64,000 nucleotides of DNA. Origin: Demequina rhizosphaerae (lineage in GTDB: Bacteria > Actinomycetota > Actinomycetes > Actinomycetales > Demequinaceae). The stretch is from NCBI RefSeq assembly GCF_000971255.1, contig NZ_BBMC01000002.1, positions 682,001-746,000 of the forward strand, given 5' to 3'. Made by a program: the position numbers and the translations under genes. Positions 1 through 64,000 of the stretch are shown piece by piece (the first letter of the stretch is position 1; each line of letters opens with the position of its first letter). The notes beneath the pieces are model-generated. The model was not told the origin of the DNA. It did no database searches and saw only the letters and a program-made list of their open reading frames with translations.

Positions 1-1158
1 CTCGATGCCCTCGGATCCGGCCTCGTCGACGTACTCCATGTGCGGCCACTCGGTGAGGCCCAGCGGGTCCGCGATGAGGTGGTCGAGGAACGCGTTGTCC
101 CACTCCTCGTTGATGAGGCCGGCGCGGGGTCCCTGGAGCTGGTGGCTCATGCCGCCGGTGCCCCAGATCTGCACGTTCAGCGGCTCGCCGTCCCACTTGT
201 CGAGCGCGCGGCGGATCGCCTTGCCGAGCTCGTAGCAGCGGCGCCCGGACGGCACCGGGTACTGCACCACGTTGACCGGCAGCGGGATGATCTTGCACGG
301 CCACTCGTCGACGTCGCCGAAGACGAGCGACAGCGGCACCGTGAGGCCGTGGTCCACGACCATCTCGTTGACGAGCGTGAGGTCGAAGTCGTCCTGGATC
401 ACCGACTGCGCGATGTGGGCGGCCAGCTCGGGGTGGCCGTAGACGTCCGGCACCGGGCGGGGCCCGTAGCCCTCGTCCGCGACCGGGTAGTGCGCGCCCG
501 TGCCGAGCACGAACGTCGGGATGATGGTGGAGTCGAAGGCCGTGGCGTGGTCGTTGTAGATGAGGATGATGACGTCGGGGGTGTTCTCCTTCACCCACTT
601 GCGGGTCCACTCGTAGCCGGCGAACAGCTTCTTCCAGTACGGCTCCTCGGTCTTGCCGAGGTCCATCGCGGCGCCGATCGCGGGCACGTGCGAGGTGAAC
701 AGCGCCGACGTGTACTTCGCCGGGGCGTCCGGGCGCATCGTGGTGGCCTTCTCCTTCGACGGCGGCGTCCAGCCGTCGAGGTCCTTGAGCCTCACGCCCT
801 CGGGACGGCGCCCGCCGCCGATCATCATGTCGCGGTACGCGGCCTCGCTCATGCCGGTCATCGAGCCCGCCATCTGCTGGAAGCTCATGCCGTGGGTCGC
901 GCCGATCTTGCTGAGGAAGTAGATGTTGCCGCCCTCGGCCATCATCGCGTTGAGGTCGAGGTCGAGCACGGCCTGGCGCTGCGCGGGCGACAGCGGCCAC
1001 TCGTCGAGGTACGCCTCGCGGTCGGCGAGGTAGCGCTCGCGGTTCTCCGGCTTCATCAGCGACATCGAGAACTGGTTGAGGTGGAAGCCCTTCCGGGCCT
1101 GCTCGGCGTCGAAGATGATCGTGCCGGGGATGTCCTTGTACGGCTTGTCGAGGGACAT
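1..1158 (-). CDS. Protocatechuate 4,5-dioxygenase, fused alpha-beta (partial)
   Basis: Extradiol ring-cleaving dioxygenase of the LigAB/gallate dioxygenase family, which opens protocatechuate between carbons 4 and 5 to give 4-carboxy-2-hydroxymuconate semialdehyde. Reading from the ATG at 1158 gives 386 codons with no stop before the window edge, so the C-terminus is missing. Residues about 1-110 match the small LigA subunit (FDAEQARKGFHLNQF, MMAEGGNIYFLSKIGATHG) and residues about 145-386 the catalytic LigB subunit (ALFTSHVPAIGAAMD, IYNDHATAF). The one-chain arrangement resembles Arthrobacter PcmA and gallate dioxygenases. A strong Shine-Dalgarno (GGAAGGAG) precedes the start, which lies 1 bp after the stop of the upstream hydrolase, so the two are co-transcribed. 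Gallate or another catechol is possible as substrate, but pobA nearby favours protocatechuate. Confidence 0.9.
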   Translation of the reverse strand, partial: MSLDKPYKDIPGTIIFDAEQARKGFHLNQFSMSLMKPENRERYLADREAYLDEWPLSPAQRQAVLDLDLNAMMAEGGNIYFLSKIGATHGMSFQQMAGSMTGMSEAAYRDMMIGGGRRPEGVRLKDLDGWTPPSKEKATTMRPDAPAKYTSALFTSHVPAIGAAMDLGKTEEPYWKKLFAGYEWTRKWVKENTPDVIILIYNDHATAFDSTIIPTFVLGTGAHYPVADEGYGPRPVPDVYGHPELAAHIAQSVIQDDFDLTLVNEMVVDHGLTVPLSLVFGDVDEWPCKIIPLPVNVVQYPVPSGRRCYELGKAIRRALDKWDGEPLNVQIWGTGGMSHQLQGPRAGLINEEWDNAFLDHLIADPLGLTEWPHMEYVDEAGSEGIE

Positions 1159-1159
1159 G

Positions 1160-2152
1160 TCATGCTCCTTCCGGCCAGTAGAGGCGCTGGGGGTTGTCGA
1201 CCAGCAGCTTGTGCTGCAGCTCGGGCGTCGTCGCGATCTGCGGGATGTAGTCGACCAGCAGCCCGTCGTCGGGCATGTGGTCCTTGAGGTTGGGGTGGGG
1301 CCAGTCGGTGCCCCACAGCACGCGGTCGGGGAACTCCTCGACCACGCGTCGGGCGAACGGCACCACGTCGGTGTAGGCGTGCTGCTCGCCGTCGAGCGCG
1401 CGGGGACCGGTGACGCTGAGCCGCTCGGGGCACGACACCTTGGTCCACACGTTGGGGTTCTCGCGCATGAAGCGCAGGAACAGGTCGAACTCCGGCCCGT
1501 CGGGATCCTTCGTCACGTCGGGGCGACCCATGTGGTCGACGACGACGTCGGTGGGGATGCCGGAGAAGAAGTCGTAGAGGTCGGGCAGGTCCTCGGCCTC
1601 GAAGTAGATGACGACGTGCCACCCGAGCGGCGCGATCCTGGCGACGATCTCGTCGAGCGAGTCGGTGGGCACGCGGTCGACAAGCCGCTTGACGAAGTTG
1701 AAGCGCACGCCGCGGACGCCGGCGGCGTGCAGCTCGGCGAGCTCCTCCTCGGCGACGTCGCGGCGCACGGTGGCGACGCCGCGTGCGCGGCCGCCGCTGC
1801 GGTGCAGCGCGTCGACTAGCGCGCGGTTGTCCGCACCGTGGCACGTGGCCTGGACGATGACGTTGCGGTCGAAGCCGAGCCGGTCGCGCAGCGCGAACAG
1901 CTGCGCGGCGGAGGCGTCGCACGGCGTGTACTTGCGCTCCGGGGCGAACGGGAACTCCTCGCCGGGACCGAAGACGTGGCAGTGCGCGTCGACCGCGCCG
2001 GCGGGGAGGCGGAAGGTGGGCGTCGCGGGCCCGTCGTACCAGTCGAGCCAGCCCGGCGACTTCTCGAAGCCGCCGGTCGTCTCGCCGTGGCGCGCCGGGG
2101 CGTGCGCCGGATGGCCGGGGATGTCCTTGATCACGTGTGGCGTCCTTGTCAC
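1160..2152 (-). CDS. ligI: 2-pyrone-4,6-dicarboxylate hydrolase (LigI-like amidohydrolase)
   Basis: A 330-residue amidohydrolase expected to open the lactone 2-pyrone-4,6-dicarboxylate to 4-oxalomesaconate in the protocatechuate 4,5-cleavage pathway. The N-terminal part holds the barrel motif VDAHCHVFGP (about residues 54-63), and near the C-terminus is WGTDWPHPN with the conserved aspartate; both are typical of LigI. Length fits the family (about 290-330 aa). It is first in a minus-strand operon with the dioxygenase and is divergent from a LysR regulator. The dehydrogenase, hydratase and aldolase of the pathway are not in the window and probably lie beyond position 1. A related amidohydrolase with another lactone substrate is the main alternative. 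Confidence 0.85.
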   Translation of the reverse strand: MTRTPHVIKDIPGHPAHAPARHGETTGGFEKSPGWLDWYDGPATPTFRLPAGAVDAHCHVFGPGEEFPFAPERKYTPCDASAAQLFALRDRLGFDRNVIVQATCHGADNRALVDALHRSGGRARGVATVRRDVAEEELAELHAAGVRGVRFNFVKRLVDRVPTDSLDEIVARIAPLGWHVVIYFEAEDLPDLYDFFSGIPTDVVVDHMGRPDVTKDPDGPEFDLFLRFMRENPNVWTKVSCPERLSVTGPRALDGEQHAYTDVVPFARRVVEEFPDRVLWGTDWPHPNLKDHMPDDGLLVDYIPQIATTPELQHKLLVDNPQRLYWPEGA

Positions 2153-2238
2153 TCGCGGGTCTCGATTCCCACCCTAGGCTCGCGCCACACTGTGGTCCAA
2201 TAGATTCTGTAGCAACGCCGCATAGAGAGATTCGATGC
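2153..2238. promoter_or_regulatory. Divergent promoter region ligI / lysR
   Basis: An 86-bp gap between the divergent starts of the hydrolase operon and the LysR gene, noticeably richer in A+T than its surroundings (for example CCAATAGATTCTGTAG near 2197-2212). LysR regulators normally bind T-N11-A palindromes in such a divergent region and activate the opposite operon in response to a pathway intermediate. I cannot assign the exact operator or the -35/-10 boxes with confidence. A TTCCCA half-site near 2167 resembles the half-site of the IclR-type palindrome at 4601-4617. Confidence 0.5.
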
Positions 2239-3156
2239 ATGGCACTGGCCGACCTCAACCAGCTCCGCACCTTCGTCGTGCTCTACGAGATGCGCAGCCT
2301 CACCGGCGCGGCGGATCGGCTCCACGTGACGCAGCCGACCGTCAGCTACACGCTCGCTCGCCTGCGCAAGCGCTTCGGCGACGACCTGTTCCGCCGCGAG
2401 GGCCACGTCATGGTGCCCACCCCGCGCGCGACGCAGCTGTTCGGCCCGCTGCACGAGGCGCTCGCCCAGATCGACGCGACCGTGACCGACAGCGCCGACT
2501 TCGACCCCGAGGGCTTCGACGGCGAGCTCACCCTGGGCCTCACCTCGATCGGCGAGCAGACCTTCCTGCCGCCGATCATGGCGGCCCTGGGGAGGCAGCG
2601 GGCCGCCCCGCACCTCGTGGCGAAGCGCCTCGATGCCGACGTGGCCGAGGAGGAGCTCGTCCGCGGCGCGATCGACGTCGCCCTCACCGTCTCGGTCATG
2701 GACACCGCGCGCCTGTGGCGCACCCCGGTGCGCGGCGTCGAGTACGTCGCGCTGACCTCGAGGAGCCACCCGCTGCCGCCCACCGGGCCGCGGATGTTCG
2801 AGGGGCGTCGCTTCATCCGCGTGTCGACACGCGGCGGCCACGTGTTCCCGAAGCAGGCGCTGGTCGAGCACGGCCTCGTCCCGCAGGTCGCGCTCACGGT
2901 GGAGGAGCACTCCACCGTGCCCGCGGTGCTGGCCTCGACGGACCTGGTCGCGCTCCTGCCGCGCCACGTCGCGGACGTGTTCTGCGGCTGGTTCCCCGAC
3001 CTCGAGACCGCCGACCTGCCGTGGCCGGGCACGAGCTCGCCCGTCGCGCTCTACACGCGCCGCGAGATGAACCTCTCACCCGCCCAGCGGTGGTTCCGAC
3101 GCCTCGTGCTCCACGCGGTCAGCAGCGGCGAGTTCACCGACGACGCTCAGCGCTGA
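2239..3156 (+). CDS. LysR-family transcriptional regulator
   Basis: A 305-residue LysR-type regulator. The N-terminal winged helix-turn-helix spans about residues 1-60 (LNQLRTFVVLYEMRSLTGAA, HVTQPTVSYTLARLRKRFGD), followed by a periplasmic-binding-protein-like effector domain (about 90-300). The ATG at 2239 puts the HTH at the usual distance from the N-terminus; an in-frame upstream start exists, but it would add residues unlike the family. The gene is divergent from the protocatechuate meta-cleavage operon, which suggests a LigR-like role: activating that operon when protocatechuate or a derivative is bound. Its last 10 bp overlap the convergent gene at 3147. Confidence 0.88.
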   Translation: MALADLNQLRTFVVLYEMRSLTGAADRLHVTQPTVSYTLARLRKRFGDDLFRREGHVMVPTPRATQLFGPLHEALAQIDATVTDSADFDPEGFDGELTLGLTSIGEQTFLPPIMAALGRQRAAPHLVAKRLDADVAEEELVRGAIDVALTVSVMDTARLWRTPVRGVEYVALTSRSHPLPPTGPRMFEGRRFIRVSTRGGHVFPKQALVEHGLVPQVALTVEEHSTVPAVLASTDLVALLPRHVADVFCGWFPDLETADLPWPGTSSPVALYTRREMNLSPAQRWFRRLVLHAVSSGEFTDDAQR

Positions 3157-3797
3157 GGGCGGTTCCAGCTCGCGCGCGCCGGGTTCATCGGGGTCCGCAC
3201 GGGGATGGACCACGACGAGTGCGGGTGGATGCTGAGGATCGCCCGCTCCCACCATCGACGCGCCTCCTCGGACAGGTGCGGGAGCACGGCGTCCTTGTCC
3301 GCATCGTCCTCGGGCCGGGGGCTGAAGGCCTTCCACAGAAGCTGCACCTCGGGCGCGCCCGTGGGGATGCCGTCGAGGTCGAGCACGACGCGATCCCACG
3401 GCAGCTGCAGCCGCGGATCCCTGCGGTAGACCCAGGCCCGCGGAGCGCCGTCCTCGACGTTGACGCGCAGCACCCAGGCCCCCGCATCGTCGTCGTGGAC
3501 GAGCACGGGCTGCAGATCGGCGTCCTCCGCGGCGTCGGCGATCGGCATCACCCCGTCGCCGTCCGGCACCCAGGCGGTGTACCGCGCGGGCAGCACGTCG
3601 AGGAGGGCCGGCAGGTCGGCGGGGACGGTGCTGATGTCGATGTTCTCGCGCTCACGTATCGGTGAGCCGACCCAGCGGTCGAGCGCGGCGCCGCCGGACA
3701 GCCACCAGCGGGCGGGGCTGGACCCGAGGAGCTGGGCCACCGCCTCGGCGGTGAGGGCGGACCAGGGTCCGGAGGGAGACGGAGTCGCCGGCGACAT
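3147..3797 (-). CDS. Nucleotidyltransferase-fold protein, ANT(2'')-like
   Basis: A 216-residue protein whose N-terminal part resembles the nucleotidyltransferase domain of aminoglycoside 2''-adenylyltransferase-like proteins: RWWLSGGAALDRWVG (about 30-44) followed by RERENIDIST, which fits the G-G-x-AxD core. The second half (LDGIPTGAPEVQLLWKAFSPRPEDDADKD region) matches the usual C-terminal part of these proteins. Many members have no proven resistance function and are annotated only as amino-acid-transporter-like or nucleotidyltransferase proteins, so substrate and role are unknown. It is convergent with lysR, overlapping it by 10 bp, and divergent from the IclR gene. Confidence 0.6.
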   Translation of the reverse strand: MSPATPSPSGPWSALTAEAVAQLLGSSPARWWLSGGAALDRWVGSPIRERENIDISTVPADLPALLDVLPARYTAWVPDGDGVMPIADAAEDADLQPVLVHDDDAGAWVLRVNVEDGAPRAWVYRRDPRLQLPWDRVVLDLDGIPTGAPEVQLLWKAFSPRPEDDADKDAVLPHLSEEARRWWERAILSIHPHSSWSIPVRTPMNPARASWNRPQR

Positions 3798-3837
3798 GGT
3801 CCGAGGCTACCCCCGCGCGCTGTGGCATCCTGCCGCC

Positions 3838-4590
3838 GTGGCGAACTCTCCCTCAGGCGACTCGGCGACCGACCGGCTCGTCCGGGTCCTCGAGACGTTC
3901 ACGCCGACGAGGACCGTGCAGACCGCGGCCGACATCGGCCGCCGCGCGGGGCTGCCGTCGTCGACCGCGCACCGCCTCGTGGGCGAGCTCGTGGAGGCCG
4001 GGCTGCTCGATCGCGACGGCGAGGGACGGATCCGCGTGGGCGTGCGCCTGTGGGAGCTCGCCACTCGCTCGTCGCTCCCGCTGCGGGTGCGGCAGGCGGC
4101 GCTGCCCGCGATGGAGCGGGTCCAGGCGCGGGTGCGCGAGCACACGCAGCTCGCGATCCTCGAGCAGGACGAGGCCCTGTTCCTCGAGAGGCTCAGCAGC
4201 CCGGACGCCGGCGCGAACATCACCCGGATCGCCGGGCGCCTGCCGCTCCACGCATCGTCCTCCGGGCTCGTGCTGCTGGCGTTCGCAGACCCGGAGGTGC
4301 AGGAGCGCGTGCTTTCCCGCCCGCTTCGGCGCCTCACCGCCCACACCCCGACCGACCCGGCGGCGGTGCGCCGCAAGCTCGCCGAGGTGCGCCGGCTGGG
4401 GCATGCGATCGCGCCGGGCTTCATCGAGGAGATCTCCACCGGCGTCGCGGTGCCGGTGCGCGACCGCGGCGGTCGCGCGATGGCGGCGCTCTCGGCGGTG
4501 CTCCCCCGCGACGCCGCACCGGGCCTCGCGCTCGAGGAGCTGCATCGCGCCGCGCTCGAGGTCGAGCGCGCGCTCGCCGAGCCCCGCTGA
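3838..4590 (+). CDS. IclR-family transcriptional regulator (PobR/PcaR-like)
   Basis: A 250-residue IclR regulator with an N-terminal winged HTH (about 8-70: TDRLVRVLETF, AADIGRRAGLPSSTAHRLVG) and a C-terminal effector domain containing PLHASSSGLVLLAF and RRLGHAIAPGFIEEISTGVA, typical IclR effector motifs. I chose the GTG at 3838 because it gives the normal family length; an upstream in-frame ATG at 3796 would overlap the divergent gene. It sits 90 bp before pobA on the same strand. IclR proteins (PobR, PcaU, PcaR) commonly control 4-hydroxybenzoate and protocatechuate genes, so regulation of pobA is the natural inference. Confidence 0.87.
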   Translation: MANSPSGDSATDRLVRVLETFTPTRTVQTAADIGRRAGLPSSTAHRLVGELVEAGLLDRDGEGRIRVGVRLWELATRSSLPLRVRQAALPAMERVQARVREHTQLAILEQDEALFLERLSSPDAGANITRIAGRLPLHASSSGLVLLAFADPEVQERVLSRPLRRLTAHTPTDPAAVRRKLAEVRRLGHAIAPGFIEEISTGVAVPVRDRGGRAMAALSAVLPRDAAPGLALEELHRAALEVERALAEPR

Positions 4591-4600
4591 GGTAGATAGA

Positions 4601-4617
4601 TTCCCAATCAATGGGAA
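4601..4617 (+). promoter_or_regulatory. Candidate IclR operator upstream of pobA
   Basis: A perfect inverted repeat TTCCCA-N5-TGGGAA lies in the 90-bp gap between the IclR gene and pobA. Its position and size suit a regulator operator, and the adjacent IclR protein is the obvious candidate binder. That assignment is inferred from context only. A single TTCCCA half-site also appears near 2167 in the ligI/lysR promoter region. Confidence 0.5.
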
Positions 4618-4680
4618 CCGCCCGCCTTCGGGCGTTCCCCCGCCGCACAATGGGCGTCGCATCGTGTCAAAGGAGACATC

Positions 4681-5853
4681 ATGACCTCAGCCGTTCGCAC
4701 CCAGGTCGCCATCGTCGGCGCGGGACCCGCGGGCCTCGTCCTGTCGCACCTGCTCGCCGAGGCGGGCATCGACTCGATCATCCTCGACCAGCGCTCGCGC
4801 GAGGACATCGAGTCCACCATCCGCGCCGGCATCCTCGAGCAGGGCACGGTGGATCTCCTCGCGACCATCGAGGGCTCGCGCGTGCACACCGTCGGGCAGC
4901 GCCACGACGGCATCGAGCTGCGCTTCGAGGGCGCCGGGCACCGGATCGACTTCCCCGGCCTCGCGGGCCGGTCCGTGTGGCTCTACCCGCAGCACGAGGC
5001 GCTCAAGGACCTCCTCGCGGCGCGGCTGGCCGCCGGACAGGACCTCCGCTTCGGCGTGATAGCGACCGCGGTCGAGGGCGTCGACACCACCAGCCCGCGC
5101 ATCGTCGCCATGGACGATGCGGGGGTGCCGTTCGAGGTCGAGGCGGACTTCGTGGTGGGCGCGGACGGGTCGCACTCGGTCGTGCGCAAGGCGATGTCCG
5201 GATCCCATGCCGGCTACTTCCGCGAGTACCCGTTCGCCTGGTTCGGCATCCTTTGCGAGGCGGCGCCCAGCGCCGACGAGCTCATCTACTCCAACTCCCC
5301 CGACGGCTTCGCGCTCATCAGCCAGAGGTCGCCCACGGTGCAGCGCATGTACTTCCAGTGCGACCCGACCGCCGACGCGGGGGCGATGAGCGAGGCCGAG
5401 ATCTGGGACACGCTGCAGCAACGGGTGCCCGGCACCACGCTCGTCGAGGGGCCGATCTTCCAGCGCGACGTGCTGCGCTTCCGGTCCTTCGTGGCCCGCG
5501 ACCTGCGTCACGGGCGGGTCGCGATCGTCGGCGACGCCGCCCACACCGTGCCGCCGACCGGCGCGAAGGGCATGAACCTCGCCGTCGCGGACGTGATCCT
5601 GCTCGCGCGGGCGCTCGAGGCGCTGCTGCTCCGGTCGGACGAGGCGCCCATCGACGGGTGGGCCGATGCGGCGCGCGACCGCATCTGGAAGGCGCAGCAC
5701 TTCTCGTGGTGGATGACGAGCATGCTGCACGTCGCGCCCGACGCCTCCGACTTCGACCGGCTGCGCCAGCTGGGCGAGCTGCGGTCGGTGGTCGAGTCCG
5801 AGGCGGGGCGCACCTACCTCGCCGAGGGCTACACGGGCTGGCCGATGGGCTGA
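4681..5853 (+). CDS. pobA: 4-hydroxybenzoate 3-monooxygenase
   Basis: FAD-dependent monooxygenase converting 4-hydroxybenzoate to protocatechuate with NAD(P)H and O2. The 390-residue length matches PobA. Visible motifs are the FAD-binding VAIVGAGPAGLV (about 9-20), the PobA-like stretch RAGILEQGTVDLL, the second FAD motif FVVGADGSHSVVRKAM, and GDAAHTVPPTGAKGMNLA near residue 285, the GD motif that contacts FAD ribose. A good ribosome site (AAAGGAG) precedes the ATG. Its product is the substrate of the fused dioxygenase at 1-1158, so the two transcription units form one pathway. A GGACGATGCG copy lies inside at 5112. Confidence 0.95.
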   Translation: MTSAVRTQVAIVGAGPAGLVLSHLLAEAGIDSIILDQRSREDIESTIRAGILEQGTVDLLATIEGSRVHTVGQRHDGIELRFEGAGHRIDFPGLAGRSVWLYPQHEALKDLLAARLAAGQDLRFGVIATAVEGVDTTSPRIVAMDDAGVPFEVEADFVVGADGSHSVVRKAMSGSHAGYFREYPFAWFGILCEAAPSADELIYSNSPDGFALISQRSPTVQRMYFQCDPTADAGAMSEAEIWDTLQQRVPGTTLVEGPIFQRDVLRFRSFVARDLRHGRVAIVGDAAHTVPPTGAKGMNLAVADVILLARALEALLLRSDEAPIDGWADAARDRIWKAQHFSWWMTSMLHVAPDASDFDRLRQLGELRSVVESEAGRTYLAEGYTGWPMG

Positions 5854-5875
5854 GGCCGCGTTCGACCGCAGTGCA

Positions 5876-5940
5876 GCGCGCTGGGAGGTGCTGACTGCCC
5901 AGAATCAGCGATTCCGGGCGCTGAGCACCTCGCAGCGCGC
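5876..5940. repeat. 65-bp imperfect inverted repeat after pobA
   Basis: Two arms of 31 nt (5876-5906 and 5910-5940) are complementary except at about five positions, separated by only three bases. The left arm begins GCGCGCTGGGAGGTGCTGAC and the right arm ends GAGCACCTCGCAGCGCGC. It begins 22 bp after the pobA stop and could terminate pobA transcription, but it is much longer than a usual terminator and has no T-tract. A REP- or MITE-like extragenic palindrome is an alternative. Confidence 0.65.
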
Positions 5941-5957
5941 AGAAGCGGGGGAACGCG

Positions 5958-5993
5958 AAACGGCCCGGCTCCCCTGAGGGAGCCGGGCCGTTT
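5958..5993 (-). terminator. Rho-independent terminator of tRNA-Thr
   Basis: A perfect 16-bp stem (AAACGGCCCGGCTCCC and its complement) closes on a 4-nt loop. It lies just beyond the 3' end of the tRNA gene on the minus strand and ends in TTT. The sequence is symmetric, so it may also stop read-through from pobA. Confidence 0.85.
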
Positions 5994-6000
5994 CCGAACG

Positions 6001-6073
6001 AGCCGCCTGTGGGAATCGAACCCACGACCTATTCATTACGAGTGAATCGCTCTGCCGACTGAGCTAAGGCGGC
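6001..6073 (-). tRNA. tRNA-Thr (anticodon CGT)
   Basis: On the minus strand the sequence folds into a standard 73-nt cloverleaf: acceptor stem GCCGCCT/AGGCGGC, D-arm GCTCAGTCGGCAGAGC, anticodon stem ATTCA/TGAAT around loop CTCGTAA (anticodon CGT, reading ACG), and T-arm GTGGGTTCGATTCCCAC. The discriminator base is T and CCA is not encoded, as is usual in actinobacteria. A strong hairpin terminator follows within 10 bp. Confidence 0.97.
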
Positions 6074-6133
6074 GGTGCGGTCCCGAGGGATCGCGTCCAT
6101 GCCCCTGAGGGCACGGAAAGACATGATAGCGCC

Positions 6134-7684
6134 TCAGCAGCGCAATCCTGAAACCGGCATCTCGCCGTCCACGAGGTAGCCGTCGACCGCGTCGACGATG
6201 CACTGGTTCGAGCGTCCGTACGCGGTGTGGCCCTCGCCCTCGTACGTGAGCAGGGTCGAGCTCGCGAGCTGCTCGCTGAGCGACTCGGCCCACGAGTACG
6301 GCGTCGCCGGGTCGTTCGTCGTGCCGATCACCAGGATGGGCGCCGCGTCGTCCGCGGCCTCGAGCGCCGTCACCGGCTCCTTCGCGATCCACGGCCAGCC
6401 GTCGCAGCCCAGCGACGAGGCGAACCACCAGCCGAACGTGGGCGAGACCTCCTCCATCTGGTCGCGGAAGTCCGCGAGCGAGTCCACGGTGAACTGCTCC
6501 GCCTCGCCGCCGTCGAGGCAGCCGATCGACGTGAACGCCCACTGGGAGTTCGACATGTAGTCGCCGCTGGTCGGGTCCTTGTCCAGGTAGAAGCCGGCCA
6601 GCTGGTAGAAGATGTCCGCGGTGCCGCGGCTCATCACCTCGTCGAGGCCGGCCTCGAGGTAGATCCACGAGCCCTCGTCGTACATCGTGATGACCATGCC
6701 GTAGATCATGAGGTTGCCGTTGACGGGGTCGCCGTCGAGCGACTCGTAGCCCTCGTCGCGCGCCTGGATCGCGATGTCGTAGACCTGCTGGCGCGCCTGC
6801 TCGCGGGAGCCCGACAGCGGGCAGGTGTCCTGGTCGAGGCACCAGTCGATGAAGTTCATCAGCGCGCCCTCGAAGCCGCGCGCCTGGCCGGCGGCCTGCT
6901 CCTCGACCGGCAGCGTGAAGTCGACGGCGCCGTCGAGGACCATCCGTCCCACGCGGTCCGGGTAGAGCTCGGCGTAGACGGCCCCGAGCTGGGTGCCGTA
7001 CGAGTAGCCGAGGTAGTGGAGCTCCTGGTCCCCCACCAGCGCACGGATGACATCCATGTCGCGCGCGGCGGACGACGTGTCGACGTTCTCGATGAGCGGC
7101 CCGCTGAGCTCGCGGCAGCCCTCCGCGAAGTCCGTGGTCGCCTGACGCGCGTCGGCGATCGCGGCCTCGGTGTCGAGCGTGAGGTCCGTGAGGTAGTAGT
7201 CGTCGATGACGTCCGCGTCGCCGCACGCGAGGGGGCTGGACTCCCCCACCCCGCGCGGGTCGAAGCCGATGATGTCGTACGACGCCAGCACATCGTCCCC
7301 CGCCATCGCCACGAAGGACTCGGTGAGGTCGAGGCCGCTGCCGCCGGGGCCGCCCGGGTTGATGAGGAGGCTGCCGATCCGCGCGTTCGCGTCGGTGGCC
7401 TGCGAGCGGTTGATCGCGAGGTCGACGGTCTGGCCGGCGGGGTCGGTCCAGTCGAGCGGGACCTGGATGGTCGCGCACTCGAGCGCGCCGCACTTCTCCC
7501 AGGACACGGTCTGGTCGTAGACGGGCGAGTCGTCGGGGGCGACCGGGTCGCCGCTGGGCGCCTGGGACAGCAGGCCGGTGACCGAGGGGTCGGAGGGCTC
7601 GATCTGCGTCCGGTCCGCGGTGCAGGCGCCGAGGAGGGACGATGCGGCCACCAGCGCGGCGACCGCGGCGAGGCGGCGTTTCAT
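6134..7684 (-). CDS. Secreted alpha/beta-hydrolase, tripeptidyl-aminopeptidase-like lipoprotein
   Basis: A 516-residue exported hydrolase of the Streptomyces Slp/Tap type, which removes tripeptides from exported proteins. The N-terminus is a lipoprotein signal (MKRRLAAVAALVAASSLLGAC) with the lipobox cysteine at residue 21. The catalytic serine is in GYSYGTQLGAVYAE (G-x-S-x-G), the oxyanion region is NPGGPGGSG, the acid is in the TTNDPATPY segment and the histidine in GEGHTAYGR; the C-terminal TAP-like domain is present. It starts 9 bp after the DNA polymerase delta' gene and may share its transcript. Substrate specificity is inferred from family only. Confidence 0.85.
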   Translation of the reverse strand: MKRRLAAVAALVAASSLLGACTADRTQIEPSDPSVTGLLSQAPSGDPVAPDDSPVYDQTVSWEKCGALECATIQVPLDWTDPAGQTVDLAINRSQATDANARIGSLLINPGGPGGSGLDLTESFVAMAGDDVLASYDIIGFDPRGVGESSPLACGDADVIDDYYLTDLTLDTEAAIADARQATTDFAEGCRELSGPLIENVDTSSAARDMDVIRALVGDQELHYLGYSYGTQLGAVYAELYPDRVGRMVLDGAVDFTLPVEEQAAGQARGFEGALMNFIDWCLDQDTCPLSGSREQARQQVYDIAIQARDEGYESLDGDPVNGNLMIYGMVITMYDEGSWIYLEAGLDEVMSRGTADIFYQLAGFYLDKDPTSGDYMSNSQWAFTSIGCLDGGEAEQFTVDSLADFRDQMEEVSPTFGWWFASSLGCDGWPWIAKEPVTALEAADDAAPILVIGTTNDPATPYSWAESLSEQLASSTLLTYEGEGHTAYGRSNQCIVDAVDGYLVDGEMPVSGLRC

Positions 7685-7693
7685 CCCGCCACC

Positions 7694-8842
7694 CTAACGA
7701 CGGCTCGGGGTGCGCGGCCGCAGGTCGAGCGCCATCGCCTCGAGGGCGAGCAGCGGCGCCACGTTGCCGGCGAGCCGCTCGCGGGCGGTGCCGAGCGCGT
7801 CGAGGCAGCGCATCGTGTCCGCGAGCGTGGTCCGCTCGGCGAGGTCCCGGACGTGGCCCTCGTGCGCGAGGTTGACCATCGGCACGGTCGCGCCGGTCTG
7901 CGCGACGGCGACGTCGCGGTAGAGCGACATGAGATCGGTGATCGCGCGGTCGAGCACGTCGCGCTTGTGGCGAGTGGCGCGGCGCTTCTGGTCCTCCTCG
8001 AGCTGGCGCAGCTGCGCGCGCAGCGCGGGCGGGATGCGGCCGCCGTCCTCGACGCCGAGGGTGGTCATGAGCTGCGCCTTCTCCTCGGCGTCGCGCTCCT
8101 CGGTAGCGGCCTTCGCGTCGGCGTCGGCGACCTCGACGAGGTCCGCCGCGGCGAAGATCGCGTCGCCCACGCCGCGGATGTCGGTCGCGAGCGCGAGCAC
8201 CTGGTCGCGGCGGGCGCGTGCGTCGGGGTTGCGGGCGAGGCGGCGCGCGATGCCGATGTGGCTCTGCGCCGCGAGCGCGCACTCGAGCGCGAGCGCGGGC
8301 TCGATGCCGTCCCGCTCGGTCAGCAGGCGGGCGACGTCCTGGGGGTCGGGGGTGCGCAGGCCGACGATGCGGCAGCGGCTGCGGATGGTGACCGCGACGT
8401 CCTGCGGGCTGGGCGCGCACAGCACCCAGACGGTGCGCGCGGGCGGCTCCTCGATGGACTTGAGCAGCACGTTCGAGGTGCGCTCGGTCATGCGGTCGGC
8501 GTCCTCGACGACGATGACCCGCCAGCGCCCCTGGCTCGGCGAGGTGGCCGCGAGCCCGATGAGGTCGCGCACCTCGTCGATGGAGATGGTGACCTTCTCC
8601 GTGGCGACGAGGGTGACGTCGGCGTGCGAGCCGGACAGCGCGGTGGTGCACGCGCGGCACTCGCCGCAGCCGCCGCGCTCGCACTGGAGGGCGGCGGCGA
8701 AGGCGCGCGCGGCGTACGAGCGCCCGGATCCGGGCGGGCCGGTGATGAGCCACGCGTGGGTCATCGAGCCCGGGTCGTCGATCGCGGCGCGCAGCGGCCC
8801 GACCTGACGCTCCTGGCCGACGACCTCGTCCCAGACCGTCAC
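7694..8842 (-). CDS. holB: DNA polymerase III subunit delta'
   Basis: Clamp-loader subunit of the replicative polymerase, 382 residues. The N-terminal AAA+ domain begins VWDEVVGQERQVGPLR and carries Walker A-like GPPGSGRSYAARAF, the zinc-binding cysteines in CERGGCGECRACTTAL, the DEAH-like VVEDADRM and sensor/SRC motif TIRSRCRIV. The GTG start at 8842 overlaps the thymidylate kinase stop by 4 bp (GTGA), and tmk-holB is the standard actinobacterial order. The Walker A lysine is replaced by arginine (GSGRS), consistent with the delta' subunit generally not hydrolysing ATP. Confidence 0.93.
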   Translation of the reverse strand: MTVWDEVVGQERQVGPLRAAIDDPGSMTHAWLITGPPGSGRSYAARAFAAALQCERGGCGECRACTTALSGSHADVTLVATEKVTISIDEVRDLIGLAATSPSQGRWRVIVVEDADRMTERTSNVLLKSIEEPPARTVWVLCAPSPQDVAVTIRSRCRIVGLRTPDPQDVARLLTERDGIEPALALECALAAQSHIGIARRLARNPDARARRDQVLALATDIRGVGDAIFAAADLVEVADADAKAATEERDAEEKAQLMTTLGVEDGGRIPPALRAQLRQLEEDQKRRATRHKRDVLDRAITDLMSLYRDVAVAQTGATVPMVNLAHEGHVRDLAERTTLADTMRCLDALGTARERLAGNVAPLLALEAMALDLRPRTPSRR

Positions 8843-9522
8843 GGCGTCCCCCACGGCTCGACGCCCAGGTCCGACCCGGCCGCCGCATCGGCCTCCCTCG
8901 CGGCCTTGGCCGCGATCGCCTCGAGCACCGCGACGACCACCGACCCCTGGACCGTCGCCACCGGGCGGGCCGCGTCGACCACGGCGTAGCGGCCGGGGTC
9001 GAGCGCCGCGCGCGCGAGGAAGGCGGCACGCATCTCGGCGGCCTTGGCGATGGTCTCCCGCTCGACGCGGTCGAGGTCGCGGCTCATGCGCGAGGCGTCG
9101 GGCTCCATGTCGAGCACGATGGTGAGGTCGGGCAGCAGACCCTCGGTCGCCCACAGCGAGATGCGCTCGACCTCGTCGCCGAGGCCGCGGGCTCCTCCCT
9201 GGTAGACCACCGACGAGTCGAGGTAGCGGTCCTGCAGCACCACGGCGCCGTCCTCGAGCGCGGGGCGCACCTTGGTGGCGATGTGGTGGGCGCGGTCGGC
9301 GGCGTAGAGCAGCGCCTCGGCGCGGGGAGCGACGTGGTCGCCGTGCATGATCGCCTGGCGCAGCTCGACGCCCAGCGGGGTCCCGCCGGGCTCGCGCGTG
9401 GTGACCACCTCGCGGCCGCCTCCCGCGTCGGATCGCAGGTACTCCGCGAGCAGGTCGACCTGCGTGGTCTTGCCCACGCCGTCGGCCCCTTCGAACACCA
9501 CCCAGAAGCCCGCGTATGCCAT
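8839..9522 (-). CDS. tmk: Thymidylate (dTMP) kinase
   Basis: Phosphorylates dTMP to dTDP in thymidine nucleotide synthesis. The 227-residue protein has the P-loop FEGADGVGKTTQ (about 9-20), the DR(Y/H) motif DRYLDSSVVYQG and the substrate-binding REPGGTPLG. It is the first gene of a tmk-holB-peptidase series on the minus strand and overlaps holB by 4 bp. It is slightly longer than the usual 205-215 aa because of an acidic/alanine-rich C-terminal tail. Confidence 0.96.
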   Translation of the reverse strand: MAYAGFWVVFEGADGVGKTTQVDLLAEYLRSDAGGGREVVTTREPGGTPLGVELRQAIMHGDHVAPRAEALLYAADRAHHIATKVRPALEDGAVVLQDRYLDSSVVYQGGARGLGDEVERISLWATEGLLPDLTIVLDMEPDASRMSRDLDRVERETIAKAAEMRAAFLARAALDPGRYAVVDAARPVATVQGSVVVAVLEAIAAKAAREADAAAGSDLGVEPWGTP

Positions 9523-9699
9523 GGGATGAATCTACCGGGCGGGTCCGACGCTCTTCACCCGGGACGATGCGCGACACCCCGAAGAACCCGACGCGAGCAC
9601 GTGCTCCCCCGAGGGTCCCGCAGGCTGTACATTCTGCTTGCCCGGCACCGCATCATCGCAGGTGACACCGGGCTTTTCTTGACTCTGAGGGGAACCCAC

Positions 9700-10404
9700 G
9701 TGCATCACCGCACCCTTGCGACGGCCGCCGGCGCGGCCGTCGCCACCGCCGCCCTGCTCGGCACCTCGACCGCCGCCTCGGCGACCGACGACCCCGAGAT
9801 CCACGTCGGCATCATGGCCCTGCTCGTGGCCCCGAGCGAGGACCTCCTCATGAAGATGCTGCTCGTCGACGACGTGATCGTCGGGGACGGCCCCGAGCTC
9901 ACCGCGGCGGATGTGCTGCCCGAGTCCGACGACGTGTGCGGCGACCTCGAGGTCGACATCGACCTCGTGGCGAGCACCGCCACCATCACCGGCACGGGCG
10001 AGGAGTGCGAGGTGATGATCGCGGCGATGTCGGTGTTCTTCTACAACGGCCCGGTGCTCGAGGACGTGTCGCTCGTGAGCGACGACCTCTTCGGGGGCAC
10101 CGACCTCTTCGCGGGGGTCGAGTCCTACGAGTTCGGCTTCGACGCCGCCTGGATGAACCCGGCACTGCTCGAGGCCGAGACTTTCGAGGAGCTGCCCCCG
10201 GGCGGGATCCTCGGCGGGAGTTCGGTGTTCGCGCTGACCTTCGGCGAGGGCCTCATCGAGGACCTCTTCGAGGAGATCCCGGACGTCGACGAGGACCCGA
10301 GCGTGCGCGAGTGGCTCGAGGACGCGGCCGTCGAGGAGACGGTCGTCGAGGCGGAGGCCGAGGCCGCGGCCCCCGTCGCGGCGACGCCGACCTTCACGGG
10401 CTGA
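9700..10404 (+). CDS. Acidic secreted protein of unknown function
   Basis: A 234-residue protein with an alanine-rich signal peptide (LATAAGAAVATAALLGTSTA, cleavage likely after ASA) and a strongly acidic mature region with few lysines or arginines. Two cysteines (DDVCGDLEV and GEECEVM) about 25 residues apart could form a disulfide. The C-terminal 30 residues are E/A/V-rich, ending APVAATPTFTG, perhaps a cell-wall-proximal spacer, but no LPxTG or membrane anchor is visible. I chose the GTG at 9700, preceded by GAGGGG; longer readings run into tmk. I recognise no family. It is monocistronic and convergent with the Gfo/Idh gene across a hairpin. Confidence 0.7.
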   Translation: MHHRTLATAAGAAVATAALLGTSTAASATDDPEIHVGIMALLVAPSEDLLMKMLLVDDVIVGDGPELTAADVLPESDDVCGDLEVDIDLVASTATITGTGEECEVMIAAMSVFFYNGPVLEDVSLVSDDLFGGTDLFAGVESYEFGFDAAWMNPALLEAETFEELPPGGILGGSSVFALTFGEGLIEDLFEEIPDVDEDPSVREWLEDAAVEETVVEAEAEAAAPVAATPTFTG

Positions 10405-10413
10405 GCACACGAC

Positions 10414-10449
10414 GGACGATGCGGCGCCCACCCGGCCGCCGCATCGTCC
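10414..10449. terminator. Hairpin built from an inverted pair of GGACGATGCG repeats
   Basis: A perfect 13-bp stem (10414-10426 with 10437-10449) around a 10-nt loop lies in the 52-bp gap between two convergent genes. Each arm is a complete GGACGATGCG repeat plus GCG. The place is right for a bidirectional terminator, although no T-tract follows. Inverted pairs of uptake sequences used as terminators are known in Neisseria and Haemophilus. Confidence 0.7.
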
Positions 10450-10456
10450 ATCCGCG

Positions 10457-11452
10457 CTACACCTCGTTCGGGTAGCGCAGGCCGATCTGCATGCGGACCT
10501 CGTCCATGATCTCCATGATCTCGATGGACTGGTCGAGCGTGAGCAGCGGGCTCTCGGTGTCGCCCGCGTGGATGCGGCGCGCGACCTCGGCGGCCTCGAA
10601 CTGGAAGCCGTTGGGCAGCGTGCCGTCGTACGTCCATGACGTGCCGTCGAGCCGGGTGACGGTGAAGGACGTGGGCGTGTAGAAGGTGTCGTGCACCTCG
10701 ACGCGGCCCTCGGTGCCGCCGATGAGCGCCATGCACGGGGTGCGCGCCTCCATCGTCGTGGTGAGGATCGCCTGCGCGTGCTCGTAGTCGAAGATCATCG
10801 ACGCCTGGCCGTCGACGCCGGTCTCGCGGAGGCGGCCGGTCGCGGTGATCTTGTCGGGCACGCCGAGGAGGTCGTGCGCGAAGGCGATCGGGTAGACGCC
10901 GAGGTCGAGCAGCGCACCGCCCGCGAGCGCCGGGTTCCACATGCGCTCGACGTGCGTGAGCATCTGGCCGTGGTCCGCCTGGACCGAGACGAGGTCGCCG
11001 ATCTCGCCGCGCGCGATGAGCTCGCGGAGCGCGTGGACGTGCGGCAGGTGCCGGGTCCACATCGCCTCCATGACGAACACGCCCTTGGCGCGGGCCGCGG
11101 CGACCACCTCGCGCGCCTGCGCGGCGTTCTGGGTGAAGGCCTTCTCGCACAGGACGTGCTTGTCGGCCTCGATCGCGAGCAGCGTGTGCTCATGGTGGTG
11201 GCTGTGCGGGGTGGCGACGTAGACGACGTCGATGTCCGGGTCCGCGACCAGCTGCTCGTACGAGCCGTAGGCGGTCGGGATGCCGGCGGCGTCGGCGAAG
11301 GCCTGGGCCCTCGCCTCGTCGCGCGAGCCGACCGCGACCACGGACGAGTCCGTGTAGTGCGTGACGGCGTCGGCGAGCTTGCGGGCGATGCCGCCGGCGC
11401 CGAGGATGCCCCAGCGGACGGCGGGCGCGGACATGGGCAGCGGTGCACTCAT
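10457..11452 (-). CDS. Gfo/Idh/MocA-family NAD(P)-dependent oxidoreductase
   Basis: A 331-residue dehydrogenase of the Gfo/Idh/MocA family, most like trans-1,2-dihydrobenzene-diol dehydrogenase/glucose-fructose-oxidoreductase types. The N-terminal Rossmann motif is WGILGAGGIARKLADAV (about 14-30), the family signature is HVLCEKAFTQN with the catalytic lysine, and the substrate domain contains WTRHLPHVHAL and GGALLDLGVYPIAFA. MSAPLP at the extreme N-terminus could be trimmed to the second methionine (MSAPAV). The neighbours give no pathway hint, so the sugar or polyol substrate is unknown. Confidence 0.85.
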   Translation of the reverse strand: MSAPLPMSAPAVRWGILGAGGIARKLADAVTHYTDSSVVAVGSRDEARAQAFADAAGIPTAYGSYEQLVADPDIDVVYVATPHSHHHEHTLLAIEADKHVLCEKAFTQNAAQAREVVAAARAKGVFVMEAMWTRHLPHVHALRELIARGEIGDLVSVQADHGQMLTHVERMWNPALAGGALLDLGVYPIAFAHDLLGVPDKITATGRLRETGVDGQASMIFDYEHAQAILTTTMEARTPCMALIGGTEGRVEVHDTFYTPTSFTVTRLDGTSWTYDGTLPNGFQFEAAEVARRIHAGDTESPLLTLDQSIEIMEIMDEVRMQIGLRYPNEV

Positions 11453-11492
11453 ACGGCCAGCATAGGGGGACGATGCGGCGCCCGGGCGGGCG

Positions 11493-12179
11493 TCAGCCGA
11501 GGCCGTCGAGGTACGCCGCCACCTCGTCGAAGCCGGCGTCCCACGCGCAGTCCTCCGCGTCGTCCCCGACGGCCGCGCCGTGCTCGACGAGCCACCTCAC
11601 CGCGTCGAGGCGGCCGTGGCAGGCCGCGAAGTCGAGCGGCGTGCCGAGCCCCGCGTGGCTGACGTCGACCGGCACGCCCGCGTCGACGAGGAGCGCCATC
11701 GCGTCGACCTGCCCCGCCGCGGCCGCGTAGTGGAGCGGGTCCGCACCGTCGACCGCGCCCCGCAGCGGCGTGAGGTTCGCCCCGGCCTCGATGAGAAGCT
11801 CCATCGTTTCGAGCTGCCCGGCGCGGGCGGCGAGGTGGAGCGGCATGTCGCCCCACTCGGCGCGCCCGTTCACGGGTGCCCCTCCGGCGATGAGCAGGGC
11901 GGTGACGTCCGCGTGCCCCAGGCTCGCGGCGGCGTGCAGCGGGCCCGCCCCCACGCCGGAACCCCGGTCCACATCCGCGCCGGCGGCGATCGCCGCGCGC
12001 GCGTCCTCGACGTCGCCGCGGACGGCGGCCACCTTGAGCGCCTGGTCGGGCGTGAGCCCGCCCTCGACCGCGACCGGGGACGATGCGAGGGAGGCGCTCC
12101 CCGCATCGTCCCCTCCCCCGGTGCACGCGGCGAGCAGCAGCGCTGCCGTCACGGTTGCGGTCCACCGGGAAGCCTTCAT
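11493..12179 (-). CDS. Ankyrin-repeat lipoprotein
   Basis: A 228-residue exported lipoprotein. The signal peptide ends in LLLAAC with the lipobox cysteine at about residue 19, followed by a Gly/Asp/Ser linker and four or more ankyrin repeats ([80 protein letters not shown]). Ankyrin repeats bind proteins, so it probably holds a partner at the outer face of the membrane. The start overlaps the stop of the upstream ankyrin membrane protein by 4 bp, making it third in an ECF sigma operon. A perfect 12-bp inverted pair of GGACGATGCG repeats lies in the linker-coding part (12076-12113). Confidence 0.82.
12076..12113. repeat. Inverted pair of GGACGATGCG repeats inside a gene
   Basis: GGGGACGATGCG at 12076-12087 is perfectly complementary to 12102-12113, with a 14-nt spacer that is itself partly self-complementary. 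It lies within the segment encoding the linker between lipobox and ankyrin repeats, a place where coding constraint is low. This is the same repeat-pair geometry as at 10414-10449, but here inside a reading frame. Confidence 0.75.
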
Positions 12180-13024
12180 GACGCCGCCTCCGCCGCGTCC
12201 GAGATGAGCCCGACCAGGTCGCGGGCCTCGCCCTGCTGCGCGAGCCAGGTCGCGAGCGGGACGCCCTCGATCTCGATCGTCGGGTCCGCACCGAGGTCGA
12301 GGAGCAGGCGGATGAGGTCGGGGCCGCGCAGCGCCGCCGCGTCCGCGAGGCTGCTCCACACCCCCGGCTCCTCGAGCGGGTAGCCGAGCACCGCGAGCGA
12401 GGCGACCGTGTCGTCGGGGGCCTGAGCGATCGCGAGCGCCATGATCTCGCGCGGGCTCCAGTCGTACGGGCTCAGGTGGACGACCCTCTCCACGACGTCG
12501 ACCGGGCACACCCACATGGCCCCGGCGATCACCGGGTCGAACACCGTGCTCGACGTGCCCGGCTGCGGCTCGGCCGCCATCGAGGCGATCCACGGCGCGC
12601 CTGCCCGCACGAGCATCTCGATGCCCCCGGGGTCGCACGCGGAGGCGGCCGCCTGGACGAAGGTCTGACGCTCCGGGAGCGGCTCGTCGAGGTAGATCCC
12701 GAGCTCGAGCAGGCCGCGCATGCGGTCGTGGTCGCTGCGCTCGATCGCCTCGAGCAGCTGCCGCTCGAGCGGCGCGTCGGTGAGGTCGAGATCGTCGCCG
12801 GGACCCGCGGGCTCGAGCGCGTGCAGCGGGCCCAGGCCCAGCGCCCATGCGCCGAGGAGCGCTGCGGGCACGATCGCCGCGGCGACGGTCGCGCCGACTG
12901 TCGTGGCGCGCCGGAACCGTCCCACGCGGATGCGGTCGGCGAGCCTCGCCGTGCCGTCCTCCTCGAGACGGCGGCGTGCGGCCTCGCCGCGCTCTGCCGC
13001 GATGCGGAGCAGCTCCTCAGGCAT
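12176..13024 (-). CDS. Membrane-anchored ankyrin-type protein, candidate anti-sigma factor
   Basis: A 282-residue protein with a charged cytoplasmic N-terminus ([20 protein letters not shown]), one membrane segment (about residues 40-62, [21 protein letters not shown]) and an external domain of degenerate ankyrin-like helical pairs ([52 protein letters not shown]). Its start overlaps the end of the ECF sigma gene by 8 bp, the usual position of a membrane anti-sigma factor. It does not look like a zinc-binding ZAS anti-sigma domain, so anti-sigma function is inferred from position and topology only. Confidence 0.72.
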
Positions 13025-13571
13025 GCCGTACCCCCTTGCTCGCGGGCTCGACGGCGACCGTCGCGACCTCGTCGCGCCCGCGCCGCTCGTCCGCCAGCCA
13101 CGGCCCGAGCGCCTGACGCGCGCGGTGCAGCAGGGTCTTCACGGTGCCGCCGGCGATCCCCATCTCGCGCGCGATCTCCTCGACGGTGAGATCGTCGTGG
13201 AACCGCAGCACCGCGGCGACGCGCACGCGCGGCGGCAGCGTCCGCAGGGCGTGATCGACGTCATCGGTGGCGACGATCTCGTCCGCCGGATCCGGCTCGG
13301 CCTGGTCGATCGCCTGGCCCGGCATGAGCCGACGCCAGCGGGCGCCCCGGCGCACGGCGTCGAGGTGGACGGTGCGCATCGCGGCGCGCACGTACGCTTC
13401 CGCGGCGCGCACGTCGGTGAGCCGCCGCCGCTTCGAGAACACCTTGACGATCGACTCCTGCACCAGGTCCTCCGCGTCGAGCTGCGAGCCCGTGAGGAGG
13501 TACCCGTAGGTGCACAGGCGACCGAGCGCGGAGCGGTACAGCTCGCTCAGCACGCGCTCCAGGTCGTCCAT
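13017..13571 (-). CDS. ECF RNA polymerase sigma factor (SigE-like family)
   Basis: A 184-residue group-4 sigma factor. Region 2 includes [20 protein letters not shown] and [20 protein letters not shown] (core binding and -10 recognition); region 4 includes [20 protein letters not shown] and the [24 protein letters not shown] chose the ATG at 13571 because GGAGGGG lies 4-5 nt upstream; an ATG at 13586 would add five residues. It heads an operon with an ankyrin membrane protein and an ankyrin lipoprotein, overlapping the first by 8 bp, and probably senses an envelope signal through them. Confidence 0.9.
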
Positions 13572-13645
13572 GTCCCCTCCCGACATATGAACGCTCGCCT
13601 CCGCCGGCGGGTTGACACCGGACGATGCGCGGGACCGGCGGGCGG

Positions 13646-14497
13646 TCACGGCCGGCCCCCGTGGAGGATCGACGCGCACTCGTCACGCCACGCCGCCGTC
13701 GTGCTCGCGGCCATGGCGGCGCAGTCCGCCGGGGACGGCAGCCGGGCGAGCAGCACGGCCAGCTGCTCCCCGTCGGCCGTGCGGAGGCGCGTGTCGGCGC
13801 CGAGCGCGACGAGCGCATGCGCGGTGTCGGCACGCCCGGCGCGAATCGCGGCCTCGAGCGGGCTCGGGCCGGCGGCGCCGTCCGCGCCGTCGACGGGGAA
13901 GCCCAGGCCCGCGAGGGTGCGCACCGCGGCGGGCGAGCCCTCGGCCGCGACGAAGGCCATGAGGTGGATCGGGGGCGCGTTCGACGGGGAGCCCTCCCAC
14001 ACCGCCTCGATCACGCCGCGGGGACAGGAGCGGATCGCCGCGCTGAGGGCGGCGTCCTCCCGGATCCGGCCGTCCGCGAAGCGCCGCGCGCCCGCGTCGG
14101 CGAGGCGCCCGAGCATCGCGAGGTCGCACGTGGCGGCCGCGAGCCGCATCGCCTCCGCCGGGCGCGCGCGGTCGAGCTCCTCGAGCGCGCCGTCCGCGAT
14201 GAGCCCGCCCACCGCGTCGCCGTCCCCGGCGGCGATCGCGTCGGCGAGTCGATCGCCGAGCGGCACCGGAGGGTCGACCAGGCGGAGCACGCCGGCACCG
14301 ACCAGCGCCGCGATCCCCATCGCCAGCACGACGCGCCGCACCCGGCGCCGCCGGCGGGTCTCGACCGCCAGCGCGTCCAGGCCGGCGAGCGCACGCCAGG
14401 CGCGCCCACGCATCGTCCCCGCCGCGTCGGCCGCCGCGACGGCGAGGGCCTCCGCCACGCTGGTCGGCGTGGGGCGAGGAGGGGGACGCTCGACCAT
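13646..14497 (-). CDS. Second membrane-anchored ankyrin-type protein
   Basis: A 283-residue paralogue in architecture of the protein at 12176: cytoplasmic N-terminal part (about 1-52, ending in an arginine-rich run RRRRRVRR), one membrane helix (VVLAMGIAALVGAGVLRLV, about 55-73), then an extracytoplasmic domain of ankyrin-like helix pairs (GDGDAVGGLIADGALEELDR, DLAMLGRLADAGARRFADGR, SPLEAAIRAGRADTAHALVA). It lies 14 bp downstream of a sigma-like gene and so repeats the sigma-ankyrin gene order. Two cysteines near the C-terminus could be disulfide-bonded. Function is inferred only; anti-sigma or sensor is most likely. Confidence 0.68.
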   Translation of the reverse strand: MVERPPPRPTPTSVAEALAVAAADAAGTMRGRAWRALAGLDALAVETRRRRRVRRVVLAMGIAALVGAGVLRLVDPPVPLGDRLADAIAAGDGDAVGGLIADGALEELDRARPAEAMRLAAATCDLAMLGRLADAGARRFADGRIREDAALSAAIRSCPRGVIEAVWEGSPSNAPPIHLMAFVAAEGSPAAVRTLAGLGFPVDGADGAAGPSPLEAAIRAGRADTAHALVALGADTRLRTADGEQLAVLLARLPSPADCAAMAASTTAAWRDECASILHGGRP

Positions 14498-14511
14498 CGC
14501 GGGCCGCGACG

Positions 14512-14997
14512 CTAGGGCGCTCCCCGGGACCGATCGCGGCGGGAGGACACCTCGACCTCCTCGACCACGTCGTCGGGCACTCCCGACGCGGCCACGCCGA
14601 GCGCGCCGGCGAGCGAGAGATGGCCGGCGCGCAGCGCGTCCCCGGCGGCGGGCTCCGGGAGCCCGAGCGACGTCGCGACCTCCGTGGTCGACAGCCCGTC
14701 GACGAGACGGAGGATCGTCGCGGCCCGCTGACGCGGCGTCAGCGAGCGCAGCGCCTCGAGCGTCCCGCTGGCCGGCGGCGACTCCGCCGGACGGCGGCGC
14801 CCGCGATGCAGGTGGAGCTCGGCCATGGCGCCGCGGATGCCGGCCTCGAGCGGGCCGCGGCGGCGCGCGGTCAGGACGCGGAGCGCCGCGGAGCGGAGCA
14901 GGCGCTCGGCGGCGGCGGGCTCGCCCTCGAGGAGGTAGGCGTCCGCGGCGAGGCGCGTTCGAGCGCCCTCAGACAGCCCCGCGAGCGTGGCGTCCAT
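14512..14997 (-). CDS. Degenerate ECF-type sigma-like protein
   Basis: A 161-residue protein with a clear sigma region-4 HTH (LEALRSLTPRQRAATILRLV, GLSTTEVATSLGLPEPAAGD) but a shortened, divergent region 2: AYLLEGEPAAAERLLRSAAL aligns with the [16 protein letters not shown] segment of canonical factors yet has lost the DAED/QE acidic core. The ATG at 14997 follows GGAGGGGGC. It precedes the second ankyrin membrane protein by 14 bp. It may be a diverged sigma factor, an anti-sigma-like decoy or an HTH regulator; which one cannot be decided from sequence alone. Confidence 0.65.
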   Translation of the reverse strand: MDATLAGLSEGARTRLAADAYLLEGEPAAAERLLRSAALRVLTARRRGPLEAGIRGAMAELHLHRGRRRPAESPPASGTLEALRSLTPRQRAATILRLVDGLSTTEVATSLGLPEPAAGDALRAGHLSLAGALGVAASGVPDDVVEEVEVSSRRDRSRGAP

Positions 14998-15108
14998 CGT
15001 GCCCCCTCCGGGAACCACGGTCCCTCCCGCCGGGTCGCGCCGCAAGGGCGCGCGAGCCGTGCGCCGCACATCGTCGCGACGGCGGCCGATGCGGGCCGAA
15101 CCGTGCGC

Positions 15109-15126
15109 GCGCGACAGCCGTCGCGC
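15109..15126. terminator. Possible terminator hairpin after the small membrane protein
   Basis: A 7-bp stem (GCGCGAC with GTCGCGC) and a 4-nt loop lie 14 bp beyond the stop of the 72-residue membrane protein on the minus strand. It is short and has no T-tract, so support is weak. Confidence 0.3.
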
Positions 15127-15139
15127 AGGAAACGAGAGG

Positions 15140-15358
15140 CTAGAGGTCGCCCTGCTTGGGACCGAAGCGGCCGCCCAGGATGCCGCCGAGGAAGGCGAGC
15201 GCTGCGATGATCGGCACGCTCACGTCGAACGAGAAGCCCATGACCGAGACCGAGCCGGAGTCCACGGTGAGCACGACGGCCCCGAACCCGAGGACGAGGC
15301 CCAGGTAGCCCAGCCACCGGAGGTTGACGGAGCGGTCGGTGCCCTTGTCCTCAGCCAT
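15140..15358 (-). CDS. Small two-helix membrane protein
   Basis: A 72-residue protein with two predicted membrane helices (about 13-30, LRWLGYLGLVLGFGAVVLTV; and 46-63, VPIIAALAFLGGILGG) and a charged N-terminus (MAEDKGTDRS). It starts 12 bp after the topoisomerase I stop on the same strand and is likely co-transcribed. I do not recognise a named family. The codon pattern and tight spacing support a real gene. Confidence 0.65.
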   Translation of the reverse strand: MAEDKGTDRSVNLRWLGYLGLVLGFGAVVLTVDSGSVSVMGFSFDVSVPIIAALAFLGGILGGRFGPKQGDL

Positions 15359-15370
15359 GCTGTCCTCCGG

Positions 15371-18019
15371 TCACTTCTTGCGCGTGGTGGTCTTCTTCGC
15401 GGCGGTGCGGCGGGCCGGCTTCTTGGCCGGGCCCTTCGCGCGCTTCTCCGCGAGGAGCTCGATCGCGCGCTCGGGGGTCACCGACTCGACGCTCTCGGTC
15501 TTGGGGATCGTCACGTTGGTGACGCCGTCGGTGATGTAGTCGCCGAAGCGGCCCGACTTGGCGACGATCGGCTTGCCCGAGGTCGGGTCCTCGCCGAACT
15601 CCTTGAGCGGCGGGGTGGCCGCGCGACCGCGGCCGCGCTTGGGCTGCGCGTAGATCGCCAGCGCCTCCTCGAGCGTGATGTCGAGCAGCTGCTGCTCGGA
15701 CTCGATGGTGCGCGAGTCCGTGCCCTTCTTGAGGTACGGGCCGAAGCGGCCGTTCTGCGCGGTGATCTCCTCGTTGGTCGCGGGGTCGACGCCCACGACG
15801 CGCGGCAGGCTCATGAGCTTGAGCGCGTCCTCGAGGGTCACGGTCTCGAGGTCCATCGACTTGAACAGGCTCGCGGTCTTGGGCCGGCCCTTCGCGTCCT
15901 CGGGCAGCACCTCGGTGACGTACGGGCCGAAGCGCCCGGCCTTCGCAACGATGTCGAGCCCGCTCGCCGGGTGCTGGCCGAGCACGCGCTCGTCGCCGCC
16001 CTGGCTCGCGAGCAGCTCCTCCGCCTTGGCGACGGTGAGCTCGTCGGGAGCGAGGTCGTCCGGGACCGAGGCGGTCTGCTTCTCGCCGTCCGCCTCGCGC
16101 TCGAGGTACGGGCCGTACTTGCCGACGCGCAGCGCGATGCCGTCGCCGATGTCGAACGTCGAGTTCGCGCGCGCGTCGATGTCGCCGAGGTCGTCGACGA
16201 GGCGCTTGAGGCCCTGGCCGCGTCCGTCCTCGTCCTCGCCGGAGCCGAAGTAGAACTCGCTCAGCCAGTCGACGCGCGACACGTCGCCGGCGGCGATCTT
16301 GTCGAGCCCCTCCTCCATGTCCGCGGTGAAGTCGTAGTCGATGAGCCACGCGAAGTGCTGCTCGAGCAGGCGGATCATCGCAAACGCCAGCCACGTGGGC
16401 ACGAGCGCCTGCTTGACCACGTTGACGTAGCCCTTGTCGATGATGACGTCGACCATCGCGGCGTACGTCGACGGGCGCCCGAGCTTGCGGTCCTCGAGCT
16501 CCTTGATCATCGAGCCCTGCGTGTAGCGCGGGGGCGGGGTCGTGGCGTGGGTGAGCGGCTCGATGCCCTCGCCGGTGACCTTCTCGCCCTCGGCGAGCAC
16601 CGGCAGGCGCGACTCCTTCTCGACCTTCTGCTCGTCCTCCTCGTAGCGCGCCTTGTCGCGCGACTCCTCGTAGAGCGCCATGAAGCCGGGGCTCGTGAGG
16701 ATGGTGCCGGAGGCGGAGAACTCGACCGCGTGGTGCGCCGCCGTGGTCGCGCCGATGCGCACCGTCGACGTGGTGCCCACCGCATCGGCCATCTGCGAGG
16801 CCAGGGTGCGCTTCCAGATCATCTCGTACATGCGGAACTCGTCGCCGGTGAGCTCGGTGCGCACCGAGTCGGGCGTGCGGAACGAGTCGCCGGCGGGGCG
16901 GATGGCCTCGTGGGCCTCCTGCGCGTTCGAGTCCTGGGTCGCGTAGATGCGGGGGCTCGCGGCCACGGCGTCGGCGCCGTACATCGCGGTCGCCTGCTTG
17001 CGGGCGGCGCGCACCGCCTCGCCCGACAGCACGGGCGAGTCCGAACGCATATAGGTGATGTAGCCCTTCTGGTACAGCGCCTGCGCCACGCCCATCGCCT
17101 GGCGCGCGCCCAGGCGGAGCTTGCGGCTCGACTCCTGGATCAGCGTCGACGTGATGAACGGGGCGGCCGGGCGGCGCTTGTAGGGGCGCGAGTCGACGCC
17201 GTTGACGGCGAACGATGCGTCGGCGAGGCCCGCGGCGAGCGCGCCGGCGAGCGCGGCGTGGACGTGGACGACCTTGTCGTTCTTGAGACGGCCGCGGTCG
17301 TCGAAGTCCTTGCCCGTCGCGACGCGCTTGCCGTCGACGGTGGTGAGGCGCGCGTCGAAGCTGCGTCCGGCGTCCTTGCCCTCGGTCGCGGTGAACGTGC
17401 CCTTGAGGTCCCAGTACTCGGCGGACTGGAACGCCATCCGCTCCCGCTCACGGTCGACGACCAGGCGGAGCGTGACGGACTGCACGCGGCCGGCGGACAG
17501 GCCCGACTGGATCTTGCGCCACAGCACGGGCGACACCTCGTAGCCGTAGAGGCGGTCGAGGAGGCGGCGGGCCTCCTGCGCCTCGACGAGCTCCATGTCG
17601 ACCTCGCGGGGGTTCTCGAGCGCACGGCTGATGCCCTCGCGGGTGATCTCGTGGAACGCCAGGCGCTTGACCGGCACCTTCGGCTTGAGGACGTCGAGCA
17701 GGTGCCAGGCGATCGCCTCCCCCTCGCGGTCCTCATCAGTCGCGAGGTAGAGCTCGTCGGCCTCCTTGAGGCGCTTCCTGATGTCGGCGACGATCTTCTT
17801 CTTGTCCGAGCTCACCACGTAGTAGGGCTGGAAGCCGCCGTCGATGTCGATCGCGAACTTGCCGATGTCGGACTTCTTGAGCTCGGCGGGCAGGTCGGAG
17901 CGCTCCGCCAGGTCCCGGATGTGGCCCACGGACGACACCACGTCATAGTCGGCGCCCAGGTAGCCGCCGATGGTGCGCGACTTGGTGGGCGACTCGACGA
18001 TCACGAGCTTGCGGGTCAT
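15371..18019 (-). CDS. topA: DNA topoisomerase I
   Basis: Type IA topoisomerase that relaxes negative supercoils. The 882-residue protein has the N-terminal TOPRIM domain (LVIVESPTKSRTIGGYLG; ATDEDREGEAIAWHL with the metal-binding acidic residues), the active-site tyrosine in GYITYMRSDSPVLS (about residue 320), and from about 640 onward the actinobacterial C-terminal repeats (several FGPYV/KYGPYL units) ending in a lysine-rich tail (KRAKGPAKKPARRTAAKKTT). The lysine tail is characteristic of actinobacterial TopA and helps processivity. The ATG at 18019 was chosen over an upstream in-frame start because it begins directly at the TOPRIM domain after an AGAAGG ribosome site. Confidence 0.97.
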   Translation of the reverse strand: MTRKLVIVESPTKSRTIGGYLGADYDVVSSVGHIRDLAERSDLPAELKKSDIGKFAIDIDGGFQPYYVVSSDKKKIVADIRKRLKEADELYLATDEDREGEAIAWHLLDVLKPKVPVKRLAFHEITREGISRALENPREVDMELVEAQEARRLLDRLYGYEVSPVLWRKIQSGLSAGRVQSVTLRLVVDRERERMAFQSAEYWDLKGTFTATEGKDAGRSFDARLTTVDGKRVATGKDFDDRGRLKNDKVVHVHAALAGALAAGLADASFAVNGVDSRPYKRRPAAPFITSTLIQESSRKLRLGARQAMGVAQALYQKGYITYMRSDSPVLSGEAVRAARKQATAMYGADAVAASPRIYATQDSNAQEAHEAIRPAGDSFRTPDSVRTELTGDEFRMYEMIWKRTLASQMADAVGTTSTVRIGATTAAHHAVEFSASGTILTSPGFMALYEESRDKARYEEDEQKVEKESRLPVLAEGEKVTGEGIEPLTHATTPPPRYTQGSMIKELEDRKLGRPSTYAAMVDVIIDKGYVNVVKQALVPTWLAFAMIRLLEQHFAWLIDYDFTADMEEGLDKIAAGDVSRVDWLSEFYFGSGEDEDGRGQGLKRLVDDLGDIDARANSTFDIGDGIALRVGKYGPYLEREADGEKQTASVPDDLAPDELTVAKAEELLASQGGDERVLGQHPASGLDIVAKAGRFGPYVTEVLPEDAKGRPKTASLFKSMDLETVTLEDALKLMSLPRVVGVDPATNEEITAQNGRFGPYLKKGTDSRTIESEQQLLDITLEEALAIYAQPKRGRGRAATPPLKEFGEDPTSGKPIVAKSGRFGDYITDGVTNVTIPKTESVESVTPERAIELLAEKRAKGPAKKPARRTAAKKTTTRKK

Positions 18020-18196
18020 GGAACCTTCTCTCTGGGATCTGCGTCCCGGCGGCGTCACCTGCCAAGGACGCACTCAATATACATATGGGGTGCGACCGCA
18101 CGAGCGGGACCCTGGGGACGGCGGGACGCATGAACGTCCGGTGTCGACGCATCGTCCCTGCGCCGGGGCGTGGGAGGCCCGTGGTTCGATGGGCGC
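18020..18196. promoter_or_regulatory. Divergent promoter region topA / inositol monophosphatase
   Basis: A 177-bp gap between divergent starts. It contains one clearly A+T-rich patch (CAATATACATATGG near 18073-18087) that could supply a -10 element for topA transcription. One GGACGATGCG repeat (reverse orientation) is at 18148-18157. I cannot assign exact promoter boxes. Confidence 0.4.
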
Positions 18197-19051
18197 ATGG
18201 AGCCCATCCTCGATGCCGCCTCGCGCGCGGCCGTCGGCGAGGCCATGCGCCGCGTCGCGGACGCCGAGATCCGCCCCCGCTTCCGCGCCCTCGCCGAGCA
18301 CCACGTCCACCTCAAGGGACCCGGCGACTACGTCACGGAGGCGGACCTCGAGGCCGAGCGCGCGCTCACCCCTCTGCTCCGGGAGATCCTCGACGTGCCG
18401 GTGGTGGGCGAGGAGGCGACGGCCGCGGACCCGTCCATCGCCGCGGTGCTCGCGACCGAAGGCACGGCGTGGACGGTGGACCCGGTGGACGGCACCGCGA
18501 ACTTCGTCGAGGGCTCGGACACCTACGCGGTCATGGTGGGGCTGGTCGAGGACGGCGTGCCGGTGGGCGGATGGATCCTGCAGCCCGAGTTCGGGCACAT
18601 GTTCGAGGCGCTCCAGGGCGTGGGCGCGTTCGTCGACGGCAGGTCGCTGTCCGCGGCCGTCGAGGCGACCCGCGGCGCGGAGGCGCGGGCGTCGCTGCGC
18701 GGCGAGGAGCCCCGCGGCGCGGTCTCCGTGAGGTTCGCGGTCGAGGACGTCAAGGCGGGGCTGCTCGCCGCGGAGCCCGAGCTCGGCGGCTACGACGAGC
18801 TGCGCATGTGCGCGGGCTTCGACTACGCGGACCTCGTGACGCAGCAGGTCGGCTTCCTCGTCTACACGCGCGCCAAGCCGTGGGATCACGTGCCGGGCGC
18901 CGCGATCGCGGCCGAGGCGGGCTTCACCGTGGGCCGCGTCGACGGATCGGGCTACCGGCCCGCCGTCGAGGTCGGGGCGCCGCTGCTCGCGGCCCGCACC
19001 GACCGGTGGGAGTCGATCCGCGAGGTCCTCGCGAGGAACCTCGGGCTGTAG
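18197..19051 (+). CDS. Inositol monophosphatase-family protein
   Basis: A 284-residue Mg-dependent sugar phosphatase of the inositol monophosphatase fold. The metal-binding motifs are visible: GEEATA (about 77-82, glutamate), WTVDPVDGTANFVEG (about 97-111, the DPxDGT signature) and the C-terminal WDHVPGAAIAAEAGF (the WDxxAG motif). Substrates in this family include inositol-1-phosphate, histidinol phosphate and 3'-phosphoadenosine derivatives; no neighbour points to one of them. The ATG at 18197 is preferred because an upstream in-frame start would add residues unlike the family. Confidence 0.88.
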   Translation: MEPILDAASRAAVGEAMRRVADAEIRPRFRALAEHHVHLKGPGDYVTEADLEAERALTPLLREILDVPVVGEEATAADPSIAAVLATEGTAWTVDPVDGTANFVEGSDTYAVMVGLVEDGVPVGGWILQPEFGHMFEALQGVGAFVDGRSLSAAVEATRGAEARASLRGEEPRGAVSVRFAVEDVKAGLLAAEPELGGYDELRMCAGFDYADLVTQQVGFLVYTRAKPWDHVPGAAIAAEAGFTVGRVDGSGYRPAVEVGAPLLAARTDRWESIREVLARNLGL

Positions 19052-19069
19052 CGGCCGGCGAGCGCGGGG

Positions 19070-19594
19070 CTACCGGCCGGCGTCGCCGACCGGCGGCACG
19101 CGGTACTTGAAGCCGACGTGCGAGTCGGCGAAGCCGAGCCGCTCGTAGAAGCGGTGGGCGTCGGCGCGCCTGGCGTCCGAGGTGAGCTGGACGAGGGCCG
19201 CCCCCAGCTCGGGCGCGGCCACGTGCGTCACCCAGCGCATGAGCGCGGTGCCCACGCCGCCGGAGCGCCTGCTGCCGTCCACGCGCACCGCCTCGACGAG
19301 CAGCCGGGTGCTCCCTCCCCGCGCCATGCCGGGGATCAGCGTGAGCTGCAGCGTGCCGACGACGGCGCCGTCGCCGTCGGTCGCGACCACGAGGTCGTTG
19401 CCCGGATCGGCGAGGATCGCCTCGAGCCCCCGCGCGTAGGCCCCCTCGTCCGCCTCGTCGCCGCGGGACGCGCTCACCGCATCGTCCGTCAGCAGTCTGA
19501 CGATCGCGGCGAGGTCGGTCCGCTCGGCGCGCCGGACGGTCAGGGTCGCGGGCGTGGTCGGGAGGGCGGCGGGAAGCGTGAGGGAGGCGAGCAC
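19070..19594 (-). CDS. GNAT-family N-acetyltransferase
   Basis: A 174-residue acetyltransferase with the GNAT fold: strand/helix TVRRAERTDLAAIVRLLTDD, the acetyl-CoA loop region SRRSGGVGTALMRWVTHVAA (R-x-x-G-x-G/A) and C-terminal RADAHRFYERLGFADSHVGF with the conserved tyrosine. The protein is similar to PhnO/YpeA-type GNATs, but the acceptor is unknown. It is convergent with the inositol phosphatase gene, with 18 bp between their stops. One GGACGATGCG copy (reverse) is at 19478. Confidence 0.85.
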   Translation of the reverse strand: MLASLTLPAALPTTPATLTVRRAERTDLAAIVRLLTDDAVSASRGDEADEGAYARGLEAILADPGNDLVVATDGDGAVVGTLQLTLIPGMARGGSTRLLVEAVRVDGSRRSGGVGTALMRWVTHVAAPELGAALVQLTSDARRADAHRFYERLGFADSHVGFKYRVPPVGDAGR

Positions 19595-19618
19595 GCGTTC
19601 ATGCTCGCACGCCCCCGG

Positions 19619-19659
19619 ACACGACGAACGGGAGGGCCCCGAAGGACCCTCCCGTCGTG
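19619..19659. terminator. Hairpin between GNAT and membrane-protein genes
   Basis: ACGGGAGGG and CCCTCCCGT pair around a GC-rich apex ending in a CGAA-type loop, with flanking CACGAC/GTCGTG further extending the stem through a bulge. It lies between the stop of the two-TM membrane protein (minus) and the start of the GNAT gene, so it would terminate the membrane-protein transcript. Confidence 0.65.
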
Positions 19660-19672
19660 CGAGGAGGTGCGA

Positions 19673-20374
19673 TCAGACGGTGACGAGCTCGGGCTCGTCG
19701 ACCTTGACCGCGGCGCGGGCCGCGTCGCGCTTCGCGACGTCGCTGGCGATCCAGAAGGACGCGGCGCCGAGGGCGAGGAACAGGAGGCCCAGGCCCGCGA
19801 TCAGGGCCGAGATGCCGAGGCCCAGCTTGAGGGTGGACGCGGTGACCGAGCCGACGCCCAGCTCGCCGAAGAGGCCGTGGGCCACGCCGGTCCACGCCTG
19901 GCCGCGGACCTGCATCGCGATGTCGTTGCCGTACTCGAAGTCGGCCCAGTACTGGTCGGCGACCGGGACCTCGTACTCGCCGGGCTCGTAGGTCTCACCG
20001 AGGTACTCGGTGGTCTCCGTAACGGTCACGGTCTGGGTGCCGGTGAGGATGTGGGTGCCGACGGTGGCCATCTGGTACATGTACTCGGTGCCGGTGTTGA
20101 CGAGCGGGTCGTTGGGGTCGAGCTCGGACTCGACGACCTTGTAGCCCCACTCGTTCTCGAGGCGGTCCAGGATCGCCTCGGCGCCCTCGACGGAACCGTG
20201 GTCGGTGAGCTGCCCGTCCTCGTTGTACGAGAGGGTGACGCCCTGCGCCTCGGAGAACTTCTGCAGCGAGTTCTGGCCGGCGGCGACCTCGGAGTACGCG
20301 AAGCCGGCTGCGCCGATGAAGCCGAGTCCGGCGAGTGCGAGGCCTGCGCCGACGATACGAAGCTTGGTGACCAT
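19673..20374 (-). CDS. Two-TM membrane protein (misannotated 'LigA' family)
   Basis: A 233-residue protein with an N-terminal membrane helix (VGAGLALAGLGFIGAAGFAY, about 8-27), an acidic external domain (about 28-170) and a second helix near the C-terminus (LGISALIAGLGLLFLALGAA), then a short charged cytoplasmic tail. Actinobacterial relatives of this type are often named 'aromatic ring-opening dioxygenase LigA', but no dioxygenase motif is visible. The ATG at 20374 has a clear ribosome site (GAAAGGAACC). It is monocistronic with a 400-bp upstream region that is A+T-richer than average. Function unknown. Confidence 0.78.
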   Translation of the reverse strand: MVTKLRIVGAGLALAGLGFIGAAGFAYSEVAAGQNSLQKFSEAQGVTLSYNEDGQLTDHGSVEGAEAILDRLENEWGYKVVESELDPNDPLVNTGTEYMYQMATVGTHILTGTQTVTVTETTEYLGETYEPGEYEVPVADQYWADFEYGNDIAMQVRGQAWTGVAHGLFGELGVGSVTASTLKLGLGISALIAGLGLLFLALGAASFWIASDVAKRDAARAAVKVDEPELVTV

Positions 20375-20773
20375 GATGGTTCCTTTCTGGGGAGTTGTTG
20401 AGCTGTCACACATACCCTCGCGGTCGTCTCAGCCTAATCGACGGGACGTTGGCCCTGAATCGTGTAGGAAACCGCGGATTGTAGATAACGGTTACGTAAA
20501 ATCGCGCTGATTAGCAGGGGCGTTACTGCCCGTCGCGCGCTCGGAGACGGGACCCTGGTCCCGGTTGCGGACCCCGTCGGACCACCGGCACGGCCCGCCG
20601 GCCCGGGTCGCCGAGGGCCCGGGGCGCGCATCGTCCCTGATCACCCCGGCGGGGCAGCACCCGGCCGAGCCGCGCCGCTGCGGACCGCGCGCCTCCGCAC
20701 ACGGCGCGCGGGCCCGTCCGGGCATGCGAAAGCCCCCGCCGCGCAGGCGACGGGGGCTTCCGGAACGCTGGGG
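20375..20773. promoter_or_regulatory. Intergenic region with promoter-like patch and repeat
   Basis: About 400 bp without a convincing gene. The part near 20450-20520 is A+T-rich for this genome (GTAGATAACGGTTACGTAAA) and probably contains the promoter of the membrane protein at 20374; on the minus strand TACAAT near 20477-20482 would serve as a -10. One GGACGATGCG repeat (reverse) is at 20627-20636. The nrdG-like terminator occupies 20730-20759. Confidence 0.45.
20730..20759 (-). terminator. Terminator of the NrdG-like gene
   Basis: AAGCCCCCG (20730-20738) pairs perfectly with CGGGGGCTT (20751-20759), and inner GCC/GGC extends it. It lies 14 bp past the stop of the radical SAM gene on the minus strand. 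Confidence 0.75.
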
Positions 20774-21499
20774 TCAGCGGCGCGCGAGGTCCGGCAGGTC
20801 CTCGTGCGAGATGACGTCGTAGAGGCCGCGGTTGCGGAGCGCGCGACGGTAGCCCGCCGAGGCCCAGGCACGACGCGGCTGCTGGAGCACCGGGGCGTGG
20901 AAGCCTCGGTGGATGAGCGCGCGGACCGTCGCGAGGATGTCCTCGCGGGTGTGCACGGTCGGGTCGACGGTGATCTGGACCTCGTAGTCGACGCCGGACT
21001 CGTGGACCGACTCGAGCGAGGCCCACGCCTGCGTGCCGGCGGTGTCGGAGCCGGTGATGTGCGCGTACATGTCGGGCGTGCCCTTGAGGTCGAAGCCGAC
21101 CCAGTCGACCTCGGGAAGGACAGACGCGAGGCGGCCGGGGTGGGCGCCCATGGTGTGCAGGCCCACGGCATAGCCCATCGCGCGGACCTCGCGGATCGCG
21201 GGGATGAGGCCGTCCTGGGCGGTCGGCTCGCCGCCGCCGAAGACGACCGCGTCGACCATGCCGCGGTGCGACTCGAGCTGCTCGAGGACGCGCTGCCACG
21301 TCACGCGGCCCTCGCCGGTCGGGTCGTGGCTGTCGGGCGTGCCGCAGTAGGCGCACAGCCACGGGCAGCCCTGCAGCGTGACGGTCGCGGCGATGCGGCC
21401 GGGCCACGCGTGGGTGCACGAGGACAGGAAGTCCGCGATGACGAGACCGTGCGCGGACTGGATCGCGATGGCGGAGGTGTCGAGCTCGGTGGTGGACAT
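20774..21499 (-). CDS. nrdG: NrdG-like anaerobic ribonucleotide reductase activase (radical SAM)
   Basis: A 241-residue radical SAM protein. The iron-sulfur motif is QGCPWLCAYCGTPDSH (C-x3-C-x2-C, about 44-52), preceded by RIAATVTLQ; FGGGEPTAQ supplies the GGE SAM-binding motif and DWVGFDLKGTP is typical of NrdG-type activases. The usual role is to form the glycyl radical on NrdD. No NrdD gene is present in the 540 bp upstream or elsewhere in the window, which is unusual. The ATG at 21499 was chosen by the motif distance and the GAGGCAAT ribosome site. Confidence 0.85.
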   Translation of the reverse strand: MSTTELDTSAIAIQSAHGLVIADFLSSCTHAWPGRIAATVTLQGCPWLCAYCGTPDSHDPTGEGRVTWQRVLEQLESHRGMVDAVVFGGGEPTAQDGLIPAIREVRAMGYAVGLHTMGAHPGRLASVLPEVDWVGFDLKGTPDMYAHITGSDTAGTQAWASLESVHESGVDYEVQITVDPTVHTREDILATVRALIHRGFHAPVLQQPRRAWASAGYRRALRNRGLYDVISHEDLPDLARR

Positions 21500-22039
21500 G
21501 GGGATTGCCTCCTGCGTCGGCGGTGCCGCGGGTTCTCCGCGACTTCCTTCTCTGACGACCGGTTCGGACGTCTTCAGGGTGCGCCGACGCGGCGTCGTCA
21601 GACGCGCCGACACACCGTCGTGTGGGATTTCGTTGGCGAGGGGGCGACGGGGGTCCATCTGCGCCTCCTCGGCAGCACCATTCTCACCCCGTGAGGAGCC
21701 TGTCGGGACCAGTCGAGACCCCTCAGCCTCTGCTCCCGGCGCGAACGTCGATGCCACCCCTCAAGGGTAGTTTTGCCACTTGGTGACCGCTTCGGACCAG
21801 GGTCCCGTATCTGGTGTGGTCGGGCCCAGGACGGGGCCAAGGTCGGGCAAAGGCGTCGGGTGGGAACTCCAAAATGGCGCGCCTCGGACTTGAACCTGAA
21901 CTCCCTGGAGATTCCCAGCAAGATCGGCCACGCGGCCGGCGTGTCGCGGACGATGCGACGCTCGCCTACCCGCGGGCCGCGCGGGTCCCCCGAGAGCGAC
22001 CACCGGCCACCCATCCGGGGTAGGGGGAAGGGACGACCG
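21500..22039. other. 540-bp region without a convincing gene
   Basis: This stretch lies between the NrdG-like start and the methyltransferase stop, both on the minus strand. Open frames here lack the codon pattern of the neighbours. It holds a GGACGATGCG repeat at 21948-21957, which overlaps one of three copies of the 14-mer CCGGCGTGTCGCGG (21936-21949; the others are at 60075 and 60107). The region just before nrdG should carry its promoter. I looked for a cobalamin riboswitch, NrdR boxes and a tRNA and found none convincing. Confidence 0.5.
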
Positions 22040-23563
22040 CTACTCGAGGAAGCCGTCCGCCACCAGCTCGCGCACCGCCGGCACCAGCCCGGCGACCATG
22101 CGGCCCGCGTCGACGTCGAGCAGGGCCGCCAGCGCATGCGCGATCTGGCCCGCGGTGAGCTCGCCGTCGCATGCGCCCACGAAGCCCGCGAGCGCCGTGT
22201 CCATCGACACCGACCGGCCCAGCCCGGCCCCCTGCCGCAGCAGGATGTACGAGGGGTCGGCCTGCAGCACCGGCCCGTAGGACTCCCGCGTCACATCCGC
22301 GGCGGCCGTCCACGCGGTGTCGAGCAGCGCATCGTCGGTGAGCGCCGTCGCGCGGTCGTGCGCCGCCAGCGCCTGGGCCAGGTACCCGCCGAACGGCTCC
22401 TGCAGCGCACCCTCGTGCTGCTCGAGACGGTGCAGCGTCGGGCTCCCCGACACGGGGCGGCGCAGCAGCACCATCCCGAAGCCCACCGCGCGCACCGCGC
22501 GCGCGTCGAAGTCGGACAGGTACGCCTCGTACGCCGCCTCGAACTCGGCGCGCCCGCGCTCGGGCGTCACGCCGGCGTCGCGCAGCCACGTCTCCGCGTA
22601 CTCGGCCGCGTCCAGCTCGTCGCGCTCGATGACCCACGCGTCGAGCGGGTGCCCGGCCGACGCCGAGGCGTCGAGCCACGCCTCGATCCCCTCGGACCAC
22701 GACTCCCCGTGGATCTCCCAGTTGCCCAGCATCTGCGCGACGCCGCCGGGCGCGAGCACCGAGCCCACCGACGAGACCAGCGACGAGACGATCCCGTCGC
22801 CCGGCATCCCCGACGCCCGGTACTCGAAGCTCGGCGCTCCGTCGGGCGTGATGACGAACGGCGGGTTCGACACCACGAGGTCGAACTGCTCCCCCGCGAC
22901 CGGCTCGAGCATCGACCCCTCGCGCAGGTCCCAGCCGCCCGCCGCGTTGAGCGTCCGGTTGAACTCGGCGAAGCCGAGCGCGCGCCGCGAGACGTCCGTC
23001 GCGACCACCGACCCCGCGTGCCGGGCAGCGTGGAGCGCCTGGACCCCGCAGCCCGTGCCCAGGTCGAGCACCCGCCCCACCGGCGCGCGCATCGTCATGC
23101 CCGCGAGCGTGAGCGACGCGCCCCCGATGCCGAGCACGTGGTCGTCGCGCAGCCGCTCCCCCGTGACCGCCTCGCCACGGTCCGAGGCCACCCACCAGCG
23201 GGCCTCGCCGTCGGAGTCGACCGCCGCGTACGGGCGCAGGTCCACGCGCGAGCGCGCCTCGCCGCCGGACAGCTCGACGAGCCCGCACCGTGCCGCACCC
23301 TCCGCGCCGGTCGCCGGCAGCGCGGCGTCGAGCGCCGCCGTCGGCACGGTGTCCCCCAGGAGGAACAGCCGCGCGAGCGTCGCCTCGGCGGTGGACGATG
23401 CGCGGGCCGCCCGCCGCGCGGGCAACACCTGCTCGCGGGACAGCGCACGCATCGCGCGCTCCCCGACCACGGACTCGACAGCGTCGACCGTCCACGTCGC
23501 GAGGTCGGCGCGGAGGGCCTCCGCGGAGGCGTCGTCGGGCAGCACGGGGACGTCGAGGCTCAC
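22040..23563 (-). CDS. Class I SAM-dependent methyltransferase, HemK/PrmC-like
   Basis: A 507-residue actinobacterial methyltransferase. Residues about 1-150 form an N-terminal domain of unknown role; the central domain has SAM motif I VLDLGTGCGVQALHAARHAG and the catalytic motif DLVVSNPPFVITPDG (NPPF), as in N5-glutamine and base methyltransferases; residues about 350-507 form a C-terminal domain with helical repeats. Homologues are annotated as rRNA- or protein-glutamine methyltransferases without proof. I selected the GTG at 23563, but the start is uncertain because GGAGG lies unusually close (1-2 nt). An AGGAATTCCT palindrome is 64 bp upstream. Confidence 0.82.
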   Translation of the reverse strand: MSLDVPVLPDDASAEALRADLATWTVDAVESVVGERAMRALSREQVLPARRAARASSTAEATLARLFLLGDTVPTAALDAALPATGAEGAARCGLVELSGGEARSRVDLRPYAAVDSDGEARWWVASDRGEAVTGERLRDDHVLGIGGASLTLAGMTMRAPVGRVLDLGTGCGVQALHAARHAGSVVATDVSRRALGFAEFNRTLNAAGGWDLREGSMLEPVAGEQFDLVVSNPPFVITPDGAPSFEYRASGMPGDGIVSSLVSSVGSVLAPGGVAQMLGNWEIHGESWSEGIEAWLDASASAGHPLDAWVIERDELDAAEYAETWLRDAGVTPERGRAEFEAAYEAYLSDFDARAVRAVGFGMVLLRRPVSGSPTLHRLEQHEGALQEPFGGYLAQALAAHDRATALTDDALLDTAWTAAADVTRESYGPVLQADPSYILLRQGAGLGRSVSMDTALAGFVGACDGELTAGQIAHALAALLDVDAGRMVAGLVPAVRELVADGFLE

Positions 23564-23626
23564 GCCTCCGAGGCTAGTGCGGGGGCGCGGCGACGGCTCG
23601 CGCAATGGACGAGGCACTCCCATCGC

Positions 23627-23649
23627 GCTGTTTTAGGAATTCCTCACAC
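23627..23649. repeat. Copy A of the GCTGTTT-AG-ATTCCT palindrome family
   Basis: GCTGTTTTAGGAATTCCTCACAC shares about 19 of 23 positions with the reverse complement of the element at 26697-26719, and its left part is identical to the palindrome at 42749. It lies 64 bp upstream of the methyltransferase start and 50 bp past the next gene's stop. An operator or a dispersed extragenic palindrome are both possible. Confidence 0.55.
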
Positions 23650-23696
23650 ACTCCGGAGCGACCACCCTTCCCCGCGCGACGCGCGGGGACGCCCCG

Positions 23697-25055
23697 CTAC
23701 CGCAGCCGGTCCGAGGTGAGCAGCGCCCGGTAGAACGCCACGCCGCGGCCGAGCGACTCGACCTCGACCTTCTCGTTCGGTCCGTGCACCGCCTCGCGCT
23801 GCGGCTTGGTCATCCGCAGCGGCGCGAAGCGGTAGGTCGCGCCCGCCATGGGCGCGAGGTGCCGCGAGTCGGAGGCCGCGAGCATGACGTACGGGATCGT
23901 CAACGCGTCCGGATAGGACGCCCCGACGGCCTCGTGCATCGCCGCCCACCGCGCATCGTCCCCCCGCGGGGAGACGGGCGACGGCTCGGACGGGTTCTCC
24001 ACCGCGATCGCGACGCGCGGGTCGCGCACGACCCGGCGGACGTGGTCGACCGCCTCGTCGACGCTCGACCCGACCGCGATGCGGATGTTGAGGACCGCGG
24101 TCGCGCGGGTCGCGAGGACGTTGTGCGCGGGGCTGCCCTCGAGCTGCGTGATGGCGACCGTGGTGCGCACCATCGCGGCGAGCTCGGGGCTGAGGCGCGG
24201 CATCACCCGCGCGAGCACGCCGCGCAGGGACGAGGCGCGGCGCAGCAGCGCGCCGAGCGGTCCGCGCAGGCGGCCGGCGACGAGCTCGAGCATCTCGACG
24301 GAGACGTCGTTGACCGCGGCGGGGTGCGGGTTGTCCTCGATGCGGGCGAGCGCCCGCGCGAGGATGCCGGGTGCGGACTCGCGCGGCGGCGTCGACGCGT
24401 GCCCGCCGAGGCCGTCGACCGTGAGGCGCAGGTCCACGATCCCCTTCTCGGAGACGCCGATGACCGCGGCCTCGCCGTCGAGGCCGGGGAACGCGCCGAC
24501 CGCGACCGCGCCGCCCTCGTCGAGCACCATCCACGGCGTGATGCCGCGCTCGGTCAGGAGCGCGGCGGCCGCGGTCGCGCAGTCGCCGTACGACTCCTCG
24601 TCGGCGCCCATGAGGAGGTAGAGGTCCTGCGCGGGGGTCCACTCCTCGCCGAGCAGCGACTCGACGGCCTCGAGCATGACGGTGAGCGCGCCCTTGTCGT
24701 CGAGCGCGCCGCGGCCGAACACCCAGCCGTCGACGATGGCGCCCTCGAAGGGCTCGTGCTCCCAGCCCTCGGCCTCCCATTCGCGCGGCACCGGCACGAC
24801 GTCCTGGTGGGCCATCAGCACCACGGGCCGGTCGGCGGCGGCGCCAGGGATGCGGACGAGCAGTCCGGCGCGGCCCACGGCCTCCACCTCGTGACCGAAG
24901 ACGCGCGGATAGAAGCCGCGCATCGTCTCCTCGAGCGCGGCGAACGATGCGGCGGTGGCCTCGTCGTGCGGGCCCGCGTCCGCGGGGGTGACGGTGGGGA
25001 TGCGGATGAGGGCGGCGAGGCGCTCGGCGACCGACTCGGCGGACGGCACGGTCAC
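23697..25055 (-). CDS. M20-family metallopeptidase (PM20D1/CPS1-like)
   Basis: A 452-residue zinc peptidase of the M20 family. Metal and catalytic motifs are seen in order: VLMAHQDVVPVP (His and Asp, about 85-95), FGRGALDDKGALTVMLEAVE (bridging Asp), LMGADEESYG (catalytic Glu pair), the dimerisation-domain histidine in GLGGHASTPP, and ASDSRHLAPM near the C-terminus. The M20 subfamily includes carboxypeptidase S and N-acyl-amino-acid hydrolase PM20D1. The GTG start at 25055 overlaps the stop of the MFS transporter by 4 bp, so transporter and peptidase are one unit; import and hydrolysis of an N-acyl amino acid or peptide is plausible. Confidence 0.88.
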   Translation of the reverse strand: MTVPSAESVAERLAALIRIPTVTPADAGPHDEATAASFAALEETMRGFYPRVFGHEVEAVGRAGLLVRIPGAAADRPVVLMAHQDVVPVPREWEAEGWEHEPFEGAIVDGWVFGRGALDDKGALTVMLEAVESLLGEEWTPAQDLYLLMGADEESYGDCATAAAALLTERGITPWMVLDEGGAVAVGAFPGLDGEAAVIGVSEKGIVDLRLTVDGLGGHASTPPRESAPGILARALARIEDNPHPAAVNDVSVEMLELVAGRLRGPLGALLRRASSLRGVLARVMPRLSPELAAMVRTTVAITQLEGSPAHNVLATRATAVLNIRIAVGSSVDEAVDHVRRVVRDPRVAIAVENPSEPSPVSPRGDDARWAAMHEAVGASYPDALTIPYVMLAASDSRHLAPMAGATYRFAPLRMTKPQREAVHGPNEKVEVESLGRGVAFYRALLTSDRLR

Positions 25056-26569
25056 GCGCGGCCCTCCTCGACGTCGAACGCGTCGACGCGCGACGCGACC
25101 ACGTCGGGTCCGACGGCCTCGAGCGGCGCGGCGCCCTCCTCGACCTCGACGTTCGAGGTGAAGGCCACCTTGGGGACCGCGAACAGCGCCATCGCCGCGA
25201 CGATGGCGGTGCCGCCGCAGATCGCCCACACGGTGATGTAGCCGGACAGCGTGCCGGCGGTCGACTCGCCCGCGCCGCCGCCCGCCGCGACGCCCGAGAC
25301 GAGCGCGATCGCGAAGGCGGTCGACGCGAAGGCGCCGCCGACGGTCTTGGTCGTGTTGGTGAGGCCGGTCGCCATCGCGGTCTGGTGCGGCGGCGCCGCG
25401 GACGCGGCCGCGGCCGGCAGGGCGGCGACGAGCGCGCCCGAGCCCAGCCCGGCGACGACCATGCACGACACCACGACGGCCGTGCTGCCGTGCAGCGGGA
25501 TGAGCGCGAGGTACCCGCCGGCGACCAGGAACGAGGCGGCGATGAGGACCGCGCGCGGGCTGTAGCGGGCGCTGAGGCGGGCGAAGAGCAGCGCGCCGAC
25601 GAGCAGCGACATCACGTAGGCGCCGATGAGGTACGACGTCGTCGCGGAGGTGAGGCCGAGCCCGTAGCCGACCTCGTCCGGGTTCGTGCGGGCGAAGGTC
25701 GACAGCGGGCCCTGCGCACCGAGGACGCTCACGCCGAACAGCGTGGCGGTGAGGATGACGGGCCACACGGTCGGGCGCTTGAGCAGCGCGATGTCGACGA
25801 GCGGCTCGTCGGTGCCCTGCTCGACGCGCACGAACAGCCACATGAGCGCGAGGCCGATCGCGACCATCAGCACGACCCACGGCGAGAAGCCGTCGATGCG
25901 CACGAGCGAGAGGCCGCCCATGAGCGTGAGCAGCCCTAGCGTGAGGACCACCGTGCCGCGGGTGTCGATCGTGCCGCCGGCGCGGACGCCGGTGTCGGGG
26001 ACCTTGAACAGGACGACGAAGAGCGCGATGGTGACCATCGCGGCCGGGACGCTGAGCGTGGCCCACAGCGGCAGCATCCCGCCGAGCTGGCCTCCCGCGA
26101 GCGCGCCGAGGATCGCGCCGGCCTGGAGCGCGGCGACGATGATGCCGGCGCCGCGTCTCGTGAGGGCGGCGCCGTTCTCCTTGTCGCGGGCGCGCGAGTG
26201 GATGATCGCGACGTTGAGAGGCAGCCAGACGACGTAGAAACCCTGGATGGCCCACGCGAGCACGAAGAGCGGGAAGCTCGGGGCGAAGGCGAGCGCCCAG
26301 CTCGACAGCGCGGTCACGATGAGCGACGCGATGAGCACCTTGCGGTGGCCGATCATGTCGCCCAGGCGTGCGAGCACCGGGACCACGATCGCGCTCAGCA
26401 GGAGCTGCGCCGCCTCGAACCAGTTGACGTCGGCGTCGTGGATCCCCAGGTGGCGGGCGATGTCGGTGAGCAGGGGCGTGTAGTACCCCTGCAGGACGCC
26501 CGACGTCCCCTCGACCACGACCAGGGCGCCCACGACGCCGCCCGCGAGCTTGACGTTCATCGATGCCAT
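25052..26569 (-). CDS. MFS transporter, DHA2-like (14 TM)
   Basis: A 505-residue major facilitator protein with about 14 membrane helices. The motif-A-like loop is LARLGDMIGHRKVLIASLIV (about 66-85), and the central and C-terminal helices match the DHA2 drug:H+ antiporter type. The N-terminus MASMNVK offers starts at 26569 and 26560. Substrate is unknown; translational coupling to the M20 peptidase suggests a peptide-like or N-acyl-amino-acid compound. The upstream 250-bp gap holds a member of the AGGAATTCCT palindrome family. Confidence 0.85.
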   Translation of the reverse strand: MASMNVKLAGGVVGALVVVEGTSGVLQGYYTPLLTDIARHLGIHDADVNWFEAAQLLLSAIVVPVLARLGDMIGHRKVLIASLIVTALSSWALAFAPSFPLFVLAWAIQGFYVVWLPLNVAIIHSRARDKENGAALTRRGAGIIVAALQAGAILGALAGGQLGGMLPLWATLSVPAAMVTIALFVVLFKVPDTGVRAGGTIDTRGTVVLTLGLLTLMGGLSLVRIDGFSPWVVLMVAIGLALMWLFVRVEQGTDEPLVDIALLKRPTVWPVILTATLFGVSVLGAQGPLSTFARTNPDEVGYGLGLTSATTSYLIGAYVMSLLVGALLFARLSARYSPRAVLIAASFLVAGGYLALIPLHGSTAVVVSCMVVAGLGSGALVAALPAAAASAAPPHQTAMATGLTNTTKTVGGAFASTAFAIALVSGVAAGGGAGESTAGTLSGYITVWAICGGTAIVAAMALFAVPKVAFTSNVEVEEGAAPLEAVGPDVVASRVDAFDVEEGRA

Positions 26570-26696
26570 GGCGGCATGGTTCCAGACCGATGTGTCGGCG
26601 ACGTTGCGCGGCGCCGTCCGGGTCCGCGCATCGTGATCCGATCGAGACGCGCGCGAGGTGCGCGCGAGCGGCGCGCGAGGTGATGGTCTCTCTCCC

Positions 26697-26719
26697 GTGT
26701 GTCAGGAATAACTGAAACA
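26697..26719. repeat. Copy B of the GCTGTTT-AG-ATTCCT palindrome family
   Basis: Read on the minus strand this is GCTGTTTCAGTT followed by ATTCCTGACAC, close to copy A. A further GCTGTTTCACCTCAC half-copy lies at 26777-26791. Both are in the 250-bp gap between the broken dehydrogenase and the MFS gene, about 130-210 bp upstream of the MFS start; otherwise I see no gene in that gap. Confidence 0.5.
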
Positions 26720-26819
26720 GCCCGCGTCTCGCGTGGGCGCCATCGCCTCTACCAGGGGATTCGCCAGTCGTCGCGGTGCTGTTTCACCTCACGCTGGAAT
26801 ACGGCGGAGAGACATCCGC

Positions 26820-27746
26820 TCAGGAGGGCGGCGAGGCCCCCGCGCGAAGCGCCTCGAGAAGCCCGCCCACGAGCTCGAGGTCGCACTCGAGCGTGGATCC
26901 GCCCAGATGCGGGGTGATGACCACGTGCTCGAACGCGAGCAGCGGATGGTCGGCGGCGAGCGGCTCGTCGCCGTGGACGTCGAGGCCGGCGCCCGCGAGG
27001 CGACCCGCCCGCAGCGCGTCGAGCATGGCCGCCTCGTCGACCACCGGCCCGCGCGCGGTGTTGACGAGGATCGCGCCGGGCTTCATGCGCGCGAGCTCGG
27101 CCGCGCCGATGATGCCGCGGGTCGAGTCGTCGAGCGGCAGCAGCACCACGAGCACGTCGGACCCGGCCAGGAGCGCATCGAGCCCGACCCGCCGAGCGCC
27201 GGTCGCCTCCTCGAGGGCGGGGAGGGCACGCGCGTCCGTGAACAGCGGACGCGCCTCGAGAGCCGCGAGCATGCGCAGGAGCGGCGCGCCGATGCGACCC
27301 GCGCCCAGCACCCCCACCGCGGAGCCCGCGAGGTCGCGCCCCGCGTACGGCACCTTGAGGCCCTCGCGGGGCCACCGGCCCGCGCGGATCGCGGCGTCCG
27401 CCGCCGGGACGCGGCGCAGGGTCGCGAGGATGAGGGCGAGCGTGTGCTCGGCCACGGTGCGCCACAGGCGGCTCGACTCGAGCACGGCGATCCCGCGGGC
27501 GTCCGCGAAGTAGTGGACCGGCGCGGGCGCGAGATGGACCGCGAGGGCGCGCAGCCGGGGCGCGGCTCCGAGCTCCTAGACGGCGGGCGGGCCGTACGCG
27601 ATCAGCCCGTCCGCGGCGGCGAGCGCCTCGGCCCGCGCCGCGGGGTCGCGGGGCAGCGGCGCGACGTCGGCGGCGGCCTCGAGGGCCACCAGCGCTCCGG
27701 GGTGCAGCGACATGTCGATGAGGACGCGAGGGCGCGAAGGGGTCAC
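26820..27746 (-). pseudogene. D-isomer-specific 2-hydroxyacid dehydrogenase with internal amber codon
   Basis: Reading from the GTG at 27746 gives a normal N-terminus (SRPRVLIDMSLHPGALVALE) up to GLIAYGPPAV, then TAG at 27576-27578, after which the same frame resumes ELGAAPRLRALAVHLAPAPV and continues to the end at 26820. The downstream part retains the NAD motif VGVLGAGRIGAPLLRML, the catalytic arginine in NTARGPVVDEAAML and the histidine in HVVITPHLGGSTL. Total length with read-through (308 aa) is normal. A single nonsense change in an otherwise intact gene indicates recent inactivation, a sequencing error, or unusual stop read-through. Internal re-initiation (for example GTG at 27485) would lack part of the substrate domain. 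Confidence 0.82.
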
Positions 27747-27893
27747 CGCGTCAGCATGGCACGGCGCCGCGTCCACGAGCCCGTTCGTGGACCGGGGCGT
27801 GGGCCGGGCCATGGACCCGTGCGTGAGCCGGGCGCGGCGCCCGCCCGCTGGGAGGCTGGGACAGGCGCCGCGCCGCTCGGGGGCGCGCCGACC

Positions 27894-30269
27894 CTAGCGC
27901 TGCTCCCCGCCCGCGGGCGTGCCCGCGGTGGTCGATGCGGCCTCCGCCGCTGAGCCGTCGGCCTCCGAGGCGGTCGGGCCGTGGCCCTCCTCGACGGCCG
28001 CCGCATCGGCCTCGCTCGCGATGCCGCCCGCGTGGGCGCGGCGCGACGCCAGGCCCACCGCGGTCACGGCGACGACGCCCGCGACGCCGGCGATGAGCCC
28101 GCGCATCCACGGGTTGGCGGAGTCGCCGTACGTGAGCAGCACGACGGCCGGCGCGATCAGCAGCGCGACCAGGTTCATCACCTTGATGAGCGGGTTGATC
28201 GCCGGCCCGGCGGTGTCCTTGAACGGGTCGCCGATGGTGTCGCCGATGACCGTGGCCTCGTGCGCGGGCGAGTACTTGCCGCCCCAGTAGCCGTCCTCGA
28301 CGATCTTCTTCGCGTTGTCCCACGAGCCGCCCGCGTTCGCGAGGAACACGGCCATGAGGACGCCCGTGCCGATCGCGCCCGCGAGGAAGCCCGCGAGCGC
28401 GCCGACGCCGAGCGCGAAGCCGACGAAGATGGGCGCCATCGCTGCCAGCAGACCCGGCGTCGCGAGCTCGCGCAGCGAGTCGCGCGTGCAGATGTCGACC
28501 ACGCGGCCGTACTCGGGCCGCTGGGTGCGGTCCATGATCCCGGGCATCTCGCGGAACTGGCGGCGCACCTCGAACACGATCGCGCCCGCCGCGCGCGTGA
28601 CCGCGTCGATCGCGAGCCCGGAGAAGAGGAACACGGTCGCGCCGCCGATGATGACGCCGACCAGCGTGAGCGGGTGGATGATCTCGTAGCTGAAGGCGGC
28701 GGCGGTCTCCGCGGCGTCGGCGAGCGCGTTGGTGACCGCGTCCGAGTAGCTGCCGAACAGTGCCGTCGCGGCGAGCACGGCCGTCGCGATCGCGATGCCC
28801 TTGGTGATGGCCTTGGTGGTGTTGCCGACGGCGTCGAGGTCGGTGAGGGTCTTCGCGGCCTCCTCGTCGACCTCGCCGGACATCTCGGCGATGCCCTGCG
28901 CGTTGTCGGAGACCGGCCCGAAGGTGTCCATCGCGACGATCACGCCGACCGTCGTGAGCAGGCCGCAGCCCGCGAGCGCGACGAGGAACAGGGCGAGGGT
29001 GACGGACCCTCCCGCGACGGCGAACAGGACGACGATCGCGCCGGCGATGACCGTGGCCGTGTAGACGGCGGACTCGAGGCCCACGCCGATGCCCGCGAGC
29101 ACCACCGTCGCCGCCCCGGTGAGGGAGGTGCGCGCGACGCGGCGGGTGGGCCGCTGCGCGGTGTCCGTGAAGTAGCCGGTGATCCACAGGATGAGGCCCG
29201 CGAGGCCGATGCCGACGAAGACCGCGACCATGGAGACGATGCGCGGGTCGCCGGTCTCCCCCTCGACGGAGGCGCCGTTGAGATCGGCGAACGATGACGG
29301 CAGGTAGACGAACGCGGCGATCGCGGCGAGCACCGCGCCGACCGCGGCGGCGGTGTAGAAGCCGCGGTTGATCGCCTTGAGGCCGGGCTCGTTGCCGCGG
29401 ATCTTGGTGATGGCGACGCCGAGCGCGGCCACGAGCGCGCCGATCGCGGTGACGATGAGCGGGAAGACGAGGCCCTGCTCGCCGAAGGCCGCCTTGCCCA
29501 GGATGAGCGCCGCGACCAGCGTGACGGCGTACGACTCGAAGAGGTCCGCGGCCATGCCGGCGCAGTCGCCCACGTTGTCGCCTACGTTGTCGGCGATGGT
29601 GGCGGCGTTGCGCGGATCGTCCTCGGGGATGTGCTTCTCGACCTTGCCCACGAGGTCCGCGCCCACGTCCGCGGCCTTGGTGAAGATGCCGCCGCCGACG
29701 CGCATGAACATCGCGAGCAGCGCGGCCCCGAAGCCGAAGCCCTCGAGCACGGCCGCCGCATCGTCCCGATAGAGGAAGACCACCGCGGCCGCGCCGCCCA
29801 GGCCCATGCCGACCACGGACATGCCGACCGCGCCGCCGGTGCGGAAGGCGATGCGCGCGCCCTCGGCGCGCCCGCCCTGGCGGGTCGAGGCGGAGGCGAC
29901 GCGCACGTTGGCACGGACCGCGAGCCACATGCCCATGTAGCCGATGGTCGCGGAGCAGCCCGCGCCCAGGAGGAAGAACAGCGACCGGCCCACGCGGACG
30001 CCCGCGTCGCCGGGCAGCAGGAACAGCAGCGCGAACACCAGCGCCGCGAACAGCGCGAGGGTGCGCAGCTGGCGGCTCAGATACGCGGACGCGCCCTCCT
30101 GCACCGCGGTCGCGATGTCGTTCATCGACTCGGTCCCGCCCGGCGCCTGCAGCACGTTACGTCGCAGGAACCAGGCTGCTATCAGCGAGATCGCGGCGAT
30201 GATCCCGATCACGACCACGATGGTCGCGCTGCCCGAGCTCACCTCCACCGCGGTTGCCGTGGCGTGCAT
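27894..30269 (-). CDS. hppA: K+-independent H+-translocating pyrophosphatase
   Basis: A 791-residue integral membrane pyrophosphatase (about 16 helices) that couples PPi hydrolysis to proton pumping. The catalytic signature is GIFTKAADVGADLVGKVE, with DDPRNAATIADNVGDNVGDC and the C-terminal GDTIGDPFKDTAGPAINPLI completing the pyrophosphate site. The sequence AVGNTTKAITKG has lysine at the position that distinguishes K+-independent enzymes (GNTTKA) from K+-dependent ones (GNTTAA). The C-terminus carries an extra Ala/Glu/Ser-rich cytoplasmic tail of about 50 residues. An excellent ribosome site (AAGGAGG) precedes the ATG. It is divergent from the third ECF sigma gene. Confidence 0.96.
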   Translation of the reverse strand: MHATATAVEVSSGSATIVVVIGIIAAISLIAAWFLRRNVLQAPGGTESMNDIATAVQEGASAYLSRQLRTLALFAALVFALLFLLPGDAGVRVGRSLFFLLGAGCSATIGYMGMWLAVRANVRVASASTRQGGRAEGARIAFRTGGAVGMSVVGMGLGGAAAVVFLYRDDAAAVLEGFGFGAALLAMFMRVGGGIFTKAADVGADLVGKVEKHIPEDDPRNAATIADNVGDNVGDCAGMAADLFESYAVTLVAALILGKAAFGEQGLVFPLIVTAIGALVAALGVAITKIRGNEPGLKAINRGFYTAAAVGAVLAAIAAFVYLPSSFADLNGASVEGETGDPRIVSMVAVFVGIGLAGLILWITGYFTDTAQRPTRRVARTSLTGAATVVLAGIGVGLESAVYTATVIAGAIVVLFAVAGGSVTLALFLVALAGCGLLTTVGVIVAMDTFGPVSDNAQGIAEMSGEVDEEAAKTLTDLDAVGNTTKAITKGIAIATAVLAATALFGSYSDAVTNALADAAETAAAFSYEIIHPLTLVGVIIGGATVFLFSGLAIDAVTRAAGAIVFEVRRQFREMPGIMDRTQRPEYGRVVDICTRDSLRELATPGLLAAMAPIFVGFALGVGALAGFLAGAIGTGVLMAVFLANAGGSWDNAKKIVEDGYWGGKYSPAHEATVIGDTIGDPFKDTAGPAINPLIKVMNLVALLIAPAVVLLTYGDSANPWMRGLIAGVAGVVAVTAVGLASRRAHAGGIASEADAAAVEEGHGPTASEADGSAAEAASTTAGTPAGGEQR

Positions 30270-30430
30270 ACGTCCTCCTTGACGTTCTCCCCGACACGAC
30301 TCCGTTGTCGCGCCCGCAAGGGGTACCAGGCCACTCTAGGGGACAAGGTCGGCGAGTCGTCGAGTCCCGACCCAACGTTTCTGCCACGGTGCCCGTCAAC
30401 CATGCAGGGCACGACGAGGTGGGGGATCGC

Positions 30431-30988
30431 ATGAGCGACTGGCGGGAGACGATGGCGCAGCTGGTGCGCGATCGCGAGCGCGCGCTGCTCGGATACGCAT
30501 ATCTGGTGTGCGGCGACGGGACGCTGGCGCAGGACCTGGTGCAGGACGCGCTGGTGCGGACGTTCTCGCGTCCACGCCCCGGACTGACCTCGGTGAAGGC
30601 GGAGGCGTACGTGCGCCGCGCGATCACCACGGCCTACATCGACGGGTACCGCCGGGACCAGCGGTGGAAGCGGGTCCAGCACCTCTTCCGCCCGGCCGCA
30701 CCCCTCGCGGACCCGCTCGCGGGCGTCGAGGCCGGGGCGGACGTGCTCGAGGCGCTCGCCACGCTGGCGCCGCGCGAGCGGGCCTGCGTGGTGCTGCGGT
30801 TCTTCGACGACCTCACCGTGCCCGACATCGCGCAGCACCTGGGCCTCGCGCCCGGATCGGTGAAGCGGTACCTGCATGACGGCCTGGCACGGCTCGAGCT
30901 GCTGCTCGGGCCCCTCGAGGACGATTCCCGCGACCAGGCGGACGACGAAGTCGACGTGGCGACGCGTCGACGGACGGAAGGCGGCTGA
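30431..30988 (+). CDS. ECF RNA polymerase sigma factor, SigE-like family
   Basis: A 185-residue ECF sigma factor. Region 2 reads ALLGYAYLVCGDGTLAQDLV followed by QDALVRTFSRPRPG, and region 4 reads TLAPRERACVVLRFFDDLTV with HTH DIAQHLGLAPGSVKRYLHDG. The ATG at 30431 was selected since it gives the family length. The next gene starts 2 bp after its stop and encodes a single-pass protein with a large external domain, the typical arrangement for a sigma/anti-sigma pair. Regulated promoters are unknown. Confidence 0.9.
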   Translation: MSDWRETMAQLVRDRERALLGYAYLVCGDGTLAQDLVQDALVRTFSRPRPGLTSVKAEAYVRRAITTAYIDGYRRDQRWKRVQHLFRPAAPLADPLAGVEAGADVLEALATLAPRERACVVLRFFDDLTVPDIAQHLGLAPGSVKRYLHDGLARLELLLGPLEDDSRDQADDEVDVATRRRTEGG

Positions 30989-30989
30989 C

Positions 30990-32885
30990 ATGAAGCTCTC
31001 GGATGCCCTGCGGGGCGCCGCGGACCGGGCCCCGCTCGACGGGCTCGCGGTCGACACCCGTCGTGCGCAGCGTCGCGTGACCACCCAGCGCGGCCTGCGC
31101 ACCGGCTCCGGCGGGGTGCTCGCCGGCGGCATGGTGGTCGTGCTCGGCTTCGGCATCTCCGGCGCGGTCGGCGGCTCGGCCGCCACGAGCGGGGACGATG
31201 CGGGACGGGACGAGGCCGCGGCGGTCACCGAGGAGTCGGCCGGCGGCGCCGCCGGCGAGATGGACGGCGCGATGGCCGACTCGTCCGCGCTCGCGTGGGG
31301 GCTGTGCGGCCAGGAGCTGCCGTCCCTCGAGAGCACCGACGCCCCCGTCGAGCTCGACGCGACGATTGTGGGCGAGCCCGCCGTGGGCGAGGAGCTGCCG
31401 GTGACCGTGACGAGCAGCGTCGTCGCGGACGGCACGTTCGCGACGTTCGGGATCGACGGCGTGGTGCTGTGGGACGGCGTCGTCGTCGGCACCCTCGGCT
31501 CGGACGGCGTCGCCGCGGCCGAGGTCGCCGACCTCGCGGCCGGGGACTCGTCCGTCGCGGACCTCGCGGTGCCGCTGGTGAACTGCTGGGACGGCGAGCC
31601 GCTGCCCGCGACGAAGTACGAGCTGGTCCTCACCCAGGAGTTCTACGCGACCGCGGCCACCGACGAGCCGCCGGTGGTCGAGCCGGTCCAGCCCACCGAT
31701 CCCGTCTCCCCCGAGGCGGTCGAGTCCGAGGAGCCCGGCGGCCCCGCGGAGTCCGCCGGGTCAGGCGAGGCGACCGACGGCGATACCGGCGCGGCCGGCG
31801 ACACGGGAGGGACCGTCGACGACGACGCCACCGTGACCAACGACGACGCGTCCGCGATGATCGCGGCTGGCGGCCCCGCGCTGCGGGCGATTGCTCCCGC
31901 GGTCGGGTTCGCGATCGCGGGCGACCCGGTCGACGACCCGTTCGCGGAGTACCTGCGGGTGGACGAGCCGGAGCCCATGCCGACCGTGCCCGACGACGAG
32001 CCGACCGTGAACGAGGACGCCCTCGATGCGGACACGGCGCGCGGGCTCTACCGCGACGGCCTCGCGGGTGCGTGGGACATGGCCGCGGGCACGCAGCGGT
32101 GGATCGTGTCGGGCGACTCGACCGGGGCGCTGGCCGCGTCGTGGTTCGGCTGCGCGTGGGAGGGCGACGGCGCGTTCCCGGCGCGCTCCGCCGAGATGGA
32201 CCTGCTCGACGTCACGGTCGCCGCGCCGGCGGCCATCGACGTGAGCTACGGCTGGATCGTGGACGGCAACCCCGCCGTGACGAGCCGCGTCGCCAACGCC
32301 TCGGCCTGGGACCTCGACGGGTTCTGGGACGCGGGCAGCGTCCAGCTCGCGCTCGTGCGGGACGGCCGCGTGGTCGCCGAGGCCTACCCGGTGAACCCGT
32401 ACCAGTACCGGGACGTCGCGATCGCGGAGTCCCTGGACGGCGCCGAGGACGCGTCGATCGCGATCGAGCCCTACGGCTACTCCGACGGCGGGCTGGGCCG
32501 CGGCGAGTCGGTCGAGACGCGGCTGCTGTGGCGCGACGTCAACGGCTGCTGGGGCGAGAGCGGCCAGGCGACCGTCGAGCCCGGCACGTACACGCTGCTC
32601 GCGATGCACTACCTCAGCGTGGGCGGCGGCTACGCGGTCGCGTGGGACAGCGCCGACGAGGACCTGCTCCTGGAGGAGGAGGCCCGCGCGGGCGACCTCG
32701 GCGGCACCCTGGGCGACAACGACGGCCCGCTGCTGCTCGAGCCGGACTCCACCGACGCCGGCGAGGCAGTCACGGGCGGCGGCTCGACGGGCAGCGCGAT
32801 CGCTCCCGCCCCGGACGGCGCCACAGTGTACGACGCCGTCGACTTCCAGGTCTGGACGTCGCTCGGCACCCTGACGGTGCGCTGA
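30990..32885 (+). CDS. Single-pass protein with large secreted domain, sigma-factor partner
   Basis: A 631-residue protein with a short cytoplasmic N-terminus (MKLSDALRGAADRAPLDGLA), one membrane helix (about 41-62, GGVLAGGMVVVLGFGISGAV) and a large acidic external region: a domain with paired cysteines (WGLCGQELP, NCWDGEPLP), a Pro/Glu/Ser/Gly-rich linker (about 225-300), and a second cysteine-bearing domain (WFGCAWEGDGAF, RDVNGCWGESGQ). Its start is 2 bp after the ECF gene, so an anti-sigma role is inferred. No zinc anti-sigma motif is visible. A GGACGATGCG repeat at 31193 falls in the juxtamembrane linker. Confidence 0.72.
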   Translation: MKLSDALRGAADRAPLDGLAVDTRRAQRRVTTQRGLRTGSGGVLAGGMVVVLGFGISGAVGGSAATSGDDAGRDEAAAVTEESAGGAAGEMDGAMADSSALAWGLCGQELPSLESTDAPVELDATIVGEPAVGEELPVTVTSSVVADGTFATFGIDGVVLWDGVVVGTLGSDGVAAAEVADLAAGDSSVADLAVPLVNCWDGEPLPATKYELVLTQEFYATAATDEPPVVEPVQPTDPVSPEAVESEEPGGPAESAGSGEATDGDTGAAGDTGGTVDDDATVTNDDASAMIAAGGPALRAIAPAVGFAIAGDPVDDPFAEYLRVDEPEPMPTVPDDEPTVNEDALDADTARGLYRDGLAGAWDMAAGTQRWIVSGDSTGALAASWFGCAWEGDGAFPARSAEMDLLDVTVAAPAAIDVSYGWIVDGNPAVTSRVANASAWDLDGFWDAGSVQLALVRDGRVVAEAYPVNPYQYRDVAIAESLDGAEDASIAIEPYGYSDGGLGRGESVETRLLWRDVNGCWGESGQATVEPGTYTLLAMHYLSVGGGYAVAWDSADEDLLLEEEARAGDLGGTLGDNDGPLLLEPDSTDAGEAVTGGGSTGSAIAPAPDGATVYDAVDFQVWTSLGTLTVR

Positions 32886-32961
32886 CACGCCTGTTACCTC
32901 GGGTTACCGATGTGGGCTTTGTCACAACCCACGCACAAGGGCCGCAACACGCGCCACGCTG

Positions 32962-33468
32962 TTATGGAAATGCAACCGATTCGCCGTATTGAATCGGAGT
33001 ACGCGAACGCCGATGGCGTGAGCGCATGGATTTCCTGACAGCGGCACGATCCCTCAGCCGTCCGCTGGCAGGAATACCGTCGGCGGCGGTCCGACCCCCC
33101 TCAGCTCGGGCCGCCGCCGACACCTTCCTCCCCGCCCGAGCGGACGCCTCCCTCCCCCGGATCTCGACGGTCACGGTGACGGCGCCACGGGCATCGACCG
33201 CGCATCGCGCGATCACGGCGCCGGACCGCGTCGCGGCCGCCTGCGCCGTCGCGCACGGAGCCCCGGGGTCGGGCGAGGCCCGCGCGGCCGCCGCACGCGC
33301 CTCCCTCGCGCCGGCAAGCGCCGCCGCGTCCGCCGCGGCCTGCGCCCGGGCCTGAGCCCCGAGCAGCCCGACCGCCGTCGCCAGCGCGAGCACCGCGACG
33401 AGCGCCGCGAGCGCGACGCCCAGTGCCGCGACCGACCCGGCGCCCGCATCGTCCCGCACGCGCCCCAC
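32962..33468 (-). CDS. TadE-like / Rv3654c-family protein
   Basis: A 168-residue last gene of the Tad operon. It starts GRVRDDAGAGSVAALGVALA and has one N-terminal membrane helix (ALVAVLALATAVGLLGAQ) followed by ARAQAAADAAALAGA, a motif shared by Rv3654c-like 'helicase/secretion neighbourhood TadE-like' proteins. Two cysteines (CATAQ, CAVDA) could pair. The last 40 residues (basic, ending IQYGESVAFP) are unlike family members and may be an extension created by a lost stop. The GTG at 33468 is 2 bp after the preceding tadE stop. Confidence 0.75.
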   Translation of the reverse strand: MGRVRDDAGAGSVAALGVALAALVAVLALATAVGLLGAQARAQAAADAAALAGAREARAAAARASPDPGAPCATAQAAATRSGAVIARCAVDARGAVTVTVEIRGREASARAGRKVSAAARAEGGRTAADGIPASGRLRDRAAVRKSMRSRHRRSRTPIQYGESVAFP

Positions 33469-33470
33469 CG

Positions 33471-33797
33471 TCAGCCCTCGAGCGGTAGCGCCGCGCGCGC
33501 CCCGCGGGCGCCCCACGGCCATCCCAGGTCGACGGCCACCGTCACCTCGATCCATCCGCCGGCACGACCCACCTCGACGGTGGCCGCACCCCCGGCCGTC
33601 CGGCGCGCGACGGCGACCGCCGCATCGTCCCCCGCGATCGCACCCGCACGGGCCCCGGCGAGCGCGGCCGCCGACACCGCCGCACCCGCCGCGGCCGCCT
33701 GCACGGCGGACAGGGCGACGGCGAGGATGACGACCGCGGCCGGCAGGGCGAGCGCGAGCTCGACCGTCGCGGATCCGCGATCGCCGGCCCCGCTCAT
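33471..33797 (-). CDS. TadE-like pilus assembly protein
   Basis: A 108-residue pseudopilin-like protein equivalent to Rv3655c. The N-terminus MSGAGDRGSATVELALALPA contains the typical TadE motif (G-S-A-T-V-E) followed by one hydrophobic helix (AAVVILAVALSAVQAA) and a short external domain. Its ATG overlaps the stop of the Flp-like gene (ATGA), so the two are translationally coupled. It likely helps assemble or stabilise the pilus at the membrane. Confidence 0.82.
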   Translation of the reverse strand: MSGAGDRGSATVELALALPAAVVILAVALSAVQAAAAGAAVSAAALAGARAGAIAGDDAAVAVARRTAGGAATVEVGRAGGWIEVTVAVDLGWPWGARGARAALPLEG

Positions 33798-33955
33798 GCG
33801 CCGAGCGCGCCGCGCAGGATGCCCATGAGCAGCCCGCGCACCTCGTCGGACTTGAGGATCACCACGAGCAGGCCCGCGAAGCCCGCCGCCGCGACCGTGA
33901 CGAGCGCGTACTCGACCGTGGCCATCCCGTCGTCGCCGCGCGTCTCCTCGTTCAT
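33794..33955 (-). CDS. DUF4244 / Flp-pilin-like protein
   Basis: A 53-residue protein equivalent to Rv3656c, the probable major Flp pilin of actinobacterial Tad loci. The sequence has a charged leader (MNEETRGDDG), a prepilin-like GMATVEYALVTVAAAGFAGL stretch with glutamate at +5 of the mature form, one hydrophobic helix and a short tail. The ribosome site GGGAGCGG precedes the ATG at 33955. Its stop overlaps the tadE start. It is too short to be found by a length cutoff but is well supported by context. Confidence 0.85.
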   Translation of the reverse strand: MNEETRGDDGMATVEYALVTVAAAGFAGLLVVILKSDEVRGLLMGILRGALGA

Positions 33956-34123
33956 CACCGCTCCCTTCCTCGGTCATCACCAGGCTGGTTAGTGAGACGT
34001 GGGGCCGCGCGGGGCCGAGGGAGATCGGTGGGCACGGGCCCTCCGGACCAGCCCGGGGACATCGCCGCCGCCTAGAGTGTCCGTGGGCCCGACCCGCCCA
34101 CCGCGACCCGTACGAGGGGGACC

Positions 34124-35404
34124 ATGACCGACGCCGCGTCCAGCCCGAGCCCCGCCGTCCTCGCGAAGGCGGCCGTGCCCGCCACGATCGTCGGGATCGG
34201 CGCGGCGGTGCTGCTCTTCGGGGTCGACGCGATCGCGCATGTCCTCCACGGCGTCTGGTGGGAGGACCTGCCGCATGCGCTGGGGATCGACGGCGACGCG
34301 CGCTGGTGGGCGGCGATCATCCTCACGGTGACCGGCGCCCTCGTCGGGCTCACGCTGTGGAAGGCGCCCGGCCACGGCGGCCACGACACCGCCACCGTCG
34401 ACCTGGTGTCGCCCCCGCTGCCCCTGCGCACGCTGCCCGGGGTCGCGGTCGCGCTCATCCTCGGCCTCGCGGGCGGCGTCAGCCTGGGCCCCGAGGGTCC
34501 GATCATCATGATCGCGACGGGGATCACCGTCCTCGCCTACCGCCGCTTCCTGCCCGAGGTCCCGGTGCCGGCCGTGCTGATGATCTCGACCTCGGCGATG
34601 CTGGGCGCGATGCTCGGCACGCCCGTGGCCGCGGCGCTCGTGCTCACCGGCGTGCTCGGCGGCGGTGCGGCGGGCCAGCTGTGGGACCGCCTCTTCACTC
34701 CGCTCGTCGCGGCCGGGGCGGCGTCCGTGTTCTACCACCTGCTCGGCGGCGCGTCGTGGGACATGGGCCTGCCGGACTACAGCGCGCGCTGGATCGACCT
34801 GCTGTCGGCCTCCGTGATCGCCACCGTCGGCGCCGCGGTCGGTGTGGCCGCCGCCGCGGCGTTCACGCCCGCGCACCGCGCGTTCCGCCGCCTGCGCCAC
34901 CCGATGCTCTACGTCACCGTCGGCGGCGTCCTGCTCGGCGGCCTCGCGCTCATCGGCGGCCAGATCACGATGTTCAAAGGCGCGGAGGAGACCGCCGAGC
35001 TGCTCGAGAACGTCGACTCGTACGCCGTCGGCACCCTCGCGCTCATCGTCGTGGTCAAGCTGGCCGCGATCGTGATCTCGGGTGCGGCGGGCTTCCGCGG
35101 CGGCCGCATCTTCCCCGCGATGTTCACCGGTGTGGCGCTCGGCGCGCTCGCGCACGCGATCGTGCCCGACATCCCCCTCACGCTCGCGGTCGCCTCGGGC
35201 GTGCTCGGCGTGGTCTTCGCGGTCGGCCGCGAGGGATGGCTCGCGCTGTTCGGCGGGGTGCTCATCTGCGGCGCGATCGGGGTGCTGCCGGTGCTCTGCG
35301 TCGCGGCGCTGCCGGTCTGGCTCGTGCTCACGCGCGCGCCGCACATGCTCGTGCACGTCGACGCCGAGCCGGCCCCCGAGCCTCCCGCCGTCCCCGCGCG
35401 GTAG
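34124..35404 (+). CDS. ClC-family chloride channel/antiporter
   Basis: A 426-residue membrane protein of the ClC family, nearest to the YfeO/ion-channel branch. Conserved motifs are GGVSLGPEGPIIMIATGI (the GxEGP selectivity motif, about 124-141) and SGAAGFRGGRIFPAMFTGVA (the GxFxP-like motif, about 325-344), with about ten helices. Chloride or fluoride may be transported; the exact ion is not predictable here. It is inserted in the opposite direction between tadBC and the flp-tadE genes, splitting the Tad operon, and appears to have its own promoter. Confidence 0.87.
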   Translation: MTDAASSPSPAVLAKAAVPATIVGIGAAVLLFGVDAIAHVLHGVWWEDLPHALGIDGDARWWAAIILTVTGALVGLTLWKAPGHGGHDTATVDLVSPPLPLRTLPGVAVALILGLAGGVSLGPEGPIIMIATGITVLAYRRFLPEVPVPAVLMISTSAMLGAMLGTPVAAALVLTGVLGGGAAGQLWDRLFTPLVAAGAASVFYHLLGGASWDMGLPDYSARWIDLLSASVIATVGAAVGVAAAAAFTPAHRAFRRLRHPMLYVTVGGVLLGGLALIGGQITMFKGAEETAELLENVDSYAVGTLALIVVVKLAAIVISGAAGFRGGRIFPAMFTGVALGALAHAIVPDIPLTLAVASGVLGVVFAVGREGWLALFGGVLICGAIGVLPVLCVAALPVWLVLTRAPHMLVHVDAEPAPEPPAVPAR

Positions 35405-35495
35405 GCGCCGGTCCCGGCGCAGCGGACGCCCGTCTCGCCGGTCCCCCGGACACCCATCCCGCCGCGGCGGACGCCCGTCCGGGCCCGGCTGCACC

Positions 35496-36455
35496 CTAGG
35501 GCGACGCCCACCCGTCCACGCCGACGGTGCCGCCCACCACCGCGACCAGCAGCGGCAGCAGGCCGACCGCGACGAACGCCGGCAGCAGGCACAGCGCGAG
35601 CGGCAGCGTGACGCGCACGCCCAGCTCCCCGGCCGCGACCGCCGCATCCGTGCGGGCACGGCGTGCCGCCGACCGCGCCGCCGCCTCGAGGGACGCCGCC
35701 GGGCTCGCGCCCGCCTGCATCGCGGGCAGCACCGCGTGCGCGACGGGCTCCCAGCGCGGTTCCGCAGACAGCCCCGGCGCGGCACGATGCGGCGGCGGCC
35801 TGCCCGGCGCCGCGCCGCCGAGGTCGCCCCCGAGCACAGCGCCGCCAAGGTCGTCCGCGAGCGCGGCGAGGCCCGGCTCGTCCAGCGCCTCGCCGACGGC
35901 CCTCACCGCTCCGGGCACCGATGCCCCGGCCTCGAGCGCCGCGGCGACCAGCGCGGCCGCGACCACCACCGCATCGGAATCGCCGCCCGCGTCCCCGGCC
36001 CGCACGACCAGCCGCCCCGTCCACGCGCGCCCCGCCCAGGTGAGGCCCGCGCCCGCCGCCAGCAGCCCCCAGCCGAGCGGGGTCAGCGCGAGCACCCTCA
36101 CCGTGCGCGGATCCACCAGCGCGCCCAGCGCGAGACCCGCGAGCGGCAGCCACAGGAGGATGCGGGCGCTCAGCCGGGGCCCCGCGAGCGCGGCCCGGCG
36201 CAGCGCATCGGCCTCGCGCGCGTCCGCCGCGGCGCCGGCGATCGCCAGCAGCATCGCCGCGAGGGGCGCCCCCGTGCGCGCCGCGAGCCGGTCGGCGCCC
36301 GCGACGGCGCGGTCGAGCGTGCCGGCGGGCCTCTCGGGTACGCGGACGCCGGCCCGCGCCCAGGCGTCGCGTGCGGGCAGGCCGGCGCGGAGCAGCCCGA
36401 CCACCCGGGGCAGGGACTCGTCCCACCCGCTCACGGCGGGGTCCGGCGCGCTCAC
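35496..36455 (-). CDS. Fused TadB-TadC type II secretion F-family protein
   Basis: A 319-residue inner-membrane platform protein of the Tad pilus. Residues about 1-150 correspond to the T2SSF domain and following helices of TadB (GWDESLPRVVGLLRAGLPAR; LWLPLAGLALGALVDPRTVR), and residues about 160-319 to TadC (VVAAALVAAALEAGASVPGA; RVTLPLALCLLPAFVAVGLL). In M. tuberculosis these are two genes (Rv3658c/Rv3657c). The N-terminal helices of TadB are missing, so this is a shortened fusion. Its GTG start overlaps the tadA stop by 4 bp. Confidence 0.82.
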   Translation of the reverse strand: MSAPDPAVSGWDESLPRVVGLLRAGLPARDAWARAGVRVPERPAGTLDRAVAGADRLAARTGAPLAAMLLAIAGAAADAREADALRRAALAGPRLSARILLWLPLAGLALGALVDPRTVRVLALTPLGWGLLAAGAGLTWAGRAWTGRLVVRAGDAGGDSDAVVVAAALVAAALEAGASVPGAVRAVGEALDEPGLAALADDLGGAVLGGDLGGAAPGRPPPHRAAPGLSAEPRWEPVAHAVLPAMQAGASPAASLEAAARSAARRARTDAAVAAGELGVRVTLPLALCLLPAFVAVGLLPLLVAVVGGTVGVDGWASP

Positions 36456-37450
36456 GCCGCGACCCCGCGCGCGAGCGCCCCGAGGGCGGGCCAGGCGGGT
36501 CCGTAGCGCGCGCCCGTCTCGTCGCGCTCGTACGCGGTGACCACCGCGAGGCCGCCGGGGTCGGACCGCAGGCGCGCCACCTCGCTCAGCCGCCGCCCGC
36601 CCGGTCCGCGCTCGACGTGCACGACCACCGCGAAGGCCGCCGCCGCCTGCGTCGCGAGCTGCGCCGGGCTGAGGCCCGCGAGCAGCGCGAGCGCCTCGAG
36701 CCGCGCGGGCACGTCCCGCGCCGAGTTCGCGTGGAGGGTGGTGAGCGCGCCCCGGTGACCCGTGTTCGCGGCGGCGAGGACCTCGCGCAGCTCCGCCCCG
36801 CGGCACTCGCCCAGCACGATGCGGTCGGGCCGCATCCGCAGCGCCTCCCGCACGAGCCGCGCCAGCGGGACTCCGCCGGCACCCTCGACGTTGGGGCGCC
36901 GCTCGACCAGACGCACCACGTGAGGGTGGCCGAGCGCGAGCTCGCCCGCCTCCTCGACGAGCACGATGCGCTCCCCCGGGTCCGCGAGCGCGAGCAGGGT
37001 CGCGAGCAGCGTGGTCTTGCCCGCGCCCGTGCCGCCCGACACCAGCACCGGGACCCGCGCCCTCACCAGCGCGGCGAGGAGGTCCGCGAGCTCGCGCGTG
37101 AGCATCCCGCCCGCGACCAGGTCGTCGACGGCGAACGGCACCGCGCGGATCCTCCGCAGCGAGATGGCGGTGCAGCCGTCCGCGAGGGGCGGCAGCACCG
37201 CGTGCAGCCGGGTGCCGTCGGCGAGGCGCGCGTCGACGGTGGGCTCCGCATCGTCCAGCCGCCTGCCGGCGGACGCCGCGAGCGCCACCGCGAGCGCCCG
37301 CACGCCCTCCGCCCCGCCGCAGTCGAGCGGGCGCCGCTCGAGCCCGCGGCCGCGGTCGACCCACGCGGAGTCGGGCGCGTGCACGAGCACGTCGGTGACG
37401 CCCGGGAGCGCCAGCAGCGGCGCGAGCGGTCCCGCGGGGATGTCCGACAC
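36452..37450 (-). CDS. tadA: Tad pilus ATPase TadA (CpaF family)
   Basis: A 332-residue secretion ATPase powering Flp/Tad pilus assembly. Motifs are the N-terminal LLALPGVTDVLVHAPDSAWV, Walker A VSGGTGAGKTTLLATLL, Asp box/Walker B LRMRPDRIVLGECRGAELRE and the His box TGHRGALTTLHANSARDVPA. The sequence corresponds to Rv3659c. The GTG at 37450 gives a normal start; an in-frame ATG at 37495 lies inside a GGACGATGCG repeat and cannot be excluded. In the tuberculosis-type locus the septum-site protein Ssd precedes tadA; here the divergent HAD gene follows directly. Confidence 0.92.
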   Translation of the reverse strand: MSDIPAGPLAPLLALPGVTDVLVHAPDSAWVDRGRGLERRPLDCGGAEGVRALAVALAASAGRRLDDAEPTVDARLADGTRLHAVLPPLADGCTAISLRRIRAVPFAVDDLVAGGMLTRELADLLAALVRARVPVLVSGGTGAGKTTLLATLLALADPGERIVLVEEAGELALGHPHVVRLVERRPNVEGAGGVPLARLVREALRMRPDRIVLGECRGAELREVLAAANTGHRGALTTLHANSARDVPARLEALALLAGLSPAQLATQAAAAFAVVVHVERGPGGRRLSEVARLRSDPGGLAVVTAYERDETGARYGPAWPALGALARGVAA

Positions 37451-37594
37451 GGCACCAGGTTCGGCGCCCCGCACGGCCCGTCGCCACCCGCGCATCGTCC
37501 GCCGGGGAGGGCCGCCGCACGGGCGTGCACGGGGACATCGGACCGGGACCGTCGCCTCCGCGGGACTGTCCGGGGCGGCGGTTAGGCTGACGCC

Positions 37595-38395
37595 ATGGCG
37601 GAATCCGGACCGCGGCGCAGCGCGGCCTTCTTCGACCTGGACAAGACCATCATCGCGAGGTCCTCGTCCATGGCCTTCTCGCGCTCGTTCTACGAGGGCG
37701 GCCTCATCACGCGCACCAAGGCGCTGCGCACCGCGTTCGCGCAGTTCCTCTTCGAGATCGGCGGGGCCGACGAGCGCCAGACGACGCGCCTGCGCGACGC
37801 GCTGAGCGAGCTCATCACCGGCTGGGACGTCGCGCACGTCGACGGCATCGTCGCGGAGACGCTCCACGAGCACATCGACCCGATCGTTTACCAGGAGGCT
37901 CTCCACCTCATCCACCGTCACCAGGCCAACGGCCGCGACGTCGTCATCGTGAGCGCGTCGGCGTTCCAGGTGGTCGAGCCGATCGCCCGGCTGCTCGGCG
38001 CGGACGGGGTGGTCGCGTCCCGCATGGAGGTCGAGGACGGCCGCTTCACCGGCGAGATCTCCTTCTACGCGTACGGCCCGGCGAAGGCGGAGGCGATCCG
38101 CGAGCTCGCCGAGGAGCGCGGCTACGACCTCGGGTCGTGCTACGCCTACTCGGACTCCATCACCGACGCCCCGATGCTCGACGAGGTGGGCCACGGTTTC
38201 GCGGTCAACCCCGACCGGACGATGCGCCGCGCGGCACGCCGCCACGGTTGGGGCGTGCTGACGTTCCGCCGTCCGGTCGGCCTGCGATCGCGCTCGGCGG
38301 TGCGCCCGGCCGTCGTCGCGACCGTGGCCCTCGCCGCCGTCGCGGTGCTGTGGATCGTCGCCGTCGCCGGCCGCCACGAGCCCGAGGAAGCCTGA
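37595..38395 (+). CDS. HAD-IB family hydrolase with C-terminal membrane helix
   Basis: A 266-residue phosphatase of the HAD-IB (SerB-like) subfamily, equivalent to Rv3661. Motif I is AFFDLDKTIIARSSSMAF (nucleophile Asp), motif II VIVSASAFQV, the motif III lysine in YGPAKAEAIREL, and motif IV YAYSDSITDAPMLDEVGHGF. A C-terminal helix (VVATVALAAVAVLWIVAVA) anchors it in the membrane. It is divergent from tadA, as in other actinobacteria, but its link to pilus biogenesis is unproven. The substrate is unknown. A GGACGATGCG copy lies at 38217. Confidence 0.9.
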   Translation: MAESGPRRSAAFFDLDKTIIARSSSMAFSRSFYEGGLITRTKALRTAFAQFLFEIGGADERQTTRLRDALSELITGWDVAHVDGIVAETLHEHIDPIVYQEALHLIHRHQANGRDVVIVSASAFQVVEPIARLLGADGVVASRMEVEDGRFTGEISFYAYGPAKAEAIRELAEERGYDLGSCYAYSDSITDAPMLDEVGHGFAVNPDRTMRRAARRHGWGVLTFRRPVGLRSRSAVRPAVVATVALAAVAVLWIVAVAGRHEPEEA

Positions 38396-38472
38396 GCGGG
38401 ATCGCCGTCGGCGGCGTGCGCTAGGGTGACGGAGCCGTCGCGCACGGCACGCGGAGTCTGAGGGGATCACGC

Positions 38473-38628
38473 ATGAACAAGGCACTTCTTGCTGCACTCG
38501 TGGGGGTGCTGGGGATCGGGCTCGGCATCGGCGCCGGCTGGATGTGGGACACCGTCCGCGGAAGCGGCTCGACCACACCCGCGGAGACCCCCGGAGCATC
38601 GGCCTCGGCCACCCCCGCATCGTCCTGA
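38473..38628 (+). CDS. Small membrane/secreted protein (51 aa)
   Basis: ATG at 38473 with AGGGG ribosome site opens a 51-residue frame: MNKALLAALVGVLGIGLGIG forms one hydrophobic helix, followed by AGWMWDTVRGSGS and a Thr/Ala/Ser/Pro-rich tail. The stop TGA at 38626 follows directly on a GGACGATGCG repeat, which supplies the last codons. The good ribosome site and codon pattern support expression; no family is recognised. It may be a small membrane peptide or an exported peptide. Confidence 0.5.
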   Translation: MNKALLAALVGVLGIGLGIGAGWMWDTVRGSGSTTPAETPGASASATPASS

Positions 38629-38768
38629 CGGCGCCGTCCGCAGAACGGACGTTTCGGGCCGCGTCGATCGGGCGAGCCGGGTAGGGAACGACCCCCGGAT
38701 GACGTATCCTCGCCACAGCCCCCTCGCGTCGCCGGTGGGCTGAGCCCACCCCTTCTCGAGGACGTCAC

Positions 38769-39728
38769 TTGCGCAAGATCCTTCTCGCCCTCGCCGCGAT
38801 CGTCATCGCGCTCGCCTCCGCAGCCGCCGGCTGGTTCGGGGTGAAGGCCTGGAAGGCGTCGCAGCCCACCGAGGTGCCCGTGCCGACACCCGGCGCGAGC
38901 CAGGCGACGAGCGGCGAGACGATCGCGCTCACGTTCCGCCTGTCCGAGGTCGAGGCCTCCGGCGAGGACCTCTTCACGCCGCCCGCGTGCGGCGAGACCT
39001 GGACGCCGCCGTCCGACGAGGCCAACGGCGTGCTGCCCAAGGTCGACGCGTCGCTGCGCCAGGTCGAGGGCGTCGACACCGTCACCGTGGTGCCCGGGTA
39101 CGCGACCTCGACGGCGGGGCTCGGCTTCCTCGCATCCGAGGGCAGCATCATCGTGACCAGGGACGATGTGGTGGTCACCCCGGATTGGGGCGGCGAGTTC
39201 GTGCCCGAGTACTTCGTCGCGTTGCCGGACGAGACCACGCTCACGCAGAACAACGTCGAACTCACCGGCGCGCTGCTGTGCGACGTGTCGGACGGGCTCA
39301 ACGCGATCTGGCAGGGCTTCGACTGGTCGACCGCGAGCGACGAGGAGATCGCGGCCAAGCAGGACGAGGCCGCCGCCTTCTACGCCGCCCACGAGAGCCT
39401 GCCCGCCGGCACCTACCGCGTGTACCAGTGGTCGCCGATCATCCTGGGCGAGCCCGCCGCGATCGCGCGCGTGCTGTCCGAGGAGGGGATCACCGGGCTC
39501 GCGGGCCTGCAGTACAACGCCGGCTTCACCGCGCTGTACGACGACCCCGCGATCCAGGAGCACTGCACCGACCAGCTCGATGCGGACGGCAACCTGCTCA
39601 ACCGCAGCTGCGACGTCCCGGAGGACGTGCTCGCGGACGCGCTCGAGCGCGAGGTGCCCGTCGAGTACATCGCCGACGTGCCGCCCGCGGTCGCCTTCTC
39701 GGTCGCGGCCGAGTTCACCGTCGACTGA
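38769..39728 (+). CDS. Secreted or membrane-anchored protein of unknown function
   Basis: A 319-residue protein starting at TTG 38769 (KILLALAAIVIALASAAAGW is an uncleaved signal or N-terminal anchor). The external part is acidic and has six or more cysteines in an ordered pattern (PPACGETW, ALLCDVS, QEHCTDQ, RSCDVPE), suggesting disulfides. No catalytic motif or domain family is recognised. It follows the small ORF at 38473 by 140 bp and may be a separate transcription unit. The TTG start is supported by the position of the hydrophobic segment. Confidence 0.7.
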   Translation: MRKILLALAAIVIALASAAAGWFGVKAWKASQPTEVPVPTPGASQATSGETIALTFRLSEVEASGEDLFTPPACGETWTPPSDEANGVLPKVDASLRQVEGVDTVTVVPGYATSTAGLGFLASEGSIIVTRDDVVVTPDWGGEFVPEYFVALPDETTLTQNNVELTGALLCDVSDGLNAIWQGFDWSTASDEEIAAKQDEAAAFYAAHESLPAGTYRVYQWSPIILGEPAAIARVLSEEGITGLAGLQYNAGFTALYDDPAIQEHCTDQLDADGNLLNRSCDVPEDVLADALEREVPVEYIADVPPAVAFSVAAEFTVD

Positions 39729-39779
39729 GCGCGCCATCCGGCGCGGACCTCGCCCGGACGCGCCGGGTCAGTTGCCGCG

Positions 39780-40058
39780 TCAGCTGCCGGCCCTGCGGCG
39801 GAACTCCCCGTGCGGGTGCGCCTGTCCGTTGCCGTGCAGGTGCGTCGCGGGGCCCTGCGCGGACCCGCGCACTCCCCCGCCCTGGCCGTCGTTGCCGACC
39901 GCTGCCGCCATGACCTCCTGCGCGTCGCCGTCCTTGACGGACGCGAGGAATTCCTGGGCAGGCTCGTCCTTGAGCATCCGCGCGAGCTTCCCGTGATGGA
40001 AGATGTGGACCTCGCCGTTGGTGCGGGTCCGGTAGTCGAAACCCTCTGATCCAGTCAT
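39780..40058 (-). CDS. Small hypothetical protein (92 aa)
   Basis: A 92-residue soluble protein: FDYRTRTNGEVHIFHHGKLA at the N-terminus resembles small actinobacterial proteins of unknown role that carry an 'R-x-x-G-x-V-x-I-x-H-H-G' strand; the C-terminal third is rich in Gly, His and Gln (GNDGQGGGVRGSAQ). It is convergent with the secreted protein and divergent from acetyl-CoA synthetase. A GGACGATGCG repeat (reverse) lies at 40104 in the upstream gap. Function unknown. Confidence 0.6.
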   Translation of the reverse strand: MTGSEGFDYRTRTNGEVHIFHHGKLARMLKDEPAQEFLASVKDGDAQEVMAAAVGNDGQGGGVRGSAQGPATHLHGNGQAHPHGEFRRRAGS

Positions 40059-40197
40059 CACCCCAGGCTCGCACGGGCGGGCCGGATGCGCGCGCGGAAC
40101 CGGCGCATCGTCCCGCCCGACACGGCCAACCGGTCGAATACCAGGCCGTCTAACAAAGCCTTCACAGGCTCGGGACCTTGGTCCTACTGTGACATCC

Positions 40198-42195
40198 ATG
40201 GTCAATGTCGCCCATACCCTCGAGAACCTGCACACCGAGACGCGGTCGTTCCGGCCGCACGCCGCGTTCGCCGCGCACGCCAACGCGACCGCATACGAGT
40301 ACAAGAAGGCCGGCGTCGACCGGCTGCAGTACTGGCGCGAGGCCGCGCTGCGCCTCGCCTGGAGGACCCCGTTCACCGAGATCCTCGACTGGTCCGACGC
40401 TCCCGTCGCGCGCTGGTTCCACGACGGCACGCTCAACGCGTGCGACAACGCCGTCGACCGGCACGTCCGCGAGGGCCGCGGCGACCGGGTCGCGTTCCAC
40501 TTCGTGGGCGAGCCCGGCGACACCGAGACCCTCACCTACGCCGACATCCACGAGCGCGTGCAGCGCGCCGCGAACGGGCTCGCGAGCCTGGGCGTCGGCA
40601 AGGGCGACCGCGTCGCGATCTACCTGCCGCAGATCCCCGAGGCCGTGGTCGCGATGCTCGCGTGCGCCCGCGTCGGCGCGATCCACTCGGTGGTGTTCGG
40701 CGGGTTCTCCGCGGAGAGCCTGCGCCAGCGCATCGACGACGCCGAGGCCAAGCTCGTCATCACCGCGGACGGCGGCAACCGCCGCGGCGCCCACCTCGCG
40801 CTCAAGCCGCTCGTGGACGAGGCGCTCGCCAGCCACGGCGAGGGCACCGCGCACCCCGAGCCCTGCGCCTCGGTCGAGCACGTCCTCGTGGTGCGCCGCA
40901 CCGGGCAGGACACCGCCTGGACCGAAGGTCGCGACGTCTGGTGGCACGATGCGGTGGACCCGCAGCCCGCCGAGCACGAGCCCGTGTGGGTCGAGGCCGA
41001 GCACCCGCTGTTCATCCTCTACACGTCGGGCACCACCGGCACCCCCAAGGGCCTGTTCCACACCACGGGCGGCTACCTCACGGGCGCCGCGCACACGCAC
41101 CGCATCGTCTTCGACCTCAAGGACGACGACGTGTACTGGTGCACCGCGGACGTCGGCTGGATCACCGGCCACTCGTACATCGTCTACGGTCCGATGATCA
41201 ACGGCGCGACCCAGGTGCTCTACGAGGGCACCCCCAACACCCCGCACGAGGGCCGCTGGTGGGAGATCGTCGAGCAGTTCAAGGTGACGATCCTCTACAC
41301 CGCCCCGACCGCGATCCGCACGTTCATGAAGTGGGGCGAGGCGATCCCGCAGCAGTACGACCTCAGCTCGCTCAGGCTGCTCGGCTCGGTGGGCGAGCCC
41401 ATCAACCCCGAGGCATGGATGTGGTACCGCCGGGTCATCGGCGGGGACCGCTGCCCGATCGTCGACACGTGGTGGCAGACCGAGACCGGCGCGATCATGA
41501 TCTCGCCGTTGCCCGGCGTCACCGCCACCAAGCCGGGGTCCGCGATGACGCCGATGCCCGGGGTGTCGATCGACGTGGTGGACGATGCGGGACGGCCCGT
41601 CGCGAACGGCGAGGGCGGGTACCTGGTCATCACCGAGCCCTGGCCTTCGATGCTGCGGGGGATCTGGGGCAACCGGCACCGCTACGTGTCGACGTACTGG
41701 AACCACTTCGATGGCATGTACTTCGCGGGCGACGGTGCCAAGAAGGACGTCGACGGCGACCTGTGGCTGCTGGGCCGCGTCGACGACGTCATGAACGTGT
41801 CGGGCCATCGGCTCACCACGACCGAGATCGAGCACTCGCTGGTCTCGCATCCGTGGGTCGCGGAGGCGGCGGTGGTGGGCGCGTCCGACGAGGTCACCGG
41901 CCAGGCCGTCGTGGCCTTCGTGATCGTGCGCGGGGACGCGCACGGGGTGCCGGAGGAGGGCGGGGAGGTCGCGGCCGCGCTGCGCGAGCACGTGCGCCGG
42001 CAGATCGGCTCGCTCGCGAAGCCGAGGACGATCCTCGTGGTGTCCGAAGTGCCCAAGACGCGCTCCGGCAAGATCATGCGGCGCCTGCTGCGCGACGTGG
42101 CGGAGGACCGGCCCACCGGCGACGTCACCACCCTGGCCGACCCGAGCGTCATGGACGCGATCCGCGACGGGCTGGAGGCCGGGCGCGCGGACTGA
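40198..42195 (+). CDS. acsA: Acetyl-/propionyl-CoA synthetase (AMP-forming)
   Basis: A 665-residue AMP-forming acyl-CoA synthetase activating acetate (or propionate). Family motifs are YTSGTTGTPKGLFHTTGGYL (P-loop A3), WWQTETGAIMISPLPGVTAT (A5), GDGAKKDVDGDLWLLGRVDD (A7/A8 with the adenylate Asp) and the C-terminal KTRSGKIMRRLLRD (catalytic lysine, site of regulatory acetylation). I chose the ATG at 40198 over the GTG at 40189. Propionyl-CoA or acetoacetyl preference cannot be excluded. A GGACGATGCG copy at 41580 encodes the VDDAG turn. Confidence 0.93.
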   Translation: MVNVAHTLENLHTETRSFRPHAAFAAHANATAYEYKKAGVDRLQYWREAALRLAWRTPFTEILDWSDAPVARWFHDGTLNACDNAVDRHVREGRGDRVAFHFVGEPGDTETLTYADIHERVQRAANGLASLGVGKGDRVAIYLPQIPEAVVAMLACARVGAIHSVVFGGFSAESLRQRIDDAEAKLVITADGGNRRGAHLALKPLVDEALASHGEGTAHPEPCASVEHVLVVRRTGQDTAWTEGRDVWWHDAVDPQPAEHEPVWVEAEHPLFILYTSGTTGTPKGLFHTTGGYLTGAAHTHRIVFDLKDDDVYWCTADVGWITGHSYIVYGPMINGATQVLYEGTPNTPHEGRWWEIVEQFKVTILYTAPTAIRTFMKWGEAIPQQYDLSSLRLLGSVGEPINPEAWMWYRRVIGGDRCPIVDTWWQTETGAIMISPLPGVTATKPGSAMTPMPGVSIDVVDDAGRPVANGEGGYLVITEPWPSMLRGIWGNRHRYVSTYWNHFDGMYFAGDGAKKDVDGDLWLLGRVDDVMNVSGHRLTTTEIEHSLVSHPWVAEAAVVGASDEVTGQAVVAFVIVRGDAHGVPEEGGEVAAALREHVRRQIGSLAKPRTILVVSEVPKTRSGKIMRRLLRDVAEDRPTGDVTTLADPSVMDAIRDGLEAGRAD

Positions 42196-42317
42196 GGCGG
42201 GCCGGCTGAGGCGGGCCGGGCGCGAGGCGCGGGCGGCCCGCCCGCCCAACCGCGATCCCGCCGGAGGGTGCCGCTCCGCGCGGCGCGGGCGTACCGTGGC
42301 GCGAGGGGAGGTTCCTC

Positions 42318-42713
42318 ATGCGCGATACGAGATCCCGGGTGCGCGCGGGCGCGGTGGCGGCCGCGGTCGCGCTCGCCCTCACCGGCTGCGGCGGGTCCTC
42401 GGAGGACTCCGGGACCGGCGCATCGTCCCCGCCCGCCGACGCGACCGTCATCGAGGTGAGCGCCGTGGAGTACGCCTACACGGCCACCCCCGCCGAGGTG
42501 TCCGCGGGCACGATCACGTTCGAGCTCACCAACGATGGCGCGATGTCCCACGACCTTGTGCTCGAGGAGGATCCGGGCGGCTCGACCGCGGTGATCGGCC
42601 CGGGCGAGACCGACTCGTTCACGGTCGACCTCGAGCCCGGCAGCTACACGCTGTACTGCTCGGTGGGCAACCATCGGGCGCTGGGCATGGAGATGGTGCT
42701 GGTCGTCGGGTGA
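42318..42713 (+). CDS. Cupredoxin-like lipoprotein
   Basis: A 131-residue copper protein of the plastocyanin/amicyanin type. The signal peptide ends LALTGCGG with lipobox cysteine about residue 24. After a Ser/Gly linker the cupredoxin domain supplies the four type-1 copper ligands: His in DGAMSHDLVLEE, Cys and His in YTLYCSVGNHRALG, and Met in MEMVLV. It probably carries electrons or copper at the outer membrane face. It is transcribed alone; GC-rich hairpins and palindromic repeats follow. Confidence 0.85.
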   Translation: MRDTRSRVRAGAVAAAVALALTGCGGSSEDSGTGASSPPADATVIEVSAVEYAYTATPAEVSAGTITFELTNDGAMSHDLVLEEDPGGSTAVIGPGETDSFTVDLEPGSYTLYCSVGNHRALGMEMVLVVG

Positions 42714-42748
42714 GTTCGGGGCCGGCGCGGGGCGAGGTACCCCGTTCC

Positions 42749-42776
42749 GGCTGTTTTAGGAATTCCTGAAACAGCC
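42749..42776. repeat. Copy C: near-perfect 28-bp palindrome
   Basis: GGCTGTTTTAGGAA is followed immediately by TTCCTGAAACAGCC; only one position pair fails. There is no loop, so it looks like a protein-binding palindrome rather than a terminator. Relatives are at 23627, 26697 and 42866. Confidence 0.75.
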
Positions 42777-42790
42777 AGGAGGAGGTGCGG

Positions 42791-42812
42791 CGGCCCTCGC
42801 GGGCGAGGGCCG
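42791..42812 (+). terminator. Hairpin after the cupredoxin gene
   Basis: CGGCCCTCGC and GCGAGGGCCG form a perfect 10-bp stem with a 2-nt loop 78 bp past the stop. It has no T-tract. Terminator function is likely but not certain. Confidence 0.5.
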
Positions 42813-42865
42813 CGCGGCTGTGCGCAACCGCATCGCGCCTCCGCGGAACCGCATGCCTCCTCGCA

Positions 42866-42889
42866 CTGTTTTAGGAATCTCTAAAACAG
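42866..42889. repeat. Copy D: CTGTTTTAG-N6-CTAAAACAG palindrome
   Basis: Perfect 9-bp arms flank GAATCT. It is 117 bp from copy C and shares its left 14 bases. Two such palindromes in one gene-free interval argue for a dispersed element or a multi-site operator. Confidence 0.7.
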
Positions 42890-43086
42890 CCGGATCAGAG
42901 TGCGGCGCCCTGCGCGGGCGGGGGCCGCGCCGGCCGCGCTGCGCGGGTGTGGTCCGCGCCGACCGCGCCGCTCCGCTTGAGCCGCGGACCCGCACACAGC
43001 CGCTCTGCTCAACCCGAGGACCCGCGCCAAGCGGGCCCGCTCAACCCGCGGATCGGGGCGCGAGGAGTACCCACCGTCCCGCAGCG

Positions 43087-43126
43087 CGGCCGGGACGCCC
43101 AGCAGGAGTACTGGGTGTCCCGGCCG
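43087..43126 (-). terminator. Terminator of the ABC importer operon
   Basis: CGGCCGGGACGCCCAG and CTGGGTGTCCCGGCCG pair at 15 of 16 positions around an 8-nt loop, 36 bp beyond the importer ATPase stop on the minus strand. Confidence 0.75.
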
Positions 43127-43161
43127 ACGAGGTGAGGCTGGGGAGGCAGGGCGGCCGGGGG

Positions 43162-44841
43162 CTAGGAGGCCTCCGCCTGCCACTGGGCCCGCCGCGCCGC
43201 CTGCTCGACCGGGTCCGGCACGGGAAGCGACGCGAGCAGCCTGCGGGTGTACGGGTCCTGCGGGTTGCCGAGCACCTGCTCGCCCGTCCCCTCCTCCACG
43301 AGCTTGCCGCGGTGGAGCACCGCGATGCGGTCGGCGAGCATGTCGACCACCGCGAGGTCGTGGCTGATGAACAGCGCCGCGAAGCCGAGCTCGCGGTGGA
43401 GCTCGTCGAACAGGTCGAGCACGCGCGCCTGCACGGACACGTCCAGGGCGGAGGTCGGCTCGTCGGCGATGAGCAGCTCCGGGTCGAGCGCGAGCGCACG
43501 CGCGAGCGACGCGCGCTGACGCTGGCCGCCCGAGAGCTCGTGCGGGAAGCGGTCGCCGTACGAGCGCGGCAGCTGCACCGCCTCGAGCAGCTCGTCGACG
43601 CGGGCGCGGGCGTCGTCGGAGGACTCGGCCCGGCCGTGGACCACGAGCGGCTCGGCCACGCACTGGGCAATGGTGAGCAGCGGGTTGAAGCTGGTCGCCG
43701 GGTCCTGGAACACGAAGCCGACGCGGCTGCGGATGGGACGGATGCGGCGCTCGCGCGCTCCGTTCATCTCCACCCCGAGCACCGACAGCGAGCCGCCGCT
43801 CACGCGGGTGAGCCCCGCCATCGCGCGGCCGATCGTCGTCTTGCCGGATCCCGACTCGCCCACCAGGCCCAGCACCTCGCCCGGCTTGATGGCGAAGGAC
43901 ACCCCGTCGACCGCCACGAAGTCGGGCTGGCGGAAGCGACCCGGGTAGACGATGCGGAGGTCGGTCGCGGACACGAGCGGCTCCTGCTCGTCCCAGTCCT
44001 CTGGACGGCGGGCGGCGCGCACCTCGGCGCGCGCGAGGCCCTCGCCGATGCGCGGCACCGCCGCGAGCAGCTGCTGCGTGTACGCCTCCTGGGGCGACTC
44101 GAACAGCTCCCGGACCGGCGCCTGCTCGACCAGCTCGCCCTGGTACATCACCGCGACGCGGTCCGCGAGGTCCGCGACCACGCCCATGTTGTGGGTGATG
44201 AGCACCACGGCGGCGCCGAACTCGTCGCGGCAGCGGCGCAGCAGGTCGAGGATCTCGGCCTGCACGGTGACGTCGAGGGCGGTGGTCGGCTCGTCGGCGA
44301 CGATGATGCCGGGGTCGAGCGCGAGCGCCTGCGCGATGACGATGCGCTGCTTCTGCCCGCCGGAGAACTGGTGCGGGTAGTGGTCGACGCGGGTCTCCGG
44401 GTCGGGGATGCCGACGCGGCGGAGGATGTCGATCGCCTGGGCGCGGGCCTCCTTCTTGGAGAGCCGGCCGTGGGCCCGCAGGCCCTCGGCGATCTGCCAG
44501 CCCACGGTGTAAACGGGGTTGAGCGCGGTCGACGGCTCCTGGAAGACCATCGCGGCGTCGCGGCCGCGGACCTGGCGCAGGCGTGCGCCGGACAGCTGCG
44601 CGACGTCCGCCTCGCCGCCGTCCTTGTTGCGCAGCACCACGGCGCCACGCACGGTCGCGGTCTCGGGCAGCAGCCCGAGGATCGACTTCGCGGTGACGGT
44701 CTTGCCCGAGCCGGACTCGCCGACGATGGCGAGCACCTCGCCCGGGTGGACGGCGAGGCTCACGCCGTCGACGGCGCGGACCGGGCCCGCGTCGGTGGCG
44801 AACGTGACCGCGAGGTCGCGGATCTCGACGAGGTCGGTCAT
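43162..44841 (-). CDS. Dpp/Opp-type ABC importer, fused DppD-DppF ATPase
   Basis: A 559-residue protein with two complete ABC domains. The first (about 1-270) has Walker A GESGSGKTVTAKS, signature FSGGQKQRIVIAQAL and Walker B GIIVADEPTTALDV; the second (about 290-559) has GESGSGKTTIGRA, LSGGQRQRASLARAL and LLIADEPTSALDV. Each carries part of the oligopeptide-type C-terminal extension (AYTQQLLAAVP, PYTRRLLASLP). Fusion of both ATPases in one chain is common in actinobacterial Opp/Dpp systems. The start overlaps the upstream permease by 4 bp. It powers uptake through the two permeases encoded upstream. Confidence 0.93.
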   Translation of the reverse strand: MTDLVEIRDLAVTFATDAGPVRAVDGVSLAVHPGEVLAIVGESGSGKTVTAKSILGLLPETATVRGAVVLRNKDGGEADVAQLSGARLRQVRGRDAAMVFQEPSTALNPVYTVGWQIAEGLRAHGRLSKKEARAQAIDILRRVGIPDPETRVDHYPHQFSGGQKQRIVIAQALALDPGIIVADEPTTALDVTVQAEILDLLRRCRDEFGAAVVLITHNMGVVADLADRVAVMYQGELVEQAPVRELFESPQEAYTQQLLAAVPRIGEGLARAEVRAARRPEDWDEQEPLVSATDLRIVYPGRFRQPDFVAVDGVSFAIKPGEVLGLVGESGSGKTTIGRAMAGLTRVSGGSLSVLGVEMNGARERRIRPIRSRVGFVFQDPATSFNPLLTIAQCVAEPLVVHGRAESSDDARARVDELLEAVQLPRSYGDRFPHELSGGQRQRASLARALALDPELLIADEPTSALDVSVQARVLDLFDELHRELGFAALFISHDLAVVDMLADRIAVLHRGKLVEEGTGEQVLGNPQDPYTRRLLASLPVPDPVEQAARRAQWQAEAS

Positions 44842-45860
44842 CGGGCGGCCTCCTTCGTGGTCTCGGGGGTGGCGGCGGCGCCGGGAACGGCGGGGTCGAC
44901 GCCGAGGTCCTCGACGGGCTCGGCGCCCGCCGCGCGCTTGCGCAGGCGCGGGTCCGCGAGGTCGTTGAGGCTCTCGCCGACGAGCGTGAGGCCCAGCACG
45001 ACGAGCACGATCGCGGTGCCGGGGAACACCGAGGTCCACCAGATGCCGGAGGTGACGTCGGACACGGCCTTGTTGAGGTCGTAGCCCCACTCGGCGGCGG
45101 CGGTCGGCTCGATGCCGAAGCCCAGGAAGCCCAGGCCCGCGAGCGTGAGGATCGCCTCGGACGCGTTGAGCGTGAGGATGAGCGGCAGCGTGCGGGTCGA
45201 GTTGCGCAGCACGTGGCGCGTCATGATCCGCGCGTGGCCGGCGCCGATGACGCGCGCCGACTCGACGAACGCCTCCGACTTGATGCGGATGACCTCGGCG
45301 CGCGTGACGCGCAGGTACTGCGGGATGAAGATCACCGTGATCGACAGCGCCGCGGCGAGGATGCCGCCCCACATGCTCGACTGGCCGCCGCTGATGACGA
45401 TCGCGAGCACGATCGCGAGCAGCAGCGACGGGAACGCGTAGATCGCGTCCGCGATGACGACGAGCGTGCGGTCGAGCCAGCCGCCGAAGTAGCCGGAGAT
45501 CAGGCCCAGCGTCACGCCGACAAGGATCGACGCGACGACCGCGACGATGATGACGAGCAGCGCGGTGCGCGAGCCCCAGATGAGGCGGGACAGCACGTCG
45601 TAGCCGCCCTGGGTGGTGCCGAGCCAGTGCTCGGCCGACGGCGGCTGCTGCGCGCCGAAGGCCCCGTCCGGGCCGCGCAGCTGCGAGAAGCCGTACGGCG
45701 CGAGCACCGGCGCGAGGATCGCGGTGAGCACGAAGATCGCGGTGAGCACGAGGCCCGTGACGAGCATGCCGCGCTGCAGGCCGACGCTCTGGCGCAGCTG
45801 CGCGATGACGGGCAGCCGCGTCCAGCGGGACGCGCGGGGGGACGATGCGGTGGCGGCCAC
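44838..45860 (-). CDS. Dpp/Opp-type ABC importer permease C
   Basis: A 340-residue inner-membrane permease of the DppC type with six helices. The N-terminal OppC-N helix (GMLVTGLVLTAIFVLTAILA) is followed by the lumenal WLGTTQGGYDVLSRLIWGSR motif and the EAA loop EAFVESARVIGAGHARIMTR that contacts the ATPase. A GGACGATGCG copy lies at its start (45840-45849). The ATG at 45860 is 1 bp after the DppB stop. Confidence 0.92.
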   Translation of the reverse strand: MAATASSPRASRWTRLPVIAQLRQSVGLQRGMLVTGLVLTAIFVLTAILAPVLAPYGFSQLRGPDGAFGAQQPPSAEHWLGTTQGGYDVLSRLIWGSRTALLVIIVAVVASILVGVTLGLISGYFGGWLDRTLVVIADAIYAFPSLLLAIVLAIVISGGQSSMWGGILAAALSITVIFIPQYLRVTRAEVIRIKSEAFVESARVIGAGHARIMTRHVLRNSTRTLPLILTLNASEAILTLAGLGFLGFGIEPTAAAEWGYDLNKAVSDVTSGIWWTSVFPGTAIVLVVLGLTLVGESLNDLADPRLRKRAAGAEPVEDLGVDPAVPGAAATPETTKEAAR

Positions 45861-45861
45861 G

Positions 45862-46950
45862 TCAGTACCTCACCCTCGGGTCGATGAGCGCGGCGATGAT
45901 GTCCACGATGAAGTTGGTGAGGGCGACGATGACCGCGAGCACCGCGACGATGCCCTGGACGGCCACGAAGTCGCGCGCCTGGAGGTACTGCGCGAGCTGG
46001 AAGCCCAGCCCCTTCCACTCGAACGTGCTCTCCGTGAGGACCGCGCCTGCGAGCAGCAGGGCGATCTGCAGGCCCACCACCGTGACGATGGGGATGAGCG
46101 CGGGACGGTAGGCGTGCTTGCGCAGCAGGCGACGCTCCGGGACGCCGCGCGAGCGGGCCGCGTCGACGTAGCCGGCGCCGAAGGTCGAGATGACGTTGGT
46201 GCGCACCACGCGGAGGAAGACGCCCGCGGTGAGCATGCCGAGCGCGAGGGCCGGGAGCACGGCGTGCGCGAGCACGTCGCCGATGATGGCCGGGTCGCCG
46301 GTCTTCAACGCGTCGATGAGGTAGATGCCGGTGGCGCCGTCCTGGCGCGACAACGTGAGCTCGGTCCGTGTGGAGGCGCGCCCCGCGACGGGCAGCACGT
46401 CGAGCCACACCGAGAAGACGAGCTTGAGCAGCAGGCCGGCGAAGAAGACGGGGGTCGCGTACGCGAGGATCGCGCCGACGCGGAACACGGCGTCGGGCCA
46501 GCGGTCGCGGTGGAAGGCGGCGAGGCGGCCCAGCGGGATGCCGACGAGGAACGCGACGATGAGCGCGTAGAACGCGAGCTCGAGGGTGGCGGCGCCGAAG
46601 GTGACGATGACCTCGGTCACGGGGCGACGGTCGGACAGCGTCGTGCCGAAGTCGCCGGTGAGGATGCCGCCGAGGTAGTCGAGGTACTGCACGAGGATCG
46701 GGCGGTCGTAGCCGGCCTCGTGGATCCGCTCGGCGAGCTGGTCCGCCGGGAGGCGACCGCCCTGCGCGGCGGTGATGGGATCGCCCGTGGCCCGCATCAG
46801 CACGAACACCGTGGTCACGAGGATGAACACGGTGGGGATGATGAGCAGGGCGCGCACCGCGATGTAGCGCCCGAGGGAGCCCCCGGGCTTCTTGGCCCAG
46901 GCGCGCGGCGCGCCCGCCCGGGTCGTCGGGGCTTCCGACGTGGTGGTCAT
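45862..46950 (-). CDS. Dpp/Opp-type ABC importer permease B
   Basis: A 362-residue permease of the DppB type: an N-terminal helix (ALLIIPTVFILVTTVFVLMR), the external loop LPADQLAERIHEAGYDRPIL with LGGILTGDFGTTLSD, and the EAA loop GYVDAARSRGVPERRLLRKH. It pairs with the permease downstream. A GC-rich hairpin at 47001 separates it from the binding-protein gene, so its expression may be lower than that of the binding protein. Confidence 0.92.
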   Translation of the reverse strand: MTTTSEAPTTRAGAPRAWAKKPGGSLGRYIAVRALLIIPTVFILVTTVFVLMRATGDPITAAQGGRLPADQLAERIHEAGYDRPILVQYLDYLGGILTGDFGTTLSDRRPVTEVIVTFGAATLELAFYALIVAFLVGIPLGRLAAFHRDRWPDAVFRVGAILAYATPVFFAGLLLKLVFSVWLDVLPVAGRASTRTELTLSRQDGATGIYLIDALKTGDPAIIGDVLAHAVLPALALGMLTAGVFLRVVRTNVISTFGAGYVDAARSRGVPERRLLRKHAYRPALIPIVTVVGLQIALLLAGAVLTESTFEWKGLGFQLAQYLQARDFVAVQGIVAVLAVIVALTNFIVDIIAALIDPRVRY

Positions 46951-47000
46951 GCGAGGTCCTGACTGGCCGCTGGCGGCCGTGGTGAAGCAAGACGCAGACG

Positions 47001-47030
47001 GGCGCGGGGGGCCCGCAGGCCCCCCGCGCC
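47001..47030 (-). promoter_or_regulatory. Intra-operon hairpin between binding protein and permease
   Basis: GGCGCGGGGGGCC and its exact complement form a 13-bp stem with loop CGCA, 8 bp after the stop of the binding-protein gene. In ABC importer operons such hairpins often stabilise the binding-protein mRNA and attenuate transcription of the permeases. Confidence 0.7.
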
Positions 47031-47037
47031 GTCTGGA

Positions 47038-48705
47038 TCAGCCCTTCGAGAGGGCGGCGTAGCGGAACTTGAACGAGGCGTCGAGGGTGTCCTCAGCGCC
47101 GGACACGTCGGTCCCGGTCACGGCGACCTGGGCGCCCTGCAGCAGCGGCAGGGTCGACAGGTCGGCGGCCACGGTGTCCTGGATCTCCTCGATGAGGCCG
47201 GCGCGGGCGTCCGCGTCGGTCTCGGTCGCCTGAGCGAGGATCAGCTCGTCGACCTTCTCGTTCGAGTAGTGGTTGCCCAGGAAGTTCTCCGTGAGGAAGA
47301 ACGGCGTGAGGTAGTTGTCCGCGTCCGAGTAGTCCGGGAACCAGCCGAGCTGGTAGGCCGGGTACACGTCCGAGGTGCGGTCCTTCGCGTACTGGACCCA
47401 CTCCGTCGACTGGAGGTCGACGGTGAACAGGCCGCTCGCCTCGAGCTGGTCCTTGACGAGCGCGTACTCGTCGGCCGAGCCGGAGCCGTAGTGGTCGGGG
47501 TTGTACTGGAGGCTGAGCTCGACCGGGGTCGCGACGCCGGCGTCCTCGAGCGTGGCGGCCGCCTTGTCGACGTCCGGAGCGCCCGCGCCGTCGCCGTAGA
47601 GCTCCTTGAGGGACTCGGTGGCGCCCGTCAGGCCCGCCGGGACGTAGGAGTACAGCGGGGTGAAGGTGCCGCGGTAGACCTGCTCCGAGATCTCGGCGCG
47701 GTCGACGATGTCCGCGACGGCCTGGCGCACGGCCAGGGACTTCGCGGCGTCGGCCTCGTCGGTGGCGGCGCCGTAGGGCATCGTGTCGAAGTTGAACACG
47801 ATGTAGCGGATCTCGCCGCCGGGGCCGTCGATGACGTTGACGTTCTCGTCCTCGCGCAGGTCCGCGATGTCGGTGGCCGACAGCGAGCGGAACGCGACGT
47901 CGATGTTGCCCTGCTGGACGTCGAGCTTGAGGTTCGACTCCTCGGCGTAGTACTTGACGTCGACGTACTCCGTCTTGGCGGCGCCGAGCAGACCCATGTA
48001 GTCGGCGTTCGCCTCGTACGAGATGAGGTTGTTCTGGTCGTAGTCGGTGATGACGTACTGACCCGCGAAGGCGTTGCCCGCGACGATGTCGGCGTCCGGC
48101 GTGAGCGCGTCGGCGGCGAAGACGTCCTCGTCGACGATCGGGCCCGCGGGGCTCGACAGGATCTGCGGGAAGACCTGGTCGTTCTCCGACTTGAGGTGGA
48201 AGACGACGGTGACGTCGTCCACGGCCTCGACGCTGTCGAGGTTGTAGAGCAGCGAGCCCGGGCCGTTGCCGTCGTCGGCGCCCGACTCGAAGATCGCCAT
48301 CATGCGGTCGAACGTGAACTTCACGTCGGAGGACGTGAGGTCGTTGCCGTTGGCGAAGGTGAGGCCCGGCTTGAGGACCACGGTGTACTCGGTCGGCGCG
48401 GTGAACTCGGCGGACTCCGCGATGTCGGGCTCGACGTCGGGGCTGCCGTACGGCGTGTTGACGAGGAACGGGAAGACCTGGTTCATCACCGCGAACGAGC
48501 CGTTGTCGTACGAGCCGGCGGGGTCGATCGTCGTGATCTTGTCGGTGGTGCCGACGATGATCGACTCGCTCATCGACGAGCCGCCGTCGGCGCTCGCGCT
48601 GGAGTCCGACTCGGAGTCGCCGCCGGAGCACGCGGCGAGCGTGAGCGCGGAGGCCGCGATGCCGGCCACGAGGGCCGTGCGACGGAGGTTGGACGGGTAC
48701 GGCAT
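47038..48705 (-). CDS. Family 5 extracellular solute-binding lipoprotein
   Basis: A 555-residue SBP_bac_5 protein delivering substrate to the importer downstream. The lipoprotein signal ends LTLAACSGG with the lipobox Cys; the mature protein has the family features VGTTDKITTIDPAGSYDNGS, YTVVLKPGLTFANGNDLTSS and VRQAVADIVDRAEISEQVYR. Family 5 proteins bind peptides, but several bind cello-oligosaccharides or other glycans, which matters because a sugar-type operator lies upstream. The ATG at 48705 follows GGAAGG; an upstream in-frame ATG would lengthen the signal by 11 residues. Confidence 0.93.
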   Translation of the reverse strand: MPYPSNLRRTALVAGIAASALTLAACSGGDSESDSSASADGGSSMSESIIVGTTDKITTIDPAGSYDNGSFAVMNQVFPFLVNTPYGSPDVEPDIAESAEFTAPTEYTVVLKPGLTFANGNDLTSSDVKFTFDRMMAIFESGADDGNGPGSLLYNLDSVEAVDDVTVVFHLKSENDQVFPQILSSPAGPIVDEDVFAADALTPDADIVAGNAFAGQYVITDYDQNNLISYEANADYMGLLGAAKTEYVDVKYYAEESNLKLDVQQGNIDVAFRSLSATDIADLREDENVNVIDGPGGEIRYIVFNFDTMPYGAATDEADAAKSLAVRQAVADIVDRAEISEQVYRGTFTPLYSYVPAGLTGATESLKELYGDGAGAPDVDKAAATLEDAGVATPVELSLQYNPDHYGSGSADEYALVKDQLEASGLFTVDLQSTEWVQYAKDRTSDVYPAYQLGWFPDYSDADNYLTPFFLTENFLGNHYSNEKVDELILAQATETDADARAGLIEEIQDTVAADLSTLPLLQGAQVAVTGTDVSGAEDTLDASFKFRYAALSKG

Positions 48706-48806
48706 AGGTACTTCCTTCCTGGGATCCTGCGGCGCCACGAGACGTCAGGGCGGCCGTGGGAAGCATTCCTAGCACCAAGTGCCACGCCCGAACGGGGCGA
48801 ACCGGG

Positions 48807-48829
48807 AATGTTTACAGCGCTGCAACATT
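48807..48829 (-). promoter_or_regulatory. Candidate LacI-family operator near the importer gene
   Basis: AATGTT and AACATT flank an 11-nt centre that contains AGCGCT, the core common to LacI-family operators. It is about 100 bp upstream of the binding-protein start, suitable for a repressor site. Confidence 0.45.
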
Positions 48830-49011
48830 TGGCCTCGGCCATCCCGTGTGGCGTGACCGAATCGTTACGGTCGCCACGACGCTCGATCCACATCGTGAGA
48901 CGCCTTCGGACGCATCGGCGCAGGAACCCTCGCAAGCCCGGACAAGCCGCCCGCCGGGCGGCCCTCGAGCGTCCGCGACATGAGACGCGCACGCCGGCTC
49001 TCGGCGTCGGA

Positions 49012-49027
49012 TTGGGAGCGCTCCCAA
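49012..49027 (-). promoter_or_regulatory. CebR/CelR-type operator palindrome
   Basis: TTGGGAGCGCTCCCAA is a perfect 16-bp palindrome and contains TGGGAGCGCTCCCA, the known operator of the cellobiose repressors CebR (Streptomyces) and CelR (Thermobifida). It lies about 307 bp upstream of the importer gene. A partial site follows at 49059. No cellulase gene is near, so the importer is the only plausible target in the window. Confidence 0.7.
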
Positions 49028-49206
49028 ACGACGTACGCCCTGCGAAGCGAGGGTGTCGCTCCCAATTGGCGGAAAAGTCGCGGAGAAGGCCGAAATCGGG
49101 GCGAAACGTCGTTGCCGCGCCCCGTCCGTCCCCCTACACTGTTGTTCGGCGACGGGCCGGATCACCGCCCCACTCGCCGAAGACGTCCCCGGGAGCGGAC
49201 GGCCGC

Positions 49207-49241
49207 GGTGCCCCCCAGCGCAGCCGTCCCCCCGGGGCACC
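49207..49241 (-). terminator. Possible terminator after PAP2 phosphatase
   Basis: GGTGCCCC and GGGGCACC form an 8-bp stem with a 19-nt loop starting 7 bp past the PAP2 stop on the minus strand. No T-tract is present. Confidence 0.4.
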
Positions 49242-49248
49242 TTCGTCT

Positions 49249-50079
49249 TCAGGGCCTTCCGCTGCCCGCTGCTCCCCCGTCGCCGCCCTCCTCGGGCGCG
49301 TCGAGCTCCACGCCGGCCGTCGCATCGTCCACCGCGTCGCGCGCCCACGCGAGGTCCTCGTCCCCGGCCTCGCCCAACGGCGTCGGGCGCTCGGGCGGGT
49401 CGCGCCGCTCGAGCGAGAGGTCCCGCCACCGTTCGAGCCCGACCACCACGCCGAGCACGCCGACCGCGACGCATGCGCCCGCGACCACGTCGGTGAGGAA
49501 GTGGTAGCCGAGGTAGAGGCGGCTGACTCCGACGAGCACGATGACCCCGATCGACGCGAGCGTCCAGCCCGCGAGCGCCCAGGACGCCTCCGCGTCCTCG
49601 TGCCACAGCAGGTAGCCGACGACGAGCACGAGCGTGGTCGCACCGATGGTGTGCCCCGAGGGGAACGAGCCCGAGGTCTCGCCCCCGGGGATGCTCATGA
49701 GGTCCGCCGCGGGGCGCGTGCGGCCGACCATGAGCTTGAGCGTGACCGACAGCGTCGTCGACAGCAGCATCGCGCCGACGAGCAGCGCCGGCTCCCACCA
49801 CGAGCGCGTGATCCGCCACCACAGCAGCGCGATCACCGCGACGACGATGGGCAGGAAGACCGGGCCGAAGAGGTTCGTCACGCCGGTGAGGAAGGTCGTG
49901 AGGCCGTCGGTGCGGTTCTCCGCGAGCCATTCGAGCAGCGGCTCGTCCAGCCGCCAGAGGTCCTCGCGCTCGATCACCCAGTCGAGCACGACGGAGAAGC
50001 CGACGACGCCCAGCCCGATGAGGACGACGGCCGGCCACAGGGCCAGCACCACGTCACGTGCGCGCATCCGGTGAGTCAT
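49249..50079 (-). CDS. PAP2-superfamily membrane phosphatase
   Basis: A 276-residue integral membrane phosphatase of the PAP2 family with about six helices. The three catalytic motifs are KLMVGRTRPAADLM (K-x6-RP), SGSFPSGHTIGATT (PSGH) and VGVSRLYLGYHFLTDVVAG (SR-x5-H-x3-D). Likely substrates are phosphatidate, undecaprenyl pyrophosphate or another lipid phosphate. The C-terminal 60 residues are charged and cytoplasmic. The ATG at 50079 is preferred for its GGGTGG ribosome site; an upstream ATG would add six residues. Confidence 0.88.
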   Translation of the reverse strand: MTHRMRARDVVLALWPAVVLIGLGVVGFSVVLDWVIEREDLWRLDEPLLEWLAENRTDGLTTFLTGVTNLFGPVFLPIVVAVIALLWWRITRSWWEPALLVGAMLLSTTLSVTLKLMVGRTRPAADLMSIPGGETSGSFPSGHTIGATTLVLVVGYLLWHEDAEASWALAGWTLASIGVIVLVGVSRLYLGYHFLTDVVAGACVAVGVLGVVVGLERWRDLSLERRDPPERPTPLGEAGDEDLAWARDAVDDATAGVELDAPEEGGDGGAAGSGRP

Positions 50080-50165
50080 GCGGACCACCCTAGGCATCGC
50101 CGCCGCGGCGGACGATGCGGCGCGCGCCGCCCCCGCGGAAGGGGCCGCGAGCCTCGGACGATGCG

Positions 50166-51023
50166 TCAGCCGGCGGAGCGCTCGCGCGCCACCATCGCCT
50201 CCTCGAGGGTCGGGGTGACGGGCTCGAGGCGCGCCGCGAGGCCGCCGAGGGCGTCCCGCACGCGGTCCTCGCCCGCGTCGACCGCGCGCACGTGGGTGCC
50301 CGCGAGCATGACGAGCACGCCCGCATCGTCGAGCGCCGCGAACGCGTCCTGCCAGCGGTCGGTGCGCACCGCGAGCGCGGTGGTGCCGCCGACGATGTCC
50401 GCGAGCTGGCCCGACGCGACCGCGACGCCCTGCGACATCAGCACGAGCCGGTCGCACTGCTCGGCCTCCTGCATGTAATGGGTGGTGACGAGCACGCCCA
50501 CGCCGGCGTCGGCGCTGTCGTGCACCGTGTCCCACAGCCGGGCGCGCGACAGCGGGTCGACGCCCGAAGTCGGCTCGTCGAGCACGAGCAGCTCGGGTCC
50601 GTGGCCGAGCGCGGCCGCGAACGCGAGCTGGCGCTGCCGGCCCAGCCCGATGCCGCCCACGACGCGGTCGCGCGATCCCGCGAGCGCATCGGGCACCGCG
50701 GTGGCGCGGGACCCGAAGGCCTCGTCCACGAACGCGAGGTTCTCCGCGACCGTGAGGTCGTCCCACAGCCCGAGGCCCTGGGGCACGTAGCCGAGGCGGG
50801 CGCGCCCCTCGCGCGACGGCGGGGCGTCGAACAGCGCGAGCTCGCCCTCGGTCGGCGGGAGCAGGCCCAGGATCATGCGGATGAGCGTGGTCTTGCCGGC
50901 GCCGTTGGCGCCGAGCAGGCCGACGATCTCGCCCGGGCCGACGGTGAGCGACACGTCGTCGACCGCGGTGAAGTCGCCGAAGCGGCGGGTCACGCCGGAG
51001 GCGCGGATGAGCGGTTCGGTCAC
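50166..51023 (-). CDS. ABC exporter ATPase with atypical signature
   Basis: A 285-residue ATPase of a YbhF/RbbA-like ABC-2 exporter. Walker A is GLLGANGAGKTTLIRM and Walker B LLVLDEPTSGVDPLSRARLW with H-loop LVTTHYMQEAEQCDRLV. The ABC signature is unusual: the LSGGQ position reads GGIGLGRQRQLAFAAALGHG. It starts 1 bp after the stop of a second ATPase, and a single ABC-2 permease follows upstream in the operon, mirroring RbbA-type systems with two nucleotide-binding domains. Substrate unknown (often drugs). Confidence 0.87.
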   Translation of the reverse strand: MTEPLIRASGVTRRFGDFTAVDDVSLTVGPGEIVGLLGANGAGKTTLIRMILGLLPPTEGELALFDAPPSREGRARLGYVPQGLGLWDDLTVAENLAFVDEAFGSRATAVPDALAGSRDRVVGGIGLGRQRQLAFAAALGHGPELLVLDEPTSGVDPLSRARLWDTVHDSADAGVGVLVTTHYMQEAEQCDRLVLMSQGVAVASGQLADIVGGTTALAVRTDRWQDAFAALDDAGVLVMLAGTHVRAVDAGEDRVRDALGGLAARLEPVTPTLEEAMVARERSAG

Positions 51024-51024
51024 G

Positions 51025-51831
51025 TCAGGCTCCCTTCGCGATGGCCGCGGCGACCACGGCGTCCTCGATGTCCGCAACCCGCGCGGTGCCGGCGGGCGGC
51101 TCCTCGGGCGACCACACCCGGTACCGGCGCCCGCGCCGCCACGTGCGCTCGGGATCGCCGGGCGCGTCGGCCGCGACCACGTGGCCGGGGACGCCGTCGA
51201 GCACGTCCGCGGGGGTGCCGTCGAGCAGCACGGACCCGCCGTTGAGCACGAGCACGCGGTGCGCGCGCTCGGCCTCGTCGAGGTAGGTGGTCGCCATCAC
51301 GACGGCCGCGCCCTGCGAGGCCGCGAGCGACACCATCCGCCAGAGGTCCACGCGGCTCACCGGGTCGACGCCGGTGGACGGCTCGTCGAGGATGAGCAGG
51401 TCCGGCCGGTGGAGCATCGCGAGCGAGAAGGCGAGCTTCTGCCGCATGCCGCCCGAGAGGTTGCGGGCGAGCCGCGAGGTCGCGGACTCGAGGCCGGCGC
51501 CCTTGAGCAGCGCGGCGCGGCGCTCCTCCAGGACGTTGCCCGACAGCCCGTGGGCCGCGGCGACGAAGGCGATGTTCTCGTCGACCGACAGGTCGCGCCA
51601 CACGCCCGCGGCCGTGGGCATGAAGCCGATGCGCTCGAGCGCGGGCGCGCTCACCTCGCCCGCCGCGGGCCGGATCGCGCCGGCGAGGGTCCGCAGCAGC
51701 GTGGTCTTGCCCGCGCCGTCCCCGCCGACCACCGCCACGATCTCCCCCGGCTCGACCGCCATCGAGACGCCGGCGAGCGACATGTGGCCGCCCCGCTCGA
51801 CCGTGAGGTCGCTGACACCCCAGGCGGTCAT
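51025..51831 (-). CDS. ABC exporter ATPase, second subunit
   Basis: A 268-residue ABC ATPase with intact motifs: Walker A VVGGDGAGKTTLLRTL, signature NLSGGMRQKLAFSLAMLHRP, Walker B LLILDEPSTGVDPVSRVDLW and H-loop VVMATTYLDEAERAHRVLVL. Together with the atypical ATPase downstream it corresponds to the two halves of YbhF or the N-terminal tandem of RbbA. The start overlaps the permease stop, so the three genes are translationally coupled. A membrane-fusion (HlyD) subunit, usual in Gram-negative versions, is absent. Confidence 0.88.
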   Translation of the reverse strand: MTAWGVSDLTVERGGHMSLAGVSMAVEPGEIVAVVGGDGAGKTTLLRTLAGAIRPAAGEVSAPALERIGFMPTAAGVWRDLSVDENIAFVAAAHGLSGNVLEERRAALLKGAGLESATSRLARNLSGGMRQKLAFSLAMLHRPDLLILDEPSTGVDPVSRVDLWRMVSLAASQGAAVVMATTYLDEAERAHRVLVLNGGSVLLDGTPADVLDGVPGHVVAADAPGDPERTWRRGRRYRVWSPEEPPAGTARVADIEDAVVAAAIAKGA

Positions 51832-52868
51832 CACGCCGCCTTCGCCTTCGCCCGGTGGTGGGCGCTGGGCGCGAGGTCGCGGCGGAAGCGCAGCACGGCC
51901 GCGGAGAAGACGAGCAGCGCCATGCCGGTGAGCACGGCGTACGGCAGCCACAGCGCCTCGAGCCCCGCGCCGCGCAGGAAGATGCCCTGCGCGATCTCGA
52001 CGAAGTAGGTGAGCGGCAGGCAGCGGCCGATCGCCGCGATCGCGGTGGGCATCGCGTCCAGCGGGAAGATGAAGCCCGACAGCAGGATCTGCGGGAGCAG
52101 CATCATGATCGCGAGCTGGATCGCCTGCGCCTGGGTCTGGGACGCGGTGGAGATCAGCACGCCGAGCCCGAGCACGACGAAGAGGAAGATGCCCGCTCCC
52201 AGCGCGAAGAGCCACGGGTTGCCGTTGAACGGGACGTCGAAGATCCATACGCCCAGCAGCGTCACCACGAGCATGTCGAACGAGGCGAGCAGGAAGTACG
52301 GGGCGATCTTGCCGACGATGACGTCGGCGGGCCTGAGGGGCATCACCGCGAGCTGCTCGAGCGTGCCGGTCTGGCGCTCCTTGACCAGCCCGATCGACGT
52401 GATGATCGTGCCGATGAAGGTGAGGATGAGACCGATGAGCGCCGGCACCATCACCCAGGACGTGTCGAGGTCCGGGTTGTAGAGGATGTCGACCTGCACC
52501 TGGTCGCCCATGCGACCGAAGGCGGCGGAGGCGCTCTGCGCCGTGAAGAGGCTCGCGCCGTCGACGTACGCGGTGGGCGGCTGCGTCGTCGTGTCGATCA
52601 CGACCTCGGTGTCGTTGTCCTGCATCCAGGTCAGCGCATCGTCCGTCGTCGCGTCCGCGTCGACCTCGCCGATGTCGAAGAGGTCGGGGGCGTTGGCCGC
52701 GACCTGCTCGGCGCCGGGCCCGATCACCCGCGTGGGGATCGAGTCGACGGTGAAGTTCGCGGCGTAGCCGAAGATCGTGAGCAGCACGATCGGCAGGATG
52801 ATCAGCATCGCCATCGTGCGCCGGTCGCGGCGGAGCTCACGGAACTCCTTGAGGATCATCGCCTTCAT
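51831..52868 (-). CDS. ABC-2 type exporter permease (YhhJ/YbhR-like)
   Basis: A 345-residue ABC-2 permease: an N-terminal helix (MLIILPIVLLTIFGYAANFT) followed by a large extracytoplasmic domain (about 50-170) and five C-terminal helices (VPALIGLILTFIGTIITSIG; LGAGIFLFVVLGLGVLISTA). The signature ERQTGTLEQLAVMPLRPADVI is typical of the family. The ATG at 52868 was chosen because AGAAGGG precedes it; an upstream in-frame GTG lacks a ribosome site. First gene of a three-gene exporter operon. Substrate unknown. Confidence 0.88.
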   Translation of the reverse strand: MKAMILKEFRELRRDRRTMAMLIILPIVLLTIFGYAANFTVDSIPTRVIGPGAEQVAANAPDLFDIGEVDADATTDDALTWMQDNDTEVVIDTTTQPPTAYVDGASLFTAQSASAAFGRMGDQVQVDILYNPDLDTSWVMVPALIGLILTFIGTIITSIGLVKERQTGTLEQLAVMPLRPADVIVGKIAPYFLLASFDMLVVTLLGVWIFDVPFNGNPWLFALGAGIFLFVVLGLGVLISTASQTQAQAIQLAIMMLLPQILLSGFIFPLDAMPTAIAAIGRCLPLTYFVEIAQGIFLRGAGLEALWLPYAVLTGMALLVFSAAVLRFRRDLAPSAHHRAKAKAA

Positions 52869-53028
52869 CAGGGTCGCCCTTCTCGATGGATGCTCGTCGT
52901 TATTCTCCACCTAGGGAAAAACTAGCGCATCCGGCGAGCGCAAACGTCACCCCAGGTCCCACTCCCGTCAGCATGGCCCTGGCGGCAGGCGGTGTCGATG
53001 GCAGCGCGCCGGATGGGACGATGCGCGC

Positions 53029-53487
53029 ATGCGAATCACCGTGGCCGACCCGGCCGTCCCCGACGTGGTCGCGCTGCTGGCCGAGCACCTCGCCGACATG
53101 CACGCCACCTCCCCCGCCGAATCCGTCCACGCGCTCGACGTCGAGCGGCTGCGCGCGCCGCACGTGACCTTCCTCGCCGCGCGCGACGATGCGGGCGGCC
53201 TCATGGGCGTCGGCGCGCTGGCCGAGCTCGGCGACGGGCACGCGGAGGTGAAGTCGATGCGGACCGCTCACGCGCACCGCGGCGCGGGCGTCGCGGCGGC
53301 GGTGCTGGACTCGCTCGTGGACGCGGCGCGGGCGCGGGGCTGCACCCGGGTGAGCCTCGAGACGGGGACGGAGGCGTACTTCGCGGCCGCGCATCGTCTC
53401 TACGAGCGGGCGGGGTTCGTCGAGTGCGGGCCCTTCGCCGGCTACGGCGAGGACCCGCACTCGAGGTTCTACACGCGAGAGCTCTAG
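53029..53487 (+). CDS. GNAT-family N-acetyltransferase
   Basis: A 152-residue acetyltransferase of the YsnE/PhnO-like GNAT type. Core motifs are FLAARDDAGGLMGVGALAEL, the acetyl-CoA loop VKSMRTAHAHRGAGVAAAVL (R-G-x-G-x-A) and YFAAAHRLYERAGFVECGPF. The ATG follows a GGACGATGCG repeat at 53016-53025 by 3 bp. The acceptor is unknown. It is convergent with a large ABC permease across a compound palindrome. Confidence 0.85.
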   Translation: MRITVADPAVPDVVALLAEHLADMHATSPAESVHALDVERLRAPHVTFLAARDDAGGLMGVGALAELGDGHAEVKSMRTAHAHRGAGVAAAVLDSLVDAARARGCTRVSLETGTEAYFAAAHRLYERAGFVECGPFAGYGEDPHSRFYTREL

Positions 53488-53491
53488 CGGC

Positions 53492-53633
53492 GTCGACTCC
53501 CCCGTCGACTCCCCCGTCGACTCCCAATGACGCTTGTGACGGGAACGATGCGGCGTGAAGGATGGGGCGGCCCCATCCGTCACGCCGCGCTCATCGCGTC
53601 GCATCTGTCATTGGGAGTCGACCGGGAGTCGAC
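53492..53633. repeat. 142-bp compound palindrome with 12-bp tandem repeats
   Basis: GTCGACTCCCCC is repeated at 53492 and 53504, with a third partial copy (GTCGACTCCC) at 53516. GTCGACTCCCAATGAC (53516-53531) is the exact complement of 53607-53622. Inside lies a second stem, CGGCGTGA/TCACGCCG (53551-53558 with 53580-53587) plus GGATGGGG/CCCCATCC. Extra GGGAGTCGAC copies extend the right side. It fills the gap between two convergent genes, so bidirectional termination is likely, but its length and order are unusual. Confidence 0.75.
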
Positions 53634-53650
53634 GGCGGCGGTCGACGTTC

Positions 53651-55309
53651 TCAGCCCTTGAGGTCGCGCGCTCGATAGCCCGCGACGCCGAGCGCGAGGA
53701 GCACCGCGGTCGCGCCGAACAGCACGACCGGCTGGTACCAGTACATGCCGTTGTCGAGCGGGAACTCCCACGTCACGTAGTAGTAGGGCGACACGTGGGC
53801 GATCGGCTCGAGCGCATCGTTCACCGCGGCGAAGGCCGTGAGCGCCCACCCGATGATCGCGACGCCCGTGCCCATGCCGATCGCGATGCGCGGCACGCCC
53901 GTGAACGCGCCCGCCGCGAACGACGCGGCGCCGAGCACGGTGCCGAGCCCCGCGAGCAGGAGGCCGGTCGCGGCGATGTTCGCGTAGGACATGCCGAGCG
54001 AGCCGACCCAGTTGCCCAGCGCGATGCCGGCGGCGATCATCGCGGCCACCGCGAACGAGACCAGCACCATCGCCGTCGCGCGGCGCCAGGCCACCGTCGC
54101 GCGCGAGACCTGCGAGGTGAGCAGCACGGAGATGGTGCGACGCTGCTCCTCGCGGGCGAGCGCGGCGCCCGCGGCGATCGCGGGCACGGCGATCGCGACC
54201 GGCGCCAGGATCGACAGCCCCTCGCCGTGGTACCAGCCCTCGGGACGCGAGTAGTCGGCGAAGCCGACCATCGCCATGATCGAGTCGGGGAAGGCCTCCG
54301 CGAACTGGCCCACGAAGTCCGAGACCGCGTTGAACAGCGGACCCATGACGGCCATCATGAAGAACATCCCGCCGCCCGCGATCATCACGAGCGCGCGCGA
54401 GTCGCTGAGCGCCATGCCGACCATGCCGCGCGTGCTGGAGCCGCCCTGGAGCATCGCGAGGACCGGCGCGAGGCGCTCGTCCTCCTGCAGCCGCGCGACC
54501 AGCGGCAGGCGCCCCTCGCCCGAGCGGAGGTCGCGGCGCACCAGCGCCGCCCAGCCGACGAGCACGAGCCCCGCGGTGATCGCGAGGAGCACGCCCATCT
54601 GACCCCAGTCGACGCCGTTGGTGAGCGGCGCGGACGCGTTGATGTAGTGCCAGGGGAAGATCTTCGCCCAGTCCTCCCAGCCCTCGAACATGGGCAAGAG
54701 ACCGGACGCGAGGAACGACACGACGAGGTAGGCCGTCGCGATGCCGGAGGCGAGCTGCTGCTGGCCGGTGGCGGCGCCGATCGCGAGCGCGACCGCGCCG
54801 TAGAGCATCGACACGACGAGCACGTGGAGCGTCGCGGCGCCGATGTTCACGCCCGCGGTCGGCTCGCCGAACATCACCGTGATGCCGAAGTAGCCGGCCC
54901 ACGCCAGCACGTTGACCGCGAGGGCGATGGTGAGGATCGCGAGCGACTTCGAGGCGAACAGCCGCGAGCGCGAGCGGGGCGCCGTGGTGAGCACGTTCAT
55001 CGTGCCGTCCCGCTCCTCGCCCGCGATGGCGGCGGCGCCCATGGAGATCGCGATGCCCGCGACCACGAAGGGGCCGAGGAAGTTGAACATCATCGACATC
55101 ATGAGCCCGGTGACGCCCGCGTCCCCGCTGATGCCGATGAGGGTCGAGTAGAACTCGGGCATCTCGTCGAAGAAGGCCACCGCATCGTCCCCGATGCCGG
55201 CGTACGCCCACATGCCGAAGACCGCGACGAGCCACAGCGAGCCGACGCCGATGAGGGCGCCGAGCCAGCGGTCGCGGACCGTCTTGAGGTAGAGGGTCTG
55301 GAGCATCAC
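53651..55309 (-). CDS. ABC-2 exporter permease (about 12 TM)
   Basis: A 552-residue permease with two similar six-helix halves (first half around VVAGIAISMGAAAIAGEERD; second around AVAAMIAAGIALGNWVGSLG). The EERDGTMNVLTTAPRSRSRL and EEQRRTISVLLTSQVSRATV motifs are the two ABC-2 loops. It overlaps the ATPase upstream by 4 bp and belongs to the regulator-ATPase-permease operon 56726-53651. Substrate unknown; drug or lipid export is usual. Confidence 0.86.
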   Translation of the reverse strand: MMLQTLYLKTVRDRWLGALIGVGSLWLVAVFGMWAYAGIGDDAVAFFDEMPEFYSTLIGISGDAGVTGLMMSMMFNFLGPFVVAGIAISMGAAAIAGEERDGTMNVLTTAPRSRSRLFASKSLAILTIALAVNVLAWAGYFGITVMFGEPTAGVNIGAATLHVLVVSMLYGAVALAIGAATGQQQLASGIATAYLVVSFLASGLLPMFEGWEDWAKIFPWHYINASAPLTNGVDWGQMGVLLAITAGLVLVGWAALVRRDLRSGEGRLPLVARLQEDERLAPVLAMLQGGSSTRGMVGMALSDSRALVMIAGGGMFFMMAVMGPLFNAVSDFVGQFAEAFPDSIMAMVGFADYSRPEGWYHGEGLSILAPVAIAVPAIAAGAALAREEQRRTISVLLTSQVSRATVAWRRATAMVLVSFAVAAMIAAGIALGNWVGSLGMSYANIAATGLLLAGLGTVLGAASFAAGAFTGVPRIAIGMGTGVAIIGWALTAFAAVNDALEPIAHVSPYYYVTWEFPLDNGMYWYQPVVLFGATAVLLALGVAGYRARDLKG

Positions 55310-56265
55310 GCACGCTCCGCGGCGGACGATGCGGCGGCGGGCTCGGGCGCCTCGTCGCCCTCGGCCTCGGTCACCTCGTCGCGGTAGAACTCGAGGAAGA
55401 TCTCGTCGAGGTCGACGCTCGCGGAGGACAGCGACAGCACCTCGTGGGCGGTCGCGACCTTGAGCAGCGGGGCCATCGAGCCCTCGTACTGCGCGGTCAC
55501 GGTGTCACCCTCGGCGGACACGGTGTGGACGCCCTCGACGCCCTCGAAGGCGGAGGCGGGCACGGGCCGGCCGAACTCCAGGGTGACGCGGCGCAGGGCC
55601 TTGTCCTTGAGCTCGTCCATGCGCTCGACCGCGATGAGGTGGCCGCGGCGGATGAAGCCGACGCGGTCCGCGACGCGCTCGACCTCGGACAGCGTGTGGC
55701 TCGACAGGAAGACCGTGTTGCCCTCCTCGACGTGCTCGCGCATGAGGGTGTGGAACTCGAGCTGGACGAGCGGGTCGAGGCCGGTGATCGGCTCGTCGAG
55801 GATGACCACCTCGGGACGGTTCATGAAGGCCTGGATGAGCCCCACCTTCTGGCGGTTGCCCGAGGACAGCTCGCCGACCTTCTTGGCGAGATCCGCGTCG
55901 AAACGGTCCGCGAGCGCGTCGACCCACGCCCAGTCGACGCCGCCGCGGAGGTTGGCGAGGAACTGCAGCGTCTCGCGCCCCGTGAGGTTGGGGTAGAGCG
56001 CGAGGTCCGAGGGCAGGAAGCCCAGGTGGCGGCGGATCTCGACGGCGTCCTTGCGCGAGTCGAGGCCCGCGATGCGGCACTCGCCGTCCGTGGGCCGGAT
56101 GAGGTCGAGCAGGCAGCGGATGGTCGTCGACTTGCCGGCGCCGTTGGGGCCGAGGAAGCCGAAGATCTCGCCCGGGCCGATCTGCAGGGAGACGTCCTGC
56201 ACCGCGGCGACGTCGCCGAAGTGCTTGGTCAAGCCGACCGTCTCGATGGCGGGGGTGGTGGTCAT
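55306..56265 (-). CDS. ABC exporter ATPase, CcmA-like
   Basis: A 319-residue ABC ATPase: Walker A FGFLGPNGAGKSTTIRCLLD, signature GELSSGNRQKVGLIQAFMNR, Walker B VVILDEPITGLDPLVQLEFH, and a C-terminal domain (about 220-319) typical of CcmA/DrrA-like exporters. It is flanked by 4-bp overlaps with both the MarR-type regulator and the 12-TM permease. A GGACGATGCG repeat (55324) falls in the C-terminal alanine-rich tail. Confidence 0.92.
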   Translation of the reverse strand: MTTTPAIETVGLTKHFGDVAAVQDVSLQIGPGEIFGFLGPNGAGKSTTIRCLLDLIRPTDGECRIAGLDSRKDAVEIRRHLGFLPSDLALYPNLTGRETLQFLANLRGGVDWAWVDALADRFDADLAKKVGELSSGNRQKVGLIQAFMNRPEVVILDEPITGLDPLVQLEFHTLMREHVEEGNTVFLSSHTLSEVERVADRVGFIRRGHLIAVERMDELKDKALRRVTLEFGRPVPASAFEGVEGVHTVSAEGDTVTAQYEGSMAPLLKVATAHEVLSLSSASVDLDEIFLEFYRDEVTEAEGDEAPEPAAASSAAERA

Positions 56266-56726
56266 GCTGTTCCCTTCTCAAGCTCTGCCGTCATGCGCTC
56301 CATGAGCGGAGGCCATTCACGCGCGAAGAAGTCGGCGAGGTCGCCGAGCTCCGTGACCCGTTCGGGTCGGTCCCGGGGAAGTACAAGGTCGCCCGCACGT
56401 GCCAGCTCGCCGAGGGCGCGGATGCGCTCGAGCTCGGAGGCCATGACGGCGTACCAGGCGCCGGGGCGGAGGCGGTATCGCTGCGTGCGGTCGCCGCGCA
56501 CGCGCACCTGCTCGACCATGCCGAGCTGGACGTGGGAGCGCAGCTGCGTCGACACGGTGCCGGCGCTGAGCCCGAGGTCGTCGGCGATCTCCGCCTGCGT
56601 CTGCTCGGCCGGCTCGCAGATCATCAGCCAGCCGAGGATCTCCGCCCACGCGCGGGCGGAGCCGAACATCGTGAAGAAGGTCGCGACCTTGTCCACGTAC
56701 TCGTGCTGCGCATCGTCCATCGGCAT
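56262..56726 (-). CDS. GbsR/MarR-type transcriptional regulator
   Basis: A 154-residue winged-helix regulator resembling the GbsR/MarR branch: FFTMFGSARAWAEILGWLMI, the recognition helix region AEIADDLGLSAGTVSTQLRS and wing RGDRTQRYRLRPGAWYAVM. It is the first gene of an exporter operon and probably represses it. Starts at 56750, 56726 and 56720 are all possible; no clear ribosome site exists, so the message may be leaderless. A TTCAG-N6-CTGAA palindrome lies at its start. Confidence 0.82.
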   Translation of the reverse strand: MPMDDAQHEYVDKVATFFTMFGSARAWAEILGWLMICEPAEQTQAEIADDLGLSAGTVSTQLRSHVQLGMVEQVRVRGDRTQRYRLRPGAWYAVMASELERIRALGELARAGDLVLPRDRPERVTELGDLADFFAREWPPLMERMTAELEKGTA

Positions 56727-56729
56727 GTT

Positions 56730-56745
56730 TTCAGTATTGCCTGAA
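56730..56745 (-). promoter_or_regulatory. Candidate operator at the regulator's start
   Basis: TTCAG-N6-CTGAA overlaps the region just upstream of the GbsR/MarR start, a typical site for autoregulation. Its sequence resembles copy B of the palindrome family (TTTCAGTTATTCCTGA). Confidence 0.5.
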
Positions 56746-56819
56746 TCCATTGAAAGACACAAGCCGCCGCGCCCGCACCGGGGGTGGCGGGGGTAGGCGG
56801 CGCGTGGAAGCATGGCCCC

Positions 56820-59069
56820 ATGCCTGAGAGCCTCGACATCAACGACGCGACCCCCGCGTCCGCGCCCGCCGAGGGCGCGACCCCGACCGTGGAGTCCGAC
56901 GAGACCTACCCGGTGCCGACCGTCGAGTTCGAGGAGGACGAGACGCCCTCGCCGCTGCCCGACGACCGCTACCTCGACCGCGAGCTGTCGTGGCTCGCGT
57001 TCAACGAGCGCGTGCTCGAGATGGCCGAGGACCCTCAGACACCGCTGCTCGAGCGCGCCCGCTTCCTCGCGATCTTCGCGTCCAACCTCGACGAGTTCTT
57101 CATGGTCCGCGTCGCGGGCCTCAAGCGCCGCATCGCGGCGGGCTTCGCGGTGCCGTCCGCGACCGGCATGAGCGCGACCCGCCAGATCGAGGCGATCACG
57201 GAGCGCGCGCACGAGCTCATGGACCGCCACGCCGAGACCTTCGAGGACCAGGTGCGGCCCGCGCTCGCCAACGAGGGCATCCAGCTGGTGCGCTACGACG
57301 CGCTCGAGGCCGGCGAGCAGGAGCGCCTGCGCAAGCTGTTCCGCTCGGACATCTTCCCCGTGCTGACACCGCTCGCCGTCGACCCGGCGCACCCGTTCCC
57401 CTACATCTCCGGCCTGTCGCTCAACCTGGCCGTCGAGGTCCGCGACCCCGACACGGGCAAGGACTACTTCGCCAGGGTCAAGGTGCCGGAGACGCTCCCC
57501 CGCTTCCTGTCCGTCGACGCGGCGGGCCACGTCGGCCAGGTGACCGACGCCTCGTCCCTCTCGGACGAGCCGCGCAGCTTCGTCCCCCTCGAGGACGTCA
57601 TCGGCGCCCACCTCGACTACCTCTTCCCCGGCATGGAGGTGGTCGCCCACTTCACGTTCCGCGTCACCCGCAACGAGGACGTCGAGGTCGAGGAGGACGA
57701 CGCCGAGAACCTCCTCAAGGCGATGGAGAAGGAGCTGCTGCGCCGCCGCTTCGGCCCGGCCGTGCGGCTCGAGGTCGCGGACGACCTGCCTCTCAAGATC
57801 CGCGAGCTGCTCGTGCGCGAGCTCGGCATCACCGACAACGACGTGTTCCACCTGCCGGCGCCGCTGGACCTCACGGGCCTCAACGTCATCGCGGACCTCG
57901 ACCGCCCCGCGATCCAGTTCGCCCCGTTCCGTCCCACGACGCACCACAAGCTCGCGCCCGTCGAGACCGCGGACGAGCAGAACGTGTTCGACGCGATCAC
58001 GCGCGGCGACGTGCTGCTCCACCACCCGTACGACTCGTTCTCCACCTCGGTCCAGGCCTTCCTCGCGCAGGCCGCCGCGGACCCCAAGGTGCTCGCGATC
58101 AAGCAGACGCTGTACCGCACGTCGGGCGACTCGCCCATCGTCGACGCCCTCATCGAGGCGGCCCACGCGGGCAAGCAGGTGCTCGCGCTCGTGGAGATCA
58201 AGGCCCGCTTCGACGAGAAGCGCAACATCTCCTGGGCGCGCAAGCTCGAGCAGGCCGGCGTGCACGTCGTCTACGGCCTCGTGGGGCTCAAGACGCACTG
58301 CAAGCTGTCGCTCGTGGTGCGCCAGGAGGAGGACGGGCTCCAGCGTTACAGCCACATCGGCACGGGCAACTACCACCCGAAGACCGCACGCCTGTACGAG
58401 GACTACGGCCTCCTCACCAAGGACTCCGACGTCGGCGCGGACCTCACCAAGCTCTTCAACCAGCTGTCGGGCTACGCGCCCAAGGCGAAGTTCCGCCGCC
58501 TGCTCGTCGCGCCGAACAGCGTGCGCTCGGGCCTGATCGAGCGCATCCAGAACGAGGCCCGCAACGCCGCCGCCGGCAAGGAGGCGTGGGTCAAGATCAA
58601 GGTCAACTCGATCGTCGACGAGAAGGTGATCGACGCGCTGTACGAGGCGTCGCGCGCGGGGGTGAAGGTCGACGTCAACGTGCGCGGCATCTGCGCGCTG
58701 CGCCCGGGGGTGCCCGGCTTCTCCGAGAACATCCGGGTGCGGTCGATCCTGGGCCGGTTCCTCGAGCACTCGCGCATCTACGGCTTCGCGAACGACGGCA
58801 CGCCCGAGGTGTACATCGGCTCGGCGGACCTCATGCACCGCAACCTCGACCGCCGTATCGAGGCGCTCATCACGGTGCCGGACCCGCAGCAGGCCGCGAA
58901 CCTCATCGAGAACATCGACATGGCGATGAGCGACCGCGTGGCCGGCTGGGAGCTGCACGAGGACGGGAGCTGGAGCCACGGCGTCACCGATGGCGAGGGC
59001 GCCCGACTCAAGGACCTCCAGGAGACGTACATCCGCCGCCAGCCCAAGCGGAGGGCCAAGGGCAAGTGA
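56820..59069 (+). CDS. ppk1: Polyphosphate kinase 1
   Basis: A 749-residue enzyme making polyphosphate from ATP. The N-terminal part begins with an acidic extension ([20 protein letters not shown]) and the PPK1 core starts at [20 protein letters not shown]. Catalytic histidines are in [20 protein letters not shown] and the HKD-like repeats ([20 protein letters not shown]); arginine/lysine-rich motifs [20 protein letters not shown] complete the site. The GTG of the MutT1-like gene overlaps its stop, so they are translated together. The ATG at 56820 is preferred over an upstream in-frame start in G-rich sequence. Confidence 0.95.
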
Positions 59070-60037
59070 GCCACCACCCCGCGGGCACCGTCGTGGCCGC
59101 CGGTGCCCTGGTGTGGCGCGTCCGTGAGGGCGAGCTCCAGGTGCTGGCGGTCCATCGTCCGCGCTACAACGACTGGTCGTGGCCCAAGGGCAAGCTCGAC
59201 CCGGGCGAGTCGCTCGCCGAGTGCGCCGTGCGCGAGGTGGCCGAGGAGACCGGCAAGCAGGTGGTGCTCGGCCAGCCCCTGCCGACCCTGCGCTACCCGA
59301 TCGGGGAGAAGCAGAAGGTCGTGAAGTACTGGGCGGCCGAGGTGATGTCGCCCAAGGCGCGCGCGCTGCGCGGCCGGCCCGCCTTCAAGAGCGCGTCGAA
59401 GAACGAGATCGACCGGCTCCGCTGGCTGTCCGTCCCCGAGGCGCACAAGCTCATCACGTTCCCGGACGACCTGCGCCCGCTCGACGCGCTCGTCGACGCG
59501 TACGCGGCGGACCGCCTCGACACCCGGCCGTTCGTCATCGTGCGGCACGCGCGGGCGCGGCGCCGGGCGGCGTGGCACCGGTCCGACCTGCTGCGCCCGC
59601 TTACGAAGAACGGGCAGCGGCGCGCCGCCGAGCTGGTGCCGCTGCTCGCGGCCTTCGGGGTCGGGAAGGTCGAGTCCTCCCCCGCGCGGCGGTGCACCGA
59701 CACCGTCGGGCCCTACGCCGCCGCTCTCGAGGTCGACGTGCGCACCCACGACAGCCTCACCGAGCCGGGGCACGCGGAGAGGCCGCTCGACACCGCGAAG
59801 ACGTTCAGCTCGCTGCTGCGCAAGAAGTCCGCGCGCGCGGTGTGCGTGCACCGCCCGACCCTGCCGACCATCGTCGAGATGCTGCGCGCGACGGTGCGCC
59901 CCTACACGCGCGGAGCGCTGCCGCGGAAGAACCCGTACCTGCCGGCGGGCGGCGTGCTGGTCGCGCACGTGGCCGACTGGGAGTCCGGGCCCGTGGTCGT
60001 GGCGGTGGAGACCCACCTCCTGCGCGTCCACGTCTGA
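59066..60037 (+). CDS. mutT1: MutT1-like NUDIX hydrolase / histidine phosphatase
   Basis: A 323-residue two-domain protein. The NUDIX box is [20 protein letters not shown] (about 40-59). The C-terminal half is a histidine-phosphatase domain ([20 protein letters not shown]), with RHA in place of the usual RHG, as in mycobacterial MutT1. Such proteins hydrolyse 8-oxo-(d)GTP or diadenosine polyphosphates. The start overlaps ppk1 by 4 bp, linking polyphosphate synthesis with nucleotide clean-up. Confidence 0.9.
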
Positions 60038-60442
60038 CCGCCGCGACAGTCCGCACGGAGCTGGTCCCGGATCGCCGGCGTGTCGCGGCCTGCCAGGGGG
60101 CTCGGACCGGCGTGTCGCGGCGAGATCCGTTCGGACTGTCCGGCGGGCGGGGGAGGTGAAGACGTCGGACCGGGAGCGCCAGTCGGCGCGAAGGCCGCTC
60201 GAGGCGGCTGATGTTGGAGCCCGGGGCTACCGCGGTCCGACGTCATGACCACCATACGCCCGTCCACGGGGTGCGGACTGCGCCCTTCGCCCCTTCACGC
60301 GCTCCGCGAACACGCCCTCCCGCCGGGGATTCCTCCACACCGGACGATGCGGTTCTGGCGCGATCCGACCGTGTGTCCGTTCACATCGGCGGTCACCGGT
60401 GGAGGGGTGCCCCAGCTGCGTGGAGAGGTCCTCGGGTGAGCG
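60038..60442. other. 405-bp intergenic region with repeats
   Basis: No convincing gene. Two copies of the 14-mer CCGGCGTGTCGCGG lie at 60075-60088 and 60107-60120 (a third at 21936). One GGACGATGCG repeat is at 60342-60351. Confidence 0.55.
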
Positions 60443-61072
60443 TCAGTCCAGCCGGCCCTCGCGCCACATCGCGGCGCAGCGCTCGAGGTCCTCGCCGGTG
60501 CGGAGCAGCTGGGACGCACGCATCGTGGTGCGGTGCGCGCGACGGTCGGCGTGGCCCTCGTCGGTCTGCGCCTCGAAGGCGGACCCGGTGGCCACCACGC
60601 GGCAGAACGCGCCCGCGCGGTCGAGCGCGACCGCGAGGTCGCCCGAGAACACGCCGGACAGCACGGCGTCCGCGAGCGTGCGGACCTCGTCGGGACCGGG
60701 CGGGTCCTCGACGCCCGCGATCGCGTGACGCACGTGGGCCACGTGGACGCCCTGGTGGTACGAGCGCGCCACCGACGCCGCATCGTGCTTCACCCACTCG
60801 CGGATCATGTAGATCCGCCACAGCGCGCCGGGCAGCGTGTGCGCGCCGGCCTTCGACCACATCATGGCGACGGTGTCGATGCCCTCCTCGTCGACCAGCC
60901 GGATCAGCCGCTCGACGAGCTCGGGGTCCTGCGCCTCGCGCGCCTGCGACACGATCGCGAGCGCAGTCTCGTGCGCGATGAGGCCGCGGTCGGCGGGGTC
61001 GATGTCCCCCTCGATCTGGTCGGCCATCTCCATGTCGAGCATGGCGGGACGGCGGAAGCGCGGCTCGACCAC
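60443..61072 (-). CDS. Conserved hypothetical protein (209 aa)
   Basis: A 209-residue soluble, helical protein, with LIAHETALAIVSQAREAQDP, EEGIDTVAMMWSKAGAHTLP and GALWRIYMIREWVKHDAASV as prominent segments. I think homologues occur in related actinobacteria but know no function. The GTG start at 61072 overlaps the msrB stop by one base (TAGTG), so it is co-translated with the oxidative-damage repair gene. Confidence 0.7.
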   Translation of the reverse strand: MVEPRFRRPAMLDMEMADQIEGDIDPADRGLIAHETALAIVSQAREAQDPELVERLIRLVDEEGIDTVAMMWSKAGAHTLPGALWRIYMIREWVKHDAASVARSYHQGVHVAHVRHAIAGVEDPPGPDEVRTLADAVLSGVFSGDLAVALDRAGAFCRVVATGSAFEAQTDEGHADRRAHRTTMRASQLLRTGEDLERCAAMWREGRLD

Positions 61073-61482
61073 TACGCCTGCTCGCTGACCTCAACGAAGA
61101 CCAGCGACACGGAGTTGATGCAGTACCGGTCGCCGGTCGGCGTCTGAGGCGCGTCGGGGAACACGTGGCCGAGGTGGGACTCGCACGAGGCGCAGCGCAC
61201 CTCGGTGCGCACCATGCCGTGCGAGACGTCCTCGTGCATGGTGACGGCGCCCTCGTCCGCGTCGTAGAAGCTCGGCCACCCGCAGTGCGAGTCGAACTTC
61301 GTGCCGGACGCGAACAGCTGCGCGTCGCACGCGCGGCACCGGAACACGCCTTCGCGCTTCTCGTCGATGTGCTCGCCGGTCCACGGCCGCTCGGTGGCCG
61401 CGTTGCGCAGCACCTCGAACTCGAACTCGGTCAGCTGGGCGCGCCACTCGGCGTCGGTCTTGACGATCTTGTTGGGGCTCAT
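61072..61482 (-). CDS. msrB: Peptide-methionine (R)-S-oxide reductase
   Basis: A 136-residue repair enzyme reducing methionine-R-sulfoxide. Zinc cysteines are in [12 protein letters not shown] and [12 protein letters not shown]; the catalytic site region is [12 protein letters not shown] and [13 protein letters not shown], with the reactive cysteine in RYCIN. Length matches the family. It heads a two-gene minus-strand unit. Confidence 0.95.
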
Positions 61483-61987
61483 GGTTCGGCTCCTTCCCAG
61501 GCAAGCGTACGCGCGCGGCGCGCTCCCGAATCGCGCACCGTGCTCGTCGCCGCCGGCCAGGCCCGAAGGGAGACGCGAGGCGCCCGACCTCCGAGGGGGG
61601 GAGGAGGTCGGACGCCACGCGTTCTCACCTGGGCGTCCCTTGCGGCGACTCCGCCGTGATGGGTACATGGATAGAGACGACGGGCCAGCCGGTTTTGTTC
61701 CCGCGTCACCGAAGTTTCTATACGGGTGTCAGCACGATGCGCGGCACCCCCTCGGCGCCGGCGCCGTCGCCGTCCGGCCCCGCCCGCGCCGCGGCCGCGG
61801 CGGGATTCCGTGCGTGCGGACGCGCGGAATTCGATTATCGAAACGCGCGAGGAAGTTAATTGCCCGTCAATTCGATAATGCTTCCCGCGCATAAATCGAA
61901 TTCGTTTGAAAGCGGCGAAGTCGCGCGTATATTGGCGATTGTCACGTCCCCGTGCCGCCACCGCGGCCATGCTCCCAGGAGGCCCTC
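61483..61987. promoter_or_regulatory. 505-bp gap with A+T-rich promoter region
   Basis: No gene is evident between divergent msrB and the DUF1540 gene. From about 61800 to 61945 the sequence is much richer in A+T than the rest of the window (ATTCGATTATCGAA, TTAATTGCC, ATTCGATAATG, GCATAAATCGAATTC), with several TTCGAT/ATCGAA elements and a GCGCGAGGAAG/CTTCCCGCGC inverted pair. It probably holds a strong regulated promoter for the downstream small protein. Confidence 0.55.
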
Positions 61988-62275
61988 ATGCCCGTCTCGA
62001 TCGGACTCCCCATCGTCTCGTCCTGCTCCGTCGCCTCGTGCGGCTACAACCACGACGGCTGCCACGCCGGCGCGATCTCGGTCGGCGCGCACGCCGCCTG
62101 CACCACGTTCGTCGACACCGACCACAAGGGCGGCGCGGACGCCACCGCCGCGGTGGGCGCCTGCTCGCTCGAGGACTGCCAGCACAACGAGGACCTCATG
62201 TGCACCGCGGACTCGATCGCCGTGGGCGGCAGCACCGACGTCGCCGACTGCCTCACCTACGCCGCGCGCGTCTGA
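61988..62275 (+). CDS. Tandem DUF1540 cysteine-rich protein
   Basis: A 95-residue protein made of two similar cysteine-rich units (VSSCSVASCGYNHDGCHAGA and VGACSLEDCQHNEDLMCTAD), each followed by I-x-V-G and a fourth cysteine. DUF1540 proteins are small, probably metal-binding and of unknown role. GGAGG lies close upstream of the ATG at 61988. The long A+T-rich leader suggests strong or stress-dependent expression. Confidence 0.85.
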   Translation: MPVSIGLPIVSSCSVASCGYNHDGCHAGAISVGAHAACTTFVDTDHKGGADATAAVGACSLEDCQHNEDLMCTADSIAVGGSTDVADCLTYAARV

Positions 62276-62392
62276 CCCGTCACCCCGGCCCCGGCCGCCC
62301 TGAAGCACAGGCGCCGCCGGGGCCGTGGCGCGCCCGGGCGGCCGCATCGTCCCGTCACACGCGCGTCACACCCGGGTGAGAGACTCGCCCCC

Positions 62393-63157
62393 GTGACCCT
62401 CTCCCGCCCCACCCTCGGCATCGCCCCGCGCCAGTGGGCGGACGCGTGGGCCGGGCTCAAGGCGATCGCCCCGCTCATGCCGGGCTCGGCGCTCTTCGGA
62501 CTCGCGTTCGGCGCGCTCGTCAACGTCGCGGGCATCAACCCGTGGGTTGGCAACTTCGCCTCGATCTCGGTGGTCGCGGGCGCCAGCCAGATCGCGATCG
62601 TCGAGGCCATCCGCACGGGTGCGCCCGCCGCGATCGCGGTCATCACCGCGCTCGTCATCAACGCGCGCTTCGCGCTGTACTCGGCCGCCCTCGCGCCGGT
62701 CTTCGCGGCCTTCCCCCTGCGCTGGAAGCTCGGCCTCGCTCACCTCATGACCGACCAGGCGGCCGTGGTCGCGCTCCAGCACCGCGACGACTGGCCCGAC
62801 CCGGTCCGACGGCGCTGGTTCGTCGTGGGCGGGGCGCTGCCGTTCGTGGCGGTGTGGTGCGTCGGCGGCGCGGCCGGCATCGCGCTCGGCCCGGTGATCC
62901 CCGAGGCGTGGCAGATCGGCTTCATCGTGCCGCTGATGTTCCTCGCGGTCATGGTGCCCGGGCTGCACGGGGCGCCGGCGCTCACCGCTGTCGGCGTCGC
63001 GACCGTCGTCGTCCTGGCGGCGCACGGGCTCCCCTACGGGCTCAACGTGCTCGCGGGCGCGCTGGCGGGCATCGCGGTCGGCTCGTTCGTGCCGGACCGG
63101 ACCCGCCATCCCGACACCGACGACGGCCTCGCGCACGATGCGGGGGCCGGCGAATGA
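62393..63157 (+). CDS. azlC: AzlC-family branched-chain amino acid exporter subunit
   Basis: A 254-residue membrane protein of the AzlC family (about seven helices), opening GLKAIAPLMPGSALFGLAFG, with ASQIAIVEAIRTGAPAAIAV and FALYSAALAPVFAAFPLRWK typical of the family. Together with AzlD it exports branched-chain amino acids or related compounds. It begins with GTG and its stop overlaps azlD (ATGA). A GGACGATGCG repeat lies 41 bp upstream at 62343. Confidence 0.88.
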   Translation: MTLSRPTLGIAPRQWADAWAGLKAIAPLMPGSALFGLAFGALVNVAGINPWVGNFASISVVAGASQIAIVEAIRTGAPAAIAVITALVINARFALYSAALAPVFAAFPLRWKLGLAHLMTDQAAVVALQHRDDWPDPVRRRWFVVGGALPFVAVWCVGGAAGIALGPVIPEAWQIGFIVPLMFLAVMVPGLHGAPALTAVGVATVVVLAAHGLPYGLNVLAGALAGIAVGSFVPDRTRHPDTDDGLAHDAGAGE

Positions 63158-63468
63158 GGACCTTCCTGATCTTCCTCGCGGCCGCGATCGGCACGTACGC
63201 GATCCGCGTGTCCGGGATCGTGCTGTTCGGCGGCGAGCGCCGGCTGCCCGAGCGCGTCGAGCGGTCGCTGCGACTCGTCGGGCCGGCCGCGCTGGCGGCG
63301 ATCGTCGCGAACTCGCTGCTGCTCGACGAGGGCGAGTGGCGCCCGTTCGGCGCGTGGCACCTCGCGGCGCTCGTCGCCGTCGGGGTCGCGCTGTGGAAGC
63401 GCTCCTCCGGTTGGACGATGGCCGCCGGCGCGGTCGCCTTCGCCGCGCTGCTGCTCGCAGGGATGTAG
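63154..63468 (+). CDS. azlD: AzlD-family small exporter subunit
   Basis: A 104-residue four-helix membrane protein of the AzlD family (TFLIFLAAAIGTYAIRVSGI; LVGPAALAAIVANSLLLDEG), partner of AzlC. The overlap with azlC couples their translation. Confidence 0.88.
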   Translation: MRTFLIFLAAAIGTYAIRVSGIVLFGGERRLPERVERSLRLVGPAALAAIVANSLLLDEGEWRPFGAWHLAALVAVGVALWKRSSGWTMAAGAVAFAALLLAGM

Positions 63469-63474
63469 CGCGGC

Positions 63475-63690
63475 TCAGGCCGCCGCGTCCGAGCGGCCTC
63501 CCGCCGCCATCGCCTCGCCCTCCGCGGCGGCACGCGCCACGGGGTCGACGAGGTCCGCGATGCCGCGGCCGATGAGCCGCGCCACCACGTCCTGCGCGAT
63601 GGCCTCGGCGACCACCGCATCGTCCATCACGCCAAGCGCCGCGCGGTGGGCCGCGGCGCGCATCCTCTCGAGCAGCTCGACGTCGATCAT
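63475..63690 (-). CDS. Small hypothetical protein (71 aa)
   Basis: A 71-residue helical protein (MIDVELLERMRAAAHRAALG; AQDVVARLIGRGIADLVDPV), convergent with azlD, six bases between the stops. The start at 63690 has no clear ribosome site. A GGACGATGCG repeat (reverse) is at 63616 and encodes MDDAV. Function unknown. Confidence 0.5.
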   Translation of the reverse strand: MIDVELLERMRAAAHRAALGVMDDAVVAEAIAQDVVARLIGRGIADLVDPVARAAAEGEAMAAGGRSDAAA

Positions 63691-63748
63691 GAGGAGAGAC
63701 GTTAGCGCCGGGGTCCGACAACGCCCGTCCGCTGCTAGCGTCGCCAGC

Positions 63749-64000
63749 ATGACCCGCACCGTCGCCGGCCTTCGCGTCGCGGTGGCCCTGCTCATGCTCT
63801 CCGCCGTGACGCGCAACGTGGTCGACCACCTCCAGGACGGCGACTTCGTCGCGTGGGACTTCTTCGGTTACTTCACCATCCAGAGCAACCTCATCGGCGC
63901 GACGGCGCTCATGGTGTCGGCGGCGTACACGCTGCGGGAGCGGCCCGCATGGGTCGAGTACCTGCGCGCGTGCGCCGCGGTCTACCTCCTCATCGTGGTG
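63749..64000 (+). CDS. Pr6Pr-like membrane protein (partial)
   Basis: The first 84 residues of a membrane protein cut by the window edge. It begins TRTVAGLRVAVALLMLSAVT, then WDFFGYFTIQSNLIGATALM and a third helix AAVYLLIVV. The FxYFTxQSN motif is typical of actinobacterial Pr6Pr/FAR-17-like six-helix membrane proteins of unknown function. No stop before the edge. Confidence 0.65.
   Translation, partial: MTRTVAGLRVAVALLMLSAVTRNVVDHLQDGDFVAWDFFGYFTIQSNLIGATALMVSAAYTLRERPAWVEYLRACAAVYLLIVV

Follow-up and report, generated by a model that had tools for sequence, protein, structure and literature searches.

Zinc-binding anti-sigma factors of class I carry the motif Hx3Cx2C in a cytoplasmic domain, and in class II the protein CnrY places two helices on sigma4 and sigma2, its short cytoplasmic helices being sufficient for binding (PMC7406223). 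RsbN, of class III, is likewise a membrane-anchored anti-sigma factor, and the alphaproteobacterial general stress response uses a sigma-like domain in PhyR, which has the sigma fold with its promoter- and core-binding regions degenerated (PMC8103513). Among ankyrin proteins, the self-protection protein Bd3460 of Bdellovibrio binds cell-wall enzymes and inhibits peptidoglycan endopeptidases (PMC4686830). Here a locus of Demequina rhizosphaerae is described that lies in a stretch of 64,000 nucleotides (hereafter the window) and looks like a new variant of the widespread actinobacterial layout of a sigma factor with a membrane partner.

Organisation of the locus

Five genes, all on the minus strand, are flanked by topA and an oxidoreductase gene; their order is sigA, ankA, sigB, ankB and a gene for an ankyrin lipoprotein (Table 1). 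The original prediction described them as two adjacent sigma-ankyrin modules that overlap or are closely spaced. Both pairs are real and stand in that order, with gaps of 14 nt (sigA–ankA) and 74 nt (ankA–sigB) and overlaps of 8 nt (sigB/ankB) and 4 nt (ankB/lipoprotein); the modules are unequal, the first sigma factor being degenerate. SigA and SigB are paralogues (32% identity, 5e-14). All five predicted frames are open. Gene starts were taken from a simple custom caller, whose start for sigB (13586) falls in the −10 element, and the originally predicted start, 13571, was retained. The gene order, whose lack of conservation would have counted against the original prediction, is conserved in relatives: sigma–partner pairs recur at the same place between topA and the oxidoreductase gene, which indicates that the arrangement is more than chance.

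Table 1. Features of the sigA–ankA and sigB–ankB–lipoprotein region, in window coordinates
Feature	Position	Strand	Description
sigA	14512..14997	-	161 aa; degenerate ECF-sigma paralogue, shortened region 2, AAER at DAED position, AAG for recognition-helix TVK
ankA	13646..14497	-	283 aa; basic N-tail, single membrane span, ankyrin-type ectodomain, 4 Cys
Predicted ECF-type autoregulatory sigB promoter	13584..13614	-	CAACC-N16-CGTTCATATG; 16 nt from −10 hexamer to start codon
sigB	13017..13571	-	184 aa; intact ECF sigma
ankB	12176..13024	-	282 aa; putative membrane anti-sigma
ankB N-tail, codons 1–42	12899..13024	-	Putative cytoplasmic sigma-binding segment, basic end beside membrane
ankB membrane span, residues 47–65	12830..12886	-	From hydropathy; in the model one long helix 2–61, low confidence from about residue 30
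ankB ankyrin-fold domain, residues 85–282	12179..12772	-	C-terminal to the span; Cys130 and Cys173 present in all 11 partners aligned
Ankyrin-repeat lipoprotein	11493..12179	-	228 aa, lipobox LLAAC; final gene of sigB operon

SigB and its predicted promoter

SigB scores above the Pfam cut-offs for region 2 (PF04542, 33.4 against 24.0) and region 4 (PF08281, 52.9 against 25.7) and above that of TIGR02937 (72.2 against 42.9). Its best model is TIGR02983 (SigE-fam_strep), in which its 119 bits fall below the cut-off of 141.55. The element in front of sigB has the sequence of a predicted ECF-type promoter. A scan of 44 genomes of the genus found the exact extended motif 14 times, at most once per genome and never in the reversed control, and 12 of the 14 occurrences lie before an intact sigma gene of the SigB kind.

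For the comparison within the locus, sigma factors of at least 220 bits were called intact and those below 150 bits degenerate, a split chosen once the scores were seen to leave an interval from 145 to 222 bits empty. The scoring model was built from 37 sigma factors of the locus and the window, so that scores of other lineages cannot be read on its scale; four other sigma factors of the window genome reach 136–157 bits on it. A strict form of the promoter dyad lies upstream of 18 of the 34 intact genes and none of the 18 degenerate ones, and a relaxed form upstream of 33/34 and 1/18, respectively (shuffled mean 0.30/34). The pattern was defined after inspecting the intact genes; the shuffles and the genus-wide scan nonetheless support it. 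The best reading is that SigB would drive its own operon from this predicted promoter.

Membrane partners and the ankyrin lipoprotein

AnkB gave no ankyrin match in a Pfam scan, and AnkA scored 16.9 bits, below the cut-off of 27.3. In the AlphaFold2 model of AnkB, pLDDT is above 90 across most of the ectodomain, and a Foldseek search with the model gave 119 matches at E ≤0.001. Ankyrin and designed-ankyrin (DARPin) chains head the best 50 of these 119 matches (best E 3e-5), with modest TM-scores of 0.24–0.46 by query length. The ectodomain of AnkA aligns with that of AnkB as a paralogue (30% identity, 1e-9); the label of ankyrin-type membrane protein, originally given from the sequence alone, is therefore correct for both proteins.

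All 12 ankyrin partners examined have two or four cysteines in the ectodomain and none in the tail or span, and the ectodomain count is even in 50 of 52 partners of the genus. The motif Hx3Cx2C is absent from the AnkB tail, which has been assigned to none of the solved anti-sigma classes. Between the window and a near relative (L047) the AnkB tail is 36% and the ectodomain 39% identical, the tail thus being equally divergent, and dN/dS of the ectodomain is 1.34. Greater divergence of the ectodomain than of the tail holds for some pairs only, and the AnkA tail is 68–85% identical in three pairs compared. The module proteins as a whole diverge far faster than the products of the flanking genes. 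Judging from its position, the overlap with sigB and the architecture of its tail, AnkB is best read as a putative membrane anti-sigma factor whose ankyrin receptor would lie outside the cytoplasm.

By Pfam the lipoprotein is clearly an ankyrin protein (Ank_2, 87.9 over 27.3 bits, 6.8e-25), and it is co-inherited in five of seven sigB–ankB loci. It had been proposed as the sensor of an envelope ligand. Sensing is one of two readings, since the gene sits in SigB's own predicted autoregulated operon and the protein is as likely to be an output as a sensor.

SigA, a degenerate sigma factor

SigA has no Pfam region 2, and region 4_2 alone passes its cut-off. Its TIGR02937 score of 20.0 lies below 42.9, and it falls below the curated cut-off of every ECF sigma model among its NCBIfam matches. 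The replacements given in Table 1 remove the acidic core-binding pair and the recognition-helix lysine. This lysine is present in 0/18 degenerate and 34/34 intact sigma factors of the locus, and the acidic pair in two of the 14 degenerate ones that have the region against 34/34. The degenerate proteins have kept region 4.1 better, at 65% of the near-invariant cells; 16/18 of them also carry a C-terminal acidic-hydrophobic motif, an enrichment over the shuffled mean of 6.9. No promoter motif was found upstream of sigA. The helices of both sigma domains are still predicted in SigA and its model is ECF-like, with PhyR structures among the fold matches at rank 20 and lower; Pfam detected no receiver domain in its 161 residues. 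On sequence grounds a working sigma factor is very unlikely; the protein could be a sigma mimic, or else a relic.

SigA forms a supported clade in five genomes, in all of which its frame is open, and its degenerate kin share its losses, yet their frames remain open as well. By a simple Nei–Gojobori estimate at high GC, dN/dS is 0.29–0.61 in the six degenerate pairs examined, with three SigA pairs at 0.51–0.59, and three SigB pairs give 0.12, 0.24 and 0.58; the degenerate sigma factors evolve faster than the intact ones. Thirteen further modules at the locus also carry low-scoring sigma factors. Degenerate and intact sigma factors do not co-occur significantly among the loci (12 with both, 12 with intact only, 5 with degenerate only and 11 with none; Fisher p 0.33). 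It should also be noted that in a further cluster of this genome two of the three sigma factors score 63 and 74 bits, the third scoring 144.

In a free tree SigA groups with other degenerate sigma factors (17/18, 99/95), a placement to which long branches may contribute, and in an AU test a single clade of all 12 ankyrin-module sigma factors stays unrejected (p 0.099). SigA may have arisen when SigB was duplicated following acquisition of the ankyrin ectodomain, or the ectodomain may have moved between two older modules.

Conservation in Demequina and across the class

The genus comparison used 40 loci of the 44 genomes, leaving out one without an oxidoreductase match and three without a callable pair (L079, L080 and L081), as well as one 37-bit sigma row in L073. 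Sigma factors with a downstream partner were found as 52 pairs in 29 of the 40 loci. The partners have a tail of 36–55 residues ahead of the span, with 4–9 Arg/Lys in the 16 residues before the span and 0–2 in the 15 after it. Start and stop overlap by 1–8 nt in 43 of the 52 pairs and by exactly 4 nt in 35, and across the class 20 of the 30 top-scoring SigE-type loci share the layout of a tail and one span (the overlap being 4 nt in 16 of them), counts that are partly by construction because the choice of partner start favoured starts near the sigma stop in both sets and a span in the genus set. The class-wide background (10/105) included the window genome's own SigE partners and so overstates chance. 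A further SigE-type partner within the window lies at 30990–32885. Among 61 partners scanned at E 0.01, no Pfam domain besides ankyrin matched more than one. Since such tail and one-span partners are common at SigE-type sigma factors of the class, the layout is not new in itself, and ankyrin is one of several ectodomains on these partners.

The ankyrin ectodomain occurs in eight of the 40 genus loci, and the ankyrin layout does not extend beyond one part of Demequina. A first contig scan with AnkB alone gave no match; an order-wide search with AnkB found 11 of 297 genomes, namely eight of the genus including that of the window and three with short weak matches, two of which were lipoprotein-like proteins beside another ECF sigma factor and were set aside. 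When 394 class genomes were searched with a profile built from 11 ankyrin partners, 135 showed some match; among the matches listed it was full-length only in the window's genome, the others being partial and mostly covering one repeat stretch, and the idea that ankyrin partners form a general class at ECF sigma factors was rejected. Of 29 further class-wide ankyrin loci checked, one (L193) lies near an ECF sigma factor, in a different layout. The original prediction took ankyrin partners of ECF factors for an undescribed class. None is named in the titles and abstract openings listed by searches of an open-licence library, and prior naming of the partner class is possible; what is distinctive is the ankyrin part, which is local, the layout itself being common.

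Proposed mechanism and alternatives

We consider it rather likely that the sigB–ankB–lipoprotein operon is a self-amplifying ECF switch, with sigA–ankA as a sister module of a non-functional sigma factor. In this switch SigB would transcribe its own operon from the CAACC-N16-CGTT promoter, and the basic N-tail of AnkB, of about 42 residues, would keep it inactive at the membrane. A disulfide outside the membrane would probably stiffen the ankyrin ectodomain, which would bind a protein ligand, and binding or loss of this ligand would free SigB through proteolysis or a conformational change. SigB, AnkB and the lipoprotein would then rise together, the last as the main cell-surface output or as a co-receptor. 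The sister module, with no promoter of its own, may be kept for another job, such as that of a mimic or adaptor, or may be slowly decaying.

AnkB could instead be a surface effector, with SigB controlled elsewhere and driving an operon of ankyrin proteins that block extracellular proteins. Since the exact motif occurs almost nowhere but at the operon, the ankyrin proteins are the main predicted output; the Bd3460 structures 5cea and 5cec are among the fold matches of AnkB; and the divergence of the modules beyond their flanks, together with the dN/dS of the AnkB ectodomain, resembles that of conflict or recognition genes. The overlap, basic tail and single span are, however, also found in non-ankyrin partners, both in the genus and class-wide; this suggests a regulatory function shared by these tails and makes a pure effector improbable. 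The original assumption, two ordinary pairs of working sigma and anti-sigma factors, is hardly credible: SigA passes Pfam region 4_2 and has ECF-like helices in its model, but it has lost the residues for core binding and −35 recognition, lacks a Pfam region 2 and a promoter site, and scores below the curated cut-offs of the ECF models among its NCBIfam matches.

For SigA itself, decay is a reasonable possibility, though less than an even one: it would be a relic retained together with an AnkA that is still of use. Its relaxed dN/dS, the missing promoter motif and the shortened region 2 are consistent with this, whereas the frame open in five of five genomes, the conserved AnkA tail and the recurrence of low-scoring sigma factors in other modules and in the second cluster argue against it. 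Alternatively, SigA may bind neither RNA polymerase nor DNA and instead bind partner N-tails, either titrating them or staying bound to AnkA until released by a signal, with the signal of AnkA thereby passed on to SigB in a PhyR-like logic that needs no receiver domain. Such a mimic would account for the loss of the acidic pair and the lysine beside a better kept region 4.1 and an enriched C-terminal motif; the open frames, the dN/dS of the six degenerate pairs, the supported clade, the predicted helices and the PhyR precedent (PMC8103513) agree with it. Against it stand the absence of significant co-occurrence with intact sigma factors, including the five loci with degenerate ones only, the faster evolution of the degenerate proteins, whose lower average identity is partly by construction since the label was set by HMM score, and the lack of a receiver domain; the mimic is accordingly thought unlikely. 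Its extension is more speculative and quite doubtful: sigma paralogues that do not transcribe, every one of them paired with a membrane receptor, would bind a shared type of N-tail and relay the signal of one extracytoplasmic receptor, here AnkA, to the intact, self-amplifying sigma factor of the neighbouring module. If true, duplicated sigma/anti-sigma pairs would alone make up a partner-switching network, at a surface-recognition locus that evolves fast, and such mimic arrays would exist in Demequina and perhaps in other Actinomycetes.

If the switch is read correctly, ankyrin repeats would be added to the receptor parts known on bacterial sigma membrane partners, and a natural DARPin-like protein-binding receptor would be coupled to one promoter, which could be of use in synthetic sensing. 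The locus is also a compact case of sigma/partner duplication, receptor variation and loss of sigma function with retention of the gene, and it points to a little-annotated group of tail and one-span proteins encoded after SigE-type sigma factors.

Comparison with known systems

Like CnrY and RsbN, AnkB would be a membrane partner with a short helical domain; unlike them it has an ankyrin ectodomain, and its sigma binding is putative. SigA shares with PhyR a degenerated sigma fold, and differs in having no receiver and in being encoded with its own membrane partner, titration being hypothetical. The likeness to Bd3460 lies in the ankyrin fold; that protein is an inhibitor rather than a membrane-span regulator, and its abstract names no sigma factor (PMC4686830). 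In L193, from another genome of the class, an ECF sigma factor and an ankyrin gene stand in one row on one strand, as here, whereas a separate CxxC membrane protein (zinc-type anti-sigma) follows the sigma factor and the ankyrin protein is soluble and span-less. Among the closest systems are also the SigE-type ECF sigma factors of Actinomycetes (TIGR02983), which provide the best model for SigB and commonly have an overlapping, basic-tailed, one-span partner across the class; the Demequina locus departs from them in the sub-threshold score of SigB, the ankyrin ectodomain and the degenerate twin adjoining it.

Genes and Structure Models of the Locus

Five genes and a small neighbor were placed at the locus (see the table). 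Both Pfam and the NCBIfam superfamily model recognized SigB as a normal ECF sigma factor; among specific models SigE-fam_strep scored highest, with 119 bits, under its cut-off of 141.55. SigA passed only the Pfam region 4_2 model. Pfam clearly identified the lipoprotein as an ankyrin protein, while the ankyrin score of AnkA was sub-threshold and the scan gave no ankyrin match for AnkB.

Genes between topA and the oxidoreductase gene in the window
Gene	Position	Strand	Location
small membrane-protein gene	15358-15140		between topA and sigA
sigA	14997-14512	minus	between topA and Gfo/Idh oxidoreductase gene
ankA	14497-13646	minus	between topA and Gfo/Idh oxidoreductase gene
sigB	13571-13017	minus	between topA and Gfo/Idh oxidoreductase gene
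ankB	13024-12176	minus	between topA and Gfo/Idh oxidoreductase gene
ankyrin lipoprotein	12179-11493	minus	between topA and Gfo/Idh oxidoreductase gene

An AlphaFold2 model of AnkB, built from 11 sequences (window and named Demequina), had a mean pLDDT of 83, exceeding 90 across most of the ectodomain and falling to 54 near residues 151-160. It consists of one long N-terminal helix (2-61), along which confidence falls, followed by a run of helix pairs. Foldseek matched this model to ankyrins, both designed and natural (119 matches at E <=0.001, the best at 3e-5), with TM-scores of 0.24-0.46 by query length. The SigA model (pLDDT 77) retains the helices of both sigma domains, and its top fold matches are ECF sigmas. 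Two tRNA-Thr(CGT) genes lie about 15 kb apart (window 6000-6073 and 11212-11288 of locus L046).

Occurrence in Demequina and Layout of the Partners

The window genome (3.03 Mb) was compared with its genus relatives, among them named Demequina. The oxidoreductase was found in 43 of 44 genomes, and the topA-oxidoreductase interval was examined in the 40 with both genes callable; it holds one to four sigma genes in 29 and none in 11. Among the 52 sigma/partner pairs extracted, 12 partners from eight genomes were of ankyrin type, with sigA-ankA in five genomes, sigB-ankB in seven and the lipoprotein in five of those seven. The other carriers are D. phytophila, D. silvatica, D. maris, D. subtropica, D. 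gelatinilytica, D. pelophila and the genome of locus L037. The full five-gene order is identical in four of the 40 (window, L031, L033 and L047), and the gene order is conserved in relatives, as the original prediction had asked; this is a real small system conserved within part of one genus. The D. pelophila locus (L035) carries more ankyrin membrane proteins at 8063-8605, at 10923-11477 and from 11477, the last joined to the oxidoreductase by either a gene-caller artefact or a genuine fusion.

Of the 52 pairs, 43 have a partner gene that begins within the end of the sigma gene, with 1-8 nt shared, and in 35 the shared stretch is exactly 4 nt; the script that chose the starts favored such overlaps and the presence of a span. 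The tails are 36-55 residues long; their last 16 residues ahead of the span hold four to nine Arg/Lys, and the first 15 beyond it zero to two. Ectodomain cysteines are even in number in 50 of 52 partners, the 12 ankyrin partners having two or four in the ectodomain and lacking cysteine in both tail and span. This pattern of charges and cysteines fits an N-inside, C-outside topology with disulfides. A Pfam scan of 61 partners found Ank_2 in nine and each non-ankyrin domain in at most one.

Outside the genus, 60 genomes were searched and 30 loci read, one top-scoring SigE-type locus per genome. A tail-plus-span partner was present at 20 of the 30 (16 with the 4-nt overlap), while the background rate of 10/105 genes included SigE partners from the window genome itself, so that chance lies lower than that. 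Four loci, from Yinghuangia, Nocardioides, Sinosporangium and Allorhizocola, shared the layout, as did further SigE-type loci in the window genome, although a more distant sigma there (L045) is followed by a different protein with CxxC. When the ankyrin-partner profile was run against 394 class genomes, the full-length matches among those listed were only in the window genome. The partner layout is therefore common and the ankyrin part local.

An ECF sigma adjoins one of 29 fetched class ankyrin loci (L193, on the reverse strand at 32-1746 in another genome of the class), where sigma, zinc-type anti-sigma and ankyrin protein lie in a row. This neighborhood differs from that of the window, as its ankyrin protein has no span and the zinc-type anti-sigma is separate, between the other two. 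It should also be noted that a third SigE-type sigma at window 30425-32885 (+) has a 631-aa partner with a tail and one span, without ankyrin, whose tail (LDGLAVDTRR) resembles LDALAVETRR of AnkA. Three tandem sigma and membrane-partner modules also lie elsewhere in the window genome (L042 7902-14366; G000:C12, about 385.9-392.4 kb), their sigmas scoring 63, 74 and 144 bits.

Loss of Sigma Features in SigA

The 52 sigmas were split by profile score into 34 intact (>=222 bits) and 18 degenerate (<=145 bits). An acidic pair at the DAED position, a motif linked to contact with core RNA polymerase in a review (PMC8103513), is present in 34/34 intact sigmas versus 2 of the 14 degenerate sigmas retaining the region, which four of the 18 lack. 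The recognition-helix Lys/Arg is kept in 34/34 versus 0/18. Region 4.1 is better kept in the degenerate sigmas (65% of near-invariant cells). To judge from these residues, SigA is very unlikely still to work as a sigma factor, and the two sigma-ankyrin modules of the original prediction hold as a recurring gene order, but not as two sigma factors with their key residues. A short acidic-hydrophobic motif follows region 4 in 23/34 intact (shuffled mean 14.1) and 16/18 degenerate sigmas (shuffled mean 6.9), an enrichment in both sets; it lies, for example, at window 13017-13070 and 14512-14580 in the C-termini of Demequina SigE-type sigmas, but by eye most SigE-type sigmas from outside the genus lack it.

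The SigA proteins form a clade of five genomes (100/100) and the SigB proteins one of seven (98/97). A degenerate sigma beside an intact module is recurrent and retained, and the degenerate reading frames remain open. Their dN/dS (Nei-Gojobori) is 0.29-0.61 in six pairs, with 0.08-0.24 in intact pairs (except SigB of window/L047, 0.58) and 0.03-0.13 in flanking genes. SigA-AnkA may represent either slow decay or, by analogy with PhyR, the precedent named in the same review (PMC8103513), sigma mimicry. A simple local decoy is disfavored, as degenerate and intact modules do not co-occur significantly (Fisher p 0.33).

Predicted Promoter of the Intact Modules

A dyad of ECF-promoter form, CAACC-N16/17-CGTT, was found upstream of intact sigma genes. 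For 20 of 39 genes (34 from the locus and five from elsewhere in the window genome), the 130 nt ahead of the gene contained CAACC and then CGTT 15-18 nt apart; in 20 shuffles no dyad of this kind reached more than six genes. With patterns defined after inspecting the sites, a strict dyad lay within 100 nt upstream of 18/34 intact versus 0/18 degenerate sigma genes, and a relaxed one of 33/34 versus 1/18 (shuffled mean 0.30 of 34).

Across the 44 whole genus genomes the exact extended motif CAACC-N16-CGTTCATRTG occurred 14 times, at most once per genome, and its reversed control 0 times. Twelve sites precede an intact sigma gene, 11 of them <=40 nt from the called start and the twelfth (L136, in a genome with a completeness rating of 50%) 126 nt ahead of a truncated call; the other two are one site common to two genomes without a sigma gene in the topA-oxidoreductase interval. 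As the only exact site of the window genome (13584-13614) lies ahead of sigB, SigB is predicted to act mainly on the sigB-ankB-lipoprotein operon, perhaps its sole strong target. Weaker sites are possible, looser matches in the window genome numbering 34 versus six for the reversed control.

Rapid Divergence of the Modules

Between the window and D. maris (L047), identity is 96-97% for TopA and the oxidoreductase but 53% for SigB, 39% for the AnkB ectodomain (dN/dS 1.34) and 41% for the lipoprotein. In one module each of the locus pairs L036/L056 and L062/L064, identity is 93-94% for the sigma, 83-88% for the tail and 60-63% for the ectodomain. In three other pairs (the second module of L036/L056, the SigB module of L031/L033, and L032/L034), by contrast, the ectodomain (88-90%) is at least as conserved as the tail (80-83%). 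These identities indicate modules exchanged or diversifying much faster than the surrounding genes. With presence, absence and receptor type also varying within one genus, this fast change makes the region look like a recognition locus.

Proposed Mechanism and Comparison with Known Systems

The proposed mechanism builds on what was observed: how the genes are ordered and overlap, the protein architecture and fold, the promoter motif, and the sigma residues missing from SigA. The AnkB tail would bind and inhibit SigB, which would drive its own operon. The ankyrin ectodomain would bind an extracytoplasmic protein, and release would then amplify SigB, AnkB and the lipoprotein. A role in sensing an envelope ligand had been suggested for the lipoprotein; as this protein would be co-transcribed with the switch, provided the predicted promoter is right, it may instead be the output.

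A tail of 40 residues could suffice for anti-sigma binding, as short anti-sigma domains such as CnrY use two helices, which are described as wrapping sigma4 and sigma2 (PMC7406223). Structures of Bd3460 of Bdellovibrio, a precedent for an ankyrin protein that is reported to block cell-wall enzymes (PMC4686830), were among the fold matches of AnkB. A literature search of titles and abstract openings named no ankyrin receptor on the membrane partner of an ECF sigma, which agrees with the earlier view that this class is undescribed. The system is of a known kind, an ECF sigma with a membrane partner, in which the putative ankyrin receptor appears to be the new part.
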